The notes below the pieces were generated by a model, which ran no database searches, was not told the DNA's origin, and saw nothing but the letters and a program-made list of their open reading frames with translations. From Candidatus Omnitrophota bacterium (GTDB lineage Bacteria; Hinthialibacterota; Hinthialibacteria; Hinthialibacterales; JAKPRU01): DNA of 63,801 nt. The stretch covers positions 1-63,801 of the forward strand of contig JAKQSI010000116.1 of the NCBI GenBank assembly GCA_029570205.1. The letters run 5' to 3'. Shown here one piece after another: positions 1 through 63,801 of this stretch. The position numbers were made by a program, and so were the translations under genes. How positions within the stretch are numbered: the stretch's first letter is position 1; the number at the start of each line of letters is the position of its first letter.

Positions 1-155
1 GTCGGGCATGCGGTGGACCGTACGGGGAGCGAATAGCATCATCCCATTGCGACGGTGTCTCCAAAGCGGAGAATGGGAAGACTATTGGGCTTCCCGTGCC
101 ACCGCCTGACCCGCTTACCTGCATTTATGTCGCACACCCCACAGCCGGGGAGTGT

Positions 156-220
156 TTGCCACAGGCTGGAAGGCTGTGCTACCCTCCTGCCTGCCCGCAC
201 AGGGTGGAAGGCTGTGTTAG
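156..220. repeat. Two degenerate ACAGGCTGGAAGGC-type repeat copies
   Basis: Two partly palindromic units lie at 156-184 (core CACAGGCTGGAAGGCTGTG) and 196-220 (GCACAGGGTGGAAGGCTGTG). Further copies occur at about 11041-11060 and 30323-30350. The idealised form folds as CACAGGC-TGGAA-GCCTGTG. The rest of positions 1-228, downstream of the nucleoside hydrolase stop, holds no gene that I can support. Confidence 0.6.
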
Positions 221-228
221 TCGGTTGT

Positions 229-1200
229 TTAATCCATCCCCAACCTCTGCGATACCAGATGCGAAAGATAGAACTCCATGAACTCATCCCGCTTCGGCTC
301 CAGGCAGACCGTGATGGGTCGCCCCCTTTTTTCATCCACCCGCGTGTAGCCCTCGTCATCGACATACACCGGCAGATCGACTTTCTTATTGAAAAACCGT
401 CCCGGTTCGGCGGCCTCCGTGATGGCCAATTGGTCATGGAGAACCATCTGTGAATCCGGACCCGAGGTCCAGAGCCGAAGGAGGCATTCAAGCGACCAGG
501 TCAACGGAGACCGGTATTTCTGCACCCGTTTTCGTTCCTCGTTTTTCAGACGGACCAGGGTGGTGGAATCCAGAGGCACAATGGTCAGTTTTACTTTCGA
601 GCCATATACCTGCTGAGCGGCCTTGATATCGCAGACTACGTTGTACTCCCGGATCGGCTCATTCGGTTGATAGGCGGACCGATAGATGTTTCCGCTCATC
701 AGGATGACTTCTTTCACATTTTCCTCAAATGCAGGCCCCATTTTCAAAACATCCCCCAGATTGGGCAGCGGGCCGACCGCTACCACGGTTACCTGTTTCG
801 GATACTTCATCACTGTATCGAACAGGAACTGTGCCGCCGGGGTCTCAATCGGGCGATAAGCAGTAAAATCCTCTGCCCATGTGAACTGATAATCGTTGTC
901 CTCGCTGGTTTGTCGACCGACAGCCACGGGGATATGTGTCTGTTTTGTCTGATGGAGGATTTTACAGGCCAGTTTTGCTCGCGCCGGAGTGTTTCCATAA
1001 TCCGTTGTGACTCCCAGTAGTTCAAAGCGCGGATGGATGAGGGAAAGCGCGAGCGCCCATGCGTCATCGATGTCGTTGCCGATATCCGTATCCAGGATAA
1101 TTTTCATTTTTTCCTCCGTACCGGCACAAAACCCTGTTCCCGGGAGTCCGAATGCACAACACAGGATGGAAATCAGGGTCAAAATCGAGATATTTTTCAT
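229..1200 (-). CDS. Secreted nucleoside hydrolase (IUNH family)
   Basis: This 323-residue protein belongs to the inosine/uridine-preferring nucleoside hydrolase family, which cuts the N-glycosidic bond of ribonucleosides to free base and ribose. The family's calcium- and ribose-binding aspartate cluster is clear at residues 37-46 (DTDIGNDIDD). Residues 1-26 form a hydrophobic signal peptide, so the enzyme probably acts outside the cytoplasm. The ATG at 1200 follows a good ribosome-binding site (GAGGAG). It is transcribed away from the aldo/keto reductase operon. Substrate preference cannot be read from the sequence. Confidence 0.87.
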   Translation of the reverse strand: MKNISILTLISILCCAFGLPGTGFCAGTEEKMKIILDTDIGNDIDDAWALALSLIHPRFELLGVTTDYGNTPARAKLACKILHQTKQTHIPVAVGRQTSEDNDYQFTWAEDFTAYRPIETPAAQFLFDTVMKYPKQVTVVAVGPLPNLGDVLKMGPAFEENVKEVILMSGNIYRSAYQPNEPIREYNVVCDIKAAQQVYGSKVKLTIVPLDSTTLVRLKNEERKRVQKYRSPLTWSLECLLRLWTSGPDSQMVLHDQLAITEAAEPGRFFNKKVDLPVYVDDEGYTRVDEKRGRPITVCLEPKRDEFMEFYLSHLVSQRLGMD

Positions 1201-1422
1201 CAGGTTTTCTCCTCGGATGCCGTCGATGAGCGCCGAAAAGTCCTAACATTATTTCATGGAACAGGCAAGATGATCCGTAGAATCTTGAGACCGTTGAAGT
1301 GCATAATCGTTCTATGTGTGATTTGACGCCCGGCTGCTCTTTCGATACCCTGAAGCAGGTGTGTGTGTTCTCTCCGTACGTTTTCACGAGAAGTTCAAGG
1401 CGACATAAAGGAGTGTAAAAGT

Positions 1423-2601
1423 ATGACGAACCGGGAAAAGTCGTTGGATCGAAGAAGTTTTGTTCGATTGGGTGCGGCGACGGCAGCCGTGACAGCAAGC
1501 GGTGTTTCCTTTGCCCAGGAGAATACCGAGTCCCGGGAAAAAAATGAGATGAGATACCGTGTTCTGGGGAAGACCGGCCTGAAAGTATCGGAGATCTGTT
1601 TTGGAACTTATGGATTCAATAATCCGGCGCTTCTCACGGCGGCGATGGATGCCGGGATCAACTTTGTTTCCACGTGCGCCGACTATCAGGACGGAGCCGC
1701 AGAGGAAGCGGTTGGGAAGGCTATGGCCAAGATCGGGAAGAAGCGGGATGAGTTGGTCCTTCTTACCGGCACCGAGATCCGTCCGGGCACAAGCAAGCAG
1801 GCAATTCTCGACAGCATAGACCGGAGCCTGAAACGCTTGCAGACGGATCGGGTCGATATATTTCGTAATCACCATATTGAAGACCCCGAACGAGTTAAGA
1901 TGGAGGAGCAGTTCGAGGCGTATGAGGAAGCGAAAAAGGCCGGCAAGGTGCATTTTTGGGGGATGTCCAGCCATGGAAGACAACTGCAAGAGTGCCTGGA
2001 TGCCGCGATCCGCGACGGGCGATTCCATTTTTTCATCGGGCGGTATGACTTTATCAGCTATGCGAATCAGGCCGAGATTTTCCACCGAGCCGCTGAAAAA
2101 GGGATCGGGACGGCGGTTTTCAAAATCCGAGCCGGAAACCAGCAAAAGGATTTTCCGGATTTGGAGAAGGAAGGTCTCACTCTGCCTCAAGCCGCGACCC
2201 GGTGGGCATTGTCCAATCCGGACGTATGCAGTGTCTGCGTCGCAATGACCAATTTTGATCAAATTAAGGAATACTGCGGGGCAGTGGGCAAAAAACTCGG
2301 GCAGGCCGAGATCGAGATGCTTCAGCGGTACGCGGATGCGGTCTACGACAAGTACTGCCGGAACTGCGGAATCTGTGAGTCTGCCTGCCCGGACCGTGTC
2401 GCTGTGGCGGATATCAACCGGTATGCCATGTATTTCAAATACTATGGGCGGGAGAAAGATTCCATGAAGTTGTACGCCTCGATTCCACGCGAACAGACCG
2501 CTTTCCGCTGCGGCGACTGCGCCGGGAACTGCGATGCGGCGTGTCCGTACGGAAGAAAAGTCCGGGAGGGATTGATTGAGGCCCACAGGATGCTGATATG
2601 A
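1423..2601 (+). CDS. Tat-exported aldo/keto reductase with C-terminal 4Fe-4S ferredoxin domain
   Basis: This is a 392-residue protein. The ATG at 1423 is preferred over an upstream in-frame start because AAAGGAG precedes it and the twin-arginine motif (RRSFVRL, residues 10-16) then lies near the N-terminus. A signal region is followed by an aldo/keto reductase barrel. Two cysteine sets follow, at 312-322 (C-x2-C-x2-C-x3-CP) and 363-374 (C-x2-C-x3-C-x3-CP), able to hold two iron-sulfur clusters. The Asp/Tyr region (CADYQDG) and a His (FRNHH) are visible. The strand that usually ends in the catalytic Lys reads LVLLTGT, so that Lys seems absent. It overlaps the next gene by ATGA. Confidence 0.85.
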   Translation: MTNREKSLDRRSFVRLGAATAAVTASGVSFAQENTESREKNEMRYRVLGKTGLKVSEICFGTYGFNNPALLTAAMDAGINFVSTCADYQDGAAEEAVGKAMAKIGKKRDELVLLTGTEIRPGTSKQAILDSIDRSLKRLQTDRVDIFRNHHIEDPERVKMEEQFEAYEEAKKAGKVHFWGMSSHGRQLQECLDAAIRDGRFHFFIGRYDFISYANQAEIFHRAAEKGIGTAVFKIRAGNQQKDFPDLEKEGLTLPQAATRWALSNPDVCSVCVAMTNFDQIKEYCGAVGKKLGQAEIEMLQRYADAVYDKYCRNCGICESACPDRVAVADINRYAMYFKYYGREKDSMKLYASIPREQTAFRCGDCAGNCDAACPYGRKVREGLIEAHRMLI

Positions 2602-3557
2602 ACGCTAAACCATGGATTTGTTGTTTCGTTTTTGTTCTGATTCTTGGCTGCGGTCGGAAGTCTGAGGAACCGCAACCTGCCCCGGAACAGCCGACCCCAC
2701 AAGAGGCGGTTGAGGCTGAATCGACAGAGAACATCTCGGATAGTCAGTGGCTGGTTGGGGGCAACCCGGACTGGACCCTGGCGGAAGAACCGACCCTGTA
2801 TACGCCGGATGACCTCTTCCAGTATGTCAACGGCGCGGCGCCGAAATATGTTTCTTACGGGTTTCAGCAGCTGACGCATCTTCGGTATTCCTACCAGAAG
2901 GATGACCTTTCCTGCATTACGGTGGATATCTATGAGATGGAGAGTCCCCTGGGAGCGTACGGGATTTACAGCACGGCACGGTCACGGGATATCGAGCGGC
3001 GGAATTGGGGCACGGAAGGATTCCGATCCGGGGAGGTTGCCATGGCCTGGAAACAGCATGTGTATGTTCAGGCGATGGCGGATGACGACCGGCCGGTTCT
3101 GATCGAAATGCTTGAAAGTATAATGGATAGGATTTTTTCGGCCATTCCCGGTGAGGATGTTCTTCCGGAATTGCTTGACGTTTTTCCGAAGGAAAACCTG
3201 ATCCCATATACGGATCGATATATCGGCAAGGACCTTCTGGGGTTTTCGTTTTTGCCCGGCGGATTTCTGGTGAATTACAACTTGGGCGGACAGGAAGTCC
3301 TGGCATTTATCAGCGATCTCGGCACGCCTGAAGCATCCGAGGCTGCTTTGGCAAGCCTGACGGATTTTGAGCAGCAGCACGGGAAAATCCTGGAAAGCGG
3401 TCCGGAAAGCCTCTGGGTGGAAGATTCCGGCCTGGGGCTGGGTGGTGTTCGATGCAGCGCCGGTTATGTGGCCGGGGTTTTCGGTGTCACTTCGCGAGAC
3501 CAGGCTGCGCCGCTGCTGGATCGAATCACTGAAACGCTTGCGAAGACACGCAAATAA
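2598..3557 (+). CDS. DUF6599-like lipoprotein
   Basis: This 319-residue protein opens with a lipoprotein signal (LILGC, lipobox Cys near residue 18) and a Pro/Glu-rich spacer of about 30 residues. The body contains LYTPDDLFQYVNGAAPKY, which I recognise as typical of the DUF6599 family of unknown function, and a later segment (SPLGAYGIYS) also fits. It overlaps the upstream reductase by 4 bp and sits 14 bp before a Gfo/Idh gene, so the three are probably one operon. An envelope partner of the exported reductase is an inference from that context. Confidence 0.65.
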   Translation: MNAKPWICCFVFVLILGCGRKSEEPQPAPEQPTPQEAVEAESTENISDSQWLVGGNPDWTLAEEPTLYTPDDLFQYVNGAAPKYVSYGFQQLTHLRYSYQKDDLSCITVDIYEMESPLGAYGIYSTARSRDIERRNWGTEGFRSGEVAMAWKQHVYVQAMADDDRPVLIEMLESIMDRIFSAIPGEDVLPELLDVFPKENLIPYTDRYIGKDLLGFSFLPGGFLVNYNLGGQEVLAFISDLGTPEASEAALASLTDFEQQHGKILESGPESLWVEDSGLGLGGVRCSAGYVAGVFGVTSRDQAAPLLDRITETLAKTRK

Positions 3558-3571
3558 GGACGGTAAACAAG

Positions 3572-4576
3572 ATGAGTGAAACCATGTGCGGTGTTGGTAT
3601 TGTCGGAATGGATCACTGGTATATGGCGTTCATGGCGTTGGAGGAACTGGGGCCGCAGACGAAATACCCGCTGGTTGCGGTGGCCGATCATGAGTCCTGG
3701 CGGCTGGATGCGATCCGCGATAAATGCTCCTGTCTAAGGACAACAGAGTTCGACCGGGTTCTGGAGCATCCGAATATCGGCCTGATTGTTTCGATGGTGA
3801 ACAGCGCAGAGAATCCTGAAATCTGCCGGAAGGCGCTTTCGAACGGGAAACATGTTCTTTCGGTTAAGCCGCCTGCGATGAATCCGGATGATCTGGACCG
3901 GATCATCTATACGGCCAACGAGCAGGGGCGGTGGTTTGGTTCATTTGAGAGTTATCGTCGGCTGTTGGGCCGCTACATCCGGGTGCGAGAGGTTCTTCTT
4001 TCAGGGAGGATCGGGAGTCTGGTGACCTATCATCAAACGACCCATGCCGGTTTGCCGCAATCCTGGTCCGGGAAACAGGATTCCGGTTGGTGGCTTGATC
4101 CGGAGAAAGTCTGTGGCGGCGCATGGATCGATCATGGGATTTATGGAACCGATATGGCCCGTTGGCTGTTTGGGGAGCAAGTCTCCTCAATTTCCGCCAC
4201 AATGACCGTGCGCCGGTTCAAGGACCTTCCCTTTGAGGATTACGGAGTAGCGACCCTGGAGTTTCCCTGTGGCGGGACGGCGGTTCTGGAGGATTCCTGG
4301 GTGGCGGTGGACTTTGCCGGAAGTGAGTGGATTATTGGGACACACGGGTGCATTCGCGTTGATGGGCAGGCATTCGGCAATAATCCTGTGGTGATTACGT
4401 TTTCCGAGAAAGAGGAGATCGTAGCGCAGAACGAGGAGAAGTCATTTGTGAACCTGTGTAAAGGGCTTTTTGAAGAGAACTCACTGCCGTTTGGACCGGA
4501 GGACAGTCGGGAGAACCTGGCGGTCTGTCTCGCGGCCTATCGGTCCGCCGAGGAAAGGGTCACGGTGAGGCCATGA
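3572..4576 (+). CDS. Gfo/Idh/MocA-family oxidoreductase
   Basis: This 334-residue protein has a Rossmann N-terminus (GIVGMDHWYM) and the conserved nucleotide/substrate-site segment HVLSVKPPAM where most members read EKP, so the Lys is kept. The third glycine of the usual GxGxxG is not obvious. Family members oxidise or reduce sugars and inositols with NAD(P). It has no export signal, unlike the first two genes of the operon, so a cytoplasmic sugar step is likely. The substrate is unknown. Confidence 0.8.
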   Translation: MSETMCGVGIVGMDHWYMAFMALEELGPQTKYPLVAVADHESWRLDAIRDKCSCLRTTEFDRVLEHPNIGLIVSMVNSAENPEICRKALSNGKHVLSVKPPAMNPDDLDRIIYTANEQGRWFGSFESYRRLLGRYIRVREVLLSGRIGSLVTYHQTTHAGLPQSWSGKQDSGWWLDPEKVCGGAWIDHGIYGTDMARWLFGEQVSSISATMTVRRFKDLPFEDYGVATLEFPCGGTAVLEDSWVAVDFAGSEWIIGTHGCIRVDGQAFGNNPVVITFSEKEEIVAQNEEKSFVNLCKGLFEENSLPFGPEDSRENLAVCLAAYRSAEERVTVRP

Positions 4577-4668
4577 GTGTATTCACGTGCGCAAAAGTTC
4601 TACTTTTGTACATAAGAAAATGCCTGCCGGACGGAGATGAACGGAATCCGGAATAGGTGGTTTTTGTC

Positions 4669-4953
4669 ATGTGTCGTTCCGTTATTTTCTCAATTCATGC
4701 GGTGCGACGCATGTTCGCGCGAGGTCTCACTGAGGATGATATTCGTCATATTGTGAGTACGGGCGAGGTCATCGAGGATTATCCCGATGATGAGCCGTTC
4801 CGTAGCCGGGTGATTCTGGGGTATTGTGGAAATCGACCGGTGCATGTCGTTGTAGCCGAGAATATCGAGAAAGACCAACGTATAATTGTAACTGCATACG
4901 AGCCGTGCCGGACGAAGTGGGATGAGACCTTCAAACGGAGGATAAAGAAATGA
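4669..4953 (+). CDS. DUF4258 protein, probable toxin-like partner
   Basis: The protein has 94 residues from the ATG at 4669, which has GGTGG 8 nt upstream; a GTG at 4657 is an alternative. It shows the DUF4258 pattern: an early FSIHAVRRMFARGLT helix with the conserved His-x-x-x-R-M-x-x-R, then EDDIRHIVSTGEVIEDYPDD and a strand near VHVVVAENIE. DUF4258 genes commonly sit in toxin-antitoxin-like pairs, and here the stop overlaps the start of a YgiT-type zinc-finger gene by ATGA. Toxin activity is inferred from pairing only. Confidence 0.78.
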   Translation: MCRSVIFSIHAVRRMFARGLTEDDIRHIVSTGEVIEDYPDDEPFRSRVILGYCGNRPVHVVVAENIEKDQRIIVTAYEPCRTKWDETFKRRIKK

Positions 4954-5210
4954 AATGCGTTTTGTGCAAGCATGGCGAGACCTCTCCAGGAGTGACAACG
5001 GTTACGCTGGAACGTGGACAGACGACTCTTGTTGTTCATTCGGTTCCGGCTGAGGTTTGTGAGGAGTGCGGTGAGCAATATGTCTGTGAAGGCATTGCGT
5101 CGAAATTGCTTCGCTCTGCTGAAGAGGCGGTCCGGAATGGAGTTCGCGTCGAGATCCGCGAGTGGTCCGCATCTCCCATGCTCGCCCCATCCATCCCGGA
5201 GGACGCATGA
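4950..5210 (+). CDS. YgiT-type zinc-finger protein, probable antitoxin
   Basis: This is an 86-residue protein with two CxxC pairs (CVLC at residues 4-7 and CEEC near residue 37) that form the MqsA/YgiT-type zinc finger. A short helical C-terminus ends in VEIREWSA. There is no clear full-length HTH as in MqsA, which suits the small YgiT-type antitoxins found beside DUF4258 genes. Its start overlaps the DUF4258 stop, so translation is coupled. The pair sits directly upstream of the secE-nusG ribosomal cluster but is separated from it by its own promoter and hairpin. Confidence 0.78.
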   Translation: MKCVLCKHGETSPGVTTVTLERGQTTLVVHSVPAEVCEECGEQYVCEGIASKLLRSAEEAVRNGVRVEIREWSASPMLAPSIPEDA

Positions 5211-5213
5211 GGG

Positions 5214-5242
5214 TTGACAGGGAGGCTGTGGATTGGTATATA
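5214..5242 (+). promoter_or_regulatory. Strong sigma-70-type promoter upstream of secE
   Basis: TTGACA at 5214-5219 is followed after exactly 17 bp by TATATA at 5237-5242, a near-consensus promoter placed just past the stop of the YgiT-type gene and 70 bp before secE. It is the best promoter match I see for the secE-nusG-ribosomal protein cluster. The expected start of transcription (about 5249) falls at the left edge of a terminator-like hairpin. Confidence 0.65.
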
Positions 5243-5249
5243 AGGGTTG

Positions 5250-5277
5250 ATCCCGCGTTGTTACGGGATATTTTTTT
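5250..5277 (+). terminator. Hairpin plus T-tract between antitoxin gene and secE
   Basis: ATCCCG (5250-5255) pairs with CGGGAT (5264-5269) across an 8-nt loop, followed by A and seven T (5271-5277). It looks like a short intrinsic terminator for the DUF4258/YgiT pair. Because the secE promoter lies upstream of it, it could also act as an attenuator or 5' stabiliser of the secE transcript. Confidence 0.5.
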
Positions 5278-5311
5278 CGTTCAAAACAGGTTAAGAAACG
5301 GTACACCATCG

Positions 5312-5578
5312 ATGGGTGAGAATCTGATCAAGCGCCTCATCGAGTTTTTGCAGGGCAGCCGGATCGAGAATGGGCAGCGTCAGCTGAGCTGGTTTGCCCG
5401 GACGAAATTCGGGGCCGGTTTTATTGAGGTACTGCGGGAACTCGAGTCGGTCACCTGGCCGACCAAGGAGGATGTTCGGGGGTCGACAGTTGTTGTGCTG
5501 ATCACGGTTGCGGTGTTCGCCCTGTATGCGGGCTTTTGGGATCTTGTGATGACGTATGTCGATCAGTGGTTATACTGA
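5312..5578 (+). CDS. secE: Preprotein translocase subunit SecE
   Basis: This 88-residue protein has the SecE core: the amphipathic segment with ELESVTWPTKEDV followed by a single hydrophobic membrane helix near the C-terminus. SecE clamps SecY in the Sec channel of the inner membrane. The ATG at 5312 gives the expected size; an open extension upstream reaches back into the antitoxin gene and is rejected. It is the first gene of secE-nusG-rplK-rplA, as in most bacteria, but no tufB or tRNA-Trp precedes it here. Confidence 0.92.
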   Translation: MGENLIKRLIEFLQGSRIENGQRQLSWFARTKFGAGFIEVLRELESVTWPTKEDVRGSTVVVLITVAVFALYAGFWDLVMTYVDQWLY

Positions 5579-5623
5579 TATAATAAGACACCCGAAGATT
5601 CGGTTTTCCTGGTAAGGATACAA

Positions 5624-6154
5624 ATGGCAAAGGAATGGTATGTCATTCATACCTATGCGGGATTTGAGAATAAGGTTCGGGAGAACTTGGAGCAAACCAT
5701 ACGCGCCCAGAACCTGCAGGATCGGATCTCGCAAGTACTGATTCCGACAGAGGAAGTCGTGGAGATTCGCGACGGCCGGCGGAATATCAGCACGCAGAAA
5801 CTGTTTCCCGGATATGTGATCGTGGAAATGGATTTCAGCGATGATACGTGGTTTGTCGTGAAAAACACGCCGGGTGTGACGGGGTTTGTGGGATCGGGAA
5901 GGAGTCCGCTGCCCCTTTCCAGAGACGAAGTGGAGAATATTCTTCGTCACATGGACGAAACCGATGAGAAGCCGCGTCCCAAAGTTGTTTTTGAGGTTGG
6001 GGAACGGGTGAAAGTTATCGAAGGCCCGTTTTACAATTTTTCCGGGTATGTGGCGGAGATCAACGAGGAGCGGGGGCGTTTGAAAGTGATGGTGGATATT
6101 TTGGGACGATCGACTCCGGTCGAGCTGGATTTCCTTCAGGTAGAGAAAATTTAA
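5624..6154 (+). CDS. nusG: Transcription termination/antitermination protein NusG
   Basis: This 176-residue protein carries the NusG N-terminal domain (KEWYVIHTYAGFENKV, then a PGYVIVEMD-type strand) and a C-terminal KOW domain (GERVKVIEGPFYNFSGYV). It binds RNA polymerase, Rho and ribosomal protein S10. The length is normal for the family. GGTAAGGAT lies before the ATG. It sits between secE and rplK as expected. Confidence 0.97.
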   Translation: MAKEWYVIHTYAGFENKVRENLEQTIRAQNLQDRISQVLIPTEEVVEIRDGRRNISTQKLFPGYVIVEMDFSDDTWFVVKNTPGVTGFVGSGRSPLPLSRDEVENILRHMDETDEKPRPKVVFEVGERVKVIEGPFYNFSGYVAEINEERGRLKVMVDILGRSTPVELDFLQVEKI

Positions 6155-6158
6155 GAAG

Positions 6159-6182
6159 GCCCATCCGCACAGGATGATGGGC
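6159..6182 (+). promoter_or_regulatory. Hairpin in the nusG-rplK gap
   Basis: GCCCATC (6159-6165) pairs perfectly with GATGGGC (6176-6182) across a 10-nt loop, immediately before the rplK ribosome-binding site (GAGGAG). It has no T-tract, so it is not a terminator. It may influence rplK translation or mark an RNA processing site. Confidence 0.4.
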
Positions 6183-6196
6183 TGAGGAGCCAAACG

Positions 6197-6625
6197 ATGC
6201 CACCGAAAAAGGTTACTGCGCAGGTGAAGTTGCAGTGTCCTGCCGGACAAGCGAGTCCGGCCCCTCCTGTCGGGACCGCCTTGGGTCCCCAGGGAGTGGC
6301 GATTATGGATTTCTGCAATCAGTTTAACGAGCGAACGAAGAATCAGATCGGAACGATAATTCCGGTTGTGGTGACTGTTTATCAGGACCGGACGTTTACT
6401 TTCATCACGAAGACGCCTCCGGCGCCGGTTCTGCTCAAGAAAGCCGCCGGACTTGCGAAAGGCTCTCCGGTTCCGAATCGGGAGAAAGTCGGGAAGGTTA
6501 CTGAGAGCCAAATCCGTGAAATTGCCGAACTGAAAATACCGGATTTGAATGCGAATGACGTGGAAACGGCCATGTCCATGATCCGTGGAACGGCGCGTTC
6601 CATGGGGGTCGAGGTTGTATCATGA
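6197..6625 (+). CDS. rplK: 50S ribosomal protein L11
   Basis: This 142-residue protein has the L11 signature: [20 protein letters not shown] at the N-terminus with the [11 protein letters not shown] loop and a C-terminal RNA-binding domain ending in [10 protein letters not shown]11 builds the GTPase-associated stalk base with 23S rRNA. It overlaps rplA by ATGA, so the two are translationally coupled. Confidence 0.98.
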
Positions 6626-7332
6626 GACGAAGTAAACGGTATCGGAATATTGCTCAGAATCTGGATCGGTCGAAGGTATACCCGCTGGTCGAATCTATTG
6701 ATCTGGTGAAGCGGAATGCGCAGGCGAAGTTCAATGAAACTGTGGAGCTGATCGCCAACCTGGGGATCGATCCCAAGAAAGCCGATCAGCAGGTACGCGG
6801 AACGGTCTCTCTTCCGAGTGGAACCGGCCAGACGGTTCGAGTTCTGGTGTTTGCGGAGGGAGATGCCGCGAAACAGGCGCAGGAGGCGGGGGCGGATTTT
6901 GTCGGTTCGGAGGATCTTGCCAAGAAAATCCAGGAAGGATGGACCGATTTTGATGTGGCTATTGCCACGCCCGATATGATGCGTATTGTTGGGCGACTCG
7001 GCAAAATCCTCGGTCCACGCGGATTGATGCCCAATCCGAAAACCGGAACGGTTACAACCGACGTGGCTCGGACAATTCAGGAATTCAAAGCCGGGAAGAT
7101 CGAATATCGCGCGGATCGAACAGGGGGCATTCATGTTCGGGTCGGCAAAGCCTCTTTCTCGTCGCAACAGCTACTGGATAATATCCGGGTGGTTATTGAT
7201 GCGCTGCTGCGTGCGCGGCCGACGACAGCCAAAGGACAATATGTGAAGAGCCTGTTTCTCTGCTCCACGATGAGTCCGAGTGTGCGTCTGGACATCAATG
7301 AGGTCCGCGAAGCGATACGCAGTGGTGTGTGA
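6622..7332 (+). CDS. rplA: 50S ribosomal protein L1
   Basis: This 236-residue protein is L1. It shows the [20 protein letters not shown] signature in the centre and the [14 protein letters not shown] start of the first domain. L1 forms the mobile L1 stalk and often represses its own operon. Its start overlaps the rplK stop by 4 bp. It is followed by the L10 leader, so rplK-rplA and rplJ-rplL are probably separately controlled. Confidence 0.98.
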
Positions 7333-7399
7333 TAGGGCGGGTCGATCCGTGCGCTTGCGAAGGTATATCGGAGGATGAAACGGGAATAAAAAAACGAAC

Positions 7400-7545
7400 A
7401 TCGACGTCGAAGACAGCAGGTGCGCCGACGCGCTGAAATATCCTGCCGAGACCGGGATGCTGTTGACCATAGAACACAGCGTGGGGATCGCTTTCCCTCG
7501 TGGTATTTATGGAAAACCCGGCTTTGGCGCCGGGTTTTTTCGTTA
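7400..7545 (+). ncRNA. Ribosomal protein L10 leader (cis-regulatory RNA)
   Basis: The gap between rplA and rplJ contains the hallmark L10-leader pattern: AGACAGCAGGTGC near 7411-7423 and ATCCTGCCGAGACC near 7440-7453, where GCAGG (7416-7420) pairs with CCTGC (7442-7446). Downstream comes an intrinsic terminator hairpin. In this family the L10(L12) complex binds the leader and lowers rplJL expression. The boundaries are approximate. Confidence 0.85.
7515..7540 (+). terminator. Intrinsic terminator/attenuator at the end of the L10 leader
   Basis: AACCCGGC (7515-7522) pairs with GCCGGGTT (7529-7536) with loop TTTGGC, and the T-run continues to 7540. It ends 47 nt before rplJ. It fits transcription attenuation of rplJL rather than full termination. 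Confidence 0.85.
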
Positions 7546-7587
7546 GAGAAAAAAAGAATCGGTCGTAACGAGAGGAGGTGACGCAAC

Positions 7588-8112
7588 TTGAAGAAAGCGG
7601 AGAAGATAGAGCTGGCAGATCGGTACAAGGATCTTGTCGATCGCTCGGCGGGAGTTCTTCTGTTCGGATACCGGGGTCTCAAGGTCAGCGATCTGACCGA
7701 ATTGCGCCGGAAACTCCATGCGGAAGGTTCCCAGGTTCGGGTTGTGAGAAACCGGATGCTGAAGCGTGCCGTGGAAGGTCAGCCGTTCGCCGGGGTGGCT
7801 GATTTTATGGAAGGACCGACAGCGGCCGTTTTTGTGTCAAAGGATCCGGCGGCCTCGGCCAAGACGCTGGTGGCTTTTGCCAAGGATCACCCACAGGTTG
7901 TGGTAGGAGGCGGTATTGTCGAGAGAAGCCTGATTCGTCCGGAACGGGTGAGTTTTCTGGCCGATCTACCGAGCCGGGAGGTTTTACAGGCGCAGATTCT
8001 GGCGGGGATCATCAGTCCCATGACAGGTCTGGCCGCCGGGTTCACCGCGATTCACCAGCAGCTGCTTGGACTGTTTGATGCCCATCGGGCGAAACTGGAA
8101 CAGGCGGCGTGA
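7588..8112 (+). CDS. rplJ: 50S ribosomal protein L10
   Basis: This 174-residue protein has the L10 N-terminal domain (AGVLLFGYRGLKVSDLTELR, RNRMLKRAV) and the C-terminal helix that docks L7/L12 dimers. The start codon appears to be TTG: it follows a near-perfect AGGAGGTG at 7573-7580, and no ATG or GTG is available in frame nearby. A weak start behind a strong ribosome-binding site fits a gene under leader control. Confidence 0.95.
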   Translation: MKKAEKIELADRYKDLVDRSAGVLLFGYRGLKVSDLTELRRKLHAEGSQVRVVRNRMLKRAVEGQPFAGVADFMEGPTAAVFVSKDPAASAKTLVAFAKDHPQVVVGGGIVERSLIRPERVSFLADLPSREVLQAQILAGIISPMTGLAAGFTAIHQQLLGLFDAHRAKLEQAA

Positions 8113-8188
8113 GAACAAGAGAGATGAACGGGTGGCGCACAGCCGTCCGCAATTTCATAAAAAGTCTTAGAATGGAGTAGAAAACCCC

Positions 8189-8581
8189 ATGGCAAGTGAA
8201 AAAATCGAAAAAATTCTGGAAGAGATCGCTTCGTTGACCTTGATGGAAGCGGCGGAATTGAAACAGGCTTTTGAAGAGAAGTTTGGTGTAACGGCTGCTA
8301 TGCCGATGGCGGGAATGATGGCCATGCCCGGAATGGGCGGAGGAGGCGGGGAGGCGCCCGCGGAAGAGAAGTCGGAATTCGATGTGATTCTGGTTGCAGC
8401 GGGTGAGAAGAAAATCCAGGTTATCAAGGTGGTGCGTGAGTTGACCAACCTGGGCCTGAAAGAAGCCAAAGCGCTGGTAGACGAGCCTGGGAAGCCGATC
8501 AAGACCGGTGTGAGCAAGGAAGAAGCCATGACCGCGAAAGCCAAGCTGGAAGAAGTGGGCGCGACGGTCGAAGTGAAGTAA
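8189..8581 (+). CDS. rplL: 50S ribosomal protein L7/L12
   Basis: This 130-residue protein shows both L7/L12 domains: the N-terminal dimerisation helices ([19 protein letters not shown]), a Met/Gly/Ala-rich hinge and the C-terminal factor-binding domain ([20 protein letters not shown]). Multiple dimers bind L10 and recruit translation factors. It closes the cluster; rpoB, its usual downstream neighbour, is not present. Confidence 0.97.
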
Positions 8582-8642
8582 CCGGTTTATCGGGTGATCC
8601 CGTACGGGTAGAATGCCTTCCGGTATCACTGGATGTTGACCG

Positions 8643-8660
8643 ACCTCGCTGTGAGGTTTT
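8643..8660 (+). terminator. Weak terminator after rplL
   Basis: ACCTC (8643-8647) pairs with GAGGT (8653-8657) around GCTGT and is followed by three T. Shortly downstream GCAATCA/TGATTGC (8674-8693) forms another inverted repeat. The 255-bp gap before the STAS gene holds nothing else I can support. Confidence 0.4.
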
Positions 8661-8836
8661 GATGCTGCAATTCGCAATCAGCATGTTGATTGCCATGCCG
8701 GAGAATAAGGGTATTAATTATTAGAGAGTCAGGTAAGAGAGGGGCTCGTTATGCTGTTGAGGCCGGGTAGATATTCGAGGCTCTTCGCCAACGAGTTCTC
8801 TCGAGCGGGACGCAACAGGACCGGGAGGAAAGCAAC

Positions 8837-9376
8837 ATGGTTATGCGTGTTCAGATGTCCAGGGAGGGGAATGTCTGCATCATTAACATTGCCGGGGAAG
8901 AAGACACCCGAAGCGATGAGGCCGTAACCCGCGTATTTCGGGAATGTTTCGAGGGCGGATGCTACAATATCGTGCTGGATATGACGAAATTGAAGTATCT
9001 CGGCAGTCGACTTCGAAAGGTCCTTCTGGCGAACACCAAGGAGGCATTGGCGGGTGGCGGGAAGATCAAGTTATTGAATCCGCAGCCGGTGGTGAGGAAC
9101 GACCTGAAAACCAACCGGTTGCTGGATTTTTTTGAGGTTTACAACATTCGCCAGGCGGCAGTGGAGTCTTTTTCCGAGGGTGGCGGGCGGCCGGGTCCTG
9201 TTGTTCCGGTCATGGAGCCGGTGGTTTATGAGGAGGCTTCCAGCGCTCCGGCGGATCATCCTCAGGGGCAGGAGGAGCGACTGGACCGGTTGGAAAACAG
9301 TCTGGTTCAGCTGGTTTCAATCCTTCGTCGGCGGGGGGTTCTGGGTGATGAGGACGAGGATCGGATTTTCGGTTGA
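8837..9376 (+). CDS. STAS-domain protein, anti-sigma-factor-antagonist-like
   Basis: This 179-residue protein has a STAS fold for about the first 110 residues (VCIINIAGEEDTRS, then YNIVLDMTKLKYLGSRLRK). The region that holds the regulatory Ser in SpoIIAA-type proteins reads YLGSRLR, so one Ser is present but the usual SSG is changed. A linker and a predicted coiled-coil tail (ERLDRLENSLVQLVSILRRR) follow. GGGAGGAAAG precedes two close ATGs (8837 and 8843). No partner kinase is nearby. It may be a scaffold or stress-signalling component. Confidence 0.7.
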   Translation: MVMRVQMSREGNVCIINIAGEEDTRSDEAVTRVFRECFEGGCYNIVLDMTKLKYLGSRLRKVLLANTKEALAGGGKIKLLNPQPVVRNDLKTNRLLDFFEVYNIRQAAVESFSEGGGRPGPVVPVMEPVVYEEASSAPADHPQGQEERLDRLENSLVQLVSILRRRGVLGDEDEDRIFG

Positions 9377-9677
9377 AAAGAAATAAAGGAGGTGCAGCGT
9401 TTCCTGTGGGGAAAGTCTTTCGTTTTAGGGGATAATTATGCAAAAATATGTCAGAGACCCGTTGCAATAAGACGGGGTCTCTGTTAGCGTATGTGCAGAA
9501 TGCAGAGGGGTGTGAATATCTTGACATGGAAGATTCGCGGAAAGCGAATGGTGAGGGGGAGTCAGCGTTGTTTTTTTGCCGGTGCAGTTGAGGGATACAA
9601 AATTGGAAACATAAAACCTGCGATACATTCGGGTTGAGATCGAGTATCGAAAGTTAAATCGTGGAGGAATGTCTCAG
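9377..9677. other. Intergenic region before the Pal genes with two inverted repeats
   Basis: An 8-bp inverted repeat AGAGACCC/GGGTCTCT spans 9453-9482, without a T-tract. A TTGACA at 9521-9526 is followed by the palindrome ATTCGC-GGAAA-GCGAAT at 9533-9549, which could be an operator over a promoter for the Pal pair. There is no convincing -10 element and no gene. Confidence 0.4.
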
Positions 9678-10331
9678 ATGAACAAGCAATGGGTTTTTCG
9701 AACTGGTTTGATGGTATGTGCGTTTTTATTGGCGACCTTTGTCTCTGTGCAAGTGAGCCAAGGGACAACGTGGCCGGAGTTTCAGCTCAAAAGTCAAGAG
9801 GCGTTGAACGGTCTGGATTTGATCGACCTCAACCACCCCGGATTGTTCCCGGAGTTGGCGGGCGGTCCAGCGAAGAAAAAAGTGGAACCGCGTCCGACGC
9901 GAACACCTGAACCTCCGACGACTTCCGAAAAGAAAGAGGAAACGCCCACTCGTCCGGATATTCCGGAGAAGATTCCCTTGGGTGACATTGGAGGAGTTCA
10001 GCGTATTCATTTCGATTATGACAAATCCGATATTAAGCCGGAATACGTGGATGATCTGAAGAAGAACGCTGAATTTATGAAAAAGAATCCTCAGTACAAG
10101 TACCTGATTGAGGGTCATTGCGATGAGCGCGGTTCGAACGAATACAACATCGCTCTGGGTGAGCGACGTGCCAATGCGACTAAAAAGTTCCTGATCGGTT
10201 TGGGTGTCGATGCCGACCGGATGATAACCAAGTCCTGGGGCGAGGAGAAGCCGTTGGATCTTGGGAAGACCGAAGCGGCATACGCGCTCAACCGACGTGC
10301 GGAGTTCTTTGCCATTCCGACGAAGGAATAA
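9678..10331 (+). CDS. OmpA/Pal-domain periplasmic protein (first of two)
   Basis: The protein has 217 residues. The ATG at 9678 is chosen because GGAGGA (9663-9668) lies at proper distance; the ATG at 9669 is too close. It has an N-terminal signal peptide (VCAFLLATFVSVQVSQG) without a lipobox Cys, a Pro/Thr/Lys-rich linker, and a C-terminal OmpA domain (HFDYDKSDIKPEYVDDL, IEGHCDERGSNEYN, LNRRAEF) that binds peptidoglycan. It is closely similar in that domain to the next gene, which is lipidated. This copy is probably soluble or anchored by its N-terminus. Confidence 0.85.
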   Translation: MNKQWVFRTGLMVCAFLLATFVSVQVSQGTTWPEFQLKSQEALNGLDLIDLNHPGLFPELAGGPAKKKVEPRPTRTPEPPTTSEKKEETPTRPDIPEKIPLGDIGGVQRIHFDYDKSDIKPEYVDDLKKNAEFMKKNPQYKYLIEGHCDERGSNEYNIALGERRANATKKFLIGLGVDADRMITKSWGEEKPLDLGKTEAAYALNRRAEFFAIPTKE

Positions 10332-10342
10332 TCTGAAAGCAG

Positions 10343-10357
10343 CGGCGGAATCCGCCG
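10343..10357 (+). other. Hairpin between the two Pal-like genes
   Basis: CGGCGG and CCGCCG form a stem with a 3-base loop in the 56-bp gap between the two Pal-like genes. With no T-tract it more likely affects RNA stability between the coding regions than termination. Confidence 0.35.
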
Positions 10358-10387
10358 TGACCGGTCAGTCTACTCAGGAGGACCGCA

Positions 10388-10972
10388 ATGTTGACCTTGA
10401 GGCGTTCGATCACAGTTGTGTTGGCAGCCTGTTTCTTGCTTACGATGGTGGGATGTGCCCGAACGGGCAAGAAAGAGGCCGGACCGCCGGGATACAGTAT
10501 TCATGTTGAAAAGTCGGCGGGGGGTGTCACAGCGCCTCCGGAAGGGACTGAAATTGCCGGGCCTGCATCGTTGCCGGATCGTACTAGCGCCGCGATCAAC
10601 ACCCCGATCAGCCAGATGCCGGACGCGCGTGAATACGGTGTTGTTGACCGAATCCACTTTGATTACGACAAGTCCGATATCAAGCCGGAATGGATCGATG
10701 GACTGAACAACAATGCCCGCTGGATGAAAGACCATGCCGAATTCATTATGATGATCGAAGGGCATTGCGACGAGCGTGGGACCAATGAATACAACATGGC
10801 CCTCGGTGAGCGTCGCGCCATGACCGCCCGGAATTACATCATCCAAAAGGGTGTGGAGCCGGGACGGATTCAAATCAAGTCGTGGGGCGAGGAAAAGCCT
10901 ATTGCGTTCGGTCACGATGAGGCGTCCTGGTCCCAGAACCGACGTGCCGAGTTCATGGTGGGCAAGCCATAA
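10388..10972 (+). CDS. pal: Peptidoglycan-associated lipoprotein Pal
   Basis: This 194-residue protein is a lipoprotein: signal with lipobox MVGC (Cys near residue 23), a flexible linker, then an OmpA/Pal domain (IHFDYDKSDIKPEWIDGL, IEGHCDERGTNEYN, QNRRAEFMV). It would sit in the outer membrane and bind peptidoglycan. AGGAGG precedes the ATG. It follows a non-lipidated paralogue in the same orientation. The tolQRAB genes usually linked to pal are absent from the window. Confidence 0.88.
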   Translation: MLTLRRSITVVLAACFLLTMVGCARTGKKEAGPPGYSIHVEKSAGGVTAPPEGTEIAGPASLPDRTSAAINTPISQMPDAREYGVVDRIHFDYDKSDIKPEWIDGLNNNARWMKDHAEFIMMIEGHCDERGTNEYNMALGERRAMTARNYIIQKGVEPGRIQIKSWGEEKPIAFGHDEASWSQNRRAEFMVGKP

Positions 10973-11004
10973 TCGGCAGGTGTGTGGCAGGTGGTTGATA
11001 CCCG

Positions 11005-11038
11005 ATACGGCGGGGGTTTGCTCCCGCCGTATTTCTTT
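11005..11038 (+). terminator. Intrinsic terminator after pal
   Basis: ATACGGCGGG (11005-11014) pairs perfectly with CCCGCCGTAT (11023-11032) and is followed by TTCTTT. It is a strong stem located 33 bp after the pal stop. A degenerate CACAGGTTGGAAGGCCGTG repeat copy follows at 11041-11059. Confidence 0.8.
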
Positions 11039-11130
11039 GTCACAGGTTGGAAGGCCGTGCCGGTCACCTTTTCCTTTACCGATTTGAAGGGAAAGATTGC
11101 GGTAACCTCATCGGAACGGTATAAGAGTCA

Positions 11131-12618
11131 ATGTTATCGATTTCCATGCCGGTTGAGCGAGCCATGAATACAGAACCCCCGGACCCATGTGGATCCATCG
11201 TCCTGATTGTCGATGATGAGAAGGATGTGCATTATTCATTTCAGCGGTTTCTTGCGTCGCTGGGTTGCCGTGTGGATTCGGCGTTGTCTGGGGAAGAGGC
11301 TCTTGCGCGGCTGGAGCGCGAGGGAGCGGACCTTGTAATTCTGGATGTGAAGCTGGGAGGGGACGACGGGCTTCAGGTTTTGCGCACGATGCGTGAAAGC
11401 CATCCGCACATCCCAGTGATCATGATGACTGCCTACGGCACGACGGACACCGCCATTGAGGCGACCCGTCGGGGAGCGTATGACTATGTAATTAAGCCGT
11501 TCGATCCGCCCCGGATGAAAGAGCTGGTACTGGGAGCTTTGCGCGCGCGGCATATCATGGGAGGAAGTGTCGGATGGGGAGATACGGGCCGCAATGAAGG
11601 CGAGGAGGTTATTGTCGGGCAATCGGCGGCGATGCAGGAGGTTTACAAGACCATCGGGCGGGTGGCGGACAGCGAGGCGCTTGTGCTGATTCAGGGGGAA
11701 AGCGGTACGGGCAAGGAGCTGGTGGCTCGCGCGTTGTACAGTCACAGCCACCGGAAAGACAGACTGTTCTTGCCGATCAACTGTGCGGCGCTGCCGGAAT
11801 CCCTGCTGGAAAGCGAACTGTTCGGCCATGAGAAAGGATCGTTTACGGGAGCGGTGGAGCGGCGTGTCGGGAAGTTCGAACAGGCGGAGGGGGGGACAAT
11901 TTTCCTGGATGAAATCGGGGAACTGCCGATGGCCACGCAGGCGAAGTTGCTGCGATTTCTGCAGGATCGGTCGTTTCAGCGGATCGGGGGACACCAACTG
12001 CTTCATGCAAATGTTCGGATTATTGCGGCGACGAACAAGAATCTGGCGGAAGAGGTCTCTGCGGGCCGATTCCGCAATGATCTTTACTATCGCCTTAAGG
12101 TGCTGACCATTCACATTCCTCCGCTTCGGGAAAGGCGTGAGGACATTCCGGCGCTGGTCGAGTATTTTACCGGCAGGTACAGTGTCAGTCCCGTGGGTTT
12201 TACTGCGGCAGCCATAGAGGCTCTCAAGAATCGGAACTGGCCCGGTAATGTCCGCGAATTGGAGAATATGATTCGGCGACTGATTCTGCTGAGGCGGAGC
12301 GGGACATTCGATGTCGGCGATCTGGAGTTCCCGGAAGGTGAGATCGTCCTGCCGTCGGAACCGGCTCCGGTGAGCGCCCAAGCGGACGAGGGGATTCCCA
12401 CGGATATCTCGGAGGCGCTGGATCGTTTGTGGAGGGCGATTCGCGATTCCAGAGACCGTATTCCCACCGGTAAGACCTGTCTGTGGATCGAGGAGGAGCT
12501 GGCGAAGCGTGCCATGCAGGAGACAGGCGGCAATCAGGTTCGGGCGGCGAAGCGGCTTGGTGTGTCCCGGAATACTCTGCGTCAGCGGCTTGGATTGAAC
12601 CGATCCTCGGAATCCTAA
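11131..12618 (+). CDS. Sigma-54-dependent response regulator (NtrC family)
   Basis: This 495-residue protein is a three-domain regulator. The receiver has acidic residues VDDE (28-30) and phospho-Asp 72 (LDVKLGG). The AAA+ domain has Walker A GESGTGKE near residue 190 and the sigma-54 contact loop GSFTGA near 236 (GAFTGA in most members). The C-terminal Fis-type helix-turn-helix reads GNQVRAAKRLGVSRNTLRQR. ATGs at 11146 and 11164 are alternative starts; none has a strong ribosome-binding site. No cognate kinase is adjacent, so it is an orphan here. Confidence 0.92.
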   Translation: MLSISMPVERAMNTEPPDPCGSIVLIVDDEKDVHYSFQRFLASLGCRVDSALSGEEALARLEREGADLVILDVKLGGDDGLQVLRTMRESHPHIPVIMMTAYGTTDTAIEATRRGAYDYVIKPFDPPRMKELVLGALRARHIMGGSVGWGDTGRNEGEEVIVGQSAAMQEVYKTIGRVADSEALVLIQGESGTGKELVARALYSHSHRKDRLFLPINCAALPESLLESELFGHEKGSFTGAVERRVGKFEQAEGGTIFLDEIGELPMATQAKLLRFLQDRSFQRIGGHQLLHANVRIIAATNKNLAEEVSAGRFRNDLYYRLKVLTIHIPPLRERREDIPALVEYFTGRYSVSPVGFTAAAIEALKNRNWPGNVRELENMIRRLILLRRSGTFDVGDLEFPEGEIVLPSEPAPVSAQADEGIPTDISEALDRLWRAIRDSRDRIPTGKTCLWIEEELAKRAMQETGGNQVRAAKRLGVSRNTLRQRLGLNRSSES

Positions 12619-12633
12619 AGTGAGAGCTGAGAA

Positions 12634-13002
12634 ATGAGATCGAAATCTTTCGGCGACAGTCCGTTCATAAAAGATGCTCAAACCCTGGAACCGCGCGTGC
12701 TTCTTTCACTTATTTTCCATCTGCCGAATTTTATCCGGTTGTTCATTCGTCTTATGAGGGACCCGCGAGTTCCGTATTACCTGAAACTGCTCGTTTACGG
12801 GGCGATTTTCTACTGTATTTTTCCGATTGATTTGATCAAGGATTTCCCGTTTCTGGGGATCGGATACCTGGATGACGCGGCGATCCTGTTTCTGGCGCTC
12901 CGGAAGTTGGTGACGGGTTCACCGCCGGAGGTGGTCCAGGAGCATGTGGAGGCGATTTCGGGAAGGCGGAGGGGACCTGATCCAAAGGAAGATCCCTCAT
13001 AA
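12634..13002 (+). CDS. DUF1232 (YkvA-like) membrane protein
   Basis: This 122-residue protein contains the DUF1232 signature: VPYYLKLLVYGAIFYCIFPI followed by DLIKDFPFLGIGYLDD and AAILFLALR. It has one or two membrane-associated hydrophobic segments. The function of the family is unknown. It starts 15 bp after the response regulator and is probably co-transcribed with it. Confidence 0.78.
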   Translation: MRSKSFGDSPFIKDAQTLEPRVLLSLIFHLPNFIRLFIRLMRDPRVPYYLKLLVYGAIFYCIFPIDLIKDFPFLGIGYLDDAAILFLALRKLVTGSPPEVVQEHVEAISGRRRGPDPKEDPS

Positions 13003-13024
13003 CCGTGGATGACGACAGGCGCCT

Positions 13025-13813
13025 TCACTGCATCATCGGCACTTTGCGGATGGGGACACCCCGGTCTGCCAGGTATTGTTTGATGCCGGGAATGGTATAG
13101 GTGTTGTAGTGAATCATGGAAGCGATAATGGCTGCGTCCGCATGGCCTTCCGTGAAAACCTCATAGAGGTGTTCCGGTATGCCTGCGCCGCCGGAAGCGA
13201 TGACCGGAATGCCCAGCGTATCGGCCATGATTCGTGTGAGAGTGACCTCGTACCCATCGCGAGTGCCGTCGGCATCAATGCTGTTTACGACGAGTTCCCC
13301 GGCTCCCAAGTCCTCGCCACGCATGGCCCATTGGATTGCGTCCATGCCCATCGGGGTACGACCCCCGTTGATGACGATTTCATAGCCGCTGGGGATCTTC
13401 TCGGACCGTTCGACCCGTTTTACATCCATGCTGAGGACCACACATTGGCTTCCGAAGGCCCGGGCGCCCTGGGCAATGACCTGCGGGTTTCTTACGGCGG
13501 CCGAGTTAACACTGACCTTCTCTGCCCCGGCCAGCAGGACACGACGCATGTCCTCGAATGTTCGGATTCCACCGCCGACCGAGTATGGAATAAAAATCTC
13601 GCGCGCTACCCGGTCTACCACATCGATCAGGATATCCCGCCGGTCGCTGGAGGCGGCAATGTCGTAAAAGACAATCTCGTCCGCACCTTCCTCGTAATAT
13701 TTCCTGGCCATGGCGACCGGATCGCCGATGTCCACATTCTCCCTGAATGCAATTCCTTTGGTAACCAGCCCGGCGCGAACATCCAGGCAGGGAATAATCC
13801 GTTTGGTGAGCAT
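13025..13813 (-). CDS. hisF: Imidazole glycerol phosphate synthase cyclase subunit HisF
   Basis: This 262-residue TIM barrel is HisF: it starts [12 protein letters not shown] and contains [15 protein letters not shown], the phosphate-binding VASGGAG and catalytic Asp regions (CLDV and NSIDADGT). With HisH it makes IGP and AICAR in histidine synthesis. The ATG at 13813 is chosen because it gives the invariant N-terminus; a longer open frame that runs back into glgC is rejected. It stands alone, with no other his gene in the window. Confidence 0.96.
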
Positions 13814-13976
13814 GATTTGCGGGCCTCTCACACTCCATTTGTCTGGTGCATTGCAGGATAGGCCAAAGAAAAAAAAACGCAAAGGATGGTGTGTTCGACA
13901 GATCTTTAACTTGCTTAGAATGCCGGGGTCTGGTAGAAAAAGGGGACCGATTCTATCGAAATCGGAGGCTGGAACC

Positions 13977-15296
13977 ATGTTGGTCGATGCGCAGCGGCAC
14001 GGTGTACAGAAAATCCAGGATATTCTTCGGAAAATCTCGGTGGCCATCCTGGGCGGGGGTCGAGGAGCTCGGTTGTACCCGTTGACGAAAGAGCGGGCCA
14101 AACCCGCCGTTCCGGTCGCGGGGAAATATCGCCTGATCGATATCCCCCTGAGTAATTGCATTCATTCGGGCCTGGATCGGATCAGTATACTGACGCAGTT
14201 CAACTCCGATTCGCTTCATCGTCATATCACGCAGACCTATCGGTTCGACATGTTCAGCAAGGGTTTTGTTCAGGTGTTGGCGGCGCAGCAGAGCATGACC
14301 AATGTGGATTGGTACCAAGGAACGGCCGATGCGGTGCGCCAGACATTCGGCCGACTTGTTCGTCCCTGGGTGGAGCATTTGTTGATTCTGTCTGGAGACC
14401 ATCTGTACCTCATGGATTACCAGGAGATGCTGGCGACGCATATACTATGCGGGGCGGACGTTACAGTGAGTGTTCTGCCGGTTCCACGAGAGCGGAGTGG
14501 GGATTTCGGGATTGTTCAGATCGATTCGGATGCGCGGGTGGTGGATTTTTTTGAGAAGCCATCGGATGAGAAGTTGCTGGATGAGCTGGAGGTTCCGGAT
14601 CGGGTTTTTCTGGAACGCGGTGTTGACCCGAAAGGACGGCACCATATCGGGTCCATGGGAGTATACCTGTTCACGAAGGAGGCGCTGCAAGGGGCGCTCG
14701 ATAATGAACAGCGCACAGATTTCGGCAAGCATGTGTTTCCGAATGTGTTGAAGAAATTCCGCGTTATAGCGCACTTTTTCGACGGGTACTGGGAGGATAT
14801 CGGAACAGTCCGAACGTTTTACGAAGCGAACCTGGACCTGACAGCGCAGGTTCCGAAGTTTAATTTTTACGATCCGAACCGTCCGGTTTTCACACATGCC
14901 CGCAATCTTCCTGCGGCCAAGGTCAACGGCGCCGGGTTGCGCTCCTGTCTGGTCTGTGAAGGCGCCATTATTACCGACGCTTCGGTGGAGGACAGCATTA
15001 TCGGTCTGCGAAGCATTATCTGTCCGAATGTGCAGATTTCCCGCTCTATTATCATGGGAGCCGATTTTTACCAGGAAGAGGGCGGGGATCATGGTTCGGG
15101 TGTTCCTCCGTTGGGGATCGGCCCCGGTTCCGTGATTCGTGGCGCGATTATCGATAAAAACGCGCGGATTGGGGCTACTGTCCGCCTGACAAACGATCAG
15201 GGGTTGAAACATCTGGACCGTGACAACATTTATATTCGGGAGGGGATCATTGTGGTTCCCAAGGGAGCGGTGATTCCAAGCGGGACGGTGCTTTGA
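13977..15296 (+). CDS. glgC: Glucose-1-phosphate adenylyltransferase
   Basis: This 439-residue protein has the ADP-glucose pyrophosphorylase signature: [20 protein letters not shown] near residue 25, [17 protein letters not shown], and a C-terminal left-handed beta-helix domain ([11 protein letters not shown]). It makes ADP-glucose for glycogen. The ATG at 13977 has GGAGG 9 nt upstream; upstream in-frame sequence overlapping hisF is rejected. The stop touches the start of the HAD gene. No other glycogen gene lies nearby. Confidence 0.95.
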
Positions 15297-15983
15297 ATGA
15301 GAATTATCCTTTTTGATATTGATGGAACCCTGATTAACTCCGACGGCGCGGGCCGTCGGTCTATTGCCCGGGCGTTCAATGATTGCTACGGCCTTGAAAG
15401 CGATCTGAGCGATATTGAGTTCCACGGTAGAGCGGACAACGGCATTTTGCGGGATGTTTTTGAGAAGAAACTGGGCAAATCCCCCAGTGAGGATGAGATA
15501 CAGAAAATCCTGGACGCCCTTGTTCGGCATCTTCCGGAGGAGCTTCAGCGTTCTGAAAACTACCGCTTGCTGGATGGGGTGGCGGAGATACTGGAAGAAC
15601 TCAGCCATCGCAAGGATGTCATTCTCGGTTTGGAGACCGGTAATACGGAGCCTGCGGCAAAGTTGAAGTTATCGCATGGCGGAATCTGGCGGTATTTCCC
15701 TTGTGGGGGATATGGTTCCGACAGCGATATTCGTTCGGAAATAGTTCGTCATGGTATTCGGAAAGCGAGGAATCTGCTGGAGCCGGGGCAATCCGTGGAG
15801 GCTGTTTGGGTGGTGGGCGATACCCCGGCGGATATCGAGGCGGCGAAATCTGTGGGGGTGCATGTTCTGGCGACCGCGACCGGGATGCACAGTTTGGATA
15901 TTTTGTGTTCCTGCGGGCCGGACGTTGCGCTGCCGGATCTCTCCAATGTACCCCAGGCGCTGAGCATCCTTCTCAGCGATTAA
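15297..15983 (+). CDS. HAD-family hydrolase, phosphoglycolate-phosphatase-like
   Basis: This 228-residue protein has HAD motif I (LFDIDGTLINSDG), a helical cap, motif III Lys region and motif IV (VWVVGDTPADIEAAK). Members dephosphorylate small phosphates, often phosphoglycolate or sugar phosphates. It begins immediately after the glgC stop (TGAATG), so it is translationally coupled to glgC; this suggests a sugar-phosphate role, but the substrate is not determinable. Confidence 0.85.
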   Translation: MRIILFDIDGTLINSDGAGRRSIARAFNDCYGLESDLSDIEFHGRADNGILRDVFEKKLGKSPSEDEIQKILDALVRHLPEELQRSENYRLLDGVAEILEELSHRKDVILGLETGNTEPAAKLKLSHGGIWRYFPCGGYGSDSDIRSEIVRHGIRKARNLLEPGQSVEAVWVVGDTPADIEAAKSVGVHVLATATGMHSLDILCSCGPDVALPDLSNVPQALSILLSD

Positions 15984-16042
15984 TGAAGACTCCCCGCGCT
16001 TCGCGGCTCGCTTCGGTTACCGTGTTTAAACAGGCGGGTCTC

Positions 16043-16071
16043 TTGCCCGTGGTTCCGAACGGGACTATCTT
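16043..16071 (+). promoter_or_regulatory. Candidate promoter for tRNA-Tyr
   Basis: TTGCCC (16043-16048) and TATCTT (16066-16071) are spaced 17 bp, ending 28 bp before the mature tRNA 5' end. This is a reasonable sigma-70-type promoter for the stand-alone tRNA. Confidence 0.45.
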
Positions 16072-16099
16072 AATTTTCCGGTTGACAGCCGGCTCATCG

Positions 16100-16181
<82 letters not shown>

Positions 16182-16262
16182 TTTTCCATTGTCTATTCCG
16201 TCACCCTCAATCCGGTGTATTATGAAGGAAGAAATCCGCAGGTCGGCGCCCACCCCGTCATT

Positions 16263-16282
16263 GACAGGCACGGAGGCCTGTC
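16263..16282. repeat. GACAGGC hairpin preceding the repeat array
   Basis: GACAGGC-ACGGAG-GCCTGTC forms a perfect 7-bp stem with a 6-nt loop. It sits 10 bp before the first array unit. The same hairpin (loop one base different) lies next to the solitary array unit at 62789-62808 in opposite orientation, showing that the two form one composite element. Confidence 0.8.
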
Positions 16283-16290
16283 CCACCAGT

Positions 16291-16828
16291 AGGCCAGGCG
16301 TCTCTGCCTGGCAGCTACCCAGTAGGCCAGGCGTCTCTGTCCGGCAGCTACCCAGTAGGCCAGGCGTCTCTGCCCAGCAGCTACCCAGTAGGCGAGGCGT
16401 CTCTGCCCGGCAGCTAAGTAGGCCAGGCGTCCCTGCCTGGCAGCTAAGTAGGCCAGGCTTCTCTGCCCGGCAGCTAAGTAGGCCAGGCGTCCCTGCCTGG
16501 CAGCTAAGCAGGCCAGGCGTCTCTGCCTGGCAGCTACCCAGTGCGCCAGGCGTCTCTGCCCGGCAGCTACCCAGCAGGCCAGGCGTCTCTGTCCGGCAGC
16601 TACCCAGTAGGCTAGGCGTCTCTGCCTGGCAGCTACCCAGCAGGCCAGGCGTCTCTGCCTGGCAGCTACCCAGTAGGCCAGGCGTCTCTGCCTGGCAGCT
16701 ACCCAGTAGGCCAGGCGTCTCTGCCTGGCAGCCCCCAGCAGGCCAGGCGTCTCTGCCTGGCAGCCACCCAGTAGGCCAGGCGTCTCTGCCTGGCAGCCAC
16801 CCAGTAGGCCAGGCGTCTCTGCCTGGCA
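16291..16828. repeat. Tandem array of 17 hairpin repeat units (33/30 bp)
   Basis: Seventeen units of the form AGGCCAGGCGTCTCTGCC-TGGCAGC plus a short spacer (TACCCAGT, or TAAGT in the shorter ones) run without interruption. The core CCAGGC-GTCTCT-GCCTGG is a 6-bp palindrome with a 6-nt loop. Most units are 33 bp; four near 16414-16507 are 30 bp. Both lengths are multiples of three, so long reading frames stay open on both strands, but I do not treat these as genes. Variation (GCCCGG, GTCCGG, CCCAGC) sits mainly in the right arm. There are no unique spacers, so it is not CRISPR. Confidence 0.9.
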
Positions 16829-16935
16829 AGAGAGGTGGAAAGCACGCTTTCTTCACCCAGTCACCGGCTCTGCAGGAGGGATGCTCGGAATGACGGATAT
16901 GCGGGATATTTCTTAAGAATGAAGGAGATACGAAC

Positions 16936-17277
16936 ATGATTATCGGATCGACTCAAGATGTGAAAGCGCAGGATATTCCGATTGAGGGCGCCAGGAACGC
17001 GACCATCCGAACCATCATCGGGGAGAAGGAAGGCGCGAAGCAGTTTGCCACACGGGTTGTGACGTTGAAGAAGGATGGGATTATCCCGTTGCATTCGCAT
17101 CCGCTCGTCCATGAGCAGGTGATTCTCAAGGGCAAAGGCGCGATTCTAACCCCGGACGGCGAGCGGGAAGTCTGCCCCGGCGATTTTGTTTTTGTGCAAG
17201 TCAACGAGGTCCACGGCCTGAAGAACCTGGGTGATGAGGATTTTGAACTGGTGTGCTGTATCAATCTCATCGACTGA
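16936..17277 (+). CDS. Cupin-domain protein
   Basis: This 113-residue protein is a single cupin barrel with both metal-binding motifs visible: PLHSHPLVHEQVILKGKG (His, His, Glu) and PGDFVFVQVNEVHGLKN (last His). A strong GAAGGAGAT precedes the ATG. The fold often binds sugars or acts as a small sensor or isomerase; the exact job is unknown. Its last 11 bp overlap the convergent methyltransferase gene. Confidence 0.85.
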   Translation: MIIGSTQDVKAQDIPIEGARNATIRTIIGEKEGAKQFATRVVTLKKDGIIPLHSHPLVHEQVILKGKGAILTPDGEREVCPGDFVFVQVNEVHGLKNLGDEDFELVCCINLID

Positions 17278-18715
17278 GGGTGAGTTTGCCGAGGTCCAGG
17301 TGATTGAGTAGCGTTGCTGTGATCGGCCGTTTGGCCTCCGGGAAGATGAAAGCCTGGAAGTAATCGGTTGCTTCAGGGGAATTAAGTATAGCGGCCAGAT
17401 CGCGCGCTTCTTGTTCATGTCTGCACGGATAGAAATAGCAGGTATCATCCAGCATGACCGGCCTATCGAAGTGCGGCCCGACCGCCTGGAAAAGCCGGTT
17501 CTTGTATAACGCCGAAACGGCTACCTTCCACGGCGCGAACGAATACGGTCCGACTCCGAAAATCGCGAAGGGGGACTGATTTCTGTAAATGGAGCTGCGC
17601 CGCTCATCAAAATACTCGCGGCGTTGTTGCAGGTAATTCCAGGTGAGAGGGGCGATGCTTTCGATGTGACGGGTATCTTCGCCAACCTGACATTGGGGAA
17701 CGAGCAGCCATCGCCGGATTTCTCCGGTTCGTCCATTGGCCAAGTCCGCACCTTTCAATAAGGGATAGAGGAAGGTTTCTTCCAGTTCCACGGTTTCATT
17801 CAATCCGTTTCGATATATTCCATTCTCTTTTTGCAGTTCGAGGATTTTTGCGCAATCATGCTTGATTCCGGACCGCCACGGGATCGGGGATTTGCCGATC
17901 ATGTGTTTTGAACGGTTATATGCTTCCAGGTCCGCAATCGCGAATCCATCGCGAATACCGATGGATTGAGCGGATTGTGTCTCCGTAAGCGATGAGAAGA
18001 CTCCGCAATCGACGGATTGGGACCGAGTACCTGTCTCGAAGAAAAACAGCCCTGCATCGACCACGGCCCCGAAATGCCTCTGTGCGTCGATCCGGTAGAT
18101 CCGGGGTCGCCCAATGGATAGACTTCTCTTTGCCGCATACAGAAGGACTTTCCGGGCCACGGCGGTTTTGCAGAGCATCGCCACGGTTGCGTTTGTTCCC
18201 TGGGCGGCCTCCAGGAGGCGGAGCAGCATCCACTCGGAGATATCGAAATTGCTTTTGCCGGTGAGGGCCTCCAATCCGGCAAGGCCCGGGAAATTGGACT
18301 TTTTCGGCAGGTTGACAGTTCCGATTTGTCCCTGTTGGGAGTTGGTTACCCATGGAGGATTGCCGAGAATCAGGACGGGGGCGGGAAGGTTTCGAATCCT
18401 TCTTTCCCAATCTTCGGTGAAGAAGTTCCCTTCATGGATCTCGATTCGGTTTTGCAGATTTGTGGCGGCGGTACGGCTGTTTGCCAGGGACACATATTCG
18501 GAATTGATTTCCAGGCCGATTCCGCGTGCGTGGGGAAATGCGTCTGCCGCCGCGAGCAGGAAGTTACCTGTGCCACATGCAGGTTCAACGAATGATCGAG
18601 GTTTTATGCCGATGTGTTTGAGAAGTCGGCACACCTCGTGGGCGAGTTCGAGCGGTGTCTGAAAATCGCCGAAAGCAACCTTTCGATTGCGGATTGTGGA
18701 TTGCGGATTGGCCAA
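17267..18715 (-). CDS. DNA adenine methyltransferase, TaqI/Eco57I-like
   Basis: This 482-residue protein has the SAM-binding motif VEPACGTGNFLLAA near residue 43 and the N6-adenine catalytic motif GNPPW near residue 116, followed by a long target-recognition region and a C-terminal segment (SPEATDYFQAFIFPEAKR) typical of TaqI-like enzymes. The start is TTG at 18715 behind GGAGGA; its first residues (NPQSTIRN) come from a GGATTGCGGATTG repeat. No endonuclease is recognised. It is last in a three-gene minus-strand unit with two unknown proteins, which suggests a restriction or other defence role. Confidence 0.82.
   Translation of the reverse strand: MANPQSTIRNRKVAFGDFQTPLELAHEVCRLLKHIGIKPRSFVEPACGTGNFLLAAADAFPHARGIGLEINSEYVSLANSRTAATNLQNRIEIHEGNFFTEDWERRIRNLPAPVLILGNPPWVTNSQQGQIGTVNLPKKSNFPGLAGLEALTGKSNFDISEWMLLRLLEAAQGTNATVAMLCKTAVARKVLLYAAKRSLSIGRPRIYRIDAQRHFGAVVDAGLFFFETGTRSQSVDCGVFSSLTETQSAQSIGIRDGFAIADLEAYNRSKHMIGKSPIPWRSGIKHDCAKILELQKENGIYRNGLNETVELEETFLYPLLKGADLANGRTGEIRRWLLVPQCQVGEDTRHIESIAPLTWNYLQQRREYFDERRSSIYRNQSPFAIFGVGPYSFAPWKVAVSALYKNRLFQAVGPHFDRPVMLDDTCYFYPCRHEQEARDLAAILNSPEATDYFQAFIFPEAKRPITATLLNHLDLGKLTLSR
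18687..18712. repeat. GGATTGTGGATTGCGGATTG short repeat at the methyltransferase start
   Basis: Three near-identical copies of GGATTG(C/T) in a row. Read on the minus strand they give NPQSTIRN, a run I know from many environmental genomes where this repeat has slipped into reading frames. Here it forms the N-terminus of the methyltransferase. Confidence 0.6.
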
Positions 18716-18790
18716 GAGATATTCCTCCGAATCTTTTCGGATAACGCCAATTGTCCGAAACGGCCGAAGTGGAGGGAATTGCAGACAGTT

Positions 18791-19663
18791 CTATTCCTGC
18801 TTTGGTGAAGATACCTCGCGTAGACCCGATTCCGGTGCAGTAGTAGATGTCTGCTCTAAGGTGGAATTCGACCTGTCAGCACTTGCGCCCCGTTCTGGAC
18901 CGGGTAGAAATTGAACAAGCCAAATTGAAATAGTAACCAGAAGCGTGGCAAGGACAGAGCTGACCACTCCGATGAGGATCGGCATGAAGAAGGCTTTTTT
19001 TCGACGCCGCACAGCGGCACGGATTTCCAGGGCTTTCTGACGAATCTGGGTACAGACGTTTTTTACCATAGCGTAGGCAAGAAGGTATTTCTCGATAACA
19101 TCTCTATTAACCGTCAGTTTCTCTTCCGTCTGCTCGGTCGTATCATCCAACTCGATATCTTTGAACATCTTACATTGAACGACCATCCTTCGCGCTTCTT
19201 CGATCTTTGCGAAGCCGGTCGGAAAGTCCGGTATTACTTGGCAGATATCATCAAAATCGAAATGCTTAACCAGGTTTTCATAATCGGTTAGATTCGACAT
19301 AATAAGCGAATCCAGTGAGTCATAAGCCGCGCGATACAAATGTCCCTTTATTTTCAGAAAATTGTTTTTGCAGTAGGCACATTGAGCAAGATTTCCCTCC
19401 GGCGCCTTTGGTCTGGGATCATCATTGATCGTCTCAACAAAAACCCGCTGTTCCCGACCTTCAACAATCGAGACATGCTTCACCCGCATCAAGTGATCCA
19501 GTGCGCTGCGCAGCTCCGTGATCGCCGGGACAGAAATGCGCTGATCCTTATTCGAGATTTCGGCAAGAGCGACTAAGGCTTTGGTCTGGAAATAGAAATC
19601 AATAAGGTCTCTCCAGTCCTTATCCGAGACAAAAACTGGGGTTTGTTCCACAATCAGCCTCAC
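18791..19663 (-). CDS. Unknown protein with C-terminal membrane anchor
   Basis: I do not recognise this 290-residue protein. The N-terminal part is mostly helical and includes TELRSALDHLMR, which fits the R-x4-H pattern of HEPN RNases, but that alone is weak. A CAYC pair lies near residue 96. One strong transmembrane helix is near residues 236-258 (FMPILIGVVSSVLATLLVTI), after an Arg/Lys-rich stretch, so most of the protein should face the cytoplasm. The tail is Ser/Thr/Glu-rich. The start is GTG with no clear ribosome-binding site. It lies between an 88-residue gene and a DNA methyltransferase. Confidence 0.6.
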   Translation of the reverse strand: MRLIVEQTPVFVSDKDWRDLIDFYFQTKALVALAEISNKDQRISVPAITELRSALDHLMRVKHVSIVEGREQRVFVETINDDPRPKAPEGNLAQCAYCKNNFLKIKGHLYRAAYDSLDSLIMSNLTDYENLVKHFDFDDICQVIPDFPTGFAKIEEARRMVVQCKMFKDIELDDTTEQTEEKLTVNRDVIEKYLLAYAMVKNVCTQIRQKALEIRAAVRRRKKAFFMPILIGVVSSVLATLLVTISIWLVQFLPGPERGASADRSNSTLEQTSTTAPESGLREVSSPKQE

Positions 19664-19689
19664 TTTGTTCTGGTTGAATTGAAAAAAGA

Positions 19690-19956
19690 TTAGCGAAAAT
19701 GTCGGAGCAGGCGCTGAATACCCATGGACTTTTTTGCCAGCCGGAATTTTGAGACCCTTGCCCTGGTTTGTTCGATAGACTCGGGCATAAGAAGCTTGCC
19801 CGTCGATGCGCGGACCATTCCGCGTGCCCGTTCCGGATACAGTAATTGCACGCCAGACTTTCGTACCACGTTCAAAGGCTCTGATGCCAGATCTTGCAGA
19901 CTTCGGCCAAGTTCCTCCCGAATGATTTCATACGCTTTCTTGGAGAGAATCGGCAT
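19690..19956 (-). CDS. Small unknown protein heading the methyltransferase unit
   Basis: This is an 88-residue protein, not recognised. It is basic and helical (KKAYEIIREELGRSLQDLAS), with a central strand-like segment and a basic C-terminus (RLAKKSMGIQRLLRHFR). The ATG at 19956 has AAGGA upstream. It ends 26 bp before the start of the membrane-anchored protein in the same orientation. It could be a small regulator of the unit. The 236 bp upstream, to rfbD, hold nothing recognisable. Confidence 0.6.
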   Translation of the reverse strand: MPILSKKAYEIIREELGRSLQDLASEPLNVVRKSGVQLLYPERARGMVRASTGKLLMPESIEQTRARVSKFRLAKKSMGIQRLLRHFR

Positions 19957-20192
19957 TGGTTTTTCCTTCTTTCTTGTCGCCCATCCTCGATATCGATTTT
20001 AATAACTGAATTAAGGCACTAGGGAATGCCACCACATTTGGGTACTATCTTGCACCAAGAGGATGGACAGTCAAGCGTTCTCTTATGCCTTTTTATGTCG
20101 AAAATACATCAAAAGCGTCCATCTGACGCAATGCCCAAAGATCCTTCCCAGGCAATGGAAAAGGCATCTGCTGCGCTTCTGTACTCCAAGGC

Positions 20193-21056
20193 TTACCGAA
20201 GGATTTTTCCCCGCTCCGTCAAATAAGTATTCAGCGCCTCTTGCCAAGTGGGCATGGTGTCCAGGCCAAGTTTTTGCAGGGCAGCATTTTCGAGAGCGGA
20301 GTTGGCCGGACGGCGCGCAGGAGCGCCATACTCGGCGGCGGTCACCGGCGTAATCGGAACGTTCATGCCCGATTGCCGAAATATCTCCTGCGCAAACTCC
20401 AGCCAGGAACAGGCTCCGTGATTTACAAGATGGTATGTGCCGTATTGGTCTGTTTCGATCAACTTGCGGATGTGCCTTGCCGCATCCCGGGCGGAGGTCG
20501 GCGAGAGGTATTCATCGGAGACAATCCGCAACGGTGTACCGCGTTCGCCAAGACGAAGCATGGCCTCCACGAAGTTTGTGCCTTTCATCCGGCTGGGTGT
20601 CAAGCCGAAAAGCCCCGCCACACGGACAATGTAATGTTTTCGCCAGGTATATTGCAGATAGTATTCCCCCGCCAACTTGGTCAGTCCGTAGGCGTTCACC
20701 GGGCCGGGCGGGTCGGTCTCCACATAGGGCGCTCGTTTCTCCCCGCCGAAAATGTAGTTAGTGCTGATATGGACGAGGGGCAGGTCCCAGCGTTTACAGG
20801 CAGCGGCCAGGTTTTTGACTCCGAGCGCGTTTACCCGAAACGCCTCGATTTGTTCGCGTTCGCATTCATCCACCCGGGTAAAGGCAGCGGTGTTGATCAC
20901 CACATCGCAGGAAGTAAACGCGATCTGCTGTTGCACCCGCGCCTCATCGGTGATATCCATTTCCTCGATATCACAGGCAATTACATTTTCCCCGGAGAAC
21001 TCCCTCACCAGGTCCGAACCGAGCTGGCCCAACGCACCGACGATTAAGACATTCAC
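20193..21056 (-). CDS. rfbD: dTDP-4-dehydrorhamnose reductase
   Basis: This 287-residue SDR protein starts MNVLIVGALGQLGSDL (glycine-rich NAD(P) site) and carries HISTNYIFGGE and YGLTKLAGEYYL (catalytic Tyr-x3-Lys), the pattern of RmlD/RfbD. It makes dTDP-L-rhamnose for surface polysaccharide. The start is GTG at 21056 with AAGGAG upstream; a nearby ATG is out of frame. No rfbA/B/C genes are adjacent, so related SDR sugar reductases cannot be excluded. Confidence 0.83.
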   Translation of the reverse strand: MNVLIVGALGQLGSDLVREFSGENVIACDIEEMDITDEARVQQQIAFTSCDVVINTAAFTRVDECEREQIEAFRVNALGVKNLAAACKRWDLPLVHISTNYIFGGEKRAPYVETDPPGPVNAYGLTKLAGEYYLQYTWRKHYIVRVAGLFGLTPSRMKGTNFVEAMLRLGERGTPLRIVSDEYLSPTSARDAARHIRKLIETDQYGTYHLVNHGACSWLEFAQEIFRQSGMNVPITPVTAAEYGAPARRPANSALENAALQKLGLDTMPTWQEALNTYLTERGKILR

Positions 21057-21131
21057 AGAATGCTCCTTGCTGATCTATTGAGTTTTCTGCGTCGCCGCCG
21101 CCCGCGCCGAACGGCATTGCTATCGGAGGGT

Positions 21132-21178
21132 GAGGGGGCCTTGGTTTATCAGACTGTCTCCGTAGCCAAAGCCCCCTC
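21132..21178. other. Long imperfect hairpin between rfbD and PFK
   Basis: GAGGGGGCCTTGG (21132-21144) pairs with CCAAAGCCCCCTC (21166-21178), 12 of 13 positions Watson-Crick. It lies between the stop of the phosphofructokinase gene and the start of rfbD, both minus strand. No T-tract follows on either strand, so the terminator role is uncertain. Confidence 0.5.
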
Positions 21179-21200
21179 GATGAAGACCTGAATAAGACCC

Positions 21201-22424
21201 CTACATTTTGGGGACCATCGGTGCAGCCAGACGCACGGCAGTCGGCGAAACACCGACCAGGGGGGCGACATAATGCCGGAATGCCTCCGTGATATTGTTT
21301 GCTTCCGGTGCGATGAACTCATCCGGCATCACCTTGGTTTTGGCGGCTACATCCTCCAGTTTCACCATGTCATATTCCACAGCATAATCTCCCACGCGGC
21401 GGATCACGACGGAGCCGTCCACACTGTGCCAGACGGCATACTGAACCGCTTTTTCGCCGACCTCGCGCGCTTCGTGGTAATCAATCTCAGAAACACAACC
21501 CAGAAAACAACGCTGCGGGTAACCAAAGGTATCCGCACGGACACGCTTGATTTTCAGTTTATTCTTGACCAGATCCGACAGGAGGTCCCCCAATGCTCCG
21601 ATACCGGACAATTGGATGTTGCCGTGGGCATCCTTTTCCGATCTTCCGGTAAGGGTTGAGATCAGCGGGACATGGTTTCCTTTTGCATCGATCTCGCTCC
21701 AAACACCTTCCGAAACGGCTACAATACACCGCCCGTATTTTTTCATGGTGGCGTCAATACTTCCAAGGAACTCTTCCTCATTGAATTTCCGTTCCGGGAT
21801 ATAAACCAAATGGGGGCCGTCATCCGGGAACCGTCGGAACGCAGTAGATGCAGCGGTCAGAAATCCTGCATGACGCCCCATAACCACCGCGATATAGACT
21901 CCGGGGAGCGCCTGGTTGTCCAGGTTTGCCCCTGCAAGAGCGAGCGCCACATAGCGGGCCGCCGAGCCGAATCCGGGACAGTGGTCCGTGATGACCAGAT
22001 CGTTATCGATGGTTTTGGGGACATGCACACAACGGATCTCGTAACTCTCTTGTTCCGCGAAGGAGTTGACGATGCGGCAGGTGTCGGAAGAGTCGTTTCC
22101 ACCGATGTAGAAGAAATACCGGATATTGTATTTTTTGAAAATGCTGAAAATCTTTTTGCAGTAGGCTTCATCCGGCTTGTCTCTTGTCGAACCGAGAGCG
22201 GCGCCCGGTGTCTTGCCGATTTCCTCCAAATTATGAGAGGTTGCCTGACTGAGATCGACAAACTCCTCATCTACGATTCCTCGCACTCCATGGCGGGCGC
22301 CATAAACGTGGGTGATTTGACTGAACTTGCGGCATTCCAATGCGGCTCCCACCATGCTTTGATTGATGACGGCAGTGGGACCGCCTCCTTGCGCGATGAT
22401 TGCTTTTCCAGGTAGCTGTGCCAT
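21201..22424 (-). CDS. pfp: Pyrophosphate-type phosphofructokinase
   Basis: This 407-residue PFK-family protein has GGND at residues 108-111 where ATP enzymes read GGDG, and PKTIDND at 136-142 where ATP enzymes have PGTIDND. Both substitutions mark pyrophosphate-dependent enzymes. MGRHAGFLTAAS is also conserved. It interconverts fructose 6-phosphate and fructose 1,6-bisphosphate. The ATG at 22424 is preferred (GGAGG 9 nt upstream) over an upstream start that adds 31 unrelated residues. Confidence 0.88.
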   Translation of the reverse strand: MAQLPGKAIIAQGGGPTAVINQSMVGAALECRKFSQITHVYGARHGVRGIVDEEFVDLSQATSHNLEEIGKTPGAALGSTRDKPDEAYCKKIFSIFKKYNIRYFFYIGGNDSSDTCRIVNSFAEQESYEIRCVHVPKTIDNDLVITDHCPGFGSAARYVALALAGANLDNQALPGVYIAVVMGRHAGFLTAASTAFRRFPDDGPHLVYIPERKFNEEEFLGSIDATMKKYGRCIVAVSEGVWSEIDAKGNHVPLISTLTGRSEKDAHGNIQLSGIGALGDLLSDLVKNKLKIKRVRADTFGYPQRCFLGCVSEIDYHEAREVGEKAVQYAVWHSVDGSVVIRRVGDYAVEYDMVKLEDVAAKTKVMPDEFIAPEANNITEAFRHYVAPLVGVSPTAVRLAAPMVPKM

Positions 22425-22634
22425 CTCCACAGACCTCCAGACGGATTTTTTGTGTGGGATTTTGCCCGGTCCGTGTTCCAACTCGACGAACGCCCGGGAA
22501 GACAGGACTATCTCCATCGGGTGGGGGATCAGGCACGAATCTTGATTACCCTAAAGACTTGGGCGGTTCCGTGCAAGCCATCCTGAGATGCCCAATTTGC
22601 GGCGGACCGGTCAAAAGCCAGGAGGCTCTTCTTT

Positions 22635-22931
22635 TCACTCCGGGTGAACCACTTCAACCACGACATCGCCATGAATGGCGCAGAAACAGCCGAGACGGGA
22701 GTTTGTGCGGACATCCTCGGCATCATCCAGTCGGTCGGCCTCCTCATCGGTCATTTCGGAGAGATTTTCCATCCCGCTCCGAACATACACGTGGCATGTC
22801 CCGCACGCTCCGGCTCCACCGCAGAGATGGGGCAGCGGAATGTCGTGCTGCTCCGCTGCGTCCAGAATGGTGATTCCTTCCGCCACGTCGAATTTCTGTT
22901 CCTTGTCGGTGATGAATGTAATGGCCGGCAT
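22635..22931 (-). CDS. 2Fe-2S ferredoxin (adrenodoxin-like)
   Basis: This 98-residue protein carries the [2Fe-2S] motif CGGAGACGTC (C-x5-C-x2-C) and the fourth Cys in RLGCFCAIHG, as in adrenodoxin/Isc-type ferredoxins. It is a small soluble electron carrier. AAGGAGGA lies about 8 nt before the ATG. It precedes the phosphofructokinase on the same strand after a 210-bp gap, so common transcription is uncertain. Its redox partner is not evident. Confidence 0.9.
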   Translation of the reverse strand: MPAITFITDKEQKFDVAEGITILDAAEQHDIPLPHLCGGAGACGTCHVYVRSGMENLSEMTDEEADRLDDAEDVRTNSRLGCFCAIHGDVVVEVVHPE

Positions 22932-23032
22932 GAATCTGTCCTCCTTCAGGAGATTTGTCAGGAGATTTTCTGATTATTGAACAGTATTCCACGAGCCGCT
23001 TGAATCGAAGCCTCCATCAGGGCATTCGCTTT

Positions 23033-24397
23033 TCAGGATGTTCTCCAGGACTTTTCAATTTCCTCCAGAGTACGTCCCTTGGTCTCCGGGACCATCAGAA
23101 GAACAAAGATGAAGTATAGAAAGCTGACACTGCCGTAGATCCAGAACGTGAGAGCCGGGCCAATCGAGGGGCTGTCGTTGAGCATGGGGAATGTCAGCGC
23201 CACGATATAACACGAAAGCCAGATGGTGAAAGTCGCCACCGACATGGCTCGCCCGCGCACTTTGTTCGGAAAGATCTCGGAGCACAGAATCCACCCAATC
23301 GGTCCCACGGACATCGCAAAAGCCCCGGTAAACGTCACCACGCAAATCAGCAGGGCGATGCCCTGGCGCTGAGTATGGAACATCCAACCCACCAATCCCA
23401 AGGCCGTTGTTTGCACGATCGCGCCGATCAGAAGAAGGGGTCTGCGCCCCAATTTGTCCACCAGGGCAATCGCGACCAGGGTGAACAGAAGGTTAATCAA
23501 TCCGACCCATACCGTGGAGGAGAAGGCGGCGTTTTTCCCCGCGCCTGCCGATTCGAAAATCTTGGTCGAGTAATAGATGATTGCATTGATGCCGCAGAAC
23601 TGCGAAAAGGCCATCACCAGAACGGCGATCAGTAAAGGTCTGAAGTAGATGCCGGTGAACAGTTCGGAAAATCGGCCTTCCTCTTGAGAAACGGCGGCAC
23701 GGATGGCCGAGAGTTCGATTTCGGCATGTTCCGCACCGCCCACTTTTTCCAGAATGTCACGGGCTTCGCTTTCCCTTCCTTTTTGTGTCAGCCACCGGGG
23801 ACTTTCGGGAACGGTGAAGAGCAGAGCGATGAAAGCGAGCGCGGGAAGTACCTCCATGCCCAACATCCAGCGCCACCCTGCAACGGTGTTCCAGGCATCA
23901 TCACCCAGACCCTGGATGAGTTTGTTTATGAAGAGGGTCATGAAGATGCCGATGACGATCCCCAACTGGAACAGAGAGCCGAGACGACCGCGCCATTTCT
24001 CGGGAGAGATCTCGGCGATATAGACCGGGCAGATCATAGAGGATGCGCCGATTCCCAAACCGCTGATGAACCGGGCGGAGAGGAACTCGCCAAAGGTGCG
24101 CGGGATTGCCGACAGCACTCCCGATATGGCGTAAAGGAACGCGCAAAGAAAGAGCAGTTTTTTGCGCCCGAACCGATCACTGAGGAAACCGGCAAACATC
24201 GCGCCGGGAATACAACCCAGAATTGCACTGGCGCCGACTGCACCCTCCTGAGCGGGCGTGAGATTCAAATGAATCTTGATATACGAATTCGCGCCATTGA
24301 TGACCGCCGTATCGTAACCGAACAGGAATCCGCCGATGGCGGTTACGGCAGTGGCGAAAAAAACGAACCGCATGTTGGTTGAATCGGGATGACCCAT
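23033..24397 (-). CDS. MFS sugar porter (XylE/GalP type)
   Basis: This 454-residue protein has about 12 membrane helices and the sugar-porter signatures: GGFLFGYDTAVINGA in helix 1, DRFGRKK after helix 2, PESPRWL after helix 6, DKLGRRPLL and the end motif PETKGRTLEEIE. These proton symporters import hexoses or pentoses. The ATG at 24397 gives the normal N-terminus; a 40-residue upstream extension is rejected. The sugar is not determinable. Confidence 0.92.
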   Translation of the reverse strand: MGHPDSTNMRFVFFATAVTAIGGFLFGYDTAVINGANSYIKIHLNLTPAQEGAVGASAILGCIPGAMFAGFLSDRFGRKKLLFLCAFLYAISGVLSAIPRTFGEFLSARFISGLGIGASSMICPVYIAEISPEKWRGRLGSLFQLGIVIGIFMTLFINKLIQGLGDDAWNTVAGWRWMLGMEVLPALAFIALLFTVPESPRWLTQKGRESEARDILEKVGGAEHAEIELSAIRAAVSQEEGRFSELFTGIYFRPLLIAVLVMAFSQFCGINAIIYYSTKIFESAGAGKNAAFSSTVWVGLINLLFTLVAIALVDKLGRRPLLLIGAIVQTTALGLVGWMFHTQRQGIALLICVVTFTGAFAMSVGPIGWILCSEIFPNKVRGRAMSVATFTIWLSCYIVALTFPMLNDSPSIGPALTFWIYGSVSFLYFIFVLLMVPETKGRTLEEIEKSWRTS

Positions 24398-24748
24398 TGT
24401 TGAACGTTTTCCAATCGGTAAGGTTTCGCAACACAGTTTGGCAGCCGACATGTATGGGCTAACCGAACAAACACCGTGTGTATGGCGGTTGATGTTATTC
24501 CAACTCGTGAGAATCAAGAAGGCTGGATTGTAAAGGAGTACACCAAGGAGGGGATGGATCGTCGCGATTTTATTGGTTCCGATCAGGGAGGCGATCCGTC
24601 GGCGCGCGATATGGGGGCTTCTCCGGTTGCCGCCGGCGTTTTGGTTTGACGGATGGACGGTTGATGGATTAAGTTTACCAAGTCAGTTGAGTCGGTCAGG
24701 TATGACAGAAGAAGACCGGGACGGGGATATGTCTTCAGCGGGATGGAT
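24398..24748. other. Intergenic region, nothing recognised
   Basis: This 351-bp gap separates the MFS porter from the TOPRIM-like gene (both minus strand). A 64-codon frame on the plus strand has no recognisable content. I see no strong hairpin or RNA. Confidence 0.4.
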
Positions 24749-25369
24749 TCAGAAACCGGAGTTGTAAGGAATCATCCTCAATCGTTTGATGCAGGAATTC
24801 AAACTGGGCGCTTGTTGGGCCGCAATGGAGGGACGCCAACGCTCTTGAATATATTCTATCAGAAGTGAGGTATAGCCTGGTCCCACTTTTACACCGGAAT
24901 TCGGACGTGGAACCATCTCCTGCCGGATGATTTGTTTTCGAGAACGGGCCGCGATGTCAATCAATTGACTCTTGGGATCTTCCAGTTCTTCGGGATGGGA
25001 CGGGATAGAAGATTGAGGAACGCAAAGAAAATCCGCTATCTTCTCGATATCAGCCAGAAGCCACGCCCCGACGGCCCGGACCGCGATGCGAAAATACATG
25101 TGAATCGCAGGGGACGGCAGCCATTTCTCCCGCAAAGGAGGGGCACATTCCGCATCACGGTCGAGGTCAATCAGAACAATCCAAGGAGAGTGCTTTGCAG
25201 CATTGTTGAAGCCTTCGATTCGTTTCTCCAGATACGATTTCCCATTCTTGCCATAAACTGTGCCGATCTTTATTCCTGTCTCAATAGCCAGTCGTTTGAG
25301 GACAGTTTCATCAACAACACCTTCGACGGCACAAGAAATCGGTGGAATTTCTCCAGAGGACATTTTCAT
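24749..25369 (-). CDS. TOPRIM-like (DUF4276-type) protein, partner of ATPase
   Basis: This 206-residue protein looks like a DUF4276/TOPRIM-type nuclease-like fold: an early acidic motif (CAVEGVVDETVLKRL), then WIVLIDLDRDAECAP with the Asp-x-Asp pair, and RAVGAWLLADIEKIADFL, which is typical of DUF4276. Its ATG overlaps the stop of the upstream AAA ATPase gene by ATGA. ATPase plus TOPRIM pairs are the layout of OLD-like and PARIS-like anti-phage systems. The assignment rests on motifs that I read by eye. Confidence 0.62.
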   Translation of the reverse strand: MKMSSGEIPPISCAVEGVVDETVLKRLAIETGIKIGTVYGKNGKSYLEKRIEGFNNAAKHSPWIVLIDLDRDAECAPPLREKWLPSPAIHMYFRIAVRAVGAWLLADIEKIADFLCVPQSSIPSHPEELEDPKSQLIDIAARSRKQIIRQEMVPRPNSGVKVGPGYTSLLIEYIQERWRPSIAAQQAPSLNSCIKRLRMIPYNSGF

Positions 25370-26529
25370 CCCTCAAACAGCGACATCTGGAAGTGGTTTT
25401 CGGGGGCGGTGTGAGGAATCACGGCTTCTCCAAGGGGAATACCACCCTGCACAAGATGCAGGATTTCCTGAATGTCCCGTGCCAGTCGGACTTTGGTTCC
25501 TTCCGGATGAGGTATCAAGAGAAGAACCTCGTCCAGTGCGATGCCTTCCTCACTCAATAGTTCGCTCGAATGCGTACTGAGTATGATCTGGCGTCCGGAT
25601 CTCATTTGCATACGCCAAAACATCTGCGGAAGATGCCGAACAATTTTTGTGTGCAGAGAGAGTTCCGGTTCCTCCAAAAGCAACGGTCCGCTTTTTTCCA
25701 GAATAGCCCATAATAATCCGAGCAATCTCAAAGTTCCGTCGGAGAACTGGTCTTCTTTTTGCCACGCACCGTGAGGCCGCCAATGGGTGTATTTGACCTT
25801 CAAGTGAGGGGTTCCGCGCACCGGATCTCGCTCGAATTCGATTTGCTCAAATTGTGGGACTGCGATCTTCAGCGCCTTTTCTACCTTCTTGAGCCATGTT
25901 TTCTGGGTTTTATTATTTGTTTTGGCTATTTGTTCCAGGAAATCTCCTCCGTAAGGATCGTCTTGGCGCCCCACCGAGCGACCAGGATCACGGACCAATT
26001 GAGGAACGATATGGAGATATCTTACAGAGTTGAAGAATTCGGCAATGTCCCGAAAGGCTTTGTTGACATTAATCTGCTCTAAGTATGTCTGAGTCAATCG
26101 TTGGGGATCCGCTTTGTCTTCTCTATTGGGACGTAACAAAAGATCTCTCCCATTTTTACGGACGCACTCCTTTACGATTGCAGGAAGGCTTTGCTTGTCC
26201 TGGCTGAATCGGATTTCGTATTCCCAAGCAGAAGGGCATTCGTTGTTGCCGATGCGAGCGCCTATCACAATATCAGAGTTTCGTCGCGCCGCCAGACAAC
26301 GCAAAGGCTTGACGCCTCCTCTTCTCCCTACGGCGGCTTGAAAACCGCCGCCGATAGACACGATGTCCCGAAGGAAGCGAAACGCATCCAGAAGATTCGA
26401 TTTCCCGGAAGCGTTTGGACCAATGAGAAAAGCGCGTTTCTGAAGGTCCACATCGACTTTGGTGAAATTGCGCCAATTCTCAAGGTAGAGGTGCGTAAAC
26501 CTGAAAGCGCTTGCCGTTGATTCTCTCAT
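25366..26529 (-). CDS. RecF/OLD-like AAA ATPase
   Basis: This 387-residue protein is an ABC/SMC-type ATPase: LYLENWRNFTKVDVDL then Walker A GPNASGKSNLLDAF, the signature-like QFSDGTLRLLGLLWAI, Walker B PLLLEEPELSLH and the H-loop IILSTHSSELL. The ATG at 26529 with GGAG upstream is preferred over an Arg-rich extension that reaches into the next gene. It is coupled by a 4-bp overlap to the TOPRIM-like gene. Such ATPases act as sensors in two-gene defence systems; that role is inferred. Confidence 0.82.
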   Translation of the reverse strand: MRESTASAFRFTHLYLENWRNFTKVDVDLQKRAFLIGPNASGKSNLLDAFRFLRDIVSIGGGFQAAVGRRGGVKPLRCLAARRNSDIVIGARIGNNECPSAWEYEIRFSQDKQSLPAIVKECVRKNGRDLLLRPNREDKADPQRLTQTYLEQINVNKAFRDIAEFFNSVRYLHIVPQLVRDPGRSVGRQDDPYGGDFLEQIAKTNNKTQKTWLKKVEKALKIAVPQFEQIEFERDPVRGTPHLKVKYTHWRPHGAWQKEDQFSDGTLRLLGLLWAILEKSGPLLLEEPELSLHTKIVRHLPQMFWRMQMRSGRQIILSTHSSELLSEEGIALDEVLLLIPHPEGTKVRLARDIQEILHLVQGGIPLGEAVIPHTAPENHFQMSLFEG

Positions 26530-26584
26530 GATAGCCACTCCGGACCAATGCACTTGCGGAGGATAACAGAAAAGGTGTTCTCCT

Positions 26585-27337
26585 TCAAATCGGCGTTTCC
26601 TCGACCTCCTTCGTCGGTTCCGGCGTCGCTTCGGGGGACAGGAGGCGGCTGAGGGAATCGCGCAGACGCTGGGCTTCCTCACTGCGTCCCAGTTCATCCA
26701 TGCGTTTGTAGATCTCTTCCATCCGTTGTGTGAAATCCGGCCAACGTTGTTTCAATTCCTCATAGCTTTCCTGCGCCTGTTTTCCGGTCTCCTCGCTCAG
26801 CTCCTGCAGCTTTTGAGTGAACTGCTTCATCTCCTCCGACCGGGCGAATTCCTCGATTTGCCGGAAAGCATCCCGCGCGGCCTGTTTGACCTTCTCGATA
26901 TCTTCTTCATGATCGGTCAGAATCTGTTGTGTGGTCTGGTCTGCTTTCCACAGCAGATATTCGACGTCGGAATCGCACCCGTGAACCTCCCGGATCGGTT
27001 CCGATAACTCCGCGGCATTTTCTGCCAGGTAGATTGTCAGGCCATTCTTTGTTTTGGCGTCCGGCAAGGGGTTGTTTTCTATCAGAGCGGTGCAGGGACG
27101 GTTCATTTTCCGGTGCATTTCCCGGACGATTCGAGTTTCTACCCGCATACCGCCCGTCGGTGGATGTTCCACGGATTTGACCTCGCCGACCGGCTGATTG
27201 TTGTAAACAACAGGCGCGCCGACCTCCAATTCCTTCACTTCATCAAAAGTGAACAGAACCGGCACACGTATTGCGCCGCAGCCCTGAAACAGCAGGAATA
27301 CTGCAACCGGAACTATTATACGAATTTCCTGCCACAT
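26585..27337 (-). CDS. MCE/MlaD-like lipoprotein
   Basis: This 250-residue protein begins with a membrane signal and lipobox (LLFQGC, Cys near residue 20). Residues about 28-115 resemble an MCE domain (VKELEVGAPVVYNNQPVGEV). The rest is a long charged coiled coil ending in a Glu/Thr/Pro-rich tail. MCE proteins shuttle lipids between membranes. No MlaE or MlaF gene is adjacent. It lies 34 bp after glnE on the same strand. Confidence 0.68.
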   Translation of the reverse strand: MWQEIRIIVPVAVFLLFQGCGAIRVPVLFTFDEVKELEVGAPVVYNNQPVGEVKSVEHPPTGGMRVETRIVREMHRKMNRPCTALIENNPLPDAKTKNGLTIYLAENAAELSEPIREVHGCDSDVEYLLWKADQTTQQILTDHEEDIEKVKQAARDAFRQIEEFARSEEMKQFTQKLQELSEETGKQAQESYEELKQRWPDFTQRMEEIYKRMDELGRSEEAQRLRDSLSRLLSPEATPEPTKEVEETPI

Positions 27338-27371
27338 GCTGACTTATCCTTTCTTTTCAAATCTCTTCAAA

Positions 27372-30302
27372 TCACAACCCGAAGAACTCACAGAATATCT
27401 CCCGAATCCGGCGGGTATGCGATTCGACTTCCAGAGCGAGTTGCTCACCTGTCAAGCGTCGCTGCGCGGCAGGCGGGAAACATCGTTTTGCCAGCCGATC
27501 CAGACTTTCCGTATCTTCCGGCAAACGATCGACGGATACACGGTCCACAATCTGCAAACGATTCTCGATGTCTCGGAGATACCGATACGATTCACAAAGC
27601 GAGCGCGCTCGATCCGATGGAAAGAGTCCCAGCTCACCCGCCGCCTGAATCGCCGCCGTGGTGGAGGAATTGAGAATGGTGGGATTTTCCCTGCCATGTT
27701 TCAGGCGAAGGGTTTGAGCGATGAACTCCACATCCACCAGTCCGCCCGGTCCTGCTTTCAGTTTCTCATCGCCCTTTTCCTGTTCAATACGAAAGCGCAT
27801 CCGCACCACTTCCCGGCAATCGTCCGGAGTGAAAGGGCGCGAAAAGAGAGAGGCAAACCAGGTCCGAAAGAATTGATAACACCATTCCGTACTTGCGGAA
27901 ATCGGTCGGCATCGGGTCAATGCCAGACGTTCCCAGACCCAGGCGCTTTCCCGTACGTACCGATCGAACATAGAAAAGCTGTTGCAGAGCGCCCCGCTTT
28001 TGCCGTACGGGCGAAGGCGAGTGTCACATTTGTAGAGTTGCCCGAAAGGGGAGGGTTCATGCAGAAACGAGGAGATTTTCGATGCCCATCTGTAGAAGAA
28101 TTCGGAGGCCGAAACCTCGGGCGTGTCTTCACAGTCATCGTACAGGAACAGCAGGTCGAGGTCCGATGCGAAATTGAGTTCATGCCCTCCGAATTTGCCT
28201 ACGGCAACAATGCCGAATCGGGAGGCGAATCGTTCATGGAAATCCGGGTAACGGGATTGCATCTCTTCGCCGGTTATTCGGAGGACTTCTTGCAGGATGA
28301 AGTCGGCCAACACTGCCAAGTCGGTACCGGACTCGCGAGCCTCGCTGATTCCAAGCAGGTAGCGAGTCCCGATAATCAGTTCCATCGAATTTTTGAGTCG
28401 TCCGAGTGATTCGAGGAGGCTTTCGCTTGCCTCGTAGGCTTTTCGGATTGTTGTGAGACGGGCATGAAGGTTATCCGGGTGAATGGACTCATTGAGAGTA
28501 TCCCTCGCGCCGAGCGCTTCAATGAGCGAGGGATCTCTTGCCAGAATCTCCGACAGGTACCGACTTCCGCCGGTCAGAATCACCAGCAGTTCAACCAGCT
28601 GAGGGTTCTCCGTCATGATTCCATAGAGCGTGGTTTTTGCGCCCAGCCGGTCGATGATCTGGTCCATGTTGTTGAGGGCCATGTCCGGGTCGGGGCTGTC
28701 TTTCAGGTACAGCAGGAGCCTGGGCAGGAGATCCTTGAATAGCCGTTTCGTTTTTGCCTTCAAATGAGGACTGGATACATTGTCTGCCAGGGAAAGCAGG
28801 TGTTGGTGAGCATGTTCAGGGTCTTTCAATCCATGGTCAATGAGCATCTGCCGGCGCTCGGGCGACAGGTGGGGCAGGTCGAGTAATCCCTCCGTCTGGT
28901 CTTCCCATTCCTCGCGTCCGAAAATCCCGGTGTAGATTCTGCGCACTTCCGAGCGGATGTTCTGATGTTTCCGGTTGAACTCCGCCTCGCAGTTGAAACC
29001 CAGGCGTAGAGCCAAGTCCGTTCGAGCCTCCGGAGAAGAAGGCAACCGGTAGATCTGTCGAACCTGGTCGATCTGAAGGCGATGTTCCACCCGACGCAGA
29101 AAACGGTATCCCTCGCTGAGAATCTCATAATCTCGACTGTGAAGAAGACCGCATTCATGGAGCCGTCGCAGCGACTGAAGCGTTCCGGCCAGGCGCACTT
29201 CGGGATACTGCCCGCCATACAGCATTTGGACTGCCTGAACGATAAACTCGATATCGCGGATCCCCCCTTTGCCGGTTTTAAGGTCCGTTTCCTGTTCATC
29301 CGGTGGGAGTTCCTGAATCATGCGTCTCCGTATTTCGCGCATGGCCCGCAATGTATCGGCAATCTCGACTTCATCCACATATTTGCGATACGTGAACGGC
29401 ATCAAAGTGCGCAGCACGGCTTCCCCAAGGGCTTGGTCTCCTGCGATCGGGCGGATTTTCAGAAGGGCCTGACGTTCCCAGTCCTCGCCCCAGTTGTGGT
29501 AATAGGTCTCGACGGCCTCAAGCGATGGAACCAGGGGGCCACGCGTTCCCTGCGGGCGCAAGCGGGTATCCACACGATACAGGAATCCGCTTGCTGTCGG
29601 ATGAGTGAGTTGGTTGCAGGTTGCGGTCGCGACTTTTTCGAAGAACACCGGATTCTCAATTTGGCCGGATGGTCCCCCCGTGGTTTTTCCCTCCCCTCGA
29701 TATACGAACAGAATGTCGATATCGGAACTGAAATTGAGTTCGCGTCCCCCCAATTTTCCCATCGCCAGCACCGCCATTGCGGCTTCCGCGCGGTCTTCGG
29801 TCAGAGGAAGGCCGTATTGCAATGAGGTCTCCCGCAACTGATGCTGTACGACGACTCGAACCGTGTGATCCGCCAGACTGGAAAGTTCCTGCATGAGTTG
29901 GTCGATCTCGGCGAGGTCACAGATATGCCGCCAGGCAAGGCGAAGCAGTTCCCGGCTGTGAATGAGGTGGACCTGTCGGTCGAATTCCTCCGAGGGAGAG
30001 TCTATGCGGAGATTCAAAATCCTCCCGTAATCGGCACAGGTTCTTCTTTCTTCCAGGTTTCCCTCATGAATCAGGGATGCCAGCCCCCGGACATCGCCTA
30101 AAGCCAATTGTGTGAGGTGAGGACTCTGCCAGACGAGCAGAGCCAGTCTGCGAAACTCCTCATCGCTCAATCGGTCCGGGTCGATGGATTCATTGCGGAG
30201 GGCGGCACATAGATCATCCAGGCGGGACAGGACCACCGGGTCGGATAAAGGAGGGGGCGGTGAACCGCCGAACACAGTTTGCACTCGTTGAATTTGGGTC
30301 AT
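27372..30302 (-). CDS. glnE: Bifunctional glutamine synthetase adenylyltransferase/deadenylylase
   Basis: This 976-residue protein has the two nucleotidyltransferase halves of GlnE: GGRELNFSSDIDILFVY in the N-terminal deadenylylase domain and GGHELNFASDLDLLFLYDD in the C-terminal adenylylase domain, each followed by an RLRPYG/RLRPQG motif and a GlnD-PII-uridylyltransferase-like helical part (GGLVDVEFIAQ). It tunes glutamine synthetase to nitrogen status. The ATG at 30302 is chosen; upstream in-frame sequence belongs to a dispersed repeat. glnA, glnB and glnD are not in the window. Confidence 0.95.
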   Translation of the reverse strand: MTQIQRVQTVFGGSPPPPLSDPVVLSRLDDLCAALRNESIDPDRLSDEEFRRLALLVWQSPHLTQLALGDVRGLASLIHEGNLEERRTCADYGRILNLRIDSPSEEFDRQVHLIHSRELLRLAWRHICDLAEIDQLMQELSSLADHTVRVVVQHQLRETSLQYGLPLTEDRAEAAMAVLAMGKLGGRELNFSSDIDILFVYRGEGKTTGGPSGQIENPVFFEKVATATCNQLTHPTASGFLYRVDTRLRPQGTRGPLVPSLEAVETYYHNWGEDWERQALLKIRPIAGDQALGEAVLRTLMPFTYRKYVDEVEIADTLRAMREIRRRMIQELPPDEQETDLKTGKGGIRDIEFIVQAVQMLYGGQYPEVRLAGTLQSLRRLHECGLLHSRDYEILSEGYRFLRRVEHRLQIDQVRQIYRLPSSPEARTDLALRLGFNCEAEFNRKHQNIRSEVRRIYTGIFGREEWEDQTEGLLDLPHLSPERRQMLIDHGLKDPEHAHQHLLSLADNVSSPHLKAKTKRLFKDLLPRLLLYLKDSPDPDMALNNMDQIIDRLGAKTTLYGIMTENPQLVELLVILTGGSRYLSEILARDPSLIEALGARDTLNESIHPDNLHARLTTIRKAYEASESLLESLGRLKNSMELIIGTRYLLGISEARESGTDLAVLADFILQEVLRITGEEMQSRYPDFHERFASRFGIVAVGKFGGHELNFASDLDLLFLYDDCEDTPEVSASEFFYRWASKISSFLHEPSPFGQLYKCDTRLRPYGKSGALCNSFSMFDRYVRESAWVWERLALTRCRPISASTEWCYQFFRTWFASLFSRPFTPDDCREVVRMRFRIEQEKGDEKLKAGPGGLVDVEFIAQTLRLKHGRENPTILNSSTTAAIQAAGELGLFPSDRARSLCESYRYLRDIENRLQIVDRVSVDRLPEDTESLDRLAKRCFPPAAQRRLTGEQLALEVESHTRRIREIFCEFFGL

Positions 30303-30322
30303 ATTGTGCAAAGCCAAAGTCC

Positions 30323-30395
30323 TTGCCACAGGCTGGAAGCCTCTGCCACCCCCTGTGTGTGCCACCCCCTGTGTGCCCACCGCTGTACCCCGTTA
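30323..30395. repeat. CCACAGGCTGGAAGCC repeat and CCCCCTGTGTG copies
   Basis: A copy of the CACAGGCTGGAAGCC-type repeat (30323-30350) is followed by two CCACCCCCTGTGTG units. The cluster fills the space between the giant secreted protein and glnE, just upstream of the glnE start codon. On the minus strand it creates a false N-terminal extension of GlnE. Confidence 0.65.
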
Positions 30396-33300
30396 TCACT
30401 CGGTCGGTGTCGGTGTATGGGTTGGAGTTGGAGCGGGGGTCGGTGTTGGCGTTGGCGTTGGGACCGGGGTTGGCGTCGGTGTCGGGTTGCGCATGATGTT
30501 CCACAGATACAACAGGTCCGCCGGATTGATCTCCCGGTCCGAATCTGGAACCTGATCTCCCCGCTCGCCGGGCCGGACAGCGAAGTCCAGCCAGTCTCGG
30601 ACGAATTGGAATAAGTCGTTCCGGTCTACAACTCCATTGTTGTCCAGGTCTCCGTTATTGGGGGGCAAAGGAGTCGGAGTGGGGGCGAGATCCACAACGA
30701 ACACGTAGCCGAAATCGGCGGAATCGGCGGTGACGGCATTCCCGGCATCGTCCCGAATTCTGACTCCGATAGTTGCATTTGCATTGAGCGGCGCATTATC
30801 GGCGACTGTGGTGGATATCTCGAACTGAACCCGCTGATCGTCCAGGACGACAGGCGGTCCGGGGATGCCCAACGCCGGTTGATCCGGTCGAATGGAGGAA
30901 ACCAGCAAGAACGCCAATGGGGCCTCCACCGGGTCTCCGTTCAGACCGACGACGATACGGGCATGGACCCAGTCGCCGGGAACCAACAGCGGACGCGGAT
31001 AGCCGCCGACTCGCACCGTACGTGTGGAGCTGGTCTGCACAACAAAATCCTCCAGGATCGGCGGACGGGTGTCCGCCCGGATGGTCAGGTCGGTCCAATC
31101 GAACTGCCCCACATCGTCCCGAACCATAAGATACAAATTGATGTCGCTGTAATCGCCCTGTGTAACGATATCTGTCATGTCGGCGACGGTGGCGGAAGCG
31201 TAATAGAATACCTCCCCATCAACCGGCTCATCGACAAGGATGACCTGACCGTTTTCAACCCGGAAGAATCCCTGTTGAATCGGACCGCCTTCACGCGGCA
31301 CTCCTTCCAAGAGGTGGGCATCGAAAACGAAGTCATTCAGGGAGAGAACATCCCCGTTCCATTGACCTTCACCGTCGAGATCCGCACGCACCTGCACACC
31401 GGCGCTGACCGTCACGATATCTCCGGCAATTACCTCATTGAGATAGCCCGGACCGTCGGGATTCGGATACAAAGCCAGTCTGAACGGCGGCAGGCCCGGT
31501 CTGATTTTTCGAAAGATGGAGAGGATCGAGGAGGTGGCGGCGTTGTTCAGCGGGGCAAACAAAGACCCGGCTTTATCGACACCGATTGGATTGGGGTCCA
31601 ACGGGAAATCCGGCCGATTGGCGGCGAAAACCTGGATGACATTCGCTAACGTAGTCATGGCGACGGAGTGGGTACTGAGCAACAACGGAGGTTCCGTTTG
31701 GAATCCATTCCATTGCACGATCAGGTCATCGGGTGCGCCGGGTGCAGGGAATACCCCCGTTGGATGGATTTTCTGCCCGGGTGTGATGTCCTCAATTACC
31801 ACTCCCGATCCCACCACGTCGAACGTGGCGTAGGTCAGGGATGTGGCAGAGGCGAGGGCAGCGTGGTAACTGGGCGAGTCGGGTGGGGCTGTTTCCAGAT
31901 CCAAAAGAATATCTGTCGGTGCACTGGTCAGTGTCGCGGTTAATAGTAGAACATCGCCGGGTTCCAGGTTGGCTGTGAGCAGCGATCCCGGAATTTCCGG
32001 ATCGAAAAGAGAAGCCTTTGTCTGTGGATCGACAAACAAAGAGGCTTCGGGGAATCCGGTCAGGTCTCCCTCTCGGCGGGCTTCCTCCGTCCCGGAGATA
32101 CCGACCTTGAAACGATCCAGAACAGCATCGGTGTTGCTTGCGGCCAGGATCACATTGCCGGCCAGGATATGATATGTGGGACGCGGTCCGAATGTCGGGA
32201 TCTCGGTTGGAAGGGGTGAATTTATTTGAGTGGGAGTTGGCGTGTGAGTCGGCGTATCGGTCGGAGTCAGCGTACCGGTTTGTGTGGGCGAAGGGGTTTC
32301 GGTCAGAACCGGCGAACCGGTCTGTGTCGCCGTCGGAGTAGGGGTGAACTGATGATACCGGGTGGGAGTCGGAGTTCGGGTCGGGGTAGGTGTTACTGTA
32401 GCCGTGTAGGTTGCTGTTGGAGTGGCCGTTGGTGTAGGCGTCACGCCATTCTGGACCTGAAGCGTCACGCCAAACTGGGTCAGATTTTTCGCAATAAAAT
32501 TGCCCGCATCGTCCGTGGCGTGAAGAATCAGTGGGGCGGCCTGTGTCGTGAAGGCTTTCTGCCCGACTGCAAATTGAAACGCGACATCGACGGTATCCGC
32601 CAGGGTCGCATGGGGTCTTAGAACAAACGGTGCGATCAGCCGTTCAGGCGTATCCATATTCGGCGCTTCCAGAGACGCCGTTATCCCATCCAGCGGATCT
32701 CCGTTCAGCTGGATGGTTCCGGTGACAACTACGATATCACCCGGCACGGCGAGATACCGCTTTGTCCCCATCAGGAATGCGTCCCGGGAGAAAATATCGC
32801 CACTGGTAATTTCCGGGGCGAGGGTATCAATGCGGAGCGGGATGGTCTGGACATAAGGCTCGGTCACATCTGCTGTAATCGAGAGGACGATACCGGCCGT
32901 CTCGAACGCACCGTCGGTCGGGACATTTGTCACGCTTCCGACAATGCCCCGCGCGGTCAGCATTCCTTCAATGCCGACGGGTTCTTCGGGAGTACCGGCG
33001 CTTTCCTCTCCAGGTTCCATCTCCCTTGTATTCAGGAAAGCGACATCCTCACTTGGCAGGTCTTCCGGCCCGCCAAGCGGAGTAAAGTCAAAATGAAAAT
33101 CGGTCACTTGGAGCGTGTCTCCATATTCGGCGCTTTCGCCGTCGAGATCTCCACGCACCTCCACGGCGGCCACAATGAGGATTTCATCGCCCATCCGCAA
33201 CTCGAATGAGTTAAGTTGGTCGCCGGTAAGATCATAAGTCACTCCATTCCGAAGTACGGCAAGCATGGCGGGGACCGTTGATCCGGGGACTTCCTGGAAA

Positions 33301-36300
33301 ATGGGTCCCACGGTATCGACACCGACCGGCAAACTTTCCGTCTTGTATCTCGTCGGGTTCTCGGACAAATACACATTGAAAATAGATTGAGGATTGAACG
33401 TAGTGGCGGAGGAAATCTGAAGCGGCGGGACAGTGCGGAAGCCGTCCCAGACAAATAAAAGCGTATCGGTCACACCGACCACGCCCGTGGCATCCGTGGG
33501 ATAAATCGGAAGGTCGGTATCGGGAATGAGAATCTGTTCCGTGGGCGGAACGATCTGCGCAAATACAAGCGGCAGCACCTTCTCCATCGCCGTTGCATGT
33601 TCGGGAGACCCCGCTGAGGCGTTTACGACTTCTTCCACCAATTCGGGAGTGACTCGCGAAACCAGCGCGGCGATCATCAGAGTGTCGCCCGGCTCCACGT
33701 TGCGGTCGATGAGCGATCCGGGCACGTCCGGATTGTAGATCGGACGAGTTGTGCCGTCGATTTCCGGGATGTCGAAGAGACCTGAAGTAACGCTGCCGAT
33801 GAGATTTCCCTCCGCTCGGGCAATCAATCCCTCCGGATAGCCCCGATTGTCGGCGGTTGCGTCTGCATTGCTGGCGGCCACAATCACATTGCCGGAAGGC
33901 AGGAAAAGAAACGGTGTGGGAGTTGGCGTGGGTGATGGGGTCGGTGTATAAACATAGAACGGTCTGGGTGTGGGCTTCACATAAGGTTCCGGTCTTACAA
34001 GGAAAACGCTCCCGAATGAAGCCGAGTCTGCTACAGTGACATTTCCGGCGTCATCGGTTGCGGTGACAATCACCGAGGCGGCATCGGCGGGTGTGCAATC
34101 CGAACTCACCGGAGCATAGAACCGCAGTTGAATTGTCTGGGTTGCGGGGACAATCTCTGCTGTAGTTATAGCAGAAAGATGGGGATCGATGGCGGCCAGG
34201 TTTGCCTGGACGATCGATGCGTCCCAGGGATCGCCGTTTAAATTGATCTCCACTGTGACGGAGAGAATGTCTCCCAAATAGAGCGCGGGGCGGCGAATCC
34301 CGTCGATTTTCACACACCGCTCGGGGGTCCCGCCGATTTCTATCTTGTTGACAATCAGCGGACGGGTATCCACCCGGAGAAGCAGGCTGGTCTGAGTGGG
34401 AGATGTTACATCATCGGTCGCAGAGAGAGTCAATGGGACAACAGAGTAATCGCCGGTCGAGATGAAATTGGTAATGGATGCGACTGTTCCGGTGGCGAGG
34501 TACTGAACCGCACCGGCAACCGGCGGTTCGACGGGAAGGATAAGCCCCTCGGTAGTACACTCGATAAACGTCTCGCCCAGCCAGGGGAAGTTTTCATCGG
34601 GAAGCGAGCTGGGTTGCCCACCGAACGCGGAGAAATCCAGGCTGACATCATCGAGAGTGATCGGATCCCCCGCGCTTGATCTTTCCCCGTCCAGCGTTTC
34701 GCGGACTGTGATTCTGCCGGTGGCCAGCACAATATCCCCCGCGATGAGTTCATTGATAATTCCGCTGGGGGTCTCGTAAATGTACAGGAATCGATCCGGC
34801 TGGCCGCCGGGCCAGGGTCGGCGGATCATGAGAATCGAGGTATCGGGGAAATCGCCGGCGCTGGGAATCTCCGGACCATCCGCATCCACGCCGATGGCGG
34901 AGGCCGGAAGAGACCACTGCCGTGAAATGTCCGGATCGGGGACCTGGACAACGACGGTGGCGGCGATAATGGGATTGGTTGTGGGTGCATCGGCAGCGAT
35001 GCGAAGCGGTTGCGCCGTTTCTCGCCCATCCCAGATTACCAGGAGCTCGTCTGTTGCCGGGCGAACTTCCGTATCTGTAGAAATCAGTATTCCGGTGGCG
35101 CTGGTGGGTGTGACGCCGCTGATTCCCATGTTGGCGGAGAGAGTTCCGGAGGCATTCAATGACAAGACGCCCGCGGTTGCATCGTTTGCAAGAAAGTCTG
35201 CGGCCAGCCAACGGCCCAGTTCCAAGAGTGACTGTTTATAGGCCGGCTCCTCCGGTGTGGCGCTGAGAATGGTTGCGACCAGTCCGGGAGTGACTCGTGT
35301 CACCTCGGCGGCAACGAGCAGGAAATCGCCGGGTTCCAGGTTGGAGTCGATCAGGGAACCGGGCATATCGGGGTTGTGGGCCGGTGCGAAATATCCCTGG
35401 GGAGAACAATCGGTGGGATGGATGAACTTTGTGGCCAGGGATGTGCCGACCAGGTTACCTTCCAGCAGGGCTTCGGGCGATCCGGGTTCTCCGAACCGTG
35501 CCAGGTTATCGCTGGTGGCGTCCTCGTTCAATCCGGCCAGGTAAGCGTTTTGAACGATCAGCGGCGGAGTCGGAGTCGGAGTCGGAGTCGGGGTGGGGGT
35601 CGGAACCGCCACGGTTCGTTCAACGGATATTTCGTATCTATCCGAGCTGCCCTTTGCATTTTCCACACCGATGAAATACACCCCCGGCAGCAAGGGCGGA
35701 TTTCCCGGGGTTGCAACCGGAGTTGCCAGAACGACCTGGTCAGCGACGCCGGGAGAGTTGTCTGTGCTGCGGAGATCGTATTGTACTCGGCTGACTCGAT
35801 CTTCGCGACGAACATAAAGGTTCAAATCCGGCCCCAGAAGGCCCGTCTGGTTCGGAGTAACCGATACAATCACGGCCAGATCGGCGGGTGAGACATGGAA
35901 GGTGAACTGAAAATCGTCCGTGAAGTCGGGAGACTGTGCCACGCCACCGAAATGGACCAGTCGGTCGCCCAGGATCTGGGTCCGCTCTTCTGTTGCGGAA
36001 CTTACGTTTTGGCTGACAATCAAAGGAGAGGCCAATTCGATGGATTGTCCTCCCGCCACAGGCACTCCGGTCCAGACACTGCGGTTATCCAGAAGTGGAT
36101 CTCCCGATTCCGAAGAGGACCAGTATTCCGGCAACGGTCGGAAAGAGGACGGGGAATATGGGCCGACACTGGAGTCACCTGTGAACTCGGAAAGGATCGG
36201 CTCCACCCAGATTTCATATTCTCCCGGAGGCAACGCGCCGAAGAAAAACGAACCGTCGTTTTCCATCATGAAATCGGATACGCAGGAAGTGACAAATTCG

Positions 36301-37256
36301 AGTTCATCGGTATGGTTGTTTCCGGGGGTGTCATCTTTTTTTCGGGCGATCACATTTGCTCCGAGGACCGGTGTGGCCCCTTCAATCACCGCGTGTCCGT
36401 AAATCTGCCCCAGTTCGAAATAGTAATCCACATTCGGATACAGGAGCGCGAGGGAGGCACGGTCATCGAATCGCGGAACTCTCAATACCTGTTCACTGGC
36501 GTCCAGGACCTCCGCGGGATACATGAGGGGGAGATAAGAATTGTACTTCGTGAACGCAAGATGCGAATAAAACTGGGCATGATCCAGGCCCAAAGCGTGG
36601 CCCAATTCATGGGTGATGGTGTTTAGAAGGATTGTTCCGTTGTCGGGGATTGTTTGAAACATAAATCCATTAAGCAGTATATCGCTGAGCACAATTTGAC
36701 CGGTCTTTTCAGTACTGTCCGGGTCGAAGATATAGTTTATGCTGATTCCCAAAACGGAGTCCTTCGAACCGAAGCCGATCAGAGAGTCGATAACATTCCC
36801 CTGCCGGTCGAGAATAAACTGAATGATATTGCCGGTAGTCACATTGGATTGATAGAGCGAAGAATACTCTGTTGCGGAGACCACATCTGTGGCGAGAGCG
36901 ATGGGACCACTGAAGTAAATGCCGGTTGCCGCACGAATAACGCCCGTGGCGGCGGTCAGTTCGCCCGTTGCCGAGAAGATGGCGCCATAATCCACATTCG
37001 GCATCGGAATGTACTGGGCCGAGGTCCACCAGGTCAATCCCTGAGAGATTGCCTCGCGTGTCTGAGATTCCGTCGCGGTGTCCGACAAAGCGCCCGCGTC
37101 CACCTGGACACGGAGGAACGGTTGTTCTTCCCCCAAAATCCACCGTGTGGGGAAATGTTTGTCTCCAGCCAGTTTGGGACCGGCGGCCAAAACGACACCC
37201 GCCGAAAAAAGGATCAGATGCGCCGCAAGAATGGACCGAACGCGAAGTGCATACAA
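30396..37256 (-). CDS. Giant secreted metalloprotease-like protein with triple repeat and dockerin-like end
   Basis: This is a 2286-residue protein with signal peptide (residues 1-25) and a matrixin-type zinc site [11 protein letters not shown] at 216-226 with a Met-turn (LMYP) near 244. A beta-rich region follows. Three long homologous domains, at about 567-1100, 1120-1600 and 1700-2180, share the patterns PGSLI-x5-EPGD and LNGDP and are separated by Thr-Pro linkers. A dockerin-like module at about 2200-2252 ([20 protein letters not shown]) and a TPTP tail close the protein. The start is TTG with AAGAGG upstream; an ATG nearby is out of frame. It is probably an extracellular or surface enzyme. 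Confidence 0.82.
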
Positions 37257-37437
37257 AGGAAGCCTCTTTTCTGTTACCCGGTTGAGCGCTGATATCTCAA
37301 ACGGGCAAAAGTCGTTTTTTTTCGTTCAGATAGAGAACAACAGTCTAACATGGACAATATCCTGCTTCCAAGCAATCGTCAGGTCGATTTTTCGAGGGGA
37401 GAAACGGTGATGAAGCATTGTCCGGGGGAGGTGTTGA

Positions 37438-38280
37438 TCAGGGGCGGGCGGGAGATGTCATTTTGAGATGCTGCCCCAAGTCCAGTGTGCGCATGAATGT
37501 ATCGTAGGCCAAGTCCCAATAACCGGCGTGATAATAGGCATTTCCCATGTAGATCAGAACGCCGAGATGATCCGGGTCATAACGGAGCGCCTCCTGGCAA
37601 TCCTGCAGGCAGGCGTCGAATTTTCCCAGGGAATAGAGAGTTTTTGCTCGCTGGTAATGTGCCTCAGCCCAGTCAGGAGCCTCCAGGATTGCTTTGTTCC
37701 AATGATTCAAAGCCGAGAGCCAGTCTTCCTGTTCCATCAGCGAAAGACCCTCCCAATAAATTGCCTCCAGTTCCGGTGTGCTGTCCTGGATCACCTCGGC
37801 AGAATCATTCAATACATCGGCTTCCCATTTGGGAACTTCCGCCATCAGCCCGATGCTCAACCGATGGAGAATCCCGTTTTGAGCATATTCCCTGACTTGG
37901 TGGTCACTGTCCCTCAGGGTATTCACCAGGAGCAGATATGGCCGTTCGCCCGGGATTTGCGACAAGACCAGAGCGGCTTTTCTGCGACGTTCCGGATTGG
38001 GGTCTTTCAGCCAGCGCTCCATGGGTTCGATGGCCCGCTGTCCCAATGTAACCATTCCGATCAGGCCCTGTTCCGATTGCATCGGATCCGACTGGTCCAG
38101 GCGGGCCAGCATTTCCCGGATATGGTAGCTGTTCCACAGCGGTTCCAAAGCGAGGAAAAGCGTTCCAATCGCCACGACAGGCAGGATGGCCAGTGCGGTC
38201 CACCACCGTTGGGGGACTTGGGGACCGGCGGGATACGGATTGCCGCCGGAAGGTGATGAAATTGCGGACTTTGGGATCAT
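37438..38280 (-). CDS. Membrane-anchored HEAT/TPR protein
   Basis: This 280-residue protein has one transmembrane helix (LAILPVVAIGTLFLALEPLW, residues about 30-49). HEAT-like repeats follow (EPMERWLKDPNPERRRKAAL, SDHQVREYAQNGIL), then three TPR units (ALNHWNKAILEAPDWAEAHY, ACLQDCQEALRYDPDHLGVL). It is likely a periplasm-facing protein-interaction scaffold. The partner is unknown. It is preceded 19 bp upstream by a small membrane protein gene. Confidence 0.75.
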   Translation of the reverse strand: MIPKSAISSPSGGNPYPAGPQVPQRWWTALAILPVVAIGTLFLALEPLWNSYHIREMLARLDQSDPMQSEQGLIGMVTLGQRAIEPMERWLKDPNPERRRKAALVLSQIPGERPYLLLVNTLRDSDHQVREYAQNGILHRLSIGLMAEVPKWEADVLNDSAEVIQDSTPELEAIYWEGLSLMEQEDWLSALNHWNKAILEAPDWAEAHYQRAKTLYSLGKFDACLQDCQEALRYDPDHLGVLIYMGNAYYHAGYWDLAYDTFMRTLDLGQHLKMTSPARP

Positions 38281-38299
38281 TTTGCCGTATAAATTGCTC

Positions 38300-38557
38300 T
38301 TATCGCCGACGCATCCAGTGCATTACACGACCAAGAGAATGACAGATGAATCCGCACAGAACCAGGAACAGAGCGATGTGCGGATTTGCTCCCGTAATCA
38401 GCCCCAGTGAACCGATCAGAACAATCACCATGCCCACCACTTGAGCGCCGGAACGATGATAAATCAGAATCAGAACACTCAATACCCAGAGAATAGCGCC
38501 GACCGCCATACGGACGGCCAAAGGGGTCTCTCCCAACAATCCACCTGTGACATTCAT
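38300..38557 (-). CDS. Small membrane protein
   Basis: This is an 85-residue protein with two or three hydrophobic helices (VGAILWVLSVLILIY, GMVIVLIGSLGLITG, IALFLVLCGFICHSLG) and a basic C-terminus (HWMRRR). I recognise no family. It is probably co-transcribed with the HEAT/TPR gene. Confidence 0.55.
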   Translation of the reverse strand: MNVTGGLLGETPLAVRMAVGAILWVLSVLILIYHRSGAQVVGMVIVLIGSLGLITGANPHIALFLVLCGFICHSLGRVMHWMRRR

Positions 38558-39036
38558 AACGCATCCGATCGAAATGGGGTAATGGAGTTCCGAGATTCCA
38601 AATTGAGTCGCACAAGGGTTTATATTATTTAATATAGTCAGAACGAATCGAATCGACCAGCGTGCGCATTGGGCAACACCTGTGGGGGAGAATGCTTTTA
38701 TCCTTGCCGTTATTGTAAACTATACTCAAATGGGCAGATTCAAAGGTGATAACGGATGGCAGGCGATCGGATTCCAAGATCGAGTGAATCCTCCGGCCGA
38801 CGTGAGGCGGGATGGACCGGGGTCGGTCCGTGAATTGCTATTATTTTGGACAGGCACAACCGCGTATGGACGGTTGTGTTGGCAACGTTTTTCTGATATG
38901 GAATGCTTAGTTCGGCATTCCGGACATTGAAGATAGGTGACTCAACCCGGCATAAGCAAAGGCAGTTTGGTTGAATGAAGGGTTGGGTTTTATATTGCGC
39001 CGATTTGGCGCACACGGGTATATGGACATGGCCACT
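38558..39036. other. Divergent regulatory region upstream of dnaJ
   Basis: This 479-bp region separates the small membrane protein (minus) from dnaJ (plus). It has an AT-rich patch near 38620-38640 and a perfect inverted repeat CACAACCG/CGGTTGTG at 38855-38878 with an 8-nt loop, about 160 bp before dnaJ. The repeat is not a CIRCE heat-shock element. It could be an operator. I see no gene here. Confidence 0.4.
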
Positions 39037-40185
39037 ATGACAGAGAAACGAGATTACTACGAGGTTCTTGGTATTTCCAGGAACGCGACAAATGACGAGA
39101 TCAAGAAAGCGTATCGGAAGCTGGCGCTGAAGTACCATCCGGACCGAAATCCCGGGGACAAGGACGCCGAAGAGAAGTTCAAAGAGGCGACCGAGGCATA
39201 CGAGGTGCTGGCCGACGAGCAGAAACGTCGGGCTTATGACCAGTTTGGTCATGCGGGTGTGGGGGCGACCGGACCGGGCGGGTATGAGTTTACCGGGCAG
39301 GCGTTCACGGATTTCAGCGATATTTTTGGTGATTTTGGTGATTTATTTGAGGGGCTTTTTGGAGGATTCGGGATGCGGGGTCGCCCGACGCGGTCGCGTG
39401 TGCGTCGGGGGGACGACCTGCGTTATGACCTGCAGATTACTCTCAAAGAGGCCTTCACCGGCGCGGAGAAACGAATCGATATTCCCAAGCAGGTGATTTG
39501 CGAGACGTGTGGCGGTGGGGGCTGTGCGCCGGGGTCCCAGCCACGGAGCTGTCCGCAATGCCGTGGGACGGGGCAAGTGACCATGTCCCAGGGATTTTTC
39601 AGCATATCGCGAACCTGTTCCCGATGTGGCGGGCGGGGAACATTCATTGAGACACCCTGTGTGGCCTGTCATGGATCGGGTCGGGTTCTGCAGCGTCAGA
39701 AGGTGACGGTTCGGATTCCGCCGGGAGCGGACACGGGATTGCGGCTCAAAATAGCCGGAGAAGGGGAGGCCGGTGTGGGCGGCGGGCCGCCGGGGGACCT
39801 GTATATTTTCCTGACAGTAACACCGCACCCGCTGTTTGTTCGGCAGGGGGATGATCTTGTTTGCGAAGTGCCGATTTCCATCACACAGGCGGCTCTCGGC
39901 ACGGAGCTGACCGTTCCCACAATGGATGGTCGAGCGAGGCTGAAAATCCCGGCGGGGACGCAGACCGGCAAGGTTTTCCGTCTTCGCGGCCATGGAATGC
40001 CGAACCTTCGCGGCTACGGGCAGGGAGACCAGCTGGTGCGTGTTGTGGTGGAAACACCGACGAAATTGAACGCCAAACAGAAACAGCTGCTTCAGGAATT
40101 TGCGAGGATCAGCGGCGAGGAAACTCACCCCCAAAGCGCGTCCTTTTTCGATAAGGTCAAAAGCGTTTTCGGCGGGGAGGGATGA
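39037..40185 (+). CDS. dnaJ: Chaperone protein DnaJ
   Basis: This 382-residue protein has a J domain with HPD ([10 protein letters not shown]), a Gly/Phe-rich linker and four zinc-finger CxxC repeats ([32 protein letters not shown]), then the client-binding C-terminal domains. It is a class I DnaJ that works with DnaK. The ATG at 39037 gives the standard N-terminus; ATGs at 39022 and 39028 are possible. No dnaK or grpE is next to it. Confidence 0.95.
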
Positions 40186-40225
40186 ACAACGCGTGTGTTG
40201 AACCTCCTGTGCATCCCTCCGACGC

Positions 40226-40271
40226 ATTGGGGGAGAGAAGAGCCGTTCTCGCCCCGATATTGGGGGAGAGA
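40226..40271. repeat. Pair of ATTGGGGGAGAGA direct repeats
   Basis: The 13-bp sequence ATTGGGGGAGAGA occurs at 40226-40238 and again at 40259-40271, 33 bp apart, in the gap between dnaJ and the decayed fragment. Confidence 0.55.
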
Positions 40272-40273
40272 GG

Positions 40274-40705
40274 TTACTTCTGTGATTCGCCGGCTTCCCG
40301 CTTCTCAATCAACCTGAAATGGCGTTTTGCGATATGTCTGCCGGTGTCGGTCTGCGTCTCGATTGTTACGTTCAAGTGTCGTTCGGGCGGCAGGGCGAAA
40401 CTCCAGACATCCAGGGCCGGGGGCAGGGCAATCGGAAGGCCGTTGACGGTCACAGTCACGGTCACGGTTCCGCTGTAATGTCCGGAGAGAGCATCTTCTG
40501 GGGGGATTTGCACGGTGATCCGGAAAAACGCGACTTGATTGGCCGCCAGGGGCAACGGTGTGTCCGGCAACAGGGGGTCGGGAATCCGAGCGGGGGCAAT
40601 GAACGCCAGTTCCTCCTGGGGAGTGTTTCGTGTATTGACGAGTGAGAATCCTGCGCGTCCGAGGAGAAGGAAAGAACACAGACTAGAGTCGGACAGCCGC
40701 GTGGC
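40274..40705 (-). pseudogene. Fragment of a DUF4091/GH123-like glycosidase
   Basis: An open frame of 143 codons has no ATG or GTG start (only TTG at 40570). It contains GHYSGTVTVTVTVNGLPIAL and ALDVWSFALPPERHLN, which resemble the beta-sandwich that precedes the catalytic barrel in DUF4091/GH123-type proteins (usual form: GxYxGxITV then VWDFxLP). Both the N-terminus and the whole catalytic part are missing. It sits beside an AT-rich frameshifted gene, so the locus looks rearranged. The family assignment is tentative. Confidence 0.45.
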
Positions 40706-40743
40706 TCAGGAGGAACTTACAAACAACTCGGAGAGTGTGCCTG

Positions 40744-41807
40744 ATGGACCTTATTAGTAAATACTCTTGTCGAAACATGGTTTGTTTTGTTTTGGTATCG
40801 ATCTTTGCTTTACTGTTGGCATATCAGAGCACGGCATACCAAGTGAATCGTTTGACAGTAGAACAAATTGAAAAGAAAGAGATACCAAAGTACCGAGCCT
40901 ATGCCGAAAAGATTCATAATCGTTCTATCGACGATATTTTTGCATTTCGTATTTTTTCCTTTTTATGTATAGAAGCCCTTGAGAATCTGACATCGTGGAC
41001 TCCGGTAGAGATACATGTGCGAGCGGTGATGGTCCCGCGTTTTTTGTGTTTTTTGTCGCTGTTTTATTTGTTTCGGGTTTGGAACAACAACGGTATGTAC
41101 ATGTCGGTTACAGAGAGCGCGTTAGGCGTACTTTACACCTATTACGCAACCAATGTCTCTTTTCACAATGAAGACCTGAATCATTATGAGCAGTTGTATT
41201 TCCTTTTTTTTATCATTTTTCTGTCAGCGGTCATTTGCAAAAAGGATAAATATTTATTTCCTCTAATAATCCTTGCTTCCTTTAATAAGGAAACGTCTGT
41301 ATTAATGCCGTTGATCTATATCTCGGAAAATATCCGGGCGGCAAATAACATACGATCTTTTTTGCGCATAAACAGGTCGGTCTTTGTCATGTTCTCCGCC
41401 TTGGTCTCGTGTTCTCTACTTATGGTGTTATCGATTCGATTATTTTATTCGGCAAATGGGGGGGGGTATCGGTTATGGTCACTGAGTCCCACAGATATCA
41501 GTGGTTGTACGTATTCTTTATTAATTGCAGGAATCCTTCTGTTTACTGGAATTGCTTTTGTTTCTTCGGCGTTTTGTCGGTATTGCCCTTCTTGTTCTGG
41601 AAAGAACAGCCCGTGATTTTGCGTCGAATGACGTATACATACATTTCAATTCATTTTGTTATTCATTTATTTGTGGCACGTATCGACGAAGTGCGACTAT
41701 TTTTTTCATACATCCCTATTCTAATTCCGCTTTCGATTAATTCTTTGCACCTGATGTGTAAAAAGTCCGAATGCGCAGCACGTCTGCCTTCCGAAAAGGT
41801 GGGGTAA
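40744..41807 (+). pseudogene. Frameshifted polytopic membrane protein, AT-rich
   Basis: An ATG at 40744 with GGAGAG 8 nt upstream opens a membrane protein with many hydrophobic helices and a Lys/Ile/Phe-rich composition quite unlike its neighbours. The first frame stops at 41616, but a second frame continues the same style to 41807. Adding one T to the TTTT run at 41556-41559 would join them, giving GIAFCFFGVLSVLPFLFW, a clean membrane helix, and about 355 residues in total. It resembles polysaccharide-export or glycosyltransferase-type membrane proteins only in general layout. Low GC suggests recent transfer. Confidence 0.65.
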
Positions 41808-41934
41808 AGAGACATCAGTCGTGCCCGAACGACCCGCTTGGCGCCTATTGACCAATCGGGCGGGACCTGCAAGGATTTCAGCGGAATTTGCCTGAGACGG
41901 GCTGTTTCAATTTCAGTAAGCAAAGAGACTTATC

Positions 41935-44900
41935 ATGTTCGGCCAAAGACGATCCGACTTTCACACCGGCTTTCTGTTTGCGATGTTCACGGCGCTTGCG
42001 GTTTTTGCGGGACCGATTTACTCCAATGCGCAGACGCTGCATCTCGGTTTCGAGAGCGAGAAGGAGCTTCTGTCGGACTTTGTTTCCCAGTCCAAGGCTT
42101 ATCTTCCGAAGGGCCGGGACGGTTTGGCGGAGCGCAAATTGTCCATTGAAGACGGGCGGTTCGGGAAGTGCCTTCACATTCAGGACGGCCGGCCGATCTG
42201 CGAGGGGACGTGGAACGAGTCCGGACTGGACTGCGACCTGATTGTGGCGGTGATGTGGGGCGAATGGCACAAGAAACCGCATTTCTGGGGCACGGGAGCC
42301 TTTCACGGCGACTGCGGGACTGTCGCGTTCTGGGTGAAAACGGAGAATCTGAATCCGGGAGTTGTCTTTATGCAGGGCAATATCGCCTGGGGACGTATGG
42401 AGCGGGATTTGTTCAACATCGAGGTGGACCAGGAGGGCCGTCTGAGCGCATTCATCCGGGATGTGCAATATAAATATCATCATGTCACGGCGGAGAGACC
42501 CACATGGAAGAACGGCGAATGGCAGCATATTGCGGTGACCTACGACCGGGCTTACGGGATGAAGATATTCCACAACGGTCGGATTGTCGGATCGAATTGG
42601 GGGCGGGATGCCTGGTGGCAGACAGCCTATCCGGGATTGTTCAGTCCGTTCCTGCCGGAATCCTGGTATGACGAAATATTTCTTTTTGATTATCCTTTAA
42701 CCGATGAAGAGGTCGGAACGCTTTACAGTCAGAACACAACCAAGAATGCCCCGGCGTGTATTCTGCCTGATGAGGATGCACAGAACCGTCTTCTGGCGGC
42801 TTACGGTGACTTGGGGGAGATGGACATTCCTGTTTTGAATGCCGAAAGGCAGGAGTTGTGTCTCAGGCAAATTGAGGTGCGGGATTGCCACGACCAGCGG
42901 ATGCCCGTCTGGTGGGTGTTTGACGGGCGATACGAACTGGCCTGGCCGCATCCGTACCGATTGTTCACATTCATTCTCGGGGATGTTGATTATCATGGAA
43001 CTAAAATTGATATCGATCTCCACAAAGGGGAGGTTCCCAATTTTGTTTCATTTGAAGGGATCCTGGAGGGACTGAAGCTGCTTTCGGGCAAACCGGAATT
43101 GTTCTCCGAAAACCGGCCGATTGTGGATCTCGGATCTTATGATCGATTTTTCTATTCTGCGAAAGTGGACCTGAAAGGCGTGACCGCGCTGCGTGTACCG
43201 CTGGTGAAAGAATACGGTTCTCCGCCGGATTTGCAGGGAAGCGCGCATCTCCCGTTATCCGGCTCCATCCGGATTCACGAAATCCAGTTATGGAATGCGA
43301 AGACAGATGACCTCGAACCGGCGGAAGGGATACCTTATTATTTGCGCTCTGCGACGGATGTATCGGAATTGGGGCGGTATGGTTCGGCGTTGAGAAAAAT
43401 CTATGGGGGTGGGAACCGGACAGCATTTGTCGGGGAGCCGCATCTTCCGAAACAAGACGTGGCGGGGATTTCGCCGCTCGCGGCGTTTCATCTGTTCAGT
43501 TCCGGGATGCTGCCGGACACGCCGGTGGACAGGGTTGCGGTTCGGCTTGCGATTTCTCCCACGGAGGAAACCGATTTTTTATGGATCAAATTGCGTGACC
43601 CCGGTAATCCCTCGCGGATATGGGCACAGACCTGCATTCGAGTTGAATTTACTGAGGCGGAAAAACCGCAGCTGGTTTCTGTGGAATTAGACATTGTGGA
43701 TCTGATGCTGGCCTGTGAGGATCGGCTCTGGGTAGCGGTAACATCGGCGCACGGCGGCGAATTGCTGCTTGGGGATCCGGCGAAGCCCACAGCGCTGTTC
43801 CTGGTTCCCTCCGATGATCTGAACGCATCTCTTGCATCCTATACCCGGCATGAACTGCACCCGGCGCGGATGCAATACATGAAAGAATACAACTACAAGC
43901 CGTGGCGGTTTACGGGGGAGGAAGTCACTCTCCAGCAATGGAGCCATTTCGGGGGGCCGTATGATATGGCCTACCCGCCGATGGCTGTGCTGCGCCACAA
44001 TCCCTCGGACCGACCGGCGAATATCTATTACACGTTGACGATGAAACGGGATCGGTCACAGGCGGTCTCGGTCGATACGATTCGAACCCCCAGGCGTATT
44101 GAAACGCCCGACAATGCCCCGGCGTGGGCGATTTGGGAACGGGAACTCTACCGGGTGAACCGGAAGGCGGCCCACTGGATTGCGAATTGGCAGCAATCGG
44201 ATGGGATGTTCTGGGGAGGACCGAACGATGACACCTTCATTCCGTTGGGGTATGCCGAAATGCCGCTGATGGGGGATGAATTGACCCGAAAGTCCTGGCT
44301 GCGTTTTTACGAAGGGCTGGAGGAAAAGGGGATTTTCGCGGACGGGTATTGCGACATCTGGCCCATCGATCCGCTGCATATCACCGATTTCATTACAAGT
44401 CGGGGCCTGATGGTTGCGTTCGACTTGGGCGGGCCGAAGGTTTTTGAGAGAGAACTGCGCACAACAGAACGATATACGGAGCGGGTCAATGCAACGAATC
44501 GGCGGCTTGCGGGTCAAAATCTACCTTTGTTGACGGGGGAGGATAAGGATCACGAGCGGAAGGATGTTACATTAGTCGAGTGCATGGAGGCGGAAATTCT
44601 CGATTATTCCCGTACCTTTATTCAATGGTATTGGGGGCAGACTGAGATGCCGCCGGTCCATGAGATCCAGGACCGACAATCCGCGGCTCGGCGAATGATG
44701 GAACTTGCACAAACCTGGGATGACAATGCGTTGTTCGGCTATACGGAGGCGCTGATCCATACGGATACCCAGACCGGAGTCGGGCGCGACGAATTGATCC
44801 GGGCGGCTCTGGGCGGGAGACTTCAGGGAAGGATCGAACCGCATCCGCATTCGATTGCAGTCAGTTGGGAAGGAAACGAAAACCCGGACCTGGCCCGATT

Positions 44901-45483
44901 GGTTTCCTATGCCGATGAAAAAACGTTGAAAGTGAATCTGTACAATTTCTCTACAGAGCCGACTAAGATCACCATGCGGGTATGGCGACTGGAAAAGGGG
45001 CAATACGAACTTGTTATGGGGCCGGATCGGAAAGATGATGGGACCATCGACGGCAAGGAAACCTGGAAGCGAACCGGGGTTCTTCGTCGTTTCTCTACCG
45101 TGCCGCTGGAGATTCCGCCTCAAAAGAATATGGCGCTCTGCGTAACACAGGTCGAATCTCTACCCGAAGAGAACGCCCTGCCGGACCTGGCGATCGGGAA
45201 GGAAGATTTGCGAGCGGTGGGCGGAGATACGCTGGAGGCCGTCGTACACAATATCGGGGCCGCACCGGCAGAGAATGTGCAGGTAGAGGTTATTCGCCCG
45301 AACGGAAAAGCGGTGGCGTCCCAAACGATAGCGGAACTCGGCGCTCCGTCCGCTGACTTTGCTGCCCGCAGAATAACGGTTTCGTTTCCGGGTCTGAAAT
45401 CCCCGGAGAAGCTGGGGATTCGGATCGATCCGAGAAATGAAATAGAGGAGATTTTTGAGGAGAATAACGAATTGTTGCCGTGA
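41935..45483 (+). CDS. Large secreted LamG/CARDB-domain protein
   Basis: This is an 1182-residue protein with a signal peptide ending near YSNAQ. Residues about 110-260 fit a LamG/concanavalin-like sandwich (GTVAFWVKTENL, GEWQHIAVTYDRAYGMKIFHNG). The middle (about 740-970: AAHWIANWQQSDGMFWGGPN, YCDIWPIDP) looks like an alpha/alpha-barrel region as in glycosidases or polysaccharide lyases. The C-terminal ~100 residues are a CARDB-type adhesion domain (NIGAAPAENVQVEVI, DPRNEIEEIFEENNELLP). It is probably an extracellular carbohydrate-active protein. AAAGAG precedes the ATG. Confidence 0.72.
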   Translation: MFGQRRSDFHTGFLFAMFTALAVFAGPIYSNAQTLHLGFESEKELLSDFVSQSKAYLPKGRDGLAERKLSIEDGRFGKCLHIQDGRPICEGTWNESGLDCDLIVAVMWGEWHKKPHFWGTGAFHGDCGTVAFWVKTENLNPGVVFMQGNIAWGRMERDLFNIEVDQEGRLSAFIRDVQYKYHHVTAERPTWKNGEWQHIAVTYDRAYGMKIFHNGRIVGSNWGRDAWWQTAYPGLFSPFLPESWYDEIFLFDYPLTDEEVGTLYSQNTTKNAPACILPDEDAQNRLLAAYGDLGEMDIPVLNAERQELCLRQIEVRDCHDQRMPVWWVFDGRYELAWPHPYRLFTFILGDVDYHGTKIDIDLHKGEVPNFVSFEGILEGLKLLSGKPELFSENRPIVDLGSYDRFFYSAKVDLKGVTALRVPLVKEYGSPPDLQGSAHLPLSGSIRIHEIQLWNAKTDDLEPAEGIPYYLRSATDVSELGRYGSALRKIYGGGNRTAFVGEPHLPKQDVAGISPLAAFHLFSSGMLPDTPVDRVAVRLAISPTEETDFLWIKLRDPGNPSRIWAQTCIRVEFTEAEKPQLVSVELDIVDLMLACEDRLWVAVTSAHGGELLLGDPAKPTALFLVPSDDLNASLASYTRHELHPARMQYMKEYNYKPWRFTGEEVTLQQWSHFGGPYDMAYPPMAVLRHNPSDRPANIYYTLTMKRDRSQAVSVDTIRTPRRIETPDNAPAWAIWERELYRVNRKAAHWIANWQQSDGMFWGGPNDDTFIPLGYAEMPLMGDELTRKSWLRFYEGLEEKGIFADGYCDIWPIDPLHITDFITSRGLMVAFDLGGPKVFERELRTTERYTERVNATNRRLAGQNLPLLTGEDKDHERKDVTLVECMEAEILDYSRTFIQWYWGQTEMPPVHEIQDRQSAARRMMELAQTWDDNALFGYTEALIHTDTQTGVGRDELIRAALGGRLQGRIEPHPHSIAVSWEGNENPDLARLVSYADEKTLKVNLYNFSTEPTKITMRVWRLEKGQYELVMGPDRKDDGTIDGKETWKRTGVLRRFSTVPLEIPPQKNMALCVTQVESLPEENALPDLAIGKEDLRAVGGDTLEAVVHNIGAAPAENVQVEVIRPNGKAVASQTIAELGAPSADFAARRITVSFPGLKSPEKLGIRIDPRNEIEEIFEENNELLP

Positions 45484-45571
45484 CGGCATTTTTGGGCATA
45501 TCTATTTCGTGGAAAGGGGCAATCTCCCGTGGTTGCCCCAGAATCGCGCATGAGCCGAAACACCTGCTGTC

Positions 45572-45608
45572 CCCCTCACCCCAACCGTCTCCCGGAGGGA
45601 GAGGAAGC
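45572..45608. repeat. CCCTCACCCC...CTCCCGGAGGGAG repeat
   Basis: The unit CCCCTCACCCCAACCGTC-TCCCGGAGGGAGAGG has a palindromic core (TCTCCCGGAGGGAGA). I know this as a very common short repeat in many environmental genomes. It lies 24 bp before the next hairpin repeat. Confidence 0.65.
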
Positions 45609-45630
45609 ACCTGTGCGGAAGAAGAGGAAA

Positions 45631-45659
45631 CGTCATTCCGGCGGAAGCCGGAATCCAGG
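45631..45659. repeat. REP-like hairpin ATTCCGGC-GGAA-GCCGGAAT
   Basis: A perfect 8-bp stem closed by a GGAA (GNRA-type) tetraloop, within GTCATTCCGGCGGAAGCC-GGAATCCAGG. Copies in the other orientation lie at 62912-62940 and 63774-63801, and a variant at 63633-63681. Confidence 0.75.
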
Positions 45660-45671
45660 CTCTCACAACAG

Positions 45672-46745
45672 TCATTCCCCAATCTCTACCGGATTTCCTG
45701 TTCGGATACTTTCGTGGGCGGCACAGGCAATTTGGGTGATTGCGAGGGCTTCTTTACCGGATGGGTATAATCCCTCCAACTCCGCCATTGTTCCGCCTTT
45801 CTGTAAAAATAGAAGATTCTCTGCAAAATCGGCTATCGAGGAATAGAAATATCCTCGGAAGCGAAGGCGGTTGTGTTTGTCCCGTTCGCGGTATCTGATT
45901 CCGAGGTTCCAGGTCTTTGTCCGGTCGTTTTTCAGGCAGCCGCGTGCGCCGCGATACTGCGAATCGCATTCAAAAATCCCTTCTGTGCCTACCAGTTTTA
46001 CTCCCTGGTGGACAACGGCCTCATATTGATCCGGCAAGATCCAGGCATTATGAAAGGCGATATTCGCGCCGTTGGAAAACTGTACTTGCGCCTGGATAGA
46101 ATCATAGGTATCGATTCCCATGGACAGGAGTTTCTTTTTGCAGCCGGTTGCGAAGACCCGGACCGGGTCCGGATTGTTCATGATCCAGCGCACCAGGTCA
46201 TAAATATGGACGCCCAGGAACCAGGCGGGGGAGCTGTCTTTGGACCAGGATTTGAGCATATCGGCGGCGACCCAGAGCTGGTCCTCCATCCAGGCATACC
46301 CGTACTCGATCTCGCCGAATGTCCCTTCGAGAAAACACTCGCGCATTTCGATATGGTAGGGGTCGAATCGTTTGTGGAAATCGACCTCCAGCAGAACTCC
46401 CTTTTCCTCGGCCTCGGCGATCAGCCGTTTACAGCCCTGCACGGTGATATCGAGCGGCTTCTCCACAAAGCAATGGATTCCACGGTTCAGAACGGCCATC
46501 GCGACATCGTGATGCAGATGATCCGGCGTGGCGACCGTGACGCCGTCCGGCTGTTCTTTGTCGAGCATTTCCCGATAGTCGGCATAAACCGGGATATTGA
46601 ACTGATTCCTGCGTTTTTCGCGCAGATCATCCCTGACCTCCGCCAACGCAGCGAGCTGAATCTGACCGCTTTCTTCAAGGTCTTTGAAAACCGTCAAATG
46701 ACTTTCACCATACGTTCCGCCGCCGACAACACCGATGCGAATCAT
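45672..46745 (-). CDS. Gfo/Idh/MocA-family oxidoreductase
   Basis: This 357-residue protein has a complete dinucleotide motif (IGVVGGGTYGESHL), the EKP motif (CFVEKPLDITVQG) and a C-terminal beta-sheet substrate domain. It is a better-conserved family member than the homologue at 3572. It probably oxidises or reduces a sugar. The ATG at 46745 follows AGGAG. It diverges from pelA, whose product releases galacturonate oligomers, so a uronate or related sugar is a reasonable guess. Confidence 0.87.
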   Translation of the reverse strand: MIRIGVVGGGTYGESHLTVFKDLEESGQIQLAALAEVRDDLREKRRNQFNIPVYADYREMLDKEQPDGVTVATPDHLHHDVAMAVLNRGIHCFVEKPLDITVQGCKRLIAEAEEKGVLLEVDFHKRFDPYHIEMRECFLEGTFGEIEYGYAWMEDQLWVAADMLKSWSKDSSPAWFLGVHIYDLVRWIMNNPDPVRVFATGCKKKLLSMGIDTYDSIQAQVQFSNGANIAFHNAWILPDQYEAVVHQGVKLVGTEGIFECDSQYRGARGCLKNDRTKTWNLGIRYRERDKHNRLRFRGYFYSSIADFAENLLFLQKGGTMAELEGLYPSGKEALAITQIACAAHESIRTGNPVEIGE

Positions 46746-47073
46746 TGTCTCTATTCTCCTGCGCAAAAATGTTTTGAAATAGACCCATCTCGCTTCGGAG
46801 CGGGTCGGGGTAATGGAGTTCTTTTCACCATAGCACGCTCAAGAATCCTCTTCCAGATTCTTGGACCGACACGGCAGGAGACCACTCGCCATACAGGAGA
46901 TATCGCCGTATGGTATGTTCCATGTGGTGCAGACAAAGGGCGTCAATACAATGGGACACAAGGGGATTGTCAACAAGGTAGCGATGTCGTGCAGAGCCTT
47001 GCCGGAGGTACAGATAATGAATGTCTATTTCGGCAGTCAAATCGAAGAAAAGACCGTTGCGAGGAATAAGCCT
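46746..47073. other. Divergent region between oxidoreductase and pelA with inverted repeat
   Basis: A perfect inverted repeat CAAGAATC-N8-GATTCTTG spans 46840-46863, and CCATAC/GTATGG arms flank about 46892-46916. Either could bind a regulator of the divergent genes. In-frame codons upstream of pelA (from 46861) lack family similarity and are not taken as coding. Confidence 0.4.
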
Positions 47074-48546
47074 ATGAAACGAATTCCGTTACCCATCCTT
47101 ATGCTGTTTCTTTTTTCTACAAGTGTGTTTGCGGCGCCGACACAGGAAGACGTTCTGGCTGCGGCGAAACGGTCAACTCAGTACATGATGAACACCGTTT
47201 CGAATCGTGGCGGATTTCTGTGGAATTATTCGGAGGATTGTTCCGAACAGTGGGGAGAGATTCCCGCGCGGAAGTCGATGATTTGGGTGCAGCGGCCGGG
47301 AACGGTGGGCGCGGGCGAAATCCTTTTGCGGGCGTACCAGGTTACCGGAGACAGGGAGTATCTGGAATATGCCGAGCGGGTTGCGAATGCCCTGATTTAT
47401 GGGCAGTATCCATCGGGCGGCTGGCATTACTTTATCGATTTCGATCCGGCGAGGACCCGGGAGTGGTATGAGGATGTGGCCTCGAAATGCTGGGGCTGGG
47501 AGGAGTTTTACTATAATTACGAAAATTGTACGTATGATGACTACATCATGACCGATACCACCCGGTTCCTGATGGATATCTACCTTCTCACGCTCGATCC
47601 AAGGTATCGGGACCCGATGCGGAAGGCGTTGCAGTTTTTCCTGGATTCGCAATATCCGAACGGCGCATGGCCGCAACGATTTCCGCCGCCCGATGAACGC
47701 GCGCCGGATCGTGATCCGCATTACACATTGTATTACACATTCAACGATGATGTGATACTGGGGAATATTGAGTTTCTGCTGGAGGCGTATGACAGACTGG
47801 GTGACCGGCGTTACTGGGATGCGGCGGTTCGCGGAATGGATTTTGTAGTGATTTCCCAGCAGGGGGCGCCGCAGGCGGGCTGGGCGCAACAGTACGATTT
47901 GGATATGAAACCGGCCGCGGCCCGCTCCTGTGAACCGGCGGCGATCATGCCCACAGAAACCTGCGCGAATATCCAGGCGCTTGAGAATTACTACAAGATT
48001 ACCGGCGACAGAAAATACCTTCGCGGAATCCCCGATGCGATCCGATGGCTGGAACAGTCGGTTCTTCCGCCGGACAAGACGATTGACGGGCATACCCATG
48101 CAATGTTTTATGAAGTCGGGACGAACCGACCGCTGTTTGTTCATCGGGAAGGAACCACGATGGCGACCGGACGATACCTTGTCGATCATAATCCGACGAA
48201 TCTGATCCGGGGGTACGGAACGCATGTCACGATCGATACAAAATCCTGCTGGAATGAGTATCGCCGCATGGAGGCCTTGACCCCAGAGGAAGCCAAGGCG
48301 GAATACCGCGAACAAAAGGCAAAGGGATCCGGTGTTCCGAAGGTTGCGCCGGATGTTCTTGAAGCGATCCTGAAATCACGAAATGAGAATGGGATTTGGA
48401 CGGAGGAGTTTGAAATACAGAACTTCGATGATTACATGAACAATCCCCCCCGGAAGGTTCGGGGGTATTCGACGGCTACATATCTTGCGAATATGAAAGT
48501 GTTTCTGGATTTTCTGGAGAACGAAAAGGGAGAGGTAAAGAAATAG
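47074..48546 (+). CDS. pelA: Pectate lyase, PelA type (PL10)
   Basis: This 490-residue protein has a signal peptide (LPILMLFLFSTSVFAAP) and the PL10 alpha-barrel pattern (AAKRSTQYMMNTVSNRGGFL, SQYPNGAWPQRFPPP, DVILGNIEFLLEAYD). PelA enzymes cut pectate by beta-elimination. The ATG at 47074 with GAGGA upstream gives a proper signal peptide; a 71-residue upstream extension is rejected. It sits after a secreted lectin-like protein and divergent from a sugar oxidoreductase, forming a small polysaccharide-use neighbourhood. Confidence 0.85.
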   Translation: MKRIPLPILMLFLFSTSVFAAPTQEDVLAAAKRSTQYMMNTVSNRGGFLWNYSEDCSEQWGEIPARKSMIWVQRPGTVGAGEILLRAYQVTGDREYLEYAERVANALIYGQYPSGGWHYFIDFDPARTREWYEDVASKCWGWEEFYYNYENCTYDDYIMTDTTRFLMDIYLLTLDPRYRDPMRKALQFFLDSQYPNGAWPQRFPPPDERAPDRDPHYTLYYTFNDDVILGNIEFLLEAYDRLGDRRYWDAAVRGMDFVVISQQGAPQAGWAQQYDLDMKPAAARSCEPAAIMPTETCANIQALENYYKITGDRKYLRGIPDAIRWLEQSVLPPDKTIDGHTHAMFYEVGTNRPLFVHREGTTMATGRYLVDHNPTNLIRGYGTHVTIDTKSCWNEYRRMEALTPEEAKAEYREQKAKGSGVPKVAPDVLEAILKSRNENGIWTEEFEIQNFDDYMNNPPRKVRGYSTATYLANMKVFLDFLENEKGEVKK

Positions 48547-48583
48547 TCCGGCCGGCTATGAACAAAGTGGAGGACGGATTTCT

Positions 48584-49321
48584 TCAGAGCAGCGGTTTTT
48601 CGAGTATATGCCGGACATCCTGGTAGAGGATTTTTAATTTCGGCAGGCGTTCTTCCATGGTCAACCGGGACAGTGCGCGCAATTCCTCCAATACTCGCTT
48701 GCGCTCTTTCGGGTCCAATCGACGGACGACCTGCCGGAGGATATCCTGCAAGGTTCGGTCTTCCATCCGATTGGATTGAACCTCCTCATCGAGCCGCTCT
48801 TTTTCGTCGAGGACCTGAATTCCGATTCGCTGGAGTTCCGACTCGATCAATTCCAGTTTTCCCCGGGTTTTTTCGACCGCGGGAACGGCGGACGGGTGTG
48901 TTTCTCTGAGTGTTTCCAGCAATTGTTCGAAGGATCGGGCTTCCAAAGAGACCATGAGCTTGTCGAGATTGCCTCGGATGCTCGACCAGAGACGGAAGTT
49001 TTCCTGGTATTCACCGGCCCAGTGGTCGATTCGAATAGCCTGAGTGTGGTTTGTTTCGGTCAAATCGCCCTGAAGTCGAAGTCGTTCCAGTTCCCGTCGC
49101 ATATCGACGAATACCGGCGCCATGGTTTGGAATTTCTTTTCTTGAAGTTCGACGCGCCAGGCGGCCTGCTGTTCTTCCCGATGCTTGATTCGTTGTTTTT
49201 CGGCGACTTCGGAGACGGCACGTTCACGCGTTGCCAACTCTTCCATGGAAAGGACCCGGCGAATCGGAGCCGGTTTGTGTTTTTCCGGCGCAGGAGTTTT
49301 TGGAGTTTTGTTCTCAGTCAT
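48584..49321 (-). CDS. Coiled-coil protein of unknown function
   Basis: This is a 245-residue, highly charged protein. The N-terminal 20 residues are Pro/Lys-rich; from about residue 29 it is almost all helix (ELATRERAVSEVAEKQRIKH, KRKRVLEELRALSRL type). I recognise no family. Its ATG lies inside the end of the amidase gene (8-bp overlap), so it is co-expressed with a cell-wall hydrolase and may control or localise it. Confidence 0.62.
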   Translation of the reverse strand: MTENKTPKTPAPEKHKPAPIRRVLSMEELATRERAVSEVAEKQRIKHREEQQAAWRVELQEKKFQTMAPVFVDMRRELERLRLQGDLTETNHTQAIRIDHWAGEYQENFRLWSSIRGNLDKLMVSLEARSFEQLLETLRETHPSAVPAVEKTRGKLELIESELQRIGIQVLDEKERLDEEVQSNRMEDRTLQDILRQVVRRLDPKERKRVLEELRALSRLTMEERLPKLKILYQDVRHILEKPLL

Positions 49322-51092
49322 TGTTCGAAAGAGAAACGGTCGGTCGCTGTTGAAGAAAATCGATCACGCCGTCACAAATCGCCTGCGTGACCCGGTCCTG
49401 AGCCTCTGTGGAAAGAATCCACTCTTCATCGCCCAAATGTGACAGAAAAGCACACTCTACCAGGAAGCCGAGCATATCGGTAGAGCCACGAATGGGTTTG
49501 AAATCGAAGCCTGTTATGTATGCCCATGGCTCCAGGTTCGGCAGACCGGCGAGCCGGTCGAAGACGGTTTTTGCGATCTGCTCGGAATGGGGATGACAGG
49601 AGTACACACTTACTCCCCGTGCAGAGGCGGGGTCTGTGCTTTCCCCGACGGTGTTGTTATGGATGGAAATGAGAATGTCCGCCCCGCTTCTTCGTGCGCG
49701 ATTCACCCGTTCCTGAAGGGAAACCGTTTCGTCCCCCTGTCGGACAATTACGGTTTCTGCCCCAAGGGAACGGATTTTCTGTTCCAGGCGAATCCCCAGC
49801 TCTCGGTTCAGGTCTTTTTCATATACCCCCGAGGAGGAGCGTGCCCCGACATTCTTGCCGCCATGGCCGGGATCGACAGCCACAACCAGGCCCCGCAGTC
49901 GTCCCTGCGAGAGGTCCGGCAGGTTGGGGGGCGCAAGGATTTCCAGGCAGAGCGTTGTTTTGTCGTAGTCGATCCAATATCCCCAATGGTCCTGTTTCAA
50001 TCCGATCACAAGGCAGCAGGTTCCATCGGAATCAGGATTCTCGCGAATGCTCGCGACAGTGCGGTCGCCGTACCGTTGCGTGATCCACCAGAGGTCCGAC
50101 TTCGCGCCAAAGATTCGGAGTTCCAACCGGGGAGGATCGATCAGTTCGGTGATACGGTAAGGTAATCGAGCCGACAGGGGGATTCGAACGACAGTCCGGT
50201 CCTGTTTCAATTCGGTATTGATTGTCGTGAGAGCGCTCTTTGGGCGGGGAGTGCCATCGGGGAGACGGAGCACCGTGGCGGTATCGACGAAAGCGTGCTG
50301 CTGGGGCGATAACGCCACCTCGTAGCGGCTCTGCATCCGTCCGACTGCTTCCAGTCTCACTTCCGATGGAAGATCCACGTAGCGGGTCCGTCCGTCGGCT
50401 GTGCGGTAAAGGGGAACCGGCTCCCCCGAGTGTGTCTCCAGAATGATGGGAGAACCTGTTCCCAGAAGAGTCACAGGCCCTTTCGCCGTCGCGGTTGCTT
50501 TCTTATATCCCTGCTCGCGGGTCAACTCGAATTGCACTTTTCCCTCATCAAAAGTTTCCCCGAATCGAAACATCAATTCGCTTTCGTAAATACCGGGGCT
50601 GGATTCGATCATCGCAATGTCTTTGTGGGGTCCGATCGAAAATGTGGCGATTCCTCCCGGACTTCCTCGGAATCGGACAGGCAATGAGCCGGGAGGAAGA
50701 ATCCAGACCGGAGCCTGCGGGGAACAGGAGTTCTTGTCGATCTGCCACGGTTCTGTCCCTATGGGCGCAAGGGGCGGCTCTCGCGTGATCTCCAATCGTG
50801 CGGAAGCGGAAGCGCCGTTCACAGACGCCTCGGCGGTCAGGACATTTTCTCCCACGGATAACGACAACAATCCTGCGAAAGCTCCAATGGAGGAGGTCTC
50901 TCGCGGGATGCCATTGATCGTGAGGGTTGCGCCCGGAGAGGTATACCCCGCATATCGCATCTGTTCCAGCGATGTCGTTGTGTTCCTCTCCGGAAATGTG
51001 AAAGTGACTTTCAACGGCGCAGCGTGGGTTTCCACGCACAGCAGGCATATCAGCCCAAGAAACACCGATGCTTTATGCGTAACTGTGGTCAT
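49314..51092 (-). CDS. N-acetylmuramoyl-L-alanine amidase (Amidase_3)
   Basis: This is a 592-residue protein with signal peptide, a long beta-rich region and a C-terminal Amidase_3 catalytic domain (about 400-580): VVAVDPGHGGKNVGA with the first zinc His, the Glu in VYEKDLNREL, ISIHNN with the second zinc His, and LVECAFLSH with the catalytic Glu. It cleaves the amide bond between MurNAc and the stem peptide. N-terminal segments resemble AMIN-like domains (RTVVRIPLSARLPYRI), common in AmiC-type enzymes. Confidence 0.88.
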   Translation of the reverse strand: MTTVTHKASVFLGLICLLCVETHAAPLKVTFTFPERNTTTSLEQMRYAGYTSPGATLTINGIPRETSSIGAFAGLLSLSVGENVLTAEASVNGASASARLEITREPPLAPIGTEPWQIDKNSCSPQAPVWILPPGSLPVRFRGSPGGIATFSIGPHKDIAMIESSPGIYESELMFRFGETFDEGKVQFELTREQGYKKATATAKGPVTLLGTGSPIILETHSGEPVPLYRTADGRTRYVDLPSEVRLEAVGRMQSRYEVALSPQQHAFVDTATVLRLPDGTPRPKSALTTINTELKQDRTVVRIPLSARLPYRITELIDPPRLELRIFGAKSDLWWITQRYGDRTVASIRENPDSDGTCCLVIGLKQDHWGYWIDYDKTTLCLEILAPPNLPDLSQGRLRGLVVAVDPGHGGKNVGARSSSGVYEKDLNRELGIRLEQKIRSLGAETVIVRQGDETVSLQERVNRARRSGADILISIHNNTVGESTDPASARGVSVYSCHPHSEQIAKTVFDRLAGLPNLEPWAYITGFDFKPIRGSTDMLGFLVECAFLSHLGDEEWILSTEAQDRVTQAICDGVIDFLQQRPTVSLSNND

Positions 51093-51220
51093 GAGAGACA
51101 GCGGAAGTTTTTCCTGTTACGGGGCGGGATACAGACCCGCCGCTACGGTCCAATATCGAATAACCGATTACTCCTGATACTATATCACTATGGCGATTGA
51201 ACTCATGGGAAAGAGAGCAG

Positions 51221-53167
51221 ATGTCAGAGAAAATACCCGATTCGGTGGACGTGGTTGTGGTCGGCGCGGGTCACGCCGGCTGCGAGGCTGCGTTGGCTGC
51301 CGCACGGATGGGCTGTGAAACTATCCTGGTAACATTTCGTCTTGACCAGGTTGCGGCGATGTCCTGCAATCCATCTATTGGGGGAGTTGCCAAGGGCCAG
51401 CTGGTGCGTGAGATTGACGCATTGGGTGGCGTGATGGGACAGGTGGCCGACCAGGCATGTATTCATTTCCGAACGCTCAATCCCAAGAAGGGACCGGCGG
51501 TCCGGTCGCCCCGCGCTCAGGCCGACAGGGATCTCTACCACCGAATCATGCTGGAACTCCTTATGCGGCAAGGCGAAAATCCCGGCCCGGGACAAGCACG
51601 GTTGCATCTGCTGGAAGGCGAGGTGACCGGCCTTGTTGTTCACAACGGCGCGGTGTGCGGCATCCGTGTGTCCGATGCGGAGATACGGGCCGGGGCGGTG
51701 ATCCTGACCACGGGGACATTCCTGAACGGCCTGATGCATTTTGGACTGGAGAATCGGGTCGGTGGGCGGTATGGCGATCCGGCATCCGTGCAACTTGCGG
51801 TAGAATTGCGGGCGCACGGGCTTCGATTGGGCCGTTTAAAGACAGGCACTCCCGCGCGTCTGCTCAAGGACAGCATCGACTTCGATTCCCTGGAACGTCA
51901 GCCCGGAGATGAACCGCCACCCCGGTTTTCATTCGATCTTTCGGTTCCGGCTCCGCGAAATCAAATGGTCTGTCATTTAACTCATACCACCGAACGGACC
52001 CATGAAATTATCCGGTCCAGTCTGGACCAATCTCCGCTCTATTCCGGGAAAATAGTCGGGATCGGTCCGCGCTATTGCCCGTCCATCGAAGATAAAGTTG
52101 TCAAATTCCCGGAACGTACTTCTCATCATGTATTCCTGGAGCCGGAAGGATTGGACTCGGATCTGATTTATCCGAATGGAATCTCGACCAGCCTTCCGCA
52201 ACCCGTGCAAGAGGCATTCATTCATTCCATCCCCGGCCTGGAACGGGCGGAGATAGTCCGCCCGGGATATGCGGTGGAATATGACTACGCGGACCCGACG
52301 GGATTGAGACCCTCCCTGGAAAGCACGGTGATCCGGGGGCTTTTCCTGGCGGGGCAGATCAACGGGACCTCCGGGTACGAAGAGGCAGCAGCGCAGGGCC
52401 TGATGGCCGGAATCAACGCCGCGTTAAGTCTTCGGGGAGAAGATCCGCTTATTCTGGGACGCGACGAGGCGTATATCGGCGTTCTGATTGATGACCTCGT
52501 CAGCAAAGGCACGGAGGAGCCGTATCGTTTGTTCACGGCGTCGGCGGAACATCGTTTATTGCTGCGCCAGGACAATGCCGATTTCCGCCTGATGCGATAC
52601 GGTGCGCAACTGGGATTGATTCCGCAGGAACGCGCGCGGGAAGTGGAGGTCCGGCAAGCGTCCATTCGGGAGACGTTGCAGCGTCTGGAACAGACGATCA
52701 TTGCACCCTCGGACGGTGTACGGGATTGGTTGCGGGAGCGTGGCCTGGGTGAGATGACACGCGCCTCGAGCCTTCTTTCCATGCTGAGGCGGCCCGGTGC
52801 GGTTATGACGGACCTGCGGCGGTTTGGTTTTCCGGTGGATGACCTGCACCCGCGTGTCGTCGAACAGGTTGAAATCAAGGTTAAGTACGCGGGCTATATT
52901 CGGCGTCATGAACAGATGGCGGAAACGGAACGCCGCTATGAAAGTCTGCCGCTGGACCGCTATTTCGATTACTGCACCATTCCCGGTCTTCGTAACGAGG
53001 CGCGTGAGAAATTCAAACGCCACAAACCGGCCACTCTGGGCCAGGCATCCCGCATACCCGGCATCCTGCCATCCGATTTGACAACGTTGTATCTTTATAT
53101 ACGACACCCACAAAGAGCGGCTTCGCCGCAACCTGAGAGGGAAAGTTCTTTGTTTGAGGAGAAATGA
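51221..53167 (+). CDS. mnmG: tRNA uridine-5-carboxymethylaminomethyl modification enzyme MnmG
   Basis: This 648-residue protein has the FAD-binding start VVVGAGHAGCEAALAAARMG, MSCNPSIGGVAKGQLVREID, GRYGDPAS and the C-terminal helical domain (YAGYIRRHEQM). With MnmE it makes cmnm5U at the tRNA wobble position. The ATG at 51221 is preferred over a TTG 24 nt upstream. It overlaps the next cupin gene by ATGA. mnmE is not in the window. Confidence 0.97.
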   Translation: MSEKIPDSVDVVVVGAGHAGCEAALAAARMGCETILVTFRLDQVAAMSCNPSIGGVAKGQLVREIDALGGVMGQVADQACIHFRTLNPKKGPAVRSPRAQADRDLYHRIMLELLMRQGENPGPGQARLHLLEGEVTGLVVHNGAVCGIRVSDAEIRAGAVILTTGTFLNGLMHFGLENRVGGRYGDPASVQLAVELRAHGLRLGRLKTGTPARLLKDSIDFDSLERQPGDEPPPRFSFDLSVPAPRNQMVCHLTHTTERTHEIIRSSLDQSPLYSGKIVGIGPRYCPSIEDKVVKFPERTSHHVFLEPEGLDSDLIYPNGISTSLPQPVQEAFIHSIPGLERAEIVRPGYAVEYDYADPTGLRPSLESTVIRGLFLAGQINGTSGYEEAAAQGLMAGINAALSLRGEDPLILGRDEAYIGVLIDDLVSKGTEEPYRLFTASAEHRLLLRQDNADFRLMRYGAQLGLIPQERAREVEVRQASIRETLQRLEQTIIAPSDGVRDWLRERGLGEMTRASSLLSMLRRPGAVMTDLRRFGFPVDDLHPRVVEQVEIKVKYAGYIRRHEQMAETERRYESLPLDRYFDYCTIPGLRNEAREKFKRHKPATLGQASRIPGILPSDLTTLYLYIRHPQRAASPQPERESSLFEEK

Positions 53168-53520
53168 TGAGCAGCCATTCCGGGTACATTGTCCGTCAGC
53201 CGCAGGATCTCCAGGTGGAGCGAAGCACCTGCGGATTTCGGAAACCGATTTTCACATCCGAGGATCAGGTTTCCATGAGTGCCTCTGTGGTCTCTATTCA
53301 CGATGCCAAGCCGCATTACCACAAGGAGACAACGGAGATTTACTATGTCCTGGAAGGAAACGGGGCATTGGAACTGGATGGAGACCGGGTTCCGCTTTCT
53401 CCGGGCAGCGCCGTTCTGATTAAGCCTTATGTCCGCCATCGGGCAACCGGCGACGTGGTTGCGCTGGTGATTGGGAATCCCCCTTTTCATACGGACGATC
53501 TTTATCTGGTTGAGGAGTGA
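53164..53520 (+). CDS. Cupin-domain protein
   Basis: This is a 118-residue single-domain cupin. The metal-binding pattern is visible: KPHYHKETTEIYYVLEGNG (two His and Glu) and PGSAVLIKPYVRHRATG (last His). It starts within the mnmG stop, at a double ATG preceded by GAGGAG. The substrate is unknown. It is not closely similar to the cupin at 16936 beyond the fold. Confidence 0.85.
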   Translation: MMSSHSGYIVRQPQDLQVERSTCGFRKPIFTSEDQVSMSASVVSIHDAKPHYHKETTEIYYVLEGNGALELDGDRVPLSPGSAVLIKPYVRHRATGDVVALVIGNPPFHTDDLYLVEE

Positions 53521-53624
53521 CTTATTTGCCGTGTCATGTTTCCATGTTACTCATCGTCGGGAGGTGTTTTGGCAGGGTCCGGTGAATCGGATGAAGAACG
53601 ACGCCGGTTGGAGACCTTCCTGAA

Positions 53625-55685
53625 ATGTACAAGAGCGATAGAACCCAATCGGAGCTGCTCGCGGAGATCCGGAAACTCCAGGCTCGCGTTGCGGATATTG
53701 AACGCGCCGAGGCCGAGAAAACACAAACATTTAACTCGTTGCAAAGGAGGGAGGCCTATCTTCGCAACGCGATTGAGGCCGCCGATGCGGTCGCCTATTT
53801 TCTGGACTACAGAACGGGAACTTACATATTTCTCAGCAGCGGTATTGAAGATCTGACCGGCTATGCAGAGGGGGAACTTACGCATAGCCGTTTTTTGGAC
53901 CTGGTCCAGGAGGAAATTCTGCTTAGCGGGCTGCGAGGCCTTTCCCACGAGGAGGCTGTGCGGAAACTGGTCAGCGGGGAGGAAAATGTATGGAGGGCGG
54001 AGTACCGAATCCGAACCCGGACCGGTGAGGAAAAATGGCTCGATAATGGCGCTGTGCAGATTCTGGATGAACAGGGAACTGTTGTGGCATCGATCGGCCT
54101 GCTTTGGAATATCACTCCTCGGAAAAGAGCGGAACAGAAACTTCTGGAGAGCGAGCGGAAATATCGTTCTCTTTTCAACAGTATGATCAGCGGATTTGCG
54201 CTGCATAAAATGGTCTGCGATGAGACCGGAAGGATAAGCGATTGCCGATTCCTGGAAGTCAATCCGGCCTTTGAGTCGATCATGGAACTGAAAGCGAGTG
54301 AAGTTGTCGGAAAGACCATGAAAGAGGTCTTTCCCGATCTGGAGGATACATGGATCGAACATTACAACCAGGCTGCGTGCAGCGAGACGCCGACGCGATT
54401 TGAAGTATATTGCAAAGACCTGAACAAGTATTTTGAGGCAATAGCGTATAGTCCCGAATCCGGGCGATTTGCCACCATTATCACGGACATAACGGACCGA
54501 AGGAATTTGGAGGAGCAACTTCGGCAAGCGCATAAGATGGAGGCGGTGGGACAGCTGGCCGGAGGAATTGCGCATGATTTCAATAACCTGCTGACGGGGA
54601 TTCTCGGCAACCTGAGCCTGGCTCAGACTCGCGCCTCCTCCGATATTATGGATTACCTTACGAACGCCGAAGAAGCTGCCGACCGCGCGGCGAGCCTGGT
54701 TCAACAATTACTTGCGTTCAGCCGGAAGTCCCAAGTCCAATTCAAGCGGGTGAATCTGAACGCTCTTGTCGAAGAAACTTATCGGCTGGTACGGGAGACA
54801 ATCGACCGTCGGATCGAGATTGGTTTATTGACTGAACCCGACTTGCCGGACACTCTGGCGGATGCCAGCCAGATCAATTCTGTCCTGATGAATCTCTGTT
54901 TGAATGCGCGGGATGCGATCGAGGAGATCATGCACGGTCGGAAATGGCCGGAGCGACGCAACGACCGGTTCCAAATCACGATTGAAACCTCGACTGCCCG
55001 AATCGATCAGCGATACTGCAACGGCCACAGCGAGGGCCGTCCGGGACTTTTCGTCATGCTCAGTGTTACGGACAACGGTTCGGGAATGGATTTGGAAACC
55101 CGCCGTCGCGTCTTCGAACCGTTCTTTACCACGAAGGACATCGGCAAAGGCACGGGATTGGGATTGGCCACGAGCTATGGAATCATCCGCCAGCATAACG
55201 GGTGGATTAATGTGTACAGCGAACCCGGTCTGGGAACCACATTCCGAATCTACTTCTCTGCCGCGCCCGGAATGGTGGAGGAAGTGGAAATGGAGACCAT
55301 TCGCGATATCCGGGGCGGCAATGAGACGATCCTTCTGGTGGATGATGAGGAATTGATTCGCGACCTGGGACAAAGCATCCTGGAGAGAATGGGATACACG
55401 GTGTTGCTCGCTTCGGATGGAAATGAGGGTCTTCGGGTCTATCACCGGGAGCGTAAACGAATCGACCTGACGATACTCGATCTTTCCATGCCGTATCTGT
55501 CCGGACAGGAAGTGCTGGAACAGATTCTGGCGGTGGATCCGAACGCGCGAATCATTATCAGCAGCGGGTATTCGGAAAACGGGTATGTTCATCCTCCGTC
55601 AAAAAGCGGGATGGTGGAATATATCGCCAAGCCATACCGTCCGGATGAACTTGCCAAAGTGGTCCGCGACATCCTGGACCGTTAA
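53625..55685 (+). CDS. Hybrid sensor histidine kinase (PAS-PAS-HisKA-HATPase-REC)
   Basis: This 686-residue protein has an N-terminal coiled coil, two PAS/PAC domains (FLSSGIEDLTGYAEGELTHS; FNSMISGFALHKMVCDETGR), an H-box with the phospho-His near residue 316 (GGIAHDFNNLLTGILGNL), an ATPase domain (LCLNARDAIEE, DNGSGMD, GKGTGLGLAT) and a receiver with phospho-Asp near 619 (TILDLSMPYLSG). It has no membrane helices, so it should sense a cytoplasmic signal. No separate response regulator is next to it. Confidence 0.92.
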   Translation: MYKSDRTQSELLAEIRKLQARVADIERAEAEKTQTFNSLQRREAYLRNAIEAADAVAYFLDYRTGTYIFLSSGIEDLTGYAEGELTHSRFLDLVQEEILLSGLRGLSHEEAVRKLVSGEENVWRAEYRIRTRTGEEKWLDNGAVQILDEQGTVVASIGLLWNITPRKRAEQKLLESERKYRSLFNSMISGFALHKMVCDETGRISDCRFLEVNPAFESIMELKASEVVGKTMKEVFPDLEDTWIEHYNQAACSETPTRFEVYCKDLNKYFEAIAYSPESGRFATIITDITDRRNLEEQLRQAHKMEAVGQLAGGIAHDFNNLLTGILGNLSLAQTRASSDIMDYLTNAEEAADRAASLVQQLLAFSRKSQVQFKRVNLNALVEETYRLVRETIDRRIEIGLLTEPDLPDTLADASQINSVLMNLCLNARDAIEEIMHGRKWPERRNDRFQITIETSTARIDQRYCNGHSEGRPGLFVMLSVTDNGSGMDLETRRRVFEPFFTTKDIGKGTGLGLATSYGIIRQHNGWINVYSEPGLGTTFRIYFSAAPGMVEEVEMETIRDIRGGNETILLVDDEELIRDLGQSILERMGYTVLLASDGNEGLRVYHRERKRIDLTILDLSMPYLSGQEVLEQILAVDPNARIIISSGYSENGYVHPPSKSGMVEYIAKPYRPDELAKVVRDILDR

Positions 55686-55711
55686 GTCACGCAGGCTCAA
55701 AAAGGAGAACA

Positions 55712-56476
55712 ATGAACTCACCGAATCTTGCCGAATGCAACTACGCCACAATGAGAGGCTGTCACTTCGAGGTTGCTGTCCTGCCGTTCGGCGCGACGGA
55801 GCCGCACAATCTGCATCTTCCGTACGGGAACGACACGCTGACGGTCACGGCCATCGCGGAATCTGCCTGTCGAAAGGCAAATGAGCAGGGCGCTTCCGCG
55901 CTTCTTCTGCCTTCCATGCCCTACGGTGTGGACTCCAACCTGATGGCCTTTCCGTTCACGATGAACTGCCGTCCATCCACCCACCTTACTTTTATGCAGG
56001 ATCTGGTCGATTCCCTGGAACATCACGGCATCTGCAAGCTGGTGATTGCAAATGGGCATGGCGGGAATGAATTCGGATTCATTCTGCGCGAGATGTTTGG
56101 GGCAACATCGGTCTTTCTTTCCGTGTACGAATGGTGGAAAGCGGTTGAGGATAATCTTCCCCCCGATTGCCGGCCCACGGGAGACCATGCGGATCACATG
56201 GAAACCAGCCTCAGTCTGTACCTTTTCCCGCATCTGGTCGATATGCGTGTTGCGGACGACGGAGCGACAAAAACCTGTCGTCTGGAAGCGGTTCGGAAAG
56301 GCTATGTGAAAATCACCCGTCCATGGCACTTGGTGACCCGAAATGCCGGTGTCGGCGATCCGAGACAGGCAACAGCGGAAAAGGGAGAGAAGATATTCAA
56401 CCTGGCCGTGGAGCAGTTGGCGGCGTACCTGGTCGAACTCAGCGCGGCGGAAATGGATGAGACATTTCCTTATTGA
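55712..56476 (+). CDS. Creatininase-family amidohydrolase
   Basis: This 254-residue protein fits the creatininase family: LPFGATEPHNLHLPYGNDTL holds the metal-binding Glu, His and Asp, and VIANGHGGNE is the second conserved motif, followed by a late Glu (DHADHMETS). Members open cyclic amides or act in cofactor pathways such as mycofactocin. AAAGGAG precedes the ATG. The last 7 bp overlap the convergent transferase gene. The substrate is unknown. Confidence 0.85.
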   Translation: MNSPNLAECNYATMRGCHFEVAVLPFGATEPHNLHLPYGNDTLTVTAIAESACRKANEQGASALLLPSMPYGVDSNLMAFPFTMNCRPSTHLTFMQDLVDSLEHHGICKLVIANGHGGNEFGFILREMFGATSVFLSVYEWWKAVEDNLPPDCRPTGDHADHMETSLSLYLFPHLVDMRVADDGATKTCRLEAVRKGYVKITRPWHLVTRNAGVGDPRQATAEKGEKIFNLAVEQLAAYLVELSAAEMDETFPY

Positions 56477-57606
56477 GTCCGATTGTGGTGGTTTCGAGCG
56501 TATTCCAGCAGCGCGATAGTGCAGAAAATGGCGATGGTCTGGACAAGGATCAGAAGCGCCCCTGTTGCGTCTACATGAGGCAGCAGCAAAGCCCCCACGC
56601 CGGTGCAGAGTGTGACCATGTAGATGGTCAGCACCGCGCCACGGTGACTCATGCCCATGGCGACCAGGCGATGACTGAAATGATTCTTGTCGCCGACAAA
56701 GATCGGTTTGTGGTTTTTGATCCGAATGATGATCACCGAGAGAGTATCGAAAATGGGCACGGCCATCACTACGATCGGCATGATAATGGCCCATTGGGAC
56801 CATTCTTCATCAGAGGAAGAGAGAAAGGTTGCCAGGATGCTCATGGCGGCCAGGTTATACCCGACAAACATGGAACCGGCATCTCCCATGAATATCGTGG
56901 ACGGATAGAAGTTATAGAGCAGAAATCCGACAATCGCTCCGGCCAGGGTCACCAGGTACGCGGTAATGAAATCCTGTGCGCCGAGCCAGTTTGTGGCGAG
57001 GGCGAGCGCCAAAAGTGAGATTGTGGCCACTCCGCCCGACAGCCCGTCCATGTTGTCCAACAGATTGAAGGAATTGGTGATGAGTACCACCCAGAAGATC
57101 GTGAGGACAAAAGACAGGATTTCGGAAGGGATCAGGAAAGTAGCCCGGATATTCGCCGCGTACAGGATGATCCCCGCCAGGATTTGTCCGGCCAGCTTCA
57201 CGAAAGGACTCATTCCGAAACGGTCGTCATAGAGTCCGACAAGAAACACAACCAGACCGCCAAGCACCAATCCCCACATCTGGGTGCGAACGATTTTGGC
57301 TCCCGCCGCATGTTTCACCAGCGGCGATATCTGCTCTGCAAACCACCCGCCTTGTCCCGATAGATTCGCCCCCAGCCACTGAAGAAGGAACCAGTCGACG
57401 AATACGACAATCATCTGAGAGAGGAAAATCGCCGCGCCGCCCAAAACGGGCTTCGGCTGCTGATGCACTTTTCTCTCGCCCGGCTGGTCGAGAAATCCCA
57501 ATCCGGGCGCAATCCGGCGCATCAACGGGGTCAATAAGGCCGCCAGGATGAAGGTCTGAAGAAACAGAATAAGAAAATGATATGCAGACAAATGATAAGC
57601 GGACAC
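56470..57606 (-). CDS. WecA/MraY-type glycosyl-1-phosphate transferase
   Basis: This 378-residue integral membrane protein has about ten helices. The motifs FLDQPGERKVHQQPKPVLGG, NSFNLLDNMDGLSGG (catalytic Asp pair) and a late MSHRGAVLTI loop identify a polyprenyl-phosphate N-acetylhexosamine-1-phosphate transferase of the WecA/TagO group, rather than MraY. It starts glycan assembly on lipid carrier. The start is GTG at 57606. No glycan cluster surrounds it. Confidence 0.88.
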   Translation of the reverse strand: MSAYHLSAYHFLILFLQTFILAALLTPLMRRIAPGLGFLDQPGERKVHQQPKPVLGGAAIFLSQMIVVFVDWFLLQWLGANLSGQGGWFAEQISPLVKHAAGAKIVRTQMWGLVLGGLVVFLVGLYDDRFGMSPFVKLAGQILAGIILYAANIRATFLIPSEILSFVLTIFWVVLITNSFNLLDNMDGLSGGVATISLLALALATNWLGAQDFITAYLVTLAGAIVGFLLYNFYPSTIFMGDAGSMFVGYNLAAMSILATFLSSSDEEWSQWAIIMPIVVMAVPIFDTLSVIIIRIKNHKPIFVGDKNHFSHRLVAMGMSHRGAVLTIYMVTLCTGVGALLLPHVDATGALLILVQTIAIFCTIALLEYARNHHNRTQ

Positions 57607-57754
57607 AGGCGATTCTCAATGGGGTCGAGAGGAACGGGCAAACCGTTCCGCCGCGAACAATCTCCGAGCAAAAAATCTATCCGCCGTACAACGATTGAGA
57701 AGACAGTAGCATTACGCAGGCATTACGGCAAGAACGGGTAAGACACCATGATTC

Positions 57755-57782
57755 TTGACAGACATACTTGTCCATTTAAGAT
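57755..57782 (+). promoter_or_regulatory. Promoter immediately upstream of the thpR fusion gene
   Basis: TTGACA (57755-57760) and TAAGAT (57777-57782) are spaced 16 bp. The start codon lies only 6 bp after the -10 box, so the mRNA would be leaderless or nearly so. No ribosome-binding site precedes the ATGATG start. Confidence 0.5.
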
Positions 57783-57788
57783 GGCCTT

Positions 57789-58856
57789 ATGATGCGTTGT
57801 TTCATTGCCGTTCTATTGCCGGACTCTGTGCGCAGCCAGATCGCCGAACTTCAGGAGTATCTGCGCCGATCCGGGCTGAAACTGAAGTGGGCGCCGCCGG
57901 AGAATATCCATCTGACGCTCCAGTTCCTTGGTGAAATCTCCGAGGAACAGGCAGAGCAGGTCGGTGCGATCCTGGAAAATGCCTGCGCTCAAACCAACCC
58001 TTTCGAGCTGACCGCCGAAGGGATCGGCCAATTCCCGCCCAAAGGAAGACCGCGTGTTGTCTGGGTGGGACTGAGCGGCGAGACAGAACCGCTGATGGAC
58101 CTCGACCGTCGCATCCGCGAAGCGTTGCGGCAGAAACAGATCCCGTTCGATGACAAACCGTTTCATCCCCATCTGACCATTGCGCGGGTCGAACAGGGGT
58201 TCCGTGGCCCTCTTTGGACCGGTGAAAAGGCGATGCAATTCCATGCCGGGATCATCCGAGCGGATGCGGTCAATCTGATGAAAAGCAACCTGCGGCCCTC
58301 CGGCGCGGTGTATACCTCACTGGGCCATTGGGATTTTCAGCCTGCGAACCATTGCGATGTGGATGAGAACGGCCGGATTTTGCTGCCGAGATACAAGCAT
58401 TGCTTTGTGTGCGGATCGCAGAATCCCGCCGGGATTCGCCTGGGTTTCGCGGTCCGTGACGGGCGGGTTGAGACCTCGTTTGTGCCACGACCGGAACATT
58501 GTGGGTATCGGGGTGTAGTTCACGGGGGTGTGCTGACTGCGGTTTTGGATGAGTGTATGGGCTGGACCATCATCGGCCGACGCAAGACCATGTGTATCAC
58601 TGTGGAGCTGACTCTGCGGTTCAAGCAACGTGCCATGGCGGGACAGCGTCTTTTTGTGTCCGCAGAATGTGTGGATTGCCGGTCCCGGCTGATGACCGCG
58701 CGGGGGCAAATCACCGATGAGGAAGGCAATGTCCTCTGCACCGGGCAAGGCAAGTTTATCCCATTGAACGAGGAAGAAATCCAGGAAGTCGAGGGATATG
58801 CGGGTTGGGAGAATGCGCTGGGGGAGGTTCATCGGAAGATTGCCGAGCGGGAATGA
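57789..58856 (+). CDS. thpR: RNA 2',3'-cyclic phosphodiesterase (ThpR) fused to hotdog thioesterase
   Basis: This is a 355-residue, two-domain protein. Residues 1-180 form a 2H phosphoesterase with both HxTx motifs (NIHLTLQFLG and HPHLTIARV), as in ThpR/LigT. Residues about 200-340 form a PaaI-like hotdog thioesterase: HCFVCGSQNPAGIRLGF, then YRGVVHGGVLTAVLDECMGW with the HGG motif and acidic residue. The reading frame is continuous with a short linker. ThpR is usually about 180 residues alone, so this is a fusion. How RNA-end and acyl-thioester activities would relate is unknown. Confidence 0.85.
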   Translation: MMRCFIAVLLPDSVRSQIAELQEYLRRSGLKLKWAPPENIHLTLQFLGEISEEQAEQVGAILENACAQTNPFELTAEGIGQFPPKGRPRVVWVGLSGETEPLMDLDRRIREALRQKQIPFDDKPFHPHLTIARVEQGFRGPLWTGEKAMQFHAGIIRADAVNLMKSNLRPSGAVYTSLGHWDFQPANHCDVDENGRILLPRYKHCFVCGSQNPAGIRLGFAVRDGRVETSFVPRPEHCGYRGVVHGGVLTAVLDECMGWTIIGRRKTMCITVELTLRFKQRAMAGQRLFVSAECVDCRSRLMTARGQITDEEGNVLCTGQGKFIPLNEEEIQEVEGYAGWENALGEVHRKIAERE

Positions 58857-58881
58857 TGGGAGATCGGATCAACCCGACCCC

Positions 58882-59919
58882 TCAGATCCACTCGTATTGT
58901 GTATTTCGTTTCTGGGGACGGAATCCGGCATCCCGAATCAGTTCGCGGAGCCGCTGTTCACCGACGCAGTGGCTGGTTCCGGCCAATCGAACGACGTTTT
59001 CTTCCATTGTGGTTCCTCCCATGTCATCCGCGCCGAAGAACAGCGCCACCTGGCCGACCTCCTCTTTCTGAGTGATGACCGATGCCTGTAAGTGAGGAAA
59101 GTTGTCGAGAAAAATGCGGGAAATCGCCAGCGTTTTCAGGTACTCATGCGCTCCGGTGGGTTCGCGGTCGGCAAGGCGGGTATTTCGCGGCTGGAAGGTC
59201 CAGCAGATGAACGCTGTAAATCCGCGCGTCCGGTCCTGCAAGTCGCGCAGGCATCGCAGATGCTCCACGCGGTCCGCATAAGTCTCCACATGGCCGAACA
59301 TCATGGTTGCCGTAGTGCGAAGCCCCAGCCGGTGTGCTTCCTCCATCACGCCAAGCCATTCCGCCGAGTTGCATTTTCCCCGGCTGACGCGGGTTCGGAT
59401 ACGATCGGATAGGATTTCTGCTCCTCCGCCGGGAAGGCTGTCCAATCCGGCGCTCCGCAGCTCCGCAATAATATCTCTCACGGAACGACTGTACAAATGC
59501 GCCATCCATACAATCTCCGGCGGCGAGAACGCATGAATGCAGACCTGGAATCGTTCCTTGATAGCCGAAAGAAGCCGCGTGTAGTAGGAGAAATCCAGGC
59601 TGGGATGCAAACCACCCTGAAGCAGAATGGTAGTTCCGCCGATCTCAAGAAGTTCTTGGATTTTCCGATAGATTTCCTCGTTTGAGAGAAGAAACGCTTC
59701 GGGATCATCCGGTTTGCGGTAAAACGCACAGAAATCACATTGTGCCGCACACACATTGCTGTAGTTGATATTCCGATCCACCACGTAAGTGACTACATCG
59801 GGATTCGCGATGCGCAAACGGGTCGCGTGCGCCCGCTCGCCGAGATCGATCAGATTGCCATGCTGGAAAAGAGCCAATGCCTCATCCGGGAAAAGCCTTG
59901 CCGAGGTTTGAGAGATCAT
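58882..59919 (-). CDS. mqnC: Cyclic dehypoxanthinyl futalosine synthase
   Basis: This 345-residue radical SAM protein has the cluster motif NVCAAQCDFCAFYR (C-x3-C-x2-C), LLQGGLHPSL, FSPPEIVWMAHL and SLPGGGAEILSDR, followed by TTATMMFGHVETYADRVEHL. This combination is characteristic of MqnC, third enzyme of the futalosine menaquinone route. The related MqnE and CofH lack parts of it. The ATG overlaps the stop of the upstream TPR lipoprotein gene. mqnA/B/D/E are not in the window. Confidence 0.9.
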   Translation of the reverse strand: MISQTSARLFPDEALALFQHGNLIDLGERAHATRLRIANPDVVTYVVDRNINYSNVCAAQCDFCAFYRKPDDPEAFLLSNEEIYRKIQELLEIGGTTILLQGGLHPSLDFSYYTRLLSAIKERFQVCIHAFSPPEIVWMAHLYSRSVRDIIAELRSAGLDSLPGGGAEILSDRIRTRVSRGKCNSAEWLGVMEEAHRLGLRTTATMMFGHVETYADRVEHLRCLRDLQDRTRGFTAFICWTFQPRNTRLADREPTGAHEYLKTLAISRIFLDNFPHLQASVITQKEEVGQVALFFGADDMGGTTMEENVVRLAGTSHCVGEQRLRELIRDAGFRPQKRNTQYEWI

Positions 59920-60431
59920 AGCGCTCCTCGGTGGAATTCCTGCGTTGCGGGGGATGGTTCCTCGGATTGTTCAGGGGCCGACCCGGCAGAGAAGTTCACG
60001 GTGGAACGTATCTGTTCCAGCCATTGTTGAGATTTCTCAATTTCCTCTCCATATTCCGCGAATCGGCGGGCACAGACAATATGATGCACCGCCGCATCCC
60101 ACTGCCCCTTCTCGAAGGCATACTGCGCAAGCAACAGATGGGCGCGGAAGTCGTCCGGGCGCAGTCGGAGCAGCCCGCGAAGCGATTCTGCCGCCGAGTC
60201 TCTTTGCCCCAGCTGGATTTGACATAGAGCGAGTCCCCGATAGGCTTCGGCCAAGGCAGGATTCTGTTCCAACGCTTTGCGGAAAGCCTCTGCTCCCCGG
60301 CTCCAATTTTGTTTCTCCAGGGCATTCTGACCGATCACGGCAAGTTCCTCCGCGCCTGGCCCACAGCCGGATGCCGACGCAAGAATCGTCAGAGATAAAA
60401 TGGTGTGCAATTTGAAATGCTTCATTTTCAC
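59916..60431 (-). CDS. TPR-repeat lipoprotein
   Basis: This 171-residue protein has a lipoprotein signal (ILASASGC, Cys near residue 23) and then three or four TPR-like helix pairs (NWSRGAEAFRKALEQNPALAEA, DSAAESLRGLLRLRPDDF, QWDAAVHHIVCARRF). Such lipoproteins hold envelope complexes together. It overlaps mqnC by ATGA, so they are co-translated although the functional link is not clear. ATG at 60425 is an alternative start. Confidence 0.75.
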   Translation of the reverse strand: MKMKHFKLHTILSLTILASASGCGPGAEELAVIGQNALEKQNWSRGAEAFRKALEQNPALAEAYRGLALCQIQLGQRDSAAESLRGLLRLRPDDFRAHLLLAQYAFEKGQWDAAVHHIVCARRFAEYGEEIEKSQQWLEQIRSTVNFSAGSAPEQSEEPSPATQEFHRGAL

Positions 60432-60480
60432 AAGATTACCTTCATGGGCGGGACGTCCGTGCCACGGTCTGCGGTATTGT

Positions 60481-61638
60481 TCATCCCCGCCGGGCGCGCA
60501 AAGTATTGAATGTCACCGCCGCAACGACTACCAGACCGACAATGACTCCCTCCCATAATGAAGAACCCTGGCGGATAATCAAGTTGATCCCATTCAGAAT
60601 TACCTGCAAGATACCGGAACCGAAGAAGGTTCCGATCATGCTTCCCTCGCCACCCATCAGGCTCGCGCCGCCGACGACCGCCGCGGCGATGGCATTGAGT
60701 TCATAAAACGCGCCGCTGCTGGGATTTCCCTGGCGATCGTAACCCGCATACAACAATGCAGCAATACCGCCCAGCACCGTGCACAACATGTATGCGCCGA
60801 TCTTTACCCGTTTCACATGAATGCCGGAATAATAAGTAGCCGTCTCATTTCCACCCACGGCGAAAATCTGTCTGCCGAAAGATGTCGTAGTTAAAGTTAC
60901 CGCCATGACTAAAGTCAATATCACGCTCAACACAAACGGAACCGGCATGGAAAAGAGATTCCCGTTTCCGATATACTCAAAGAAAGGGTCTTCAATCATT
61001 ACGGGTAAAGATTCGGTCAGAAGCAGCGCGCAACCGCGAAGAATACACATGCTGCCCAGGGTGACAACGAAAGGCGGCAGGTGGAGATACGCAACCAGTA
61101 TACCGTGATACGCTCCGATCAATGCGCAAAGGGAAAGCATTCCGAATATAACTAAGAATGAATTTACGGATCCGCCTTTTTCGCCCGGAGCAATACTTAT
61201 AACGCCGTATAAAAAGACCACAAACACGGCGAGCGCTGTGCAACAGAGAAACAGCCGTCGAAGCCGACTGTGACGGACAAACGCGCAGGGTATCGCCGTG
61301 CAAATCCAGATTCCTATGCACGGTATAACCAGTCGGGAAAGAATCTGTTGAAATCGAATAAACTGTTGCGGCGGCGCGGGCGACAGGAGACAGCTGGCGA
61401 GAACTCCGATAAACGCGACCAGGCTCCCCATGGACAGGTCGATCCCGCCGGTAATGATGACAACGGTTTCGCCCAGGCCCATGATGCTGAGCAAGCCGAT
61501 TTGCCGGGACAGGTTCCGAAGGTTGTAGACGGAAAAAAAGACATCGGTTGCCAGGGAAATCCCGACAGCGAGAACGGCCAGTACGATGAACGTGCTGGCC
61601 TCACGACTTCGCAGGATTTTTTTGGCGACAACCCACAC
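60481..61638 (-). CDS. ABC sugar transporter permease (RbsC type)
   Basis: This 385-residue membrane protein belongs to the ribose/galactose permease family (BPD_transp_2): ETVVIITGGIDLSMGSLVAF, HGILVAYLHLPPFVVTLGSM and AAAVVGGASLMGGEGSMIGT are conserved. It is about 60 residues longer than typical RbsC because of an extra hydrophobic segment after the GIDLS helix (residues about 85-150). The start is GTG. It lies 18 bp after the binding-protein gene. No ATPase gene is adjacent. Confidence 0.87.
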   Translation of the reverse strand: MWVVAKKILRSREASTFIVLAVLAVGISLATDVFFSVYNLRNLSRQIGLLSIMGLGETVVIITGGIDLSMGSLVAFIGVLASCLLSPAPPQQFIRFQQILSRLVIPCIGIWICTAIPCAFVRHSRLRRLFLCCTALAVFVVFLYGVISIAPGEKGGSVNSFLVIFGMLSLCALIGAYHGILVAYLHLPPFVVTLGSMCILRGCALLLTESLPVMIEDPFFEYIGNGNLFSMPVPFVLSVILTLVMAVTLTTTSFGRQIFAVGGNETATYYSGIHVKRVKIGAYMLCTVLGGIAALLYAGYDRQGNPSSGAFYELNAIAAAVVGGASLMGGEGSMIGTFFGSGILQVILNGINLIIRQGSSLWEGVIVGLVVVAAVTFNTLRARRG

Positions 61639-61656
61639 AAGATGTCTCTTTCGTGC

Positions 61657-62652
61657 TTAGGAGGAACGGATCCCCAGGGCCTCCAGCCGTGCCTTGAAAC
61701 CGGCTACCGAATCCGGGGTAATCACCTCGACACCCGTATCTACAATTCGGTCTTTCGGGAGCAGAGTCAGGGTTTCCTCTACGCCCATCCATTTCATCAT
61801 GGTAATCAATTCGACGGACAGGTAGCCGAACAGGTATGGCTTCTGTACGATTGTATATTGGATTTCTTTATTTTCGAGATGAGCAAGGGTTTGCGGTTCT
61901 GCATCAAATCCGAACACCTGGATGGATCCCAGTTTCCCGGCGGCTTTCACGGCGGCAGTGATTGCCGGGGGATTGTAGGACCAGAGACCGAGGAAGGCAT
62001 CGACATCCGGGTAGGCCAGAATGGCATCTTCCACATTCCGGCGGGCCTTGTTCTTATCGGTCTGATCCTGTTTGACATCCAGGAGTGTGATGTTATGTCC
62101 CTCGATGGCCTTCTTGAATCCCTCCAGCCGCTCGGATGCGTTCATCGCGGAAAGCGTTCCGACAAACGCGATTACCTCTCCGCCGTTCGGGAGCCGTTTG
62201 ACCGCTTCCTGCCCGGCAACATACCCCGCCTGGACATTGTTGGTGCCGATATACGCCATTCGTTTGCTGTTCGGCGCATCGGAGTCCATGGTCAGGACAA
62301 TGATTCCGTTGTTGACCAGATCGTCAATAACCGGGGTGAGCGCCTCGGCATTGATGGGAGAGATCGCGATACCGTCCACCCCCTGGGCCGCCATGTCTTC
62401 AATAATACGGCGCTGCTCGGAGACCTGTGCGCGGGGTGGCCCCTGCCAGGTGGCCTCCACGCCCAATTTCTCCTTCGCGATTTCGAGGCCCCTGGTCATG
62501 GGGTCCCAGAACGGCGAAACGGAATTGGTGACAATCCCGATATGGATTTTCTTCGCATTCGGCCCGGCAGTGGAAATTTGCGGAGAATCCATTCGCAGGC
62601 ACAGCGTACCGACAATCAGGAGCCAGATCGCAACAAGGGTGACCGTTCTCAT
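61657..62652 (-). CDS. Periplasmic sugar-binding protein (RbsB type)
   Basis: This 331-residue protein has a signal peptide (LVAIWLLIVGTLCL) and the two-lobed periplasmic-binding-protein fold (Peripla_BP_4): IGIVTNSVSPFWDPMTRGLE, GVDGIAISPINAEAL, GYVAGQEAVKRL and VFGFDAEPQTLAHL. It has no clear lipobox. The ATG at 62652 is chosen because it gives a signal peptide directly. It is upstream of and co-transcribed with the permease. The ligand is probably a sugar. Confidence 0.87.
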   Translation of the reverse strand: MRTVTLVAIWLLIVGTLCLRMDSPQISTAGPNAKKIHIGIVTNSVSPFWDPMTRGLEIAKEKLGVEATWQGPPRAQVSEQRRIIEDMAAQGVDGIAISPINAEALTPVIDDLVNNGIIVLTMDSDAPNSKRMAYIGTNNVQAGYVAGQEAVKRLPNGGEVIAFVGTLSAMNASERLEGFKKAIEGHNITLLDVKQDQTDKNKARRNVEDAILAYPDVDAFLGLWSYNPPAITAAVKAAGKLGSIQVFGFDAEPQTLAHLENKEIQYTIVQKPYLFGYLSVELITMMKWMGVEETLTLLPKDRIVDTGVEVITPDSVAGFKARLEALGIRSS

Positions 62653-62754
62653 CAGGTGTTTCCCTTCATCGTGAGCATGATTGCACGGAGTATCAACCGA
62701 CACTCTTGTAACATCCCCATTGGTGATCGGTCAATGTTCCTCTTCTGCTGACCG

Positions 62755-62808
62755 CCAGGCAGAGACGCCTGGCCCACTGGAGTGGTAGGACAGGCCTCTG
62801 TGCCTGTC
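62755..62808. repeat. Solitary composite hairpin element (founder type of the 16.3-kb array)
   Basis: CCAGGC-AGAGAC-GCCTGG (62755-62772) and GACAGGC-CTCTGT-GCCTGTC (62789-62808) lie 16 bp apart. Read on the minus strand this is the same order and nearly the same sequence as 16263-16308 at the head of the tandem array. Confidence 0.85.
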
Positions 62809-62820
62809 AGAGAATCCGCT

Positions 62821-62906
62821 GTCTGAACCATGATTCGCCTGATGCAGGGATTGCCTTGATTCTCCTATCATGGTCATCCTGCAATCCCACGAATCAGGGT
62901 TCAGAC
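62821..62906. repeat. GTCTGAACC...GGTTCAGAC palindromic element, left copy
   Basis: This is an 86-bp element with terminal inverted repeats GTCTGAACC and GGTTCAGAC and further pairing inside (TGATTC/GAATCA). It is MITE-like in layout. A second copy lies at 63689-63773 in the same orientation. I know related GGTTCAGAC-ended repeats from many environmental genomes. Confidence 0.82.
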
Positions 62907-62911
62907 TTCTT

Positions 62912-62940
62912 CCTGGATTCCAGCTTCCGCCGGAATGACG
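62912..62940. repeat. REP-like hairpin CCTGGATTCCAGCTTCCGCCGGAATGACG, left flank
   Basis: Reverse-oriented copy of the ATTCCGGC-GGAA-GCCGGAAT hairpin with one mismatch (CAGC). It starts 5 bp after the GGTTCAGAC end, and the same join is repeated at 63774-63801. Confidence 0.78.
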
Positions 62941-63070
62941 GGATGCGGCTCGCCGCGATGTCTTTGTCTGGCGAAAACCCCGGCAATCCTGTATTGTAAA
63001 GTCAGTGAGGAGAAGCGCGTGCCGGATACCACGCCGTCGGTAGCGCCGAGACGATGCAGGAAAATCGTAG

Positions 63071-63358
63071 ATGGGCAAGCCGATCATTTTCACAAGCCAC
63101 GCACTCTTGCGAATAAAAGAGCGGGGAACAACCGAACACGAAGTGCTTGAGGCCATTCGTGTGGGGCGCTCTGAACCGGCTCGCGAGGGACGGGTAATCC
63201 ATCGTCTGAATGTTGAATTCAGGCGGGAATGGGACGGGAAATATTACGCAATGCAGCAGATTGCCCCCGTGACCGTTGAAGAAGATGACAGAATCGTTGT
63301 CATCACCGTGTTTACCTTCTATTTCCAGGAGGCACAGAGCCGTGAAAATCACCTATGA
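63071..63358 (+). CDS. DUF4258 protein, probable toxin-like partner
   Basis: This 95-residue protein shows the DUF4258 pattern: IFTSHALLRIKERGTTEHEV (His-x-x-x-R-x-x-x-R), then AIRVGRSEPAREGRVIHRL and the strand IVVITVFTFYF. AGGAAAA lies upstream of the ATG. It is the second DUF4258 gene in the window, only distantly similar to the one at 4669 and with a different partner family (DUF2283). The two genes overlap by 17 bp. Confidence 0.82.
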   Translation: MGKPIIFTSHALLRIKERGTTEHEVLEAIRVGRSEPAREGRVIHRLNVEFRREWDGKYYAMQQIAPVTVEEDDRIVVITVFTFYFQEAQSRENHL

Positions 63359-63569
63359 CAAGATGGCCGACGCGCTCTACATCCGATTGTTGGAAGGGGA
63401 TTTCCAGTGCCGGGTTGTGCGATTGACGGACGATATCGCGCTGGATTTTGCCGCGGGGGAACAACTGGTCGGCATTGAAGTGCTGAGCGCAAGCCGACTC
63501 TTTGAGAAGCCTGAAAAACCGGTTATCGGACTGAAAGACCTGCTGCCGGAAGTGGTGTCTGCGGAATAG
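63342..63569 (+). CDS. DUF2283 protein, probable antitoxin-like partner
   Basis: This 75-residue protein starts with GTG at 63342 behind a perfect AGGAGG (63327-63332). The sequence VKITYDKMADALYIRL, then DDIALDFAAGEQLVGIEVL, is the typical DUF2283 fold. DUF2283 genes usually follow DUF4258-type genes. A longer upstream frame inside the DUF4258 gene is rejected. Confidence 0.85.
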   Translation: MKITYDKMADALYIRLLEGDFQCRVVRLTDDIALDFAAGEQLVGIEVLSASRLFEKPEKPVIGLKDLLPEVVSAE

Positions 63570-63632
63570 AAAGGTGCCCCCGGTTTCCCACCGCGCCGGA
63601 ATGACGAGGAAAACGGTCGTGCAGGGTACAAC

Positions 63633-63681
63633 CGTCATTCCGGACAAGGCCGACCAAGGAGGCCGCGATCCGGAATCCAGG
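63633..63681. repeat. Variant REP-like element with inner GGCC stem
   Basis: CATTCCGGA and TCCGGAATCC form the outer stem, and GGCC...GGCC lie inside, giving a larger hairpin than the standard copy. A partial CCGGAATGAC copy lies just upstream at 63596-63605. Confidence 0.65.
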
Positions 63682-63688
63682 GGGGGTT

Positions 63689-63801
63689 GTCTGAACCTTG
63701 ATTCACCTGATTCAAGGATTTTCTTGATTCTTCATCATGCTCATCCTGGAATCCTGCGAATCGGGGTTCAGACTTCTTGCTGGATTCCGGCTTCCGCCGG
63801 A
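63689..63801. repeat. Right copy of the GTCTGAACC element plus REP hairpin, cut by window end
   Basis: GTCTGAACC (63689-63697) to GGTTCAGAC (63765-63773) is followed by TTCTTGCTGGATTCCGGC and the start of the REP hairpin, which runs off the window. Order and orientation match 62821-62940, so the DUF4258/DUF2283 pair lies between direct composite repeats. Confidence 0.82.

Follow-up and report, generated by a model that had tools for sequence, protein, structure and literature searches.

A head-to-tail array of GTAG-type REPs near a tRNA-Tyr gene in Candidatus Omnitrophota, probably expanded in place from a dispersed REP dimer

The window, that is, the whole stretch of 63,801 nucleotides of Candidatus Omnitrophota DNA that was analysed, contains a tRNA-Tyr gene (16100–16181) preceded by a gene for a HAD-family hydrolase and followed by a long series of short hairpins, on the other side of which lies a small cupin gene (16936–17277). 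The distance from the end of the tRNA is 82 bp to the first hairpin and about 108 bp to the first array unit (110 bp in a preliminary description of this DNA). A similar pair of hairpins stands alone at 62754–62808, and recognised genes lie on either side of both places. A scan of the window with Rfam matched the tRNA and the ribosomal protein L10 leader (7389–7550, with a score just at the Rfam gathering level) and no other family. Elsewhere in the window, short GC-rich tandem repeats occupy 30344–30486, where an open frame of 2286 codons on the minus strand ends.

The array comprises 17 direct copies of CCAGGC-GTCTCT-GCCTGG (16294–16826) behind a first hairpin of the inverted type, which reads GACAGGC-ACGGAG-GCCTGTC (16263–16282; Table 1). 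The number of units is as originally counted and is not due to chance, the expectation being 0.00 (zero matches in 100 dinucleotide shuffles of the window). The spacings had been given as 33 or 30 bp throughout, all multiples of three. This holds for most of them (33 bp eleven times and 30 bp four times) but not for one of 32 bp at unit 14, and unit lengths of 25, 28 and 39 bp at other loci imply that multiple-of-three spacing has no coding meaning. The right end of the outer GTCAT...ATGAC repeat that seems to enclose the array is probably GGAATGACGG, near 16887–16897. The solitary pair had likewise been noticed, at 62755–62808. It does lie on the opposite strand with the order and orientation seen at the array, but the loop of its first hairpin is ACAGAG and its partners are 3 bp more separated (34 versus 31).

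Table 1. REPs and associated sequences in the window
Feature	Position	Strand	Remarks
Left edge, CACCCCGTCATT region	16253..16262	+	Probable remnant of the outer GTCAT...ATGAC repeat, suggested by by-eye comparison
First ('founder') REP, GTGG-GACAGGC-CTCCGT-GCCTGTC on the minus strand	16263..16286	-	Inverted partner in tail-to-tail dimer
17 head-to-tail REPs, GTAG-GCCAGGC-GTCTCT-GCCTGGC	16289..16828	+	Array span including tags; spacers, for example, CAGCTACCCAGTAGG or CAGCTAAGTAGG
Conserved composite-element tail, AAGCACGCTTTCTTCACCCARTCACCGGC	16829..16868	+	At other loci, immediately behind a single second hairpin or many
Solitary second REP, GTGG tag	62754..62777	-	Inverted relative to 62785–62808
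Solitary first REP, GTAG-GACAGGC-CTCTGT-GCCTGTC	62785..62808	+	Inverted relative to 62754–62777

The two hairpins had been described as different. Read from their GTRG tags, however, they are identical at 18 of 25 positions by eye, and at the array locus the tags face each other with two bases between them. To judge from these sequences, both hairpins are one GTRG-tagged REP (repetitive extragenic palindrome), with a 7-bp stem and a 6-nt loop, in opposite orientations, forming a tail-to-tail REP heterodimer, a dimer type that accompanies RAYT transposases. Among 422 distinct units the tag is GTAG in 275, GTGG in 131, GCAG in 14 and GCGG in two; the scan behind these counts required G[TC][AG]G, and the tag is also visible at loci found by the bare hairpin. 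In the same 422 units, which come from the fetched loci and were selected blind to stem pair 2, this pair is C–G in 230 cases, A–T in 143 and T–A in 15. It is thus paired in 93.8% of units as against 50.5% expected from independent columns, an excess that is no significance test because the units share descent. The short palindrome is maintained by compensatory changes, which is a property of GTAG REPs.

High copy number and dispersal, also typical of GTAG REPs, are evident in the genome to which the window belongs (G000; 4.39 Mb in 131 contigs). The bare hairpin, with up to three mismatches, occurs at 561 places as compared with 13 for the reversed control, and the tagged hairpin, with up to two mismatches, at 433 places as compared with none. 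The tagged form is also present in the two congeners, with 140 copies in G002 and 34, the fewest, in G001, and was found in none of the 58 other genomes among the 61 searched, so that its occurrence is restricted to these three congeneric ones. The named records that match a degenerate dimer-core pattern are MAGs of Candidatus Omnitrophota (JAKPRU, JAKPYU), save one contig labelled Nitrospiria (CAKKST010000119.1), whose single match may reflect transfer, mis-binning or chance. A search of viral contigs for the composite element found none. Several contigs terminate within such arrays, which offers one reason for assembly breaks in these genomes.

Three IS200-like genes are present in G000, and one more, fragmented, was found by means of NF047646. 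The product of one of them (C89; 170 amino acids) matches Y1_Tnp and scores above the curated cut-off of NF047646, 'REP-associated tyrosine transposase' (RAYT). It carries HVH and YISKNP motifs, which correspond to the HUH and the catalytic Tyr of a REPtron. On each side of the gene lies an array of first-hairpin type spaced at 38 bp, and each array also includes an inverted unit bearing the second-hairpin loop. Its orthologue in G002 (C302; 90% identity) has the second hairpin on either side and the first hairpin on one side only. REPs of this family therefore flank a RAYT gene in two species, as in known REPtrons, and their position and co-occurrence, in genomes that are fragmented MAGs, suggest that the C89 RAYT moves the REPs of the array. 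No match to RAYTs of the C89 family was found in G001, the congener with the fewest copies, nor were long arrays seen among the G001 loci inspected. More distant RAYTs of the same order and class (approximately 37–43% identity) have their own GTGG-tagged hairpins on either side, against a background of 0.07 such hairpins per kb in the window. A PDB sequence search with the C89 RAYT found nothing.

The RAYT fragments of C126 and the RAYTs of C51 and C48 were rejected as the array-linked RAYT, since they are not flanked by the REP of the array. Apart from the C89 gene, two Y1/RAYT-like genes in G000 sit in different repeats, so that several enzymes could be at work. The second RAYT of the genome (C48:79988-83266), also above the NF047646 cut-off, adjoins tandem copies of another, unrelated hairpin, GGCGGGAGCTGACGCTCCCGCC, which has 35 copies in the genome with up to three mismatches and represents a separate family. 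An IS200-like transposase at C51:62120-65452 lies amid repeated palindromic stretches (CACCGTTTCAACGGTGGG and others) that make up a third separate repeat family. In G002 (C679), an NF047646 domain is found inside a single open frame of more than 1100 codons whose remainder looks by eye like a DNA methylase, so that either a fusion or the insertion of a RAYT is possible.

How the array arose can be approached by comparing loci. According to the preliminary description, the second half of a dispersed composite element was expanded locally, a proposal that the survey of this genome and its relatives upholds. In G000, 96 places show the junction of the two hairpins (up to three mismatches), and 14 show the tail that closes the window array, 11 of them behind a recognisable first hairpin. 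Between first hairpin and tail there is one second hairpin at C78, C79, C86, C20 and C100 (twice), whereas two C52 places have 9 and 18 and the window has 17. The second hairpin is single at about 33 of the sampled loci and repeated seven times or more at no fewer than 15, with a maximum of about 20; these figures come from listed and fetched loci, in which multi-junction loci, listed repeatedly, were collapsed by hand. The first hairpin, often together with the leader and tail, is common to single-copy and multi-copy loci. Array periods differ by locus (25, 28, 30/33, 31–34 and 39 bp) and the spacers are array-specific, with identical spacers in 32.4% of pairs within arrays as compared with 3.9% between arrays (0 of 500 shuffles). 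Array-specific spacers and periods are what local expansion predicts. Within the window array itself, similarity between neighbouring units was not significant (p ~0.15). The 33-bp spacer type is found at several loci and also in a two-copy element of G001, and some arrays may therefore stem from elements that were already duplicated; the duplicated form probably predates the species split and probably served as a seed. Unit numbers running from one to about 20 inside a constant frame provide an unusually clear series for studying the growth of REP clusters.

Alternatively, units may have been inserted singly by a transposase preferring existing REPs, in the absence of any local duplication. 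Insertion of REPs into REPs has indeed been suggested for the unordered clusters of P. fluorescens (PMC3116915), and dense arrays are present at the RAYT locus itself. The regular spacing, the locus-specific spacers and the uniform orientation of the window units, which are bounded by a constant first hairpin and a constant tail, leave this explanation only a slim chance.

The orthologous tRNA-Tyr site was compared in the two relatives. In G002 (C1155), the left flank, the tRNA and the first hairpin are as in the window, followed by about 10 units and a different right flank. In G001 (C489), the genes on either side are those of the window and no REP is present; instead, a different GTCAT-bounded palindromic repeat is found. 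This GTCAT...ATGAC repeat (GAGATTGCCACGTCGCTTCGCTCCTCGGAATGACG type, at about 1950–2150) has ends similar to those that border the REP array of the window. Unit number thus changes among relatives, which had been proposed as a test, from 17 in the window to about 10 and none at one site. The collinear tRNA-side flank in a relative that also carries an array argues against an assembly artefact, though MAG assembly may have collapsed some copies, so that their exact number may differ.

The same comparison weighs against the suggestion that transcription of the array, downstream of tRNA-Tyr for instance, gives a chain of stem-loops that binds a protein or stabilises RNA, and that selection keeps the array for this role. 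The hairpins fold well (z of -4.4 for a single unit, folded as DNA), their stem pairs covary, and for REPs elsewhere transcription is often plausible (PMC3733652). Covariation is, however, equally expected if a RAYT recognises single-stranded DNA, comparable arrays occur at many unrelated loci, and a search of the + strand near the array, admittedly a weak test, found no promoter-like site. Since the orthologous site, moreover, lacks the array in one relative and has a shorter one in the other, we regard such a selected scaffold as very improbable. Any effect of the array on nearby transcripts is most likely incidental. An interpretation as a CRISPR-like array or as repetitive protein-coding sequence, which short palindromic direct repeats and open frames of 234 and 290 codons running across the region might bring to mind, is contradicted by the spacer and period data and can practically be dismissed, because the spacers are mostly 6–21 bp and recur within arrays instead of being unique, unit lengths of 25, 28 and 32 bp elsewhere disrupt any frame, and the family is dispersed across tens of loci.

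We consider with good confidence that the array derives from a RAYT-mobilised dimer of GTAG-type REPs, the second REP of which was then amplified in place by slippage or unequal recombination. The dispersed unit pairs two related REPs tail to tail, often within a longer leader and tail. The C89 RAYT would cleave the tagged single strand, a reaction known in vitro for the enzymes of E. coli, Stenotrophomonas and Marinomonas (PMC8266576), and copies would spread as single-stranded DNA. One dimer would have been inserted downstream of tRNA-Tyr, and its second REP multiplied to give 17 units. As the loss of five units from a REPIN cluster in E. coli suggests (PMC8049555), the number of units would change through slippage or through unequal recombination of one direct copy with another. 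Repeated insertion would then not be the origin of the array. A bolder proposal, which we find rather doubtful, is that the life cycle of this REP family regularly includes a second stage in which one member of the dimer is amplified directionally, head to tail, possibly by the RAYT itself, giving arrays of 15–20 units at many loci that change fast between species.

Since the sequence features by which GTAG REPs and REPtrons are recognised are found here (PMC3733652, PMC3116915), the element is assigned to a known kind. No literature linking 'Omnitrophota' with 'repetitive extragenic palindromic' was found in our search, and RAYT-linked GTAG REPs are now extended to this group. Members of the GTAG REP superfamily (Di Nocera et al. 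2013, PMC3733652) likewise have a GTAG/GTGG tag, a 6–9 bp stem, subfamilies with covarying stems and an association with RAYTs, and they also form dimers with the tags inside (TT heterodimers, 1–2 bp apart in some families). The comparison with the 24 published families covers these features; the 6-nt loop exceeds most of theirs, and Omnitrophota are not among the phyla named in the text of that study. The REPINs and RAYTs of Pseudomonas fluorescens SBW25 (Bertels and Rainey 2011, PMC3116915) are similar in that an inverted REP pair is dispersed and clusters adjoin the cognate RAYT, and in forming ordered tandem arrays, including evenly spaced arrays of single REPs at two places. In the present element, by contrast, the partners are 2 bp apart with the tags inside, the largest arrays consist of 17–20 single REPs in one orientation, and the whole element often lies within a further leader and tail. 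The BIMEs of E. coli with TnpA-REP (PMC8266576) share two inverse REPs, tandem copies and a tyrosine HUH transposase, whereas the arrays described here are without the conserved stem bulge and mostly repeat one REP, not the pair. The array of the window is therefore no new system but belongs to an element of a known kind that is present here in many copies, and in which the long head-to-tail arrays are what is unusual.
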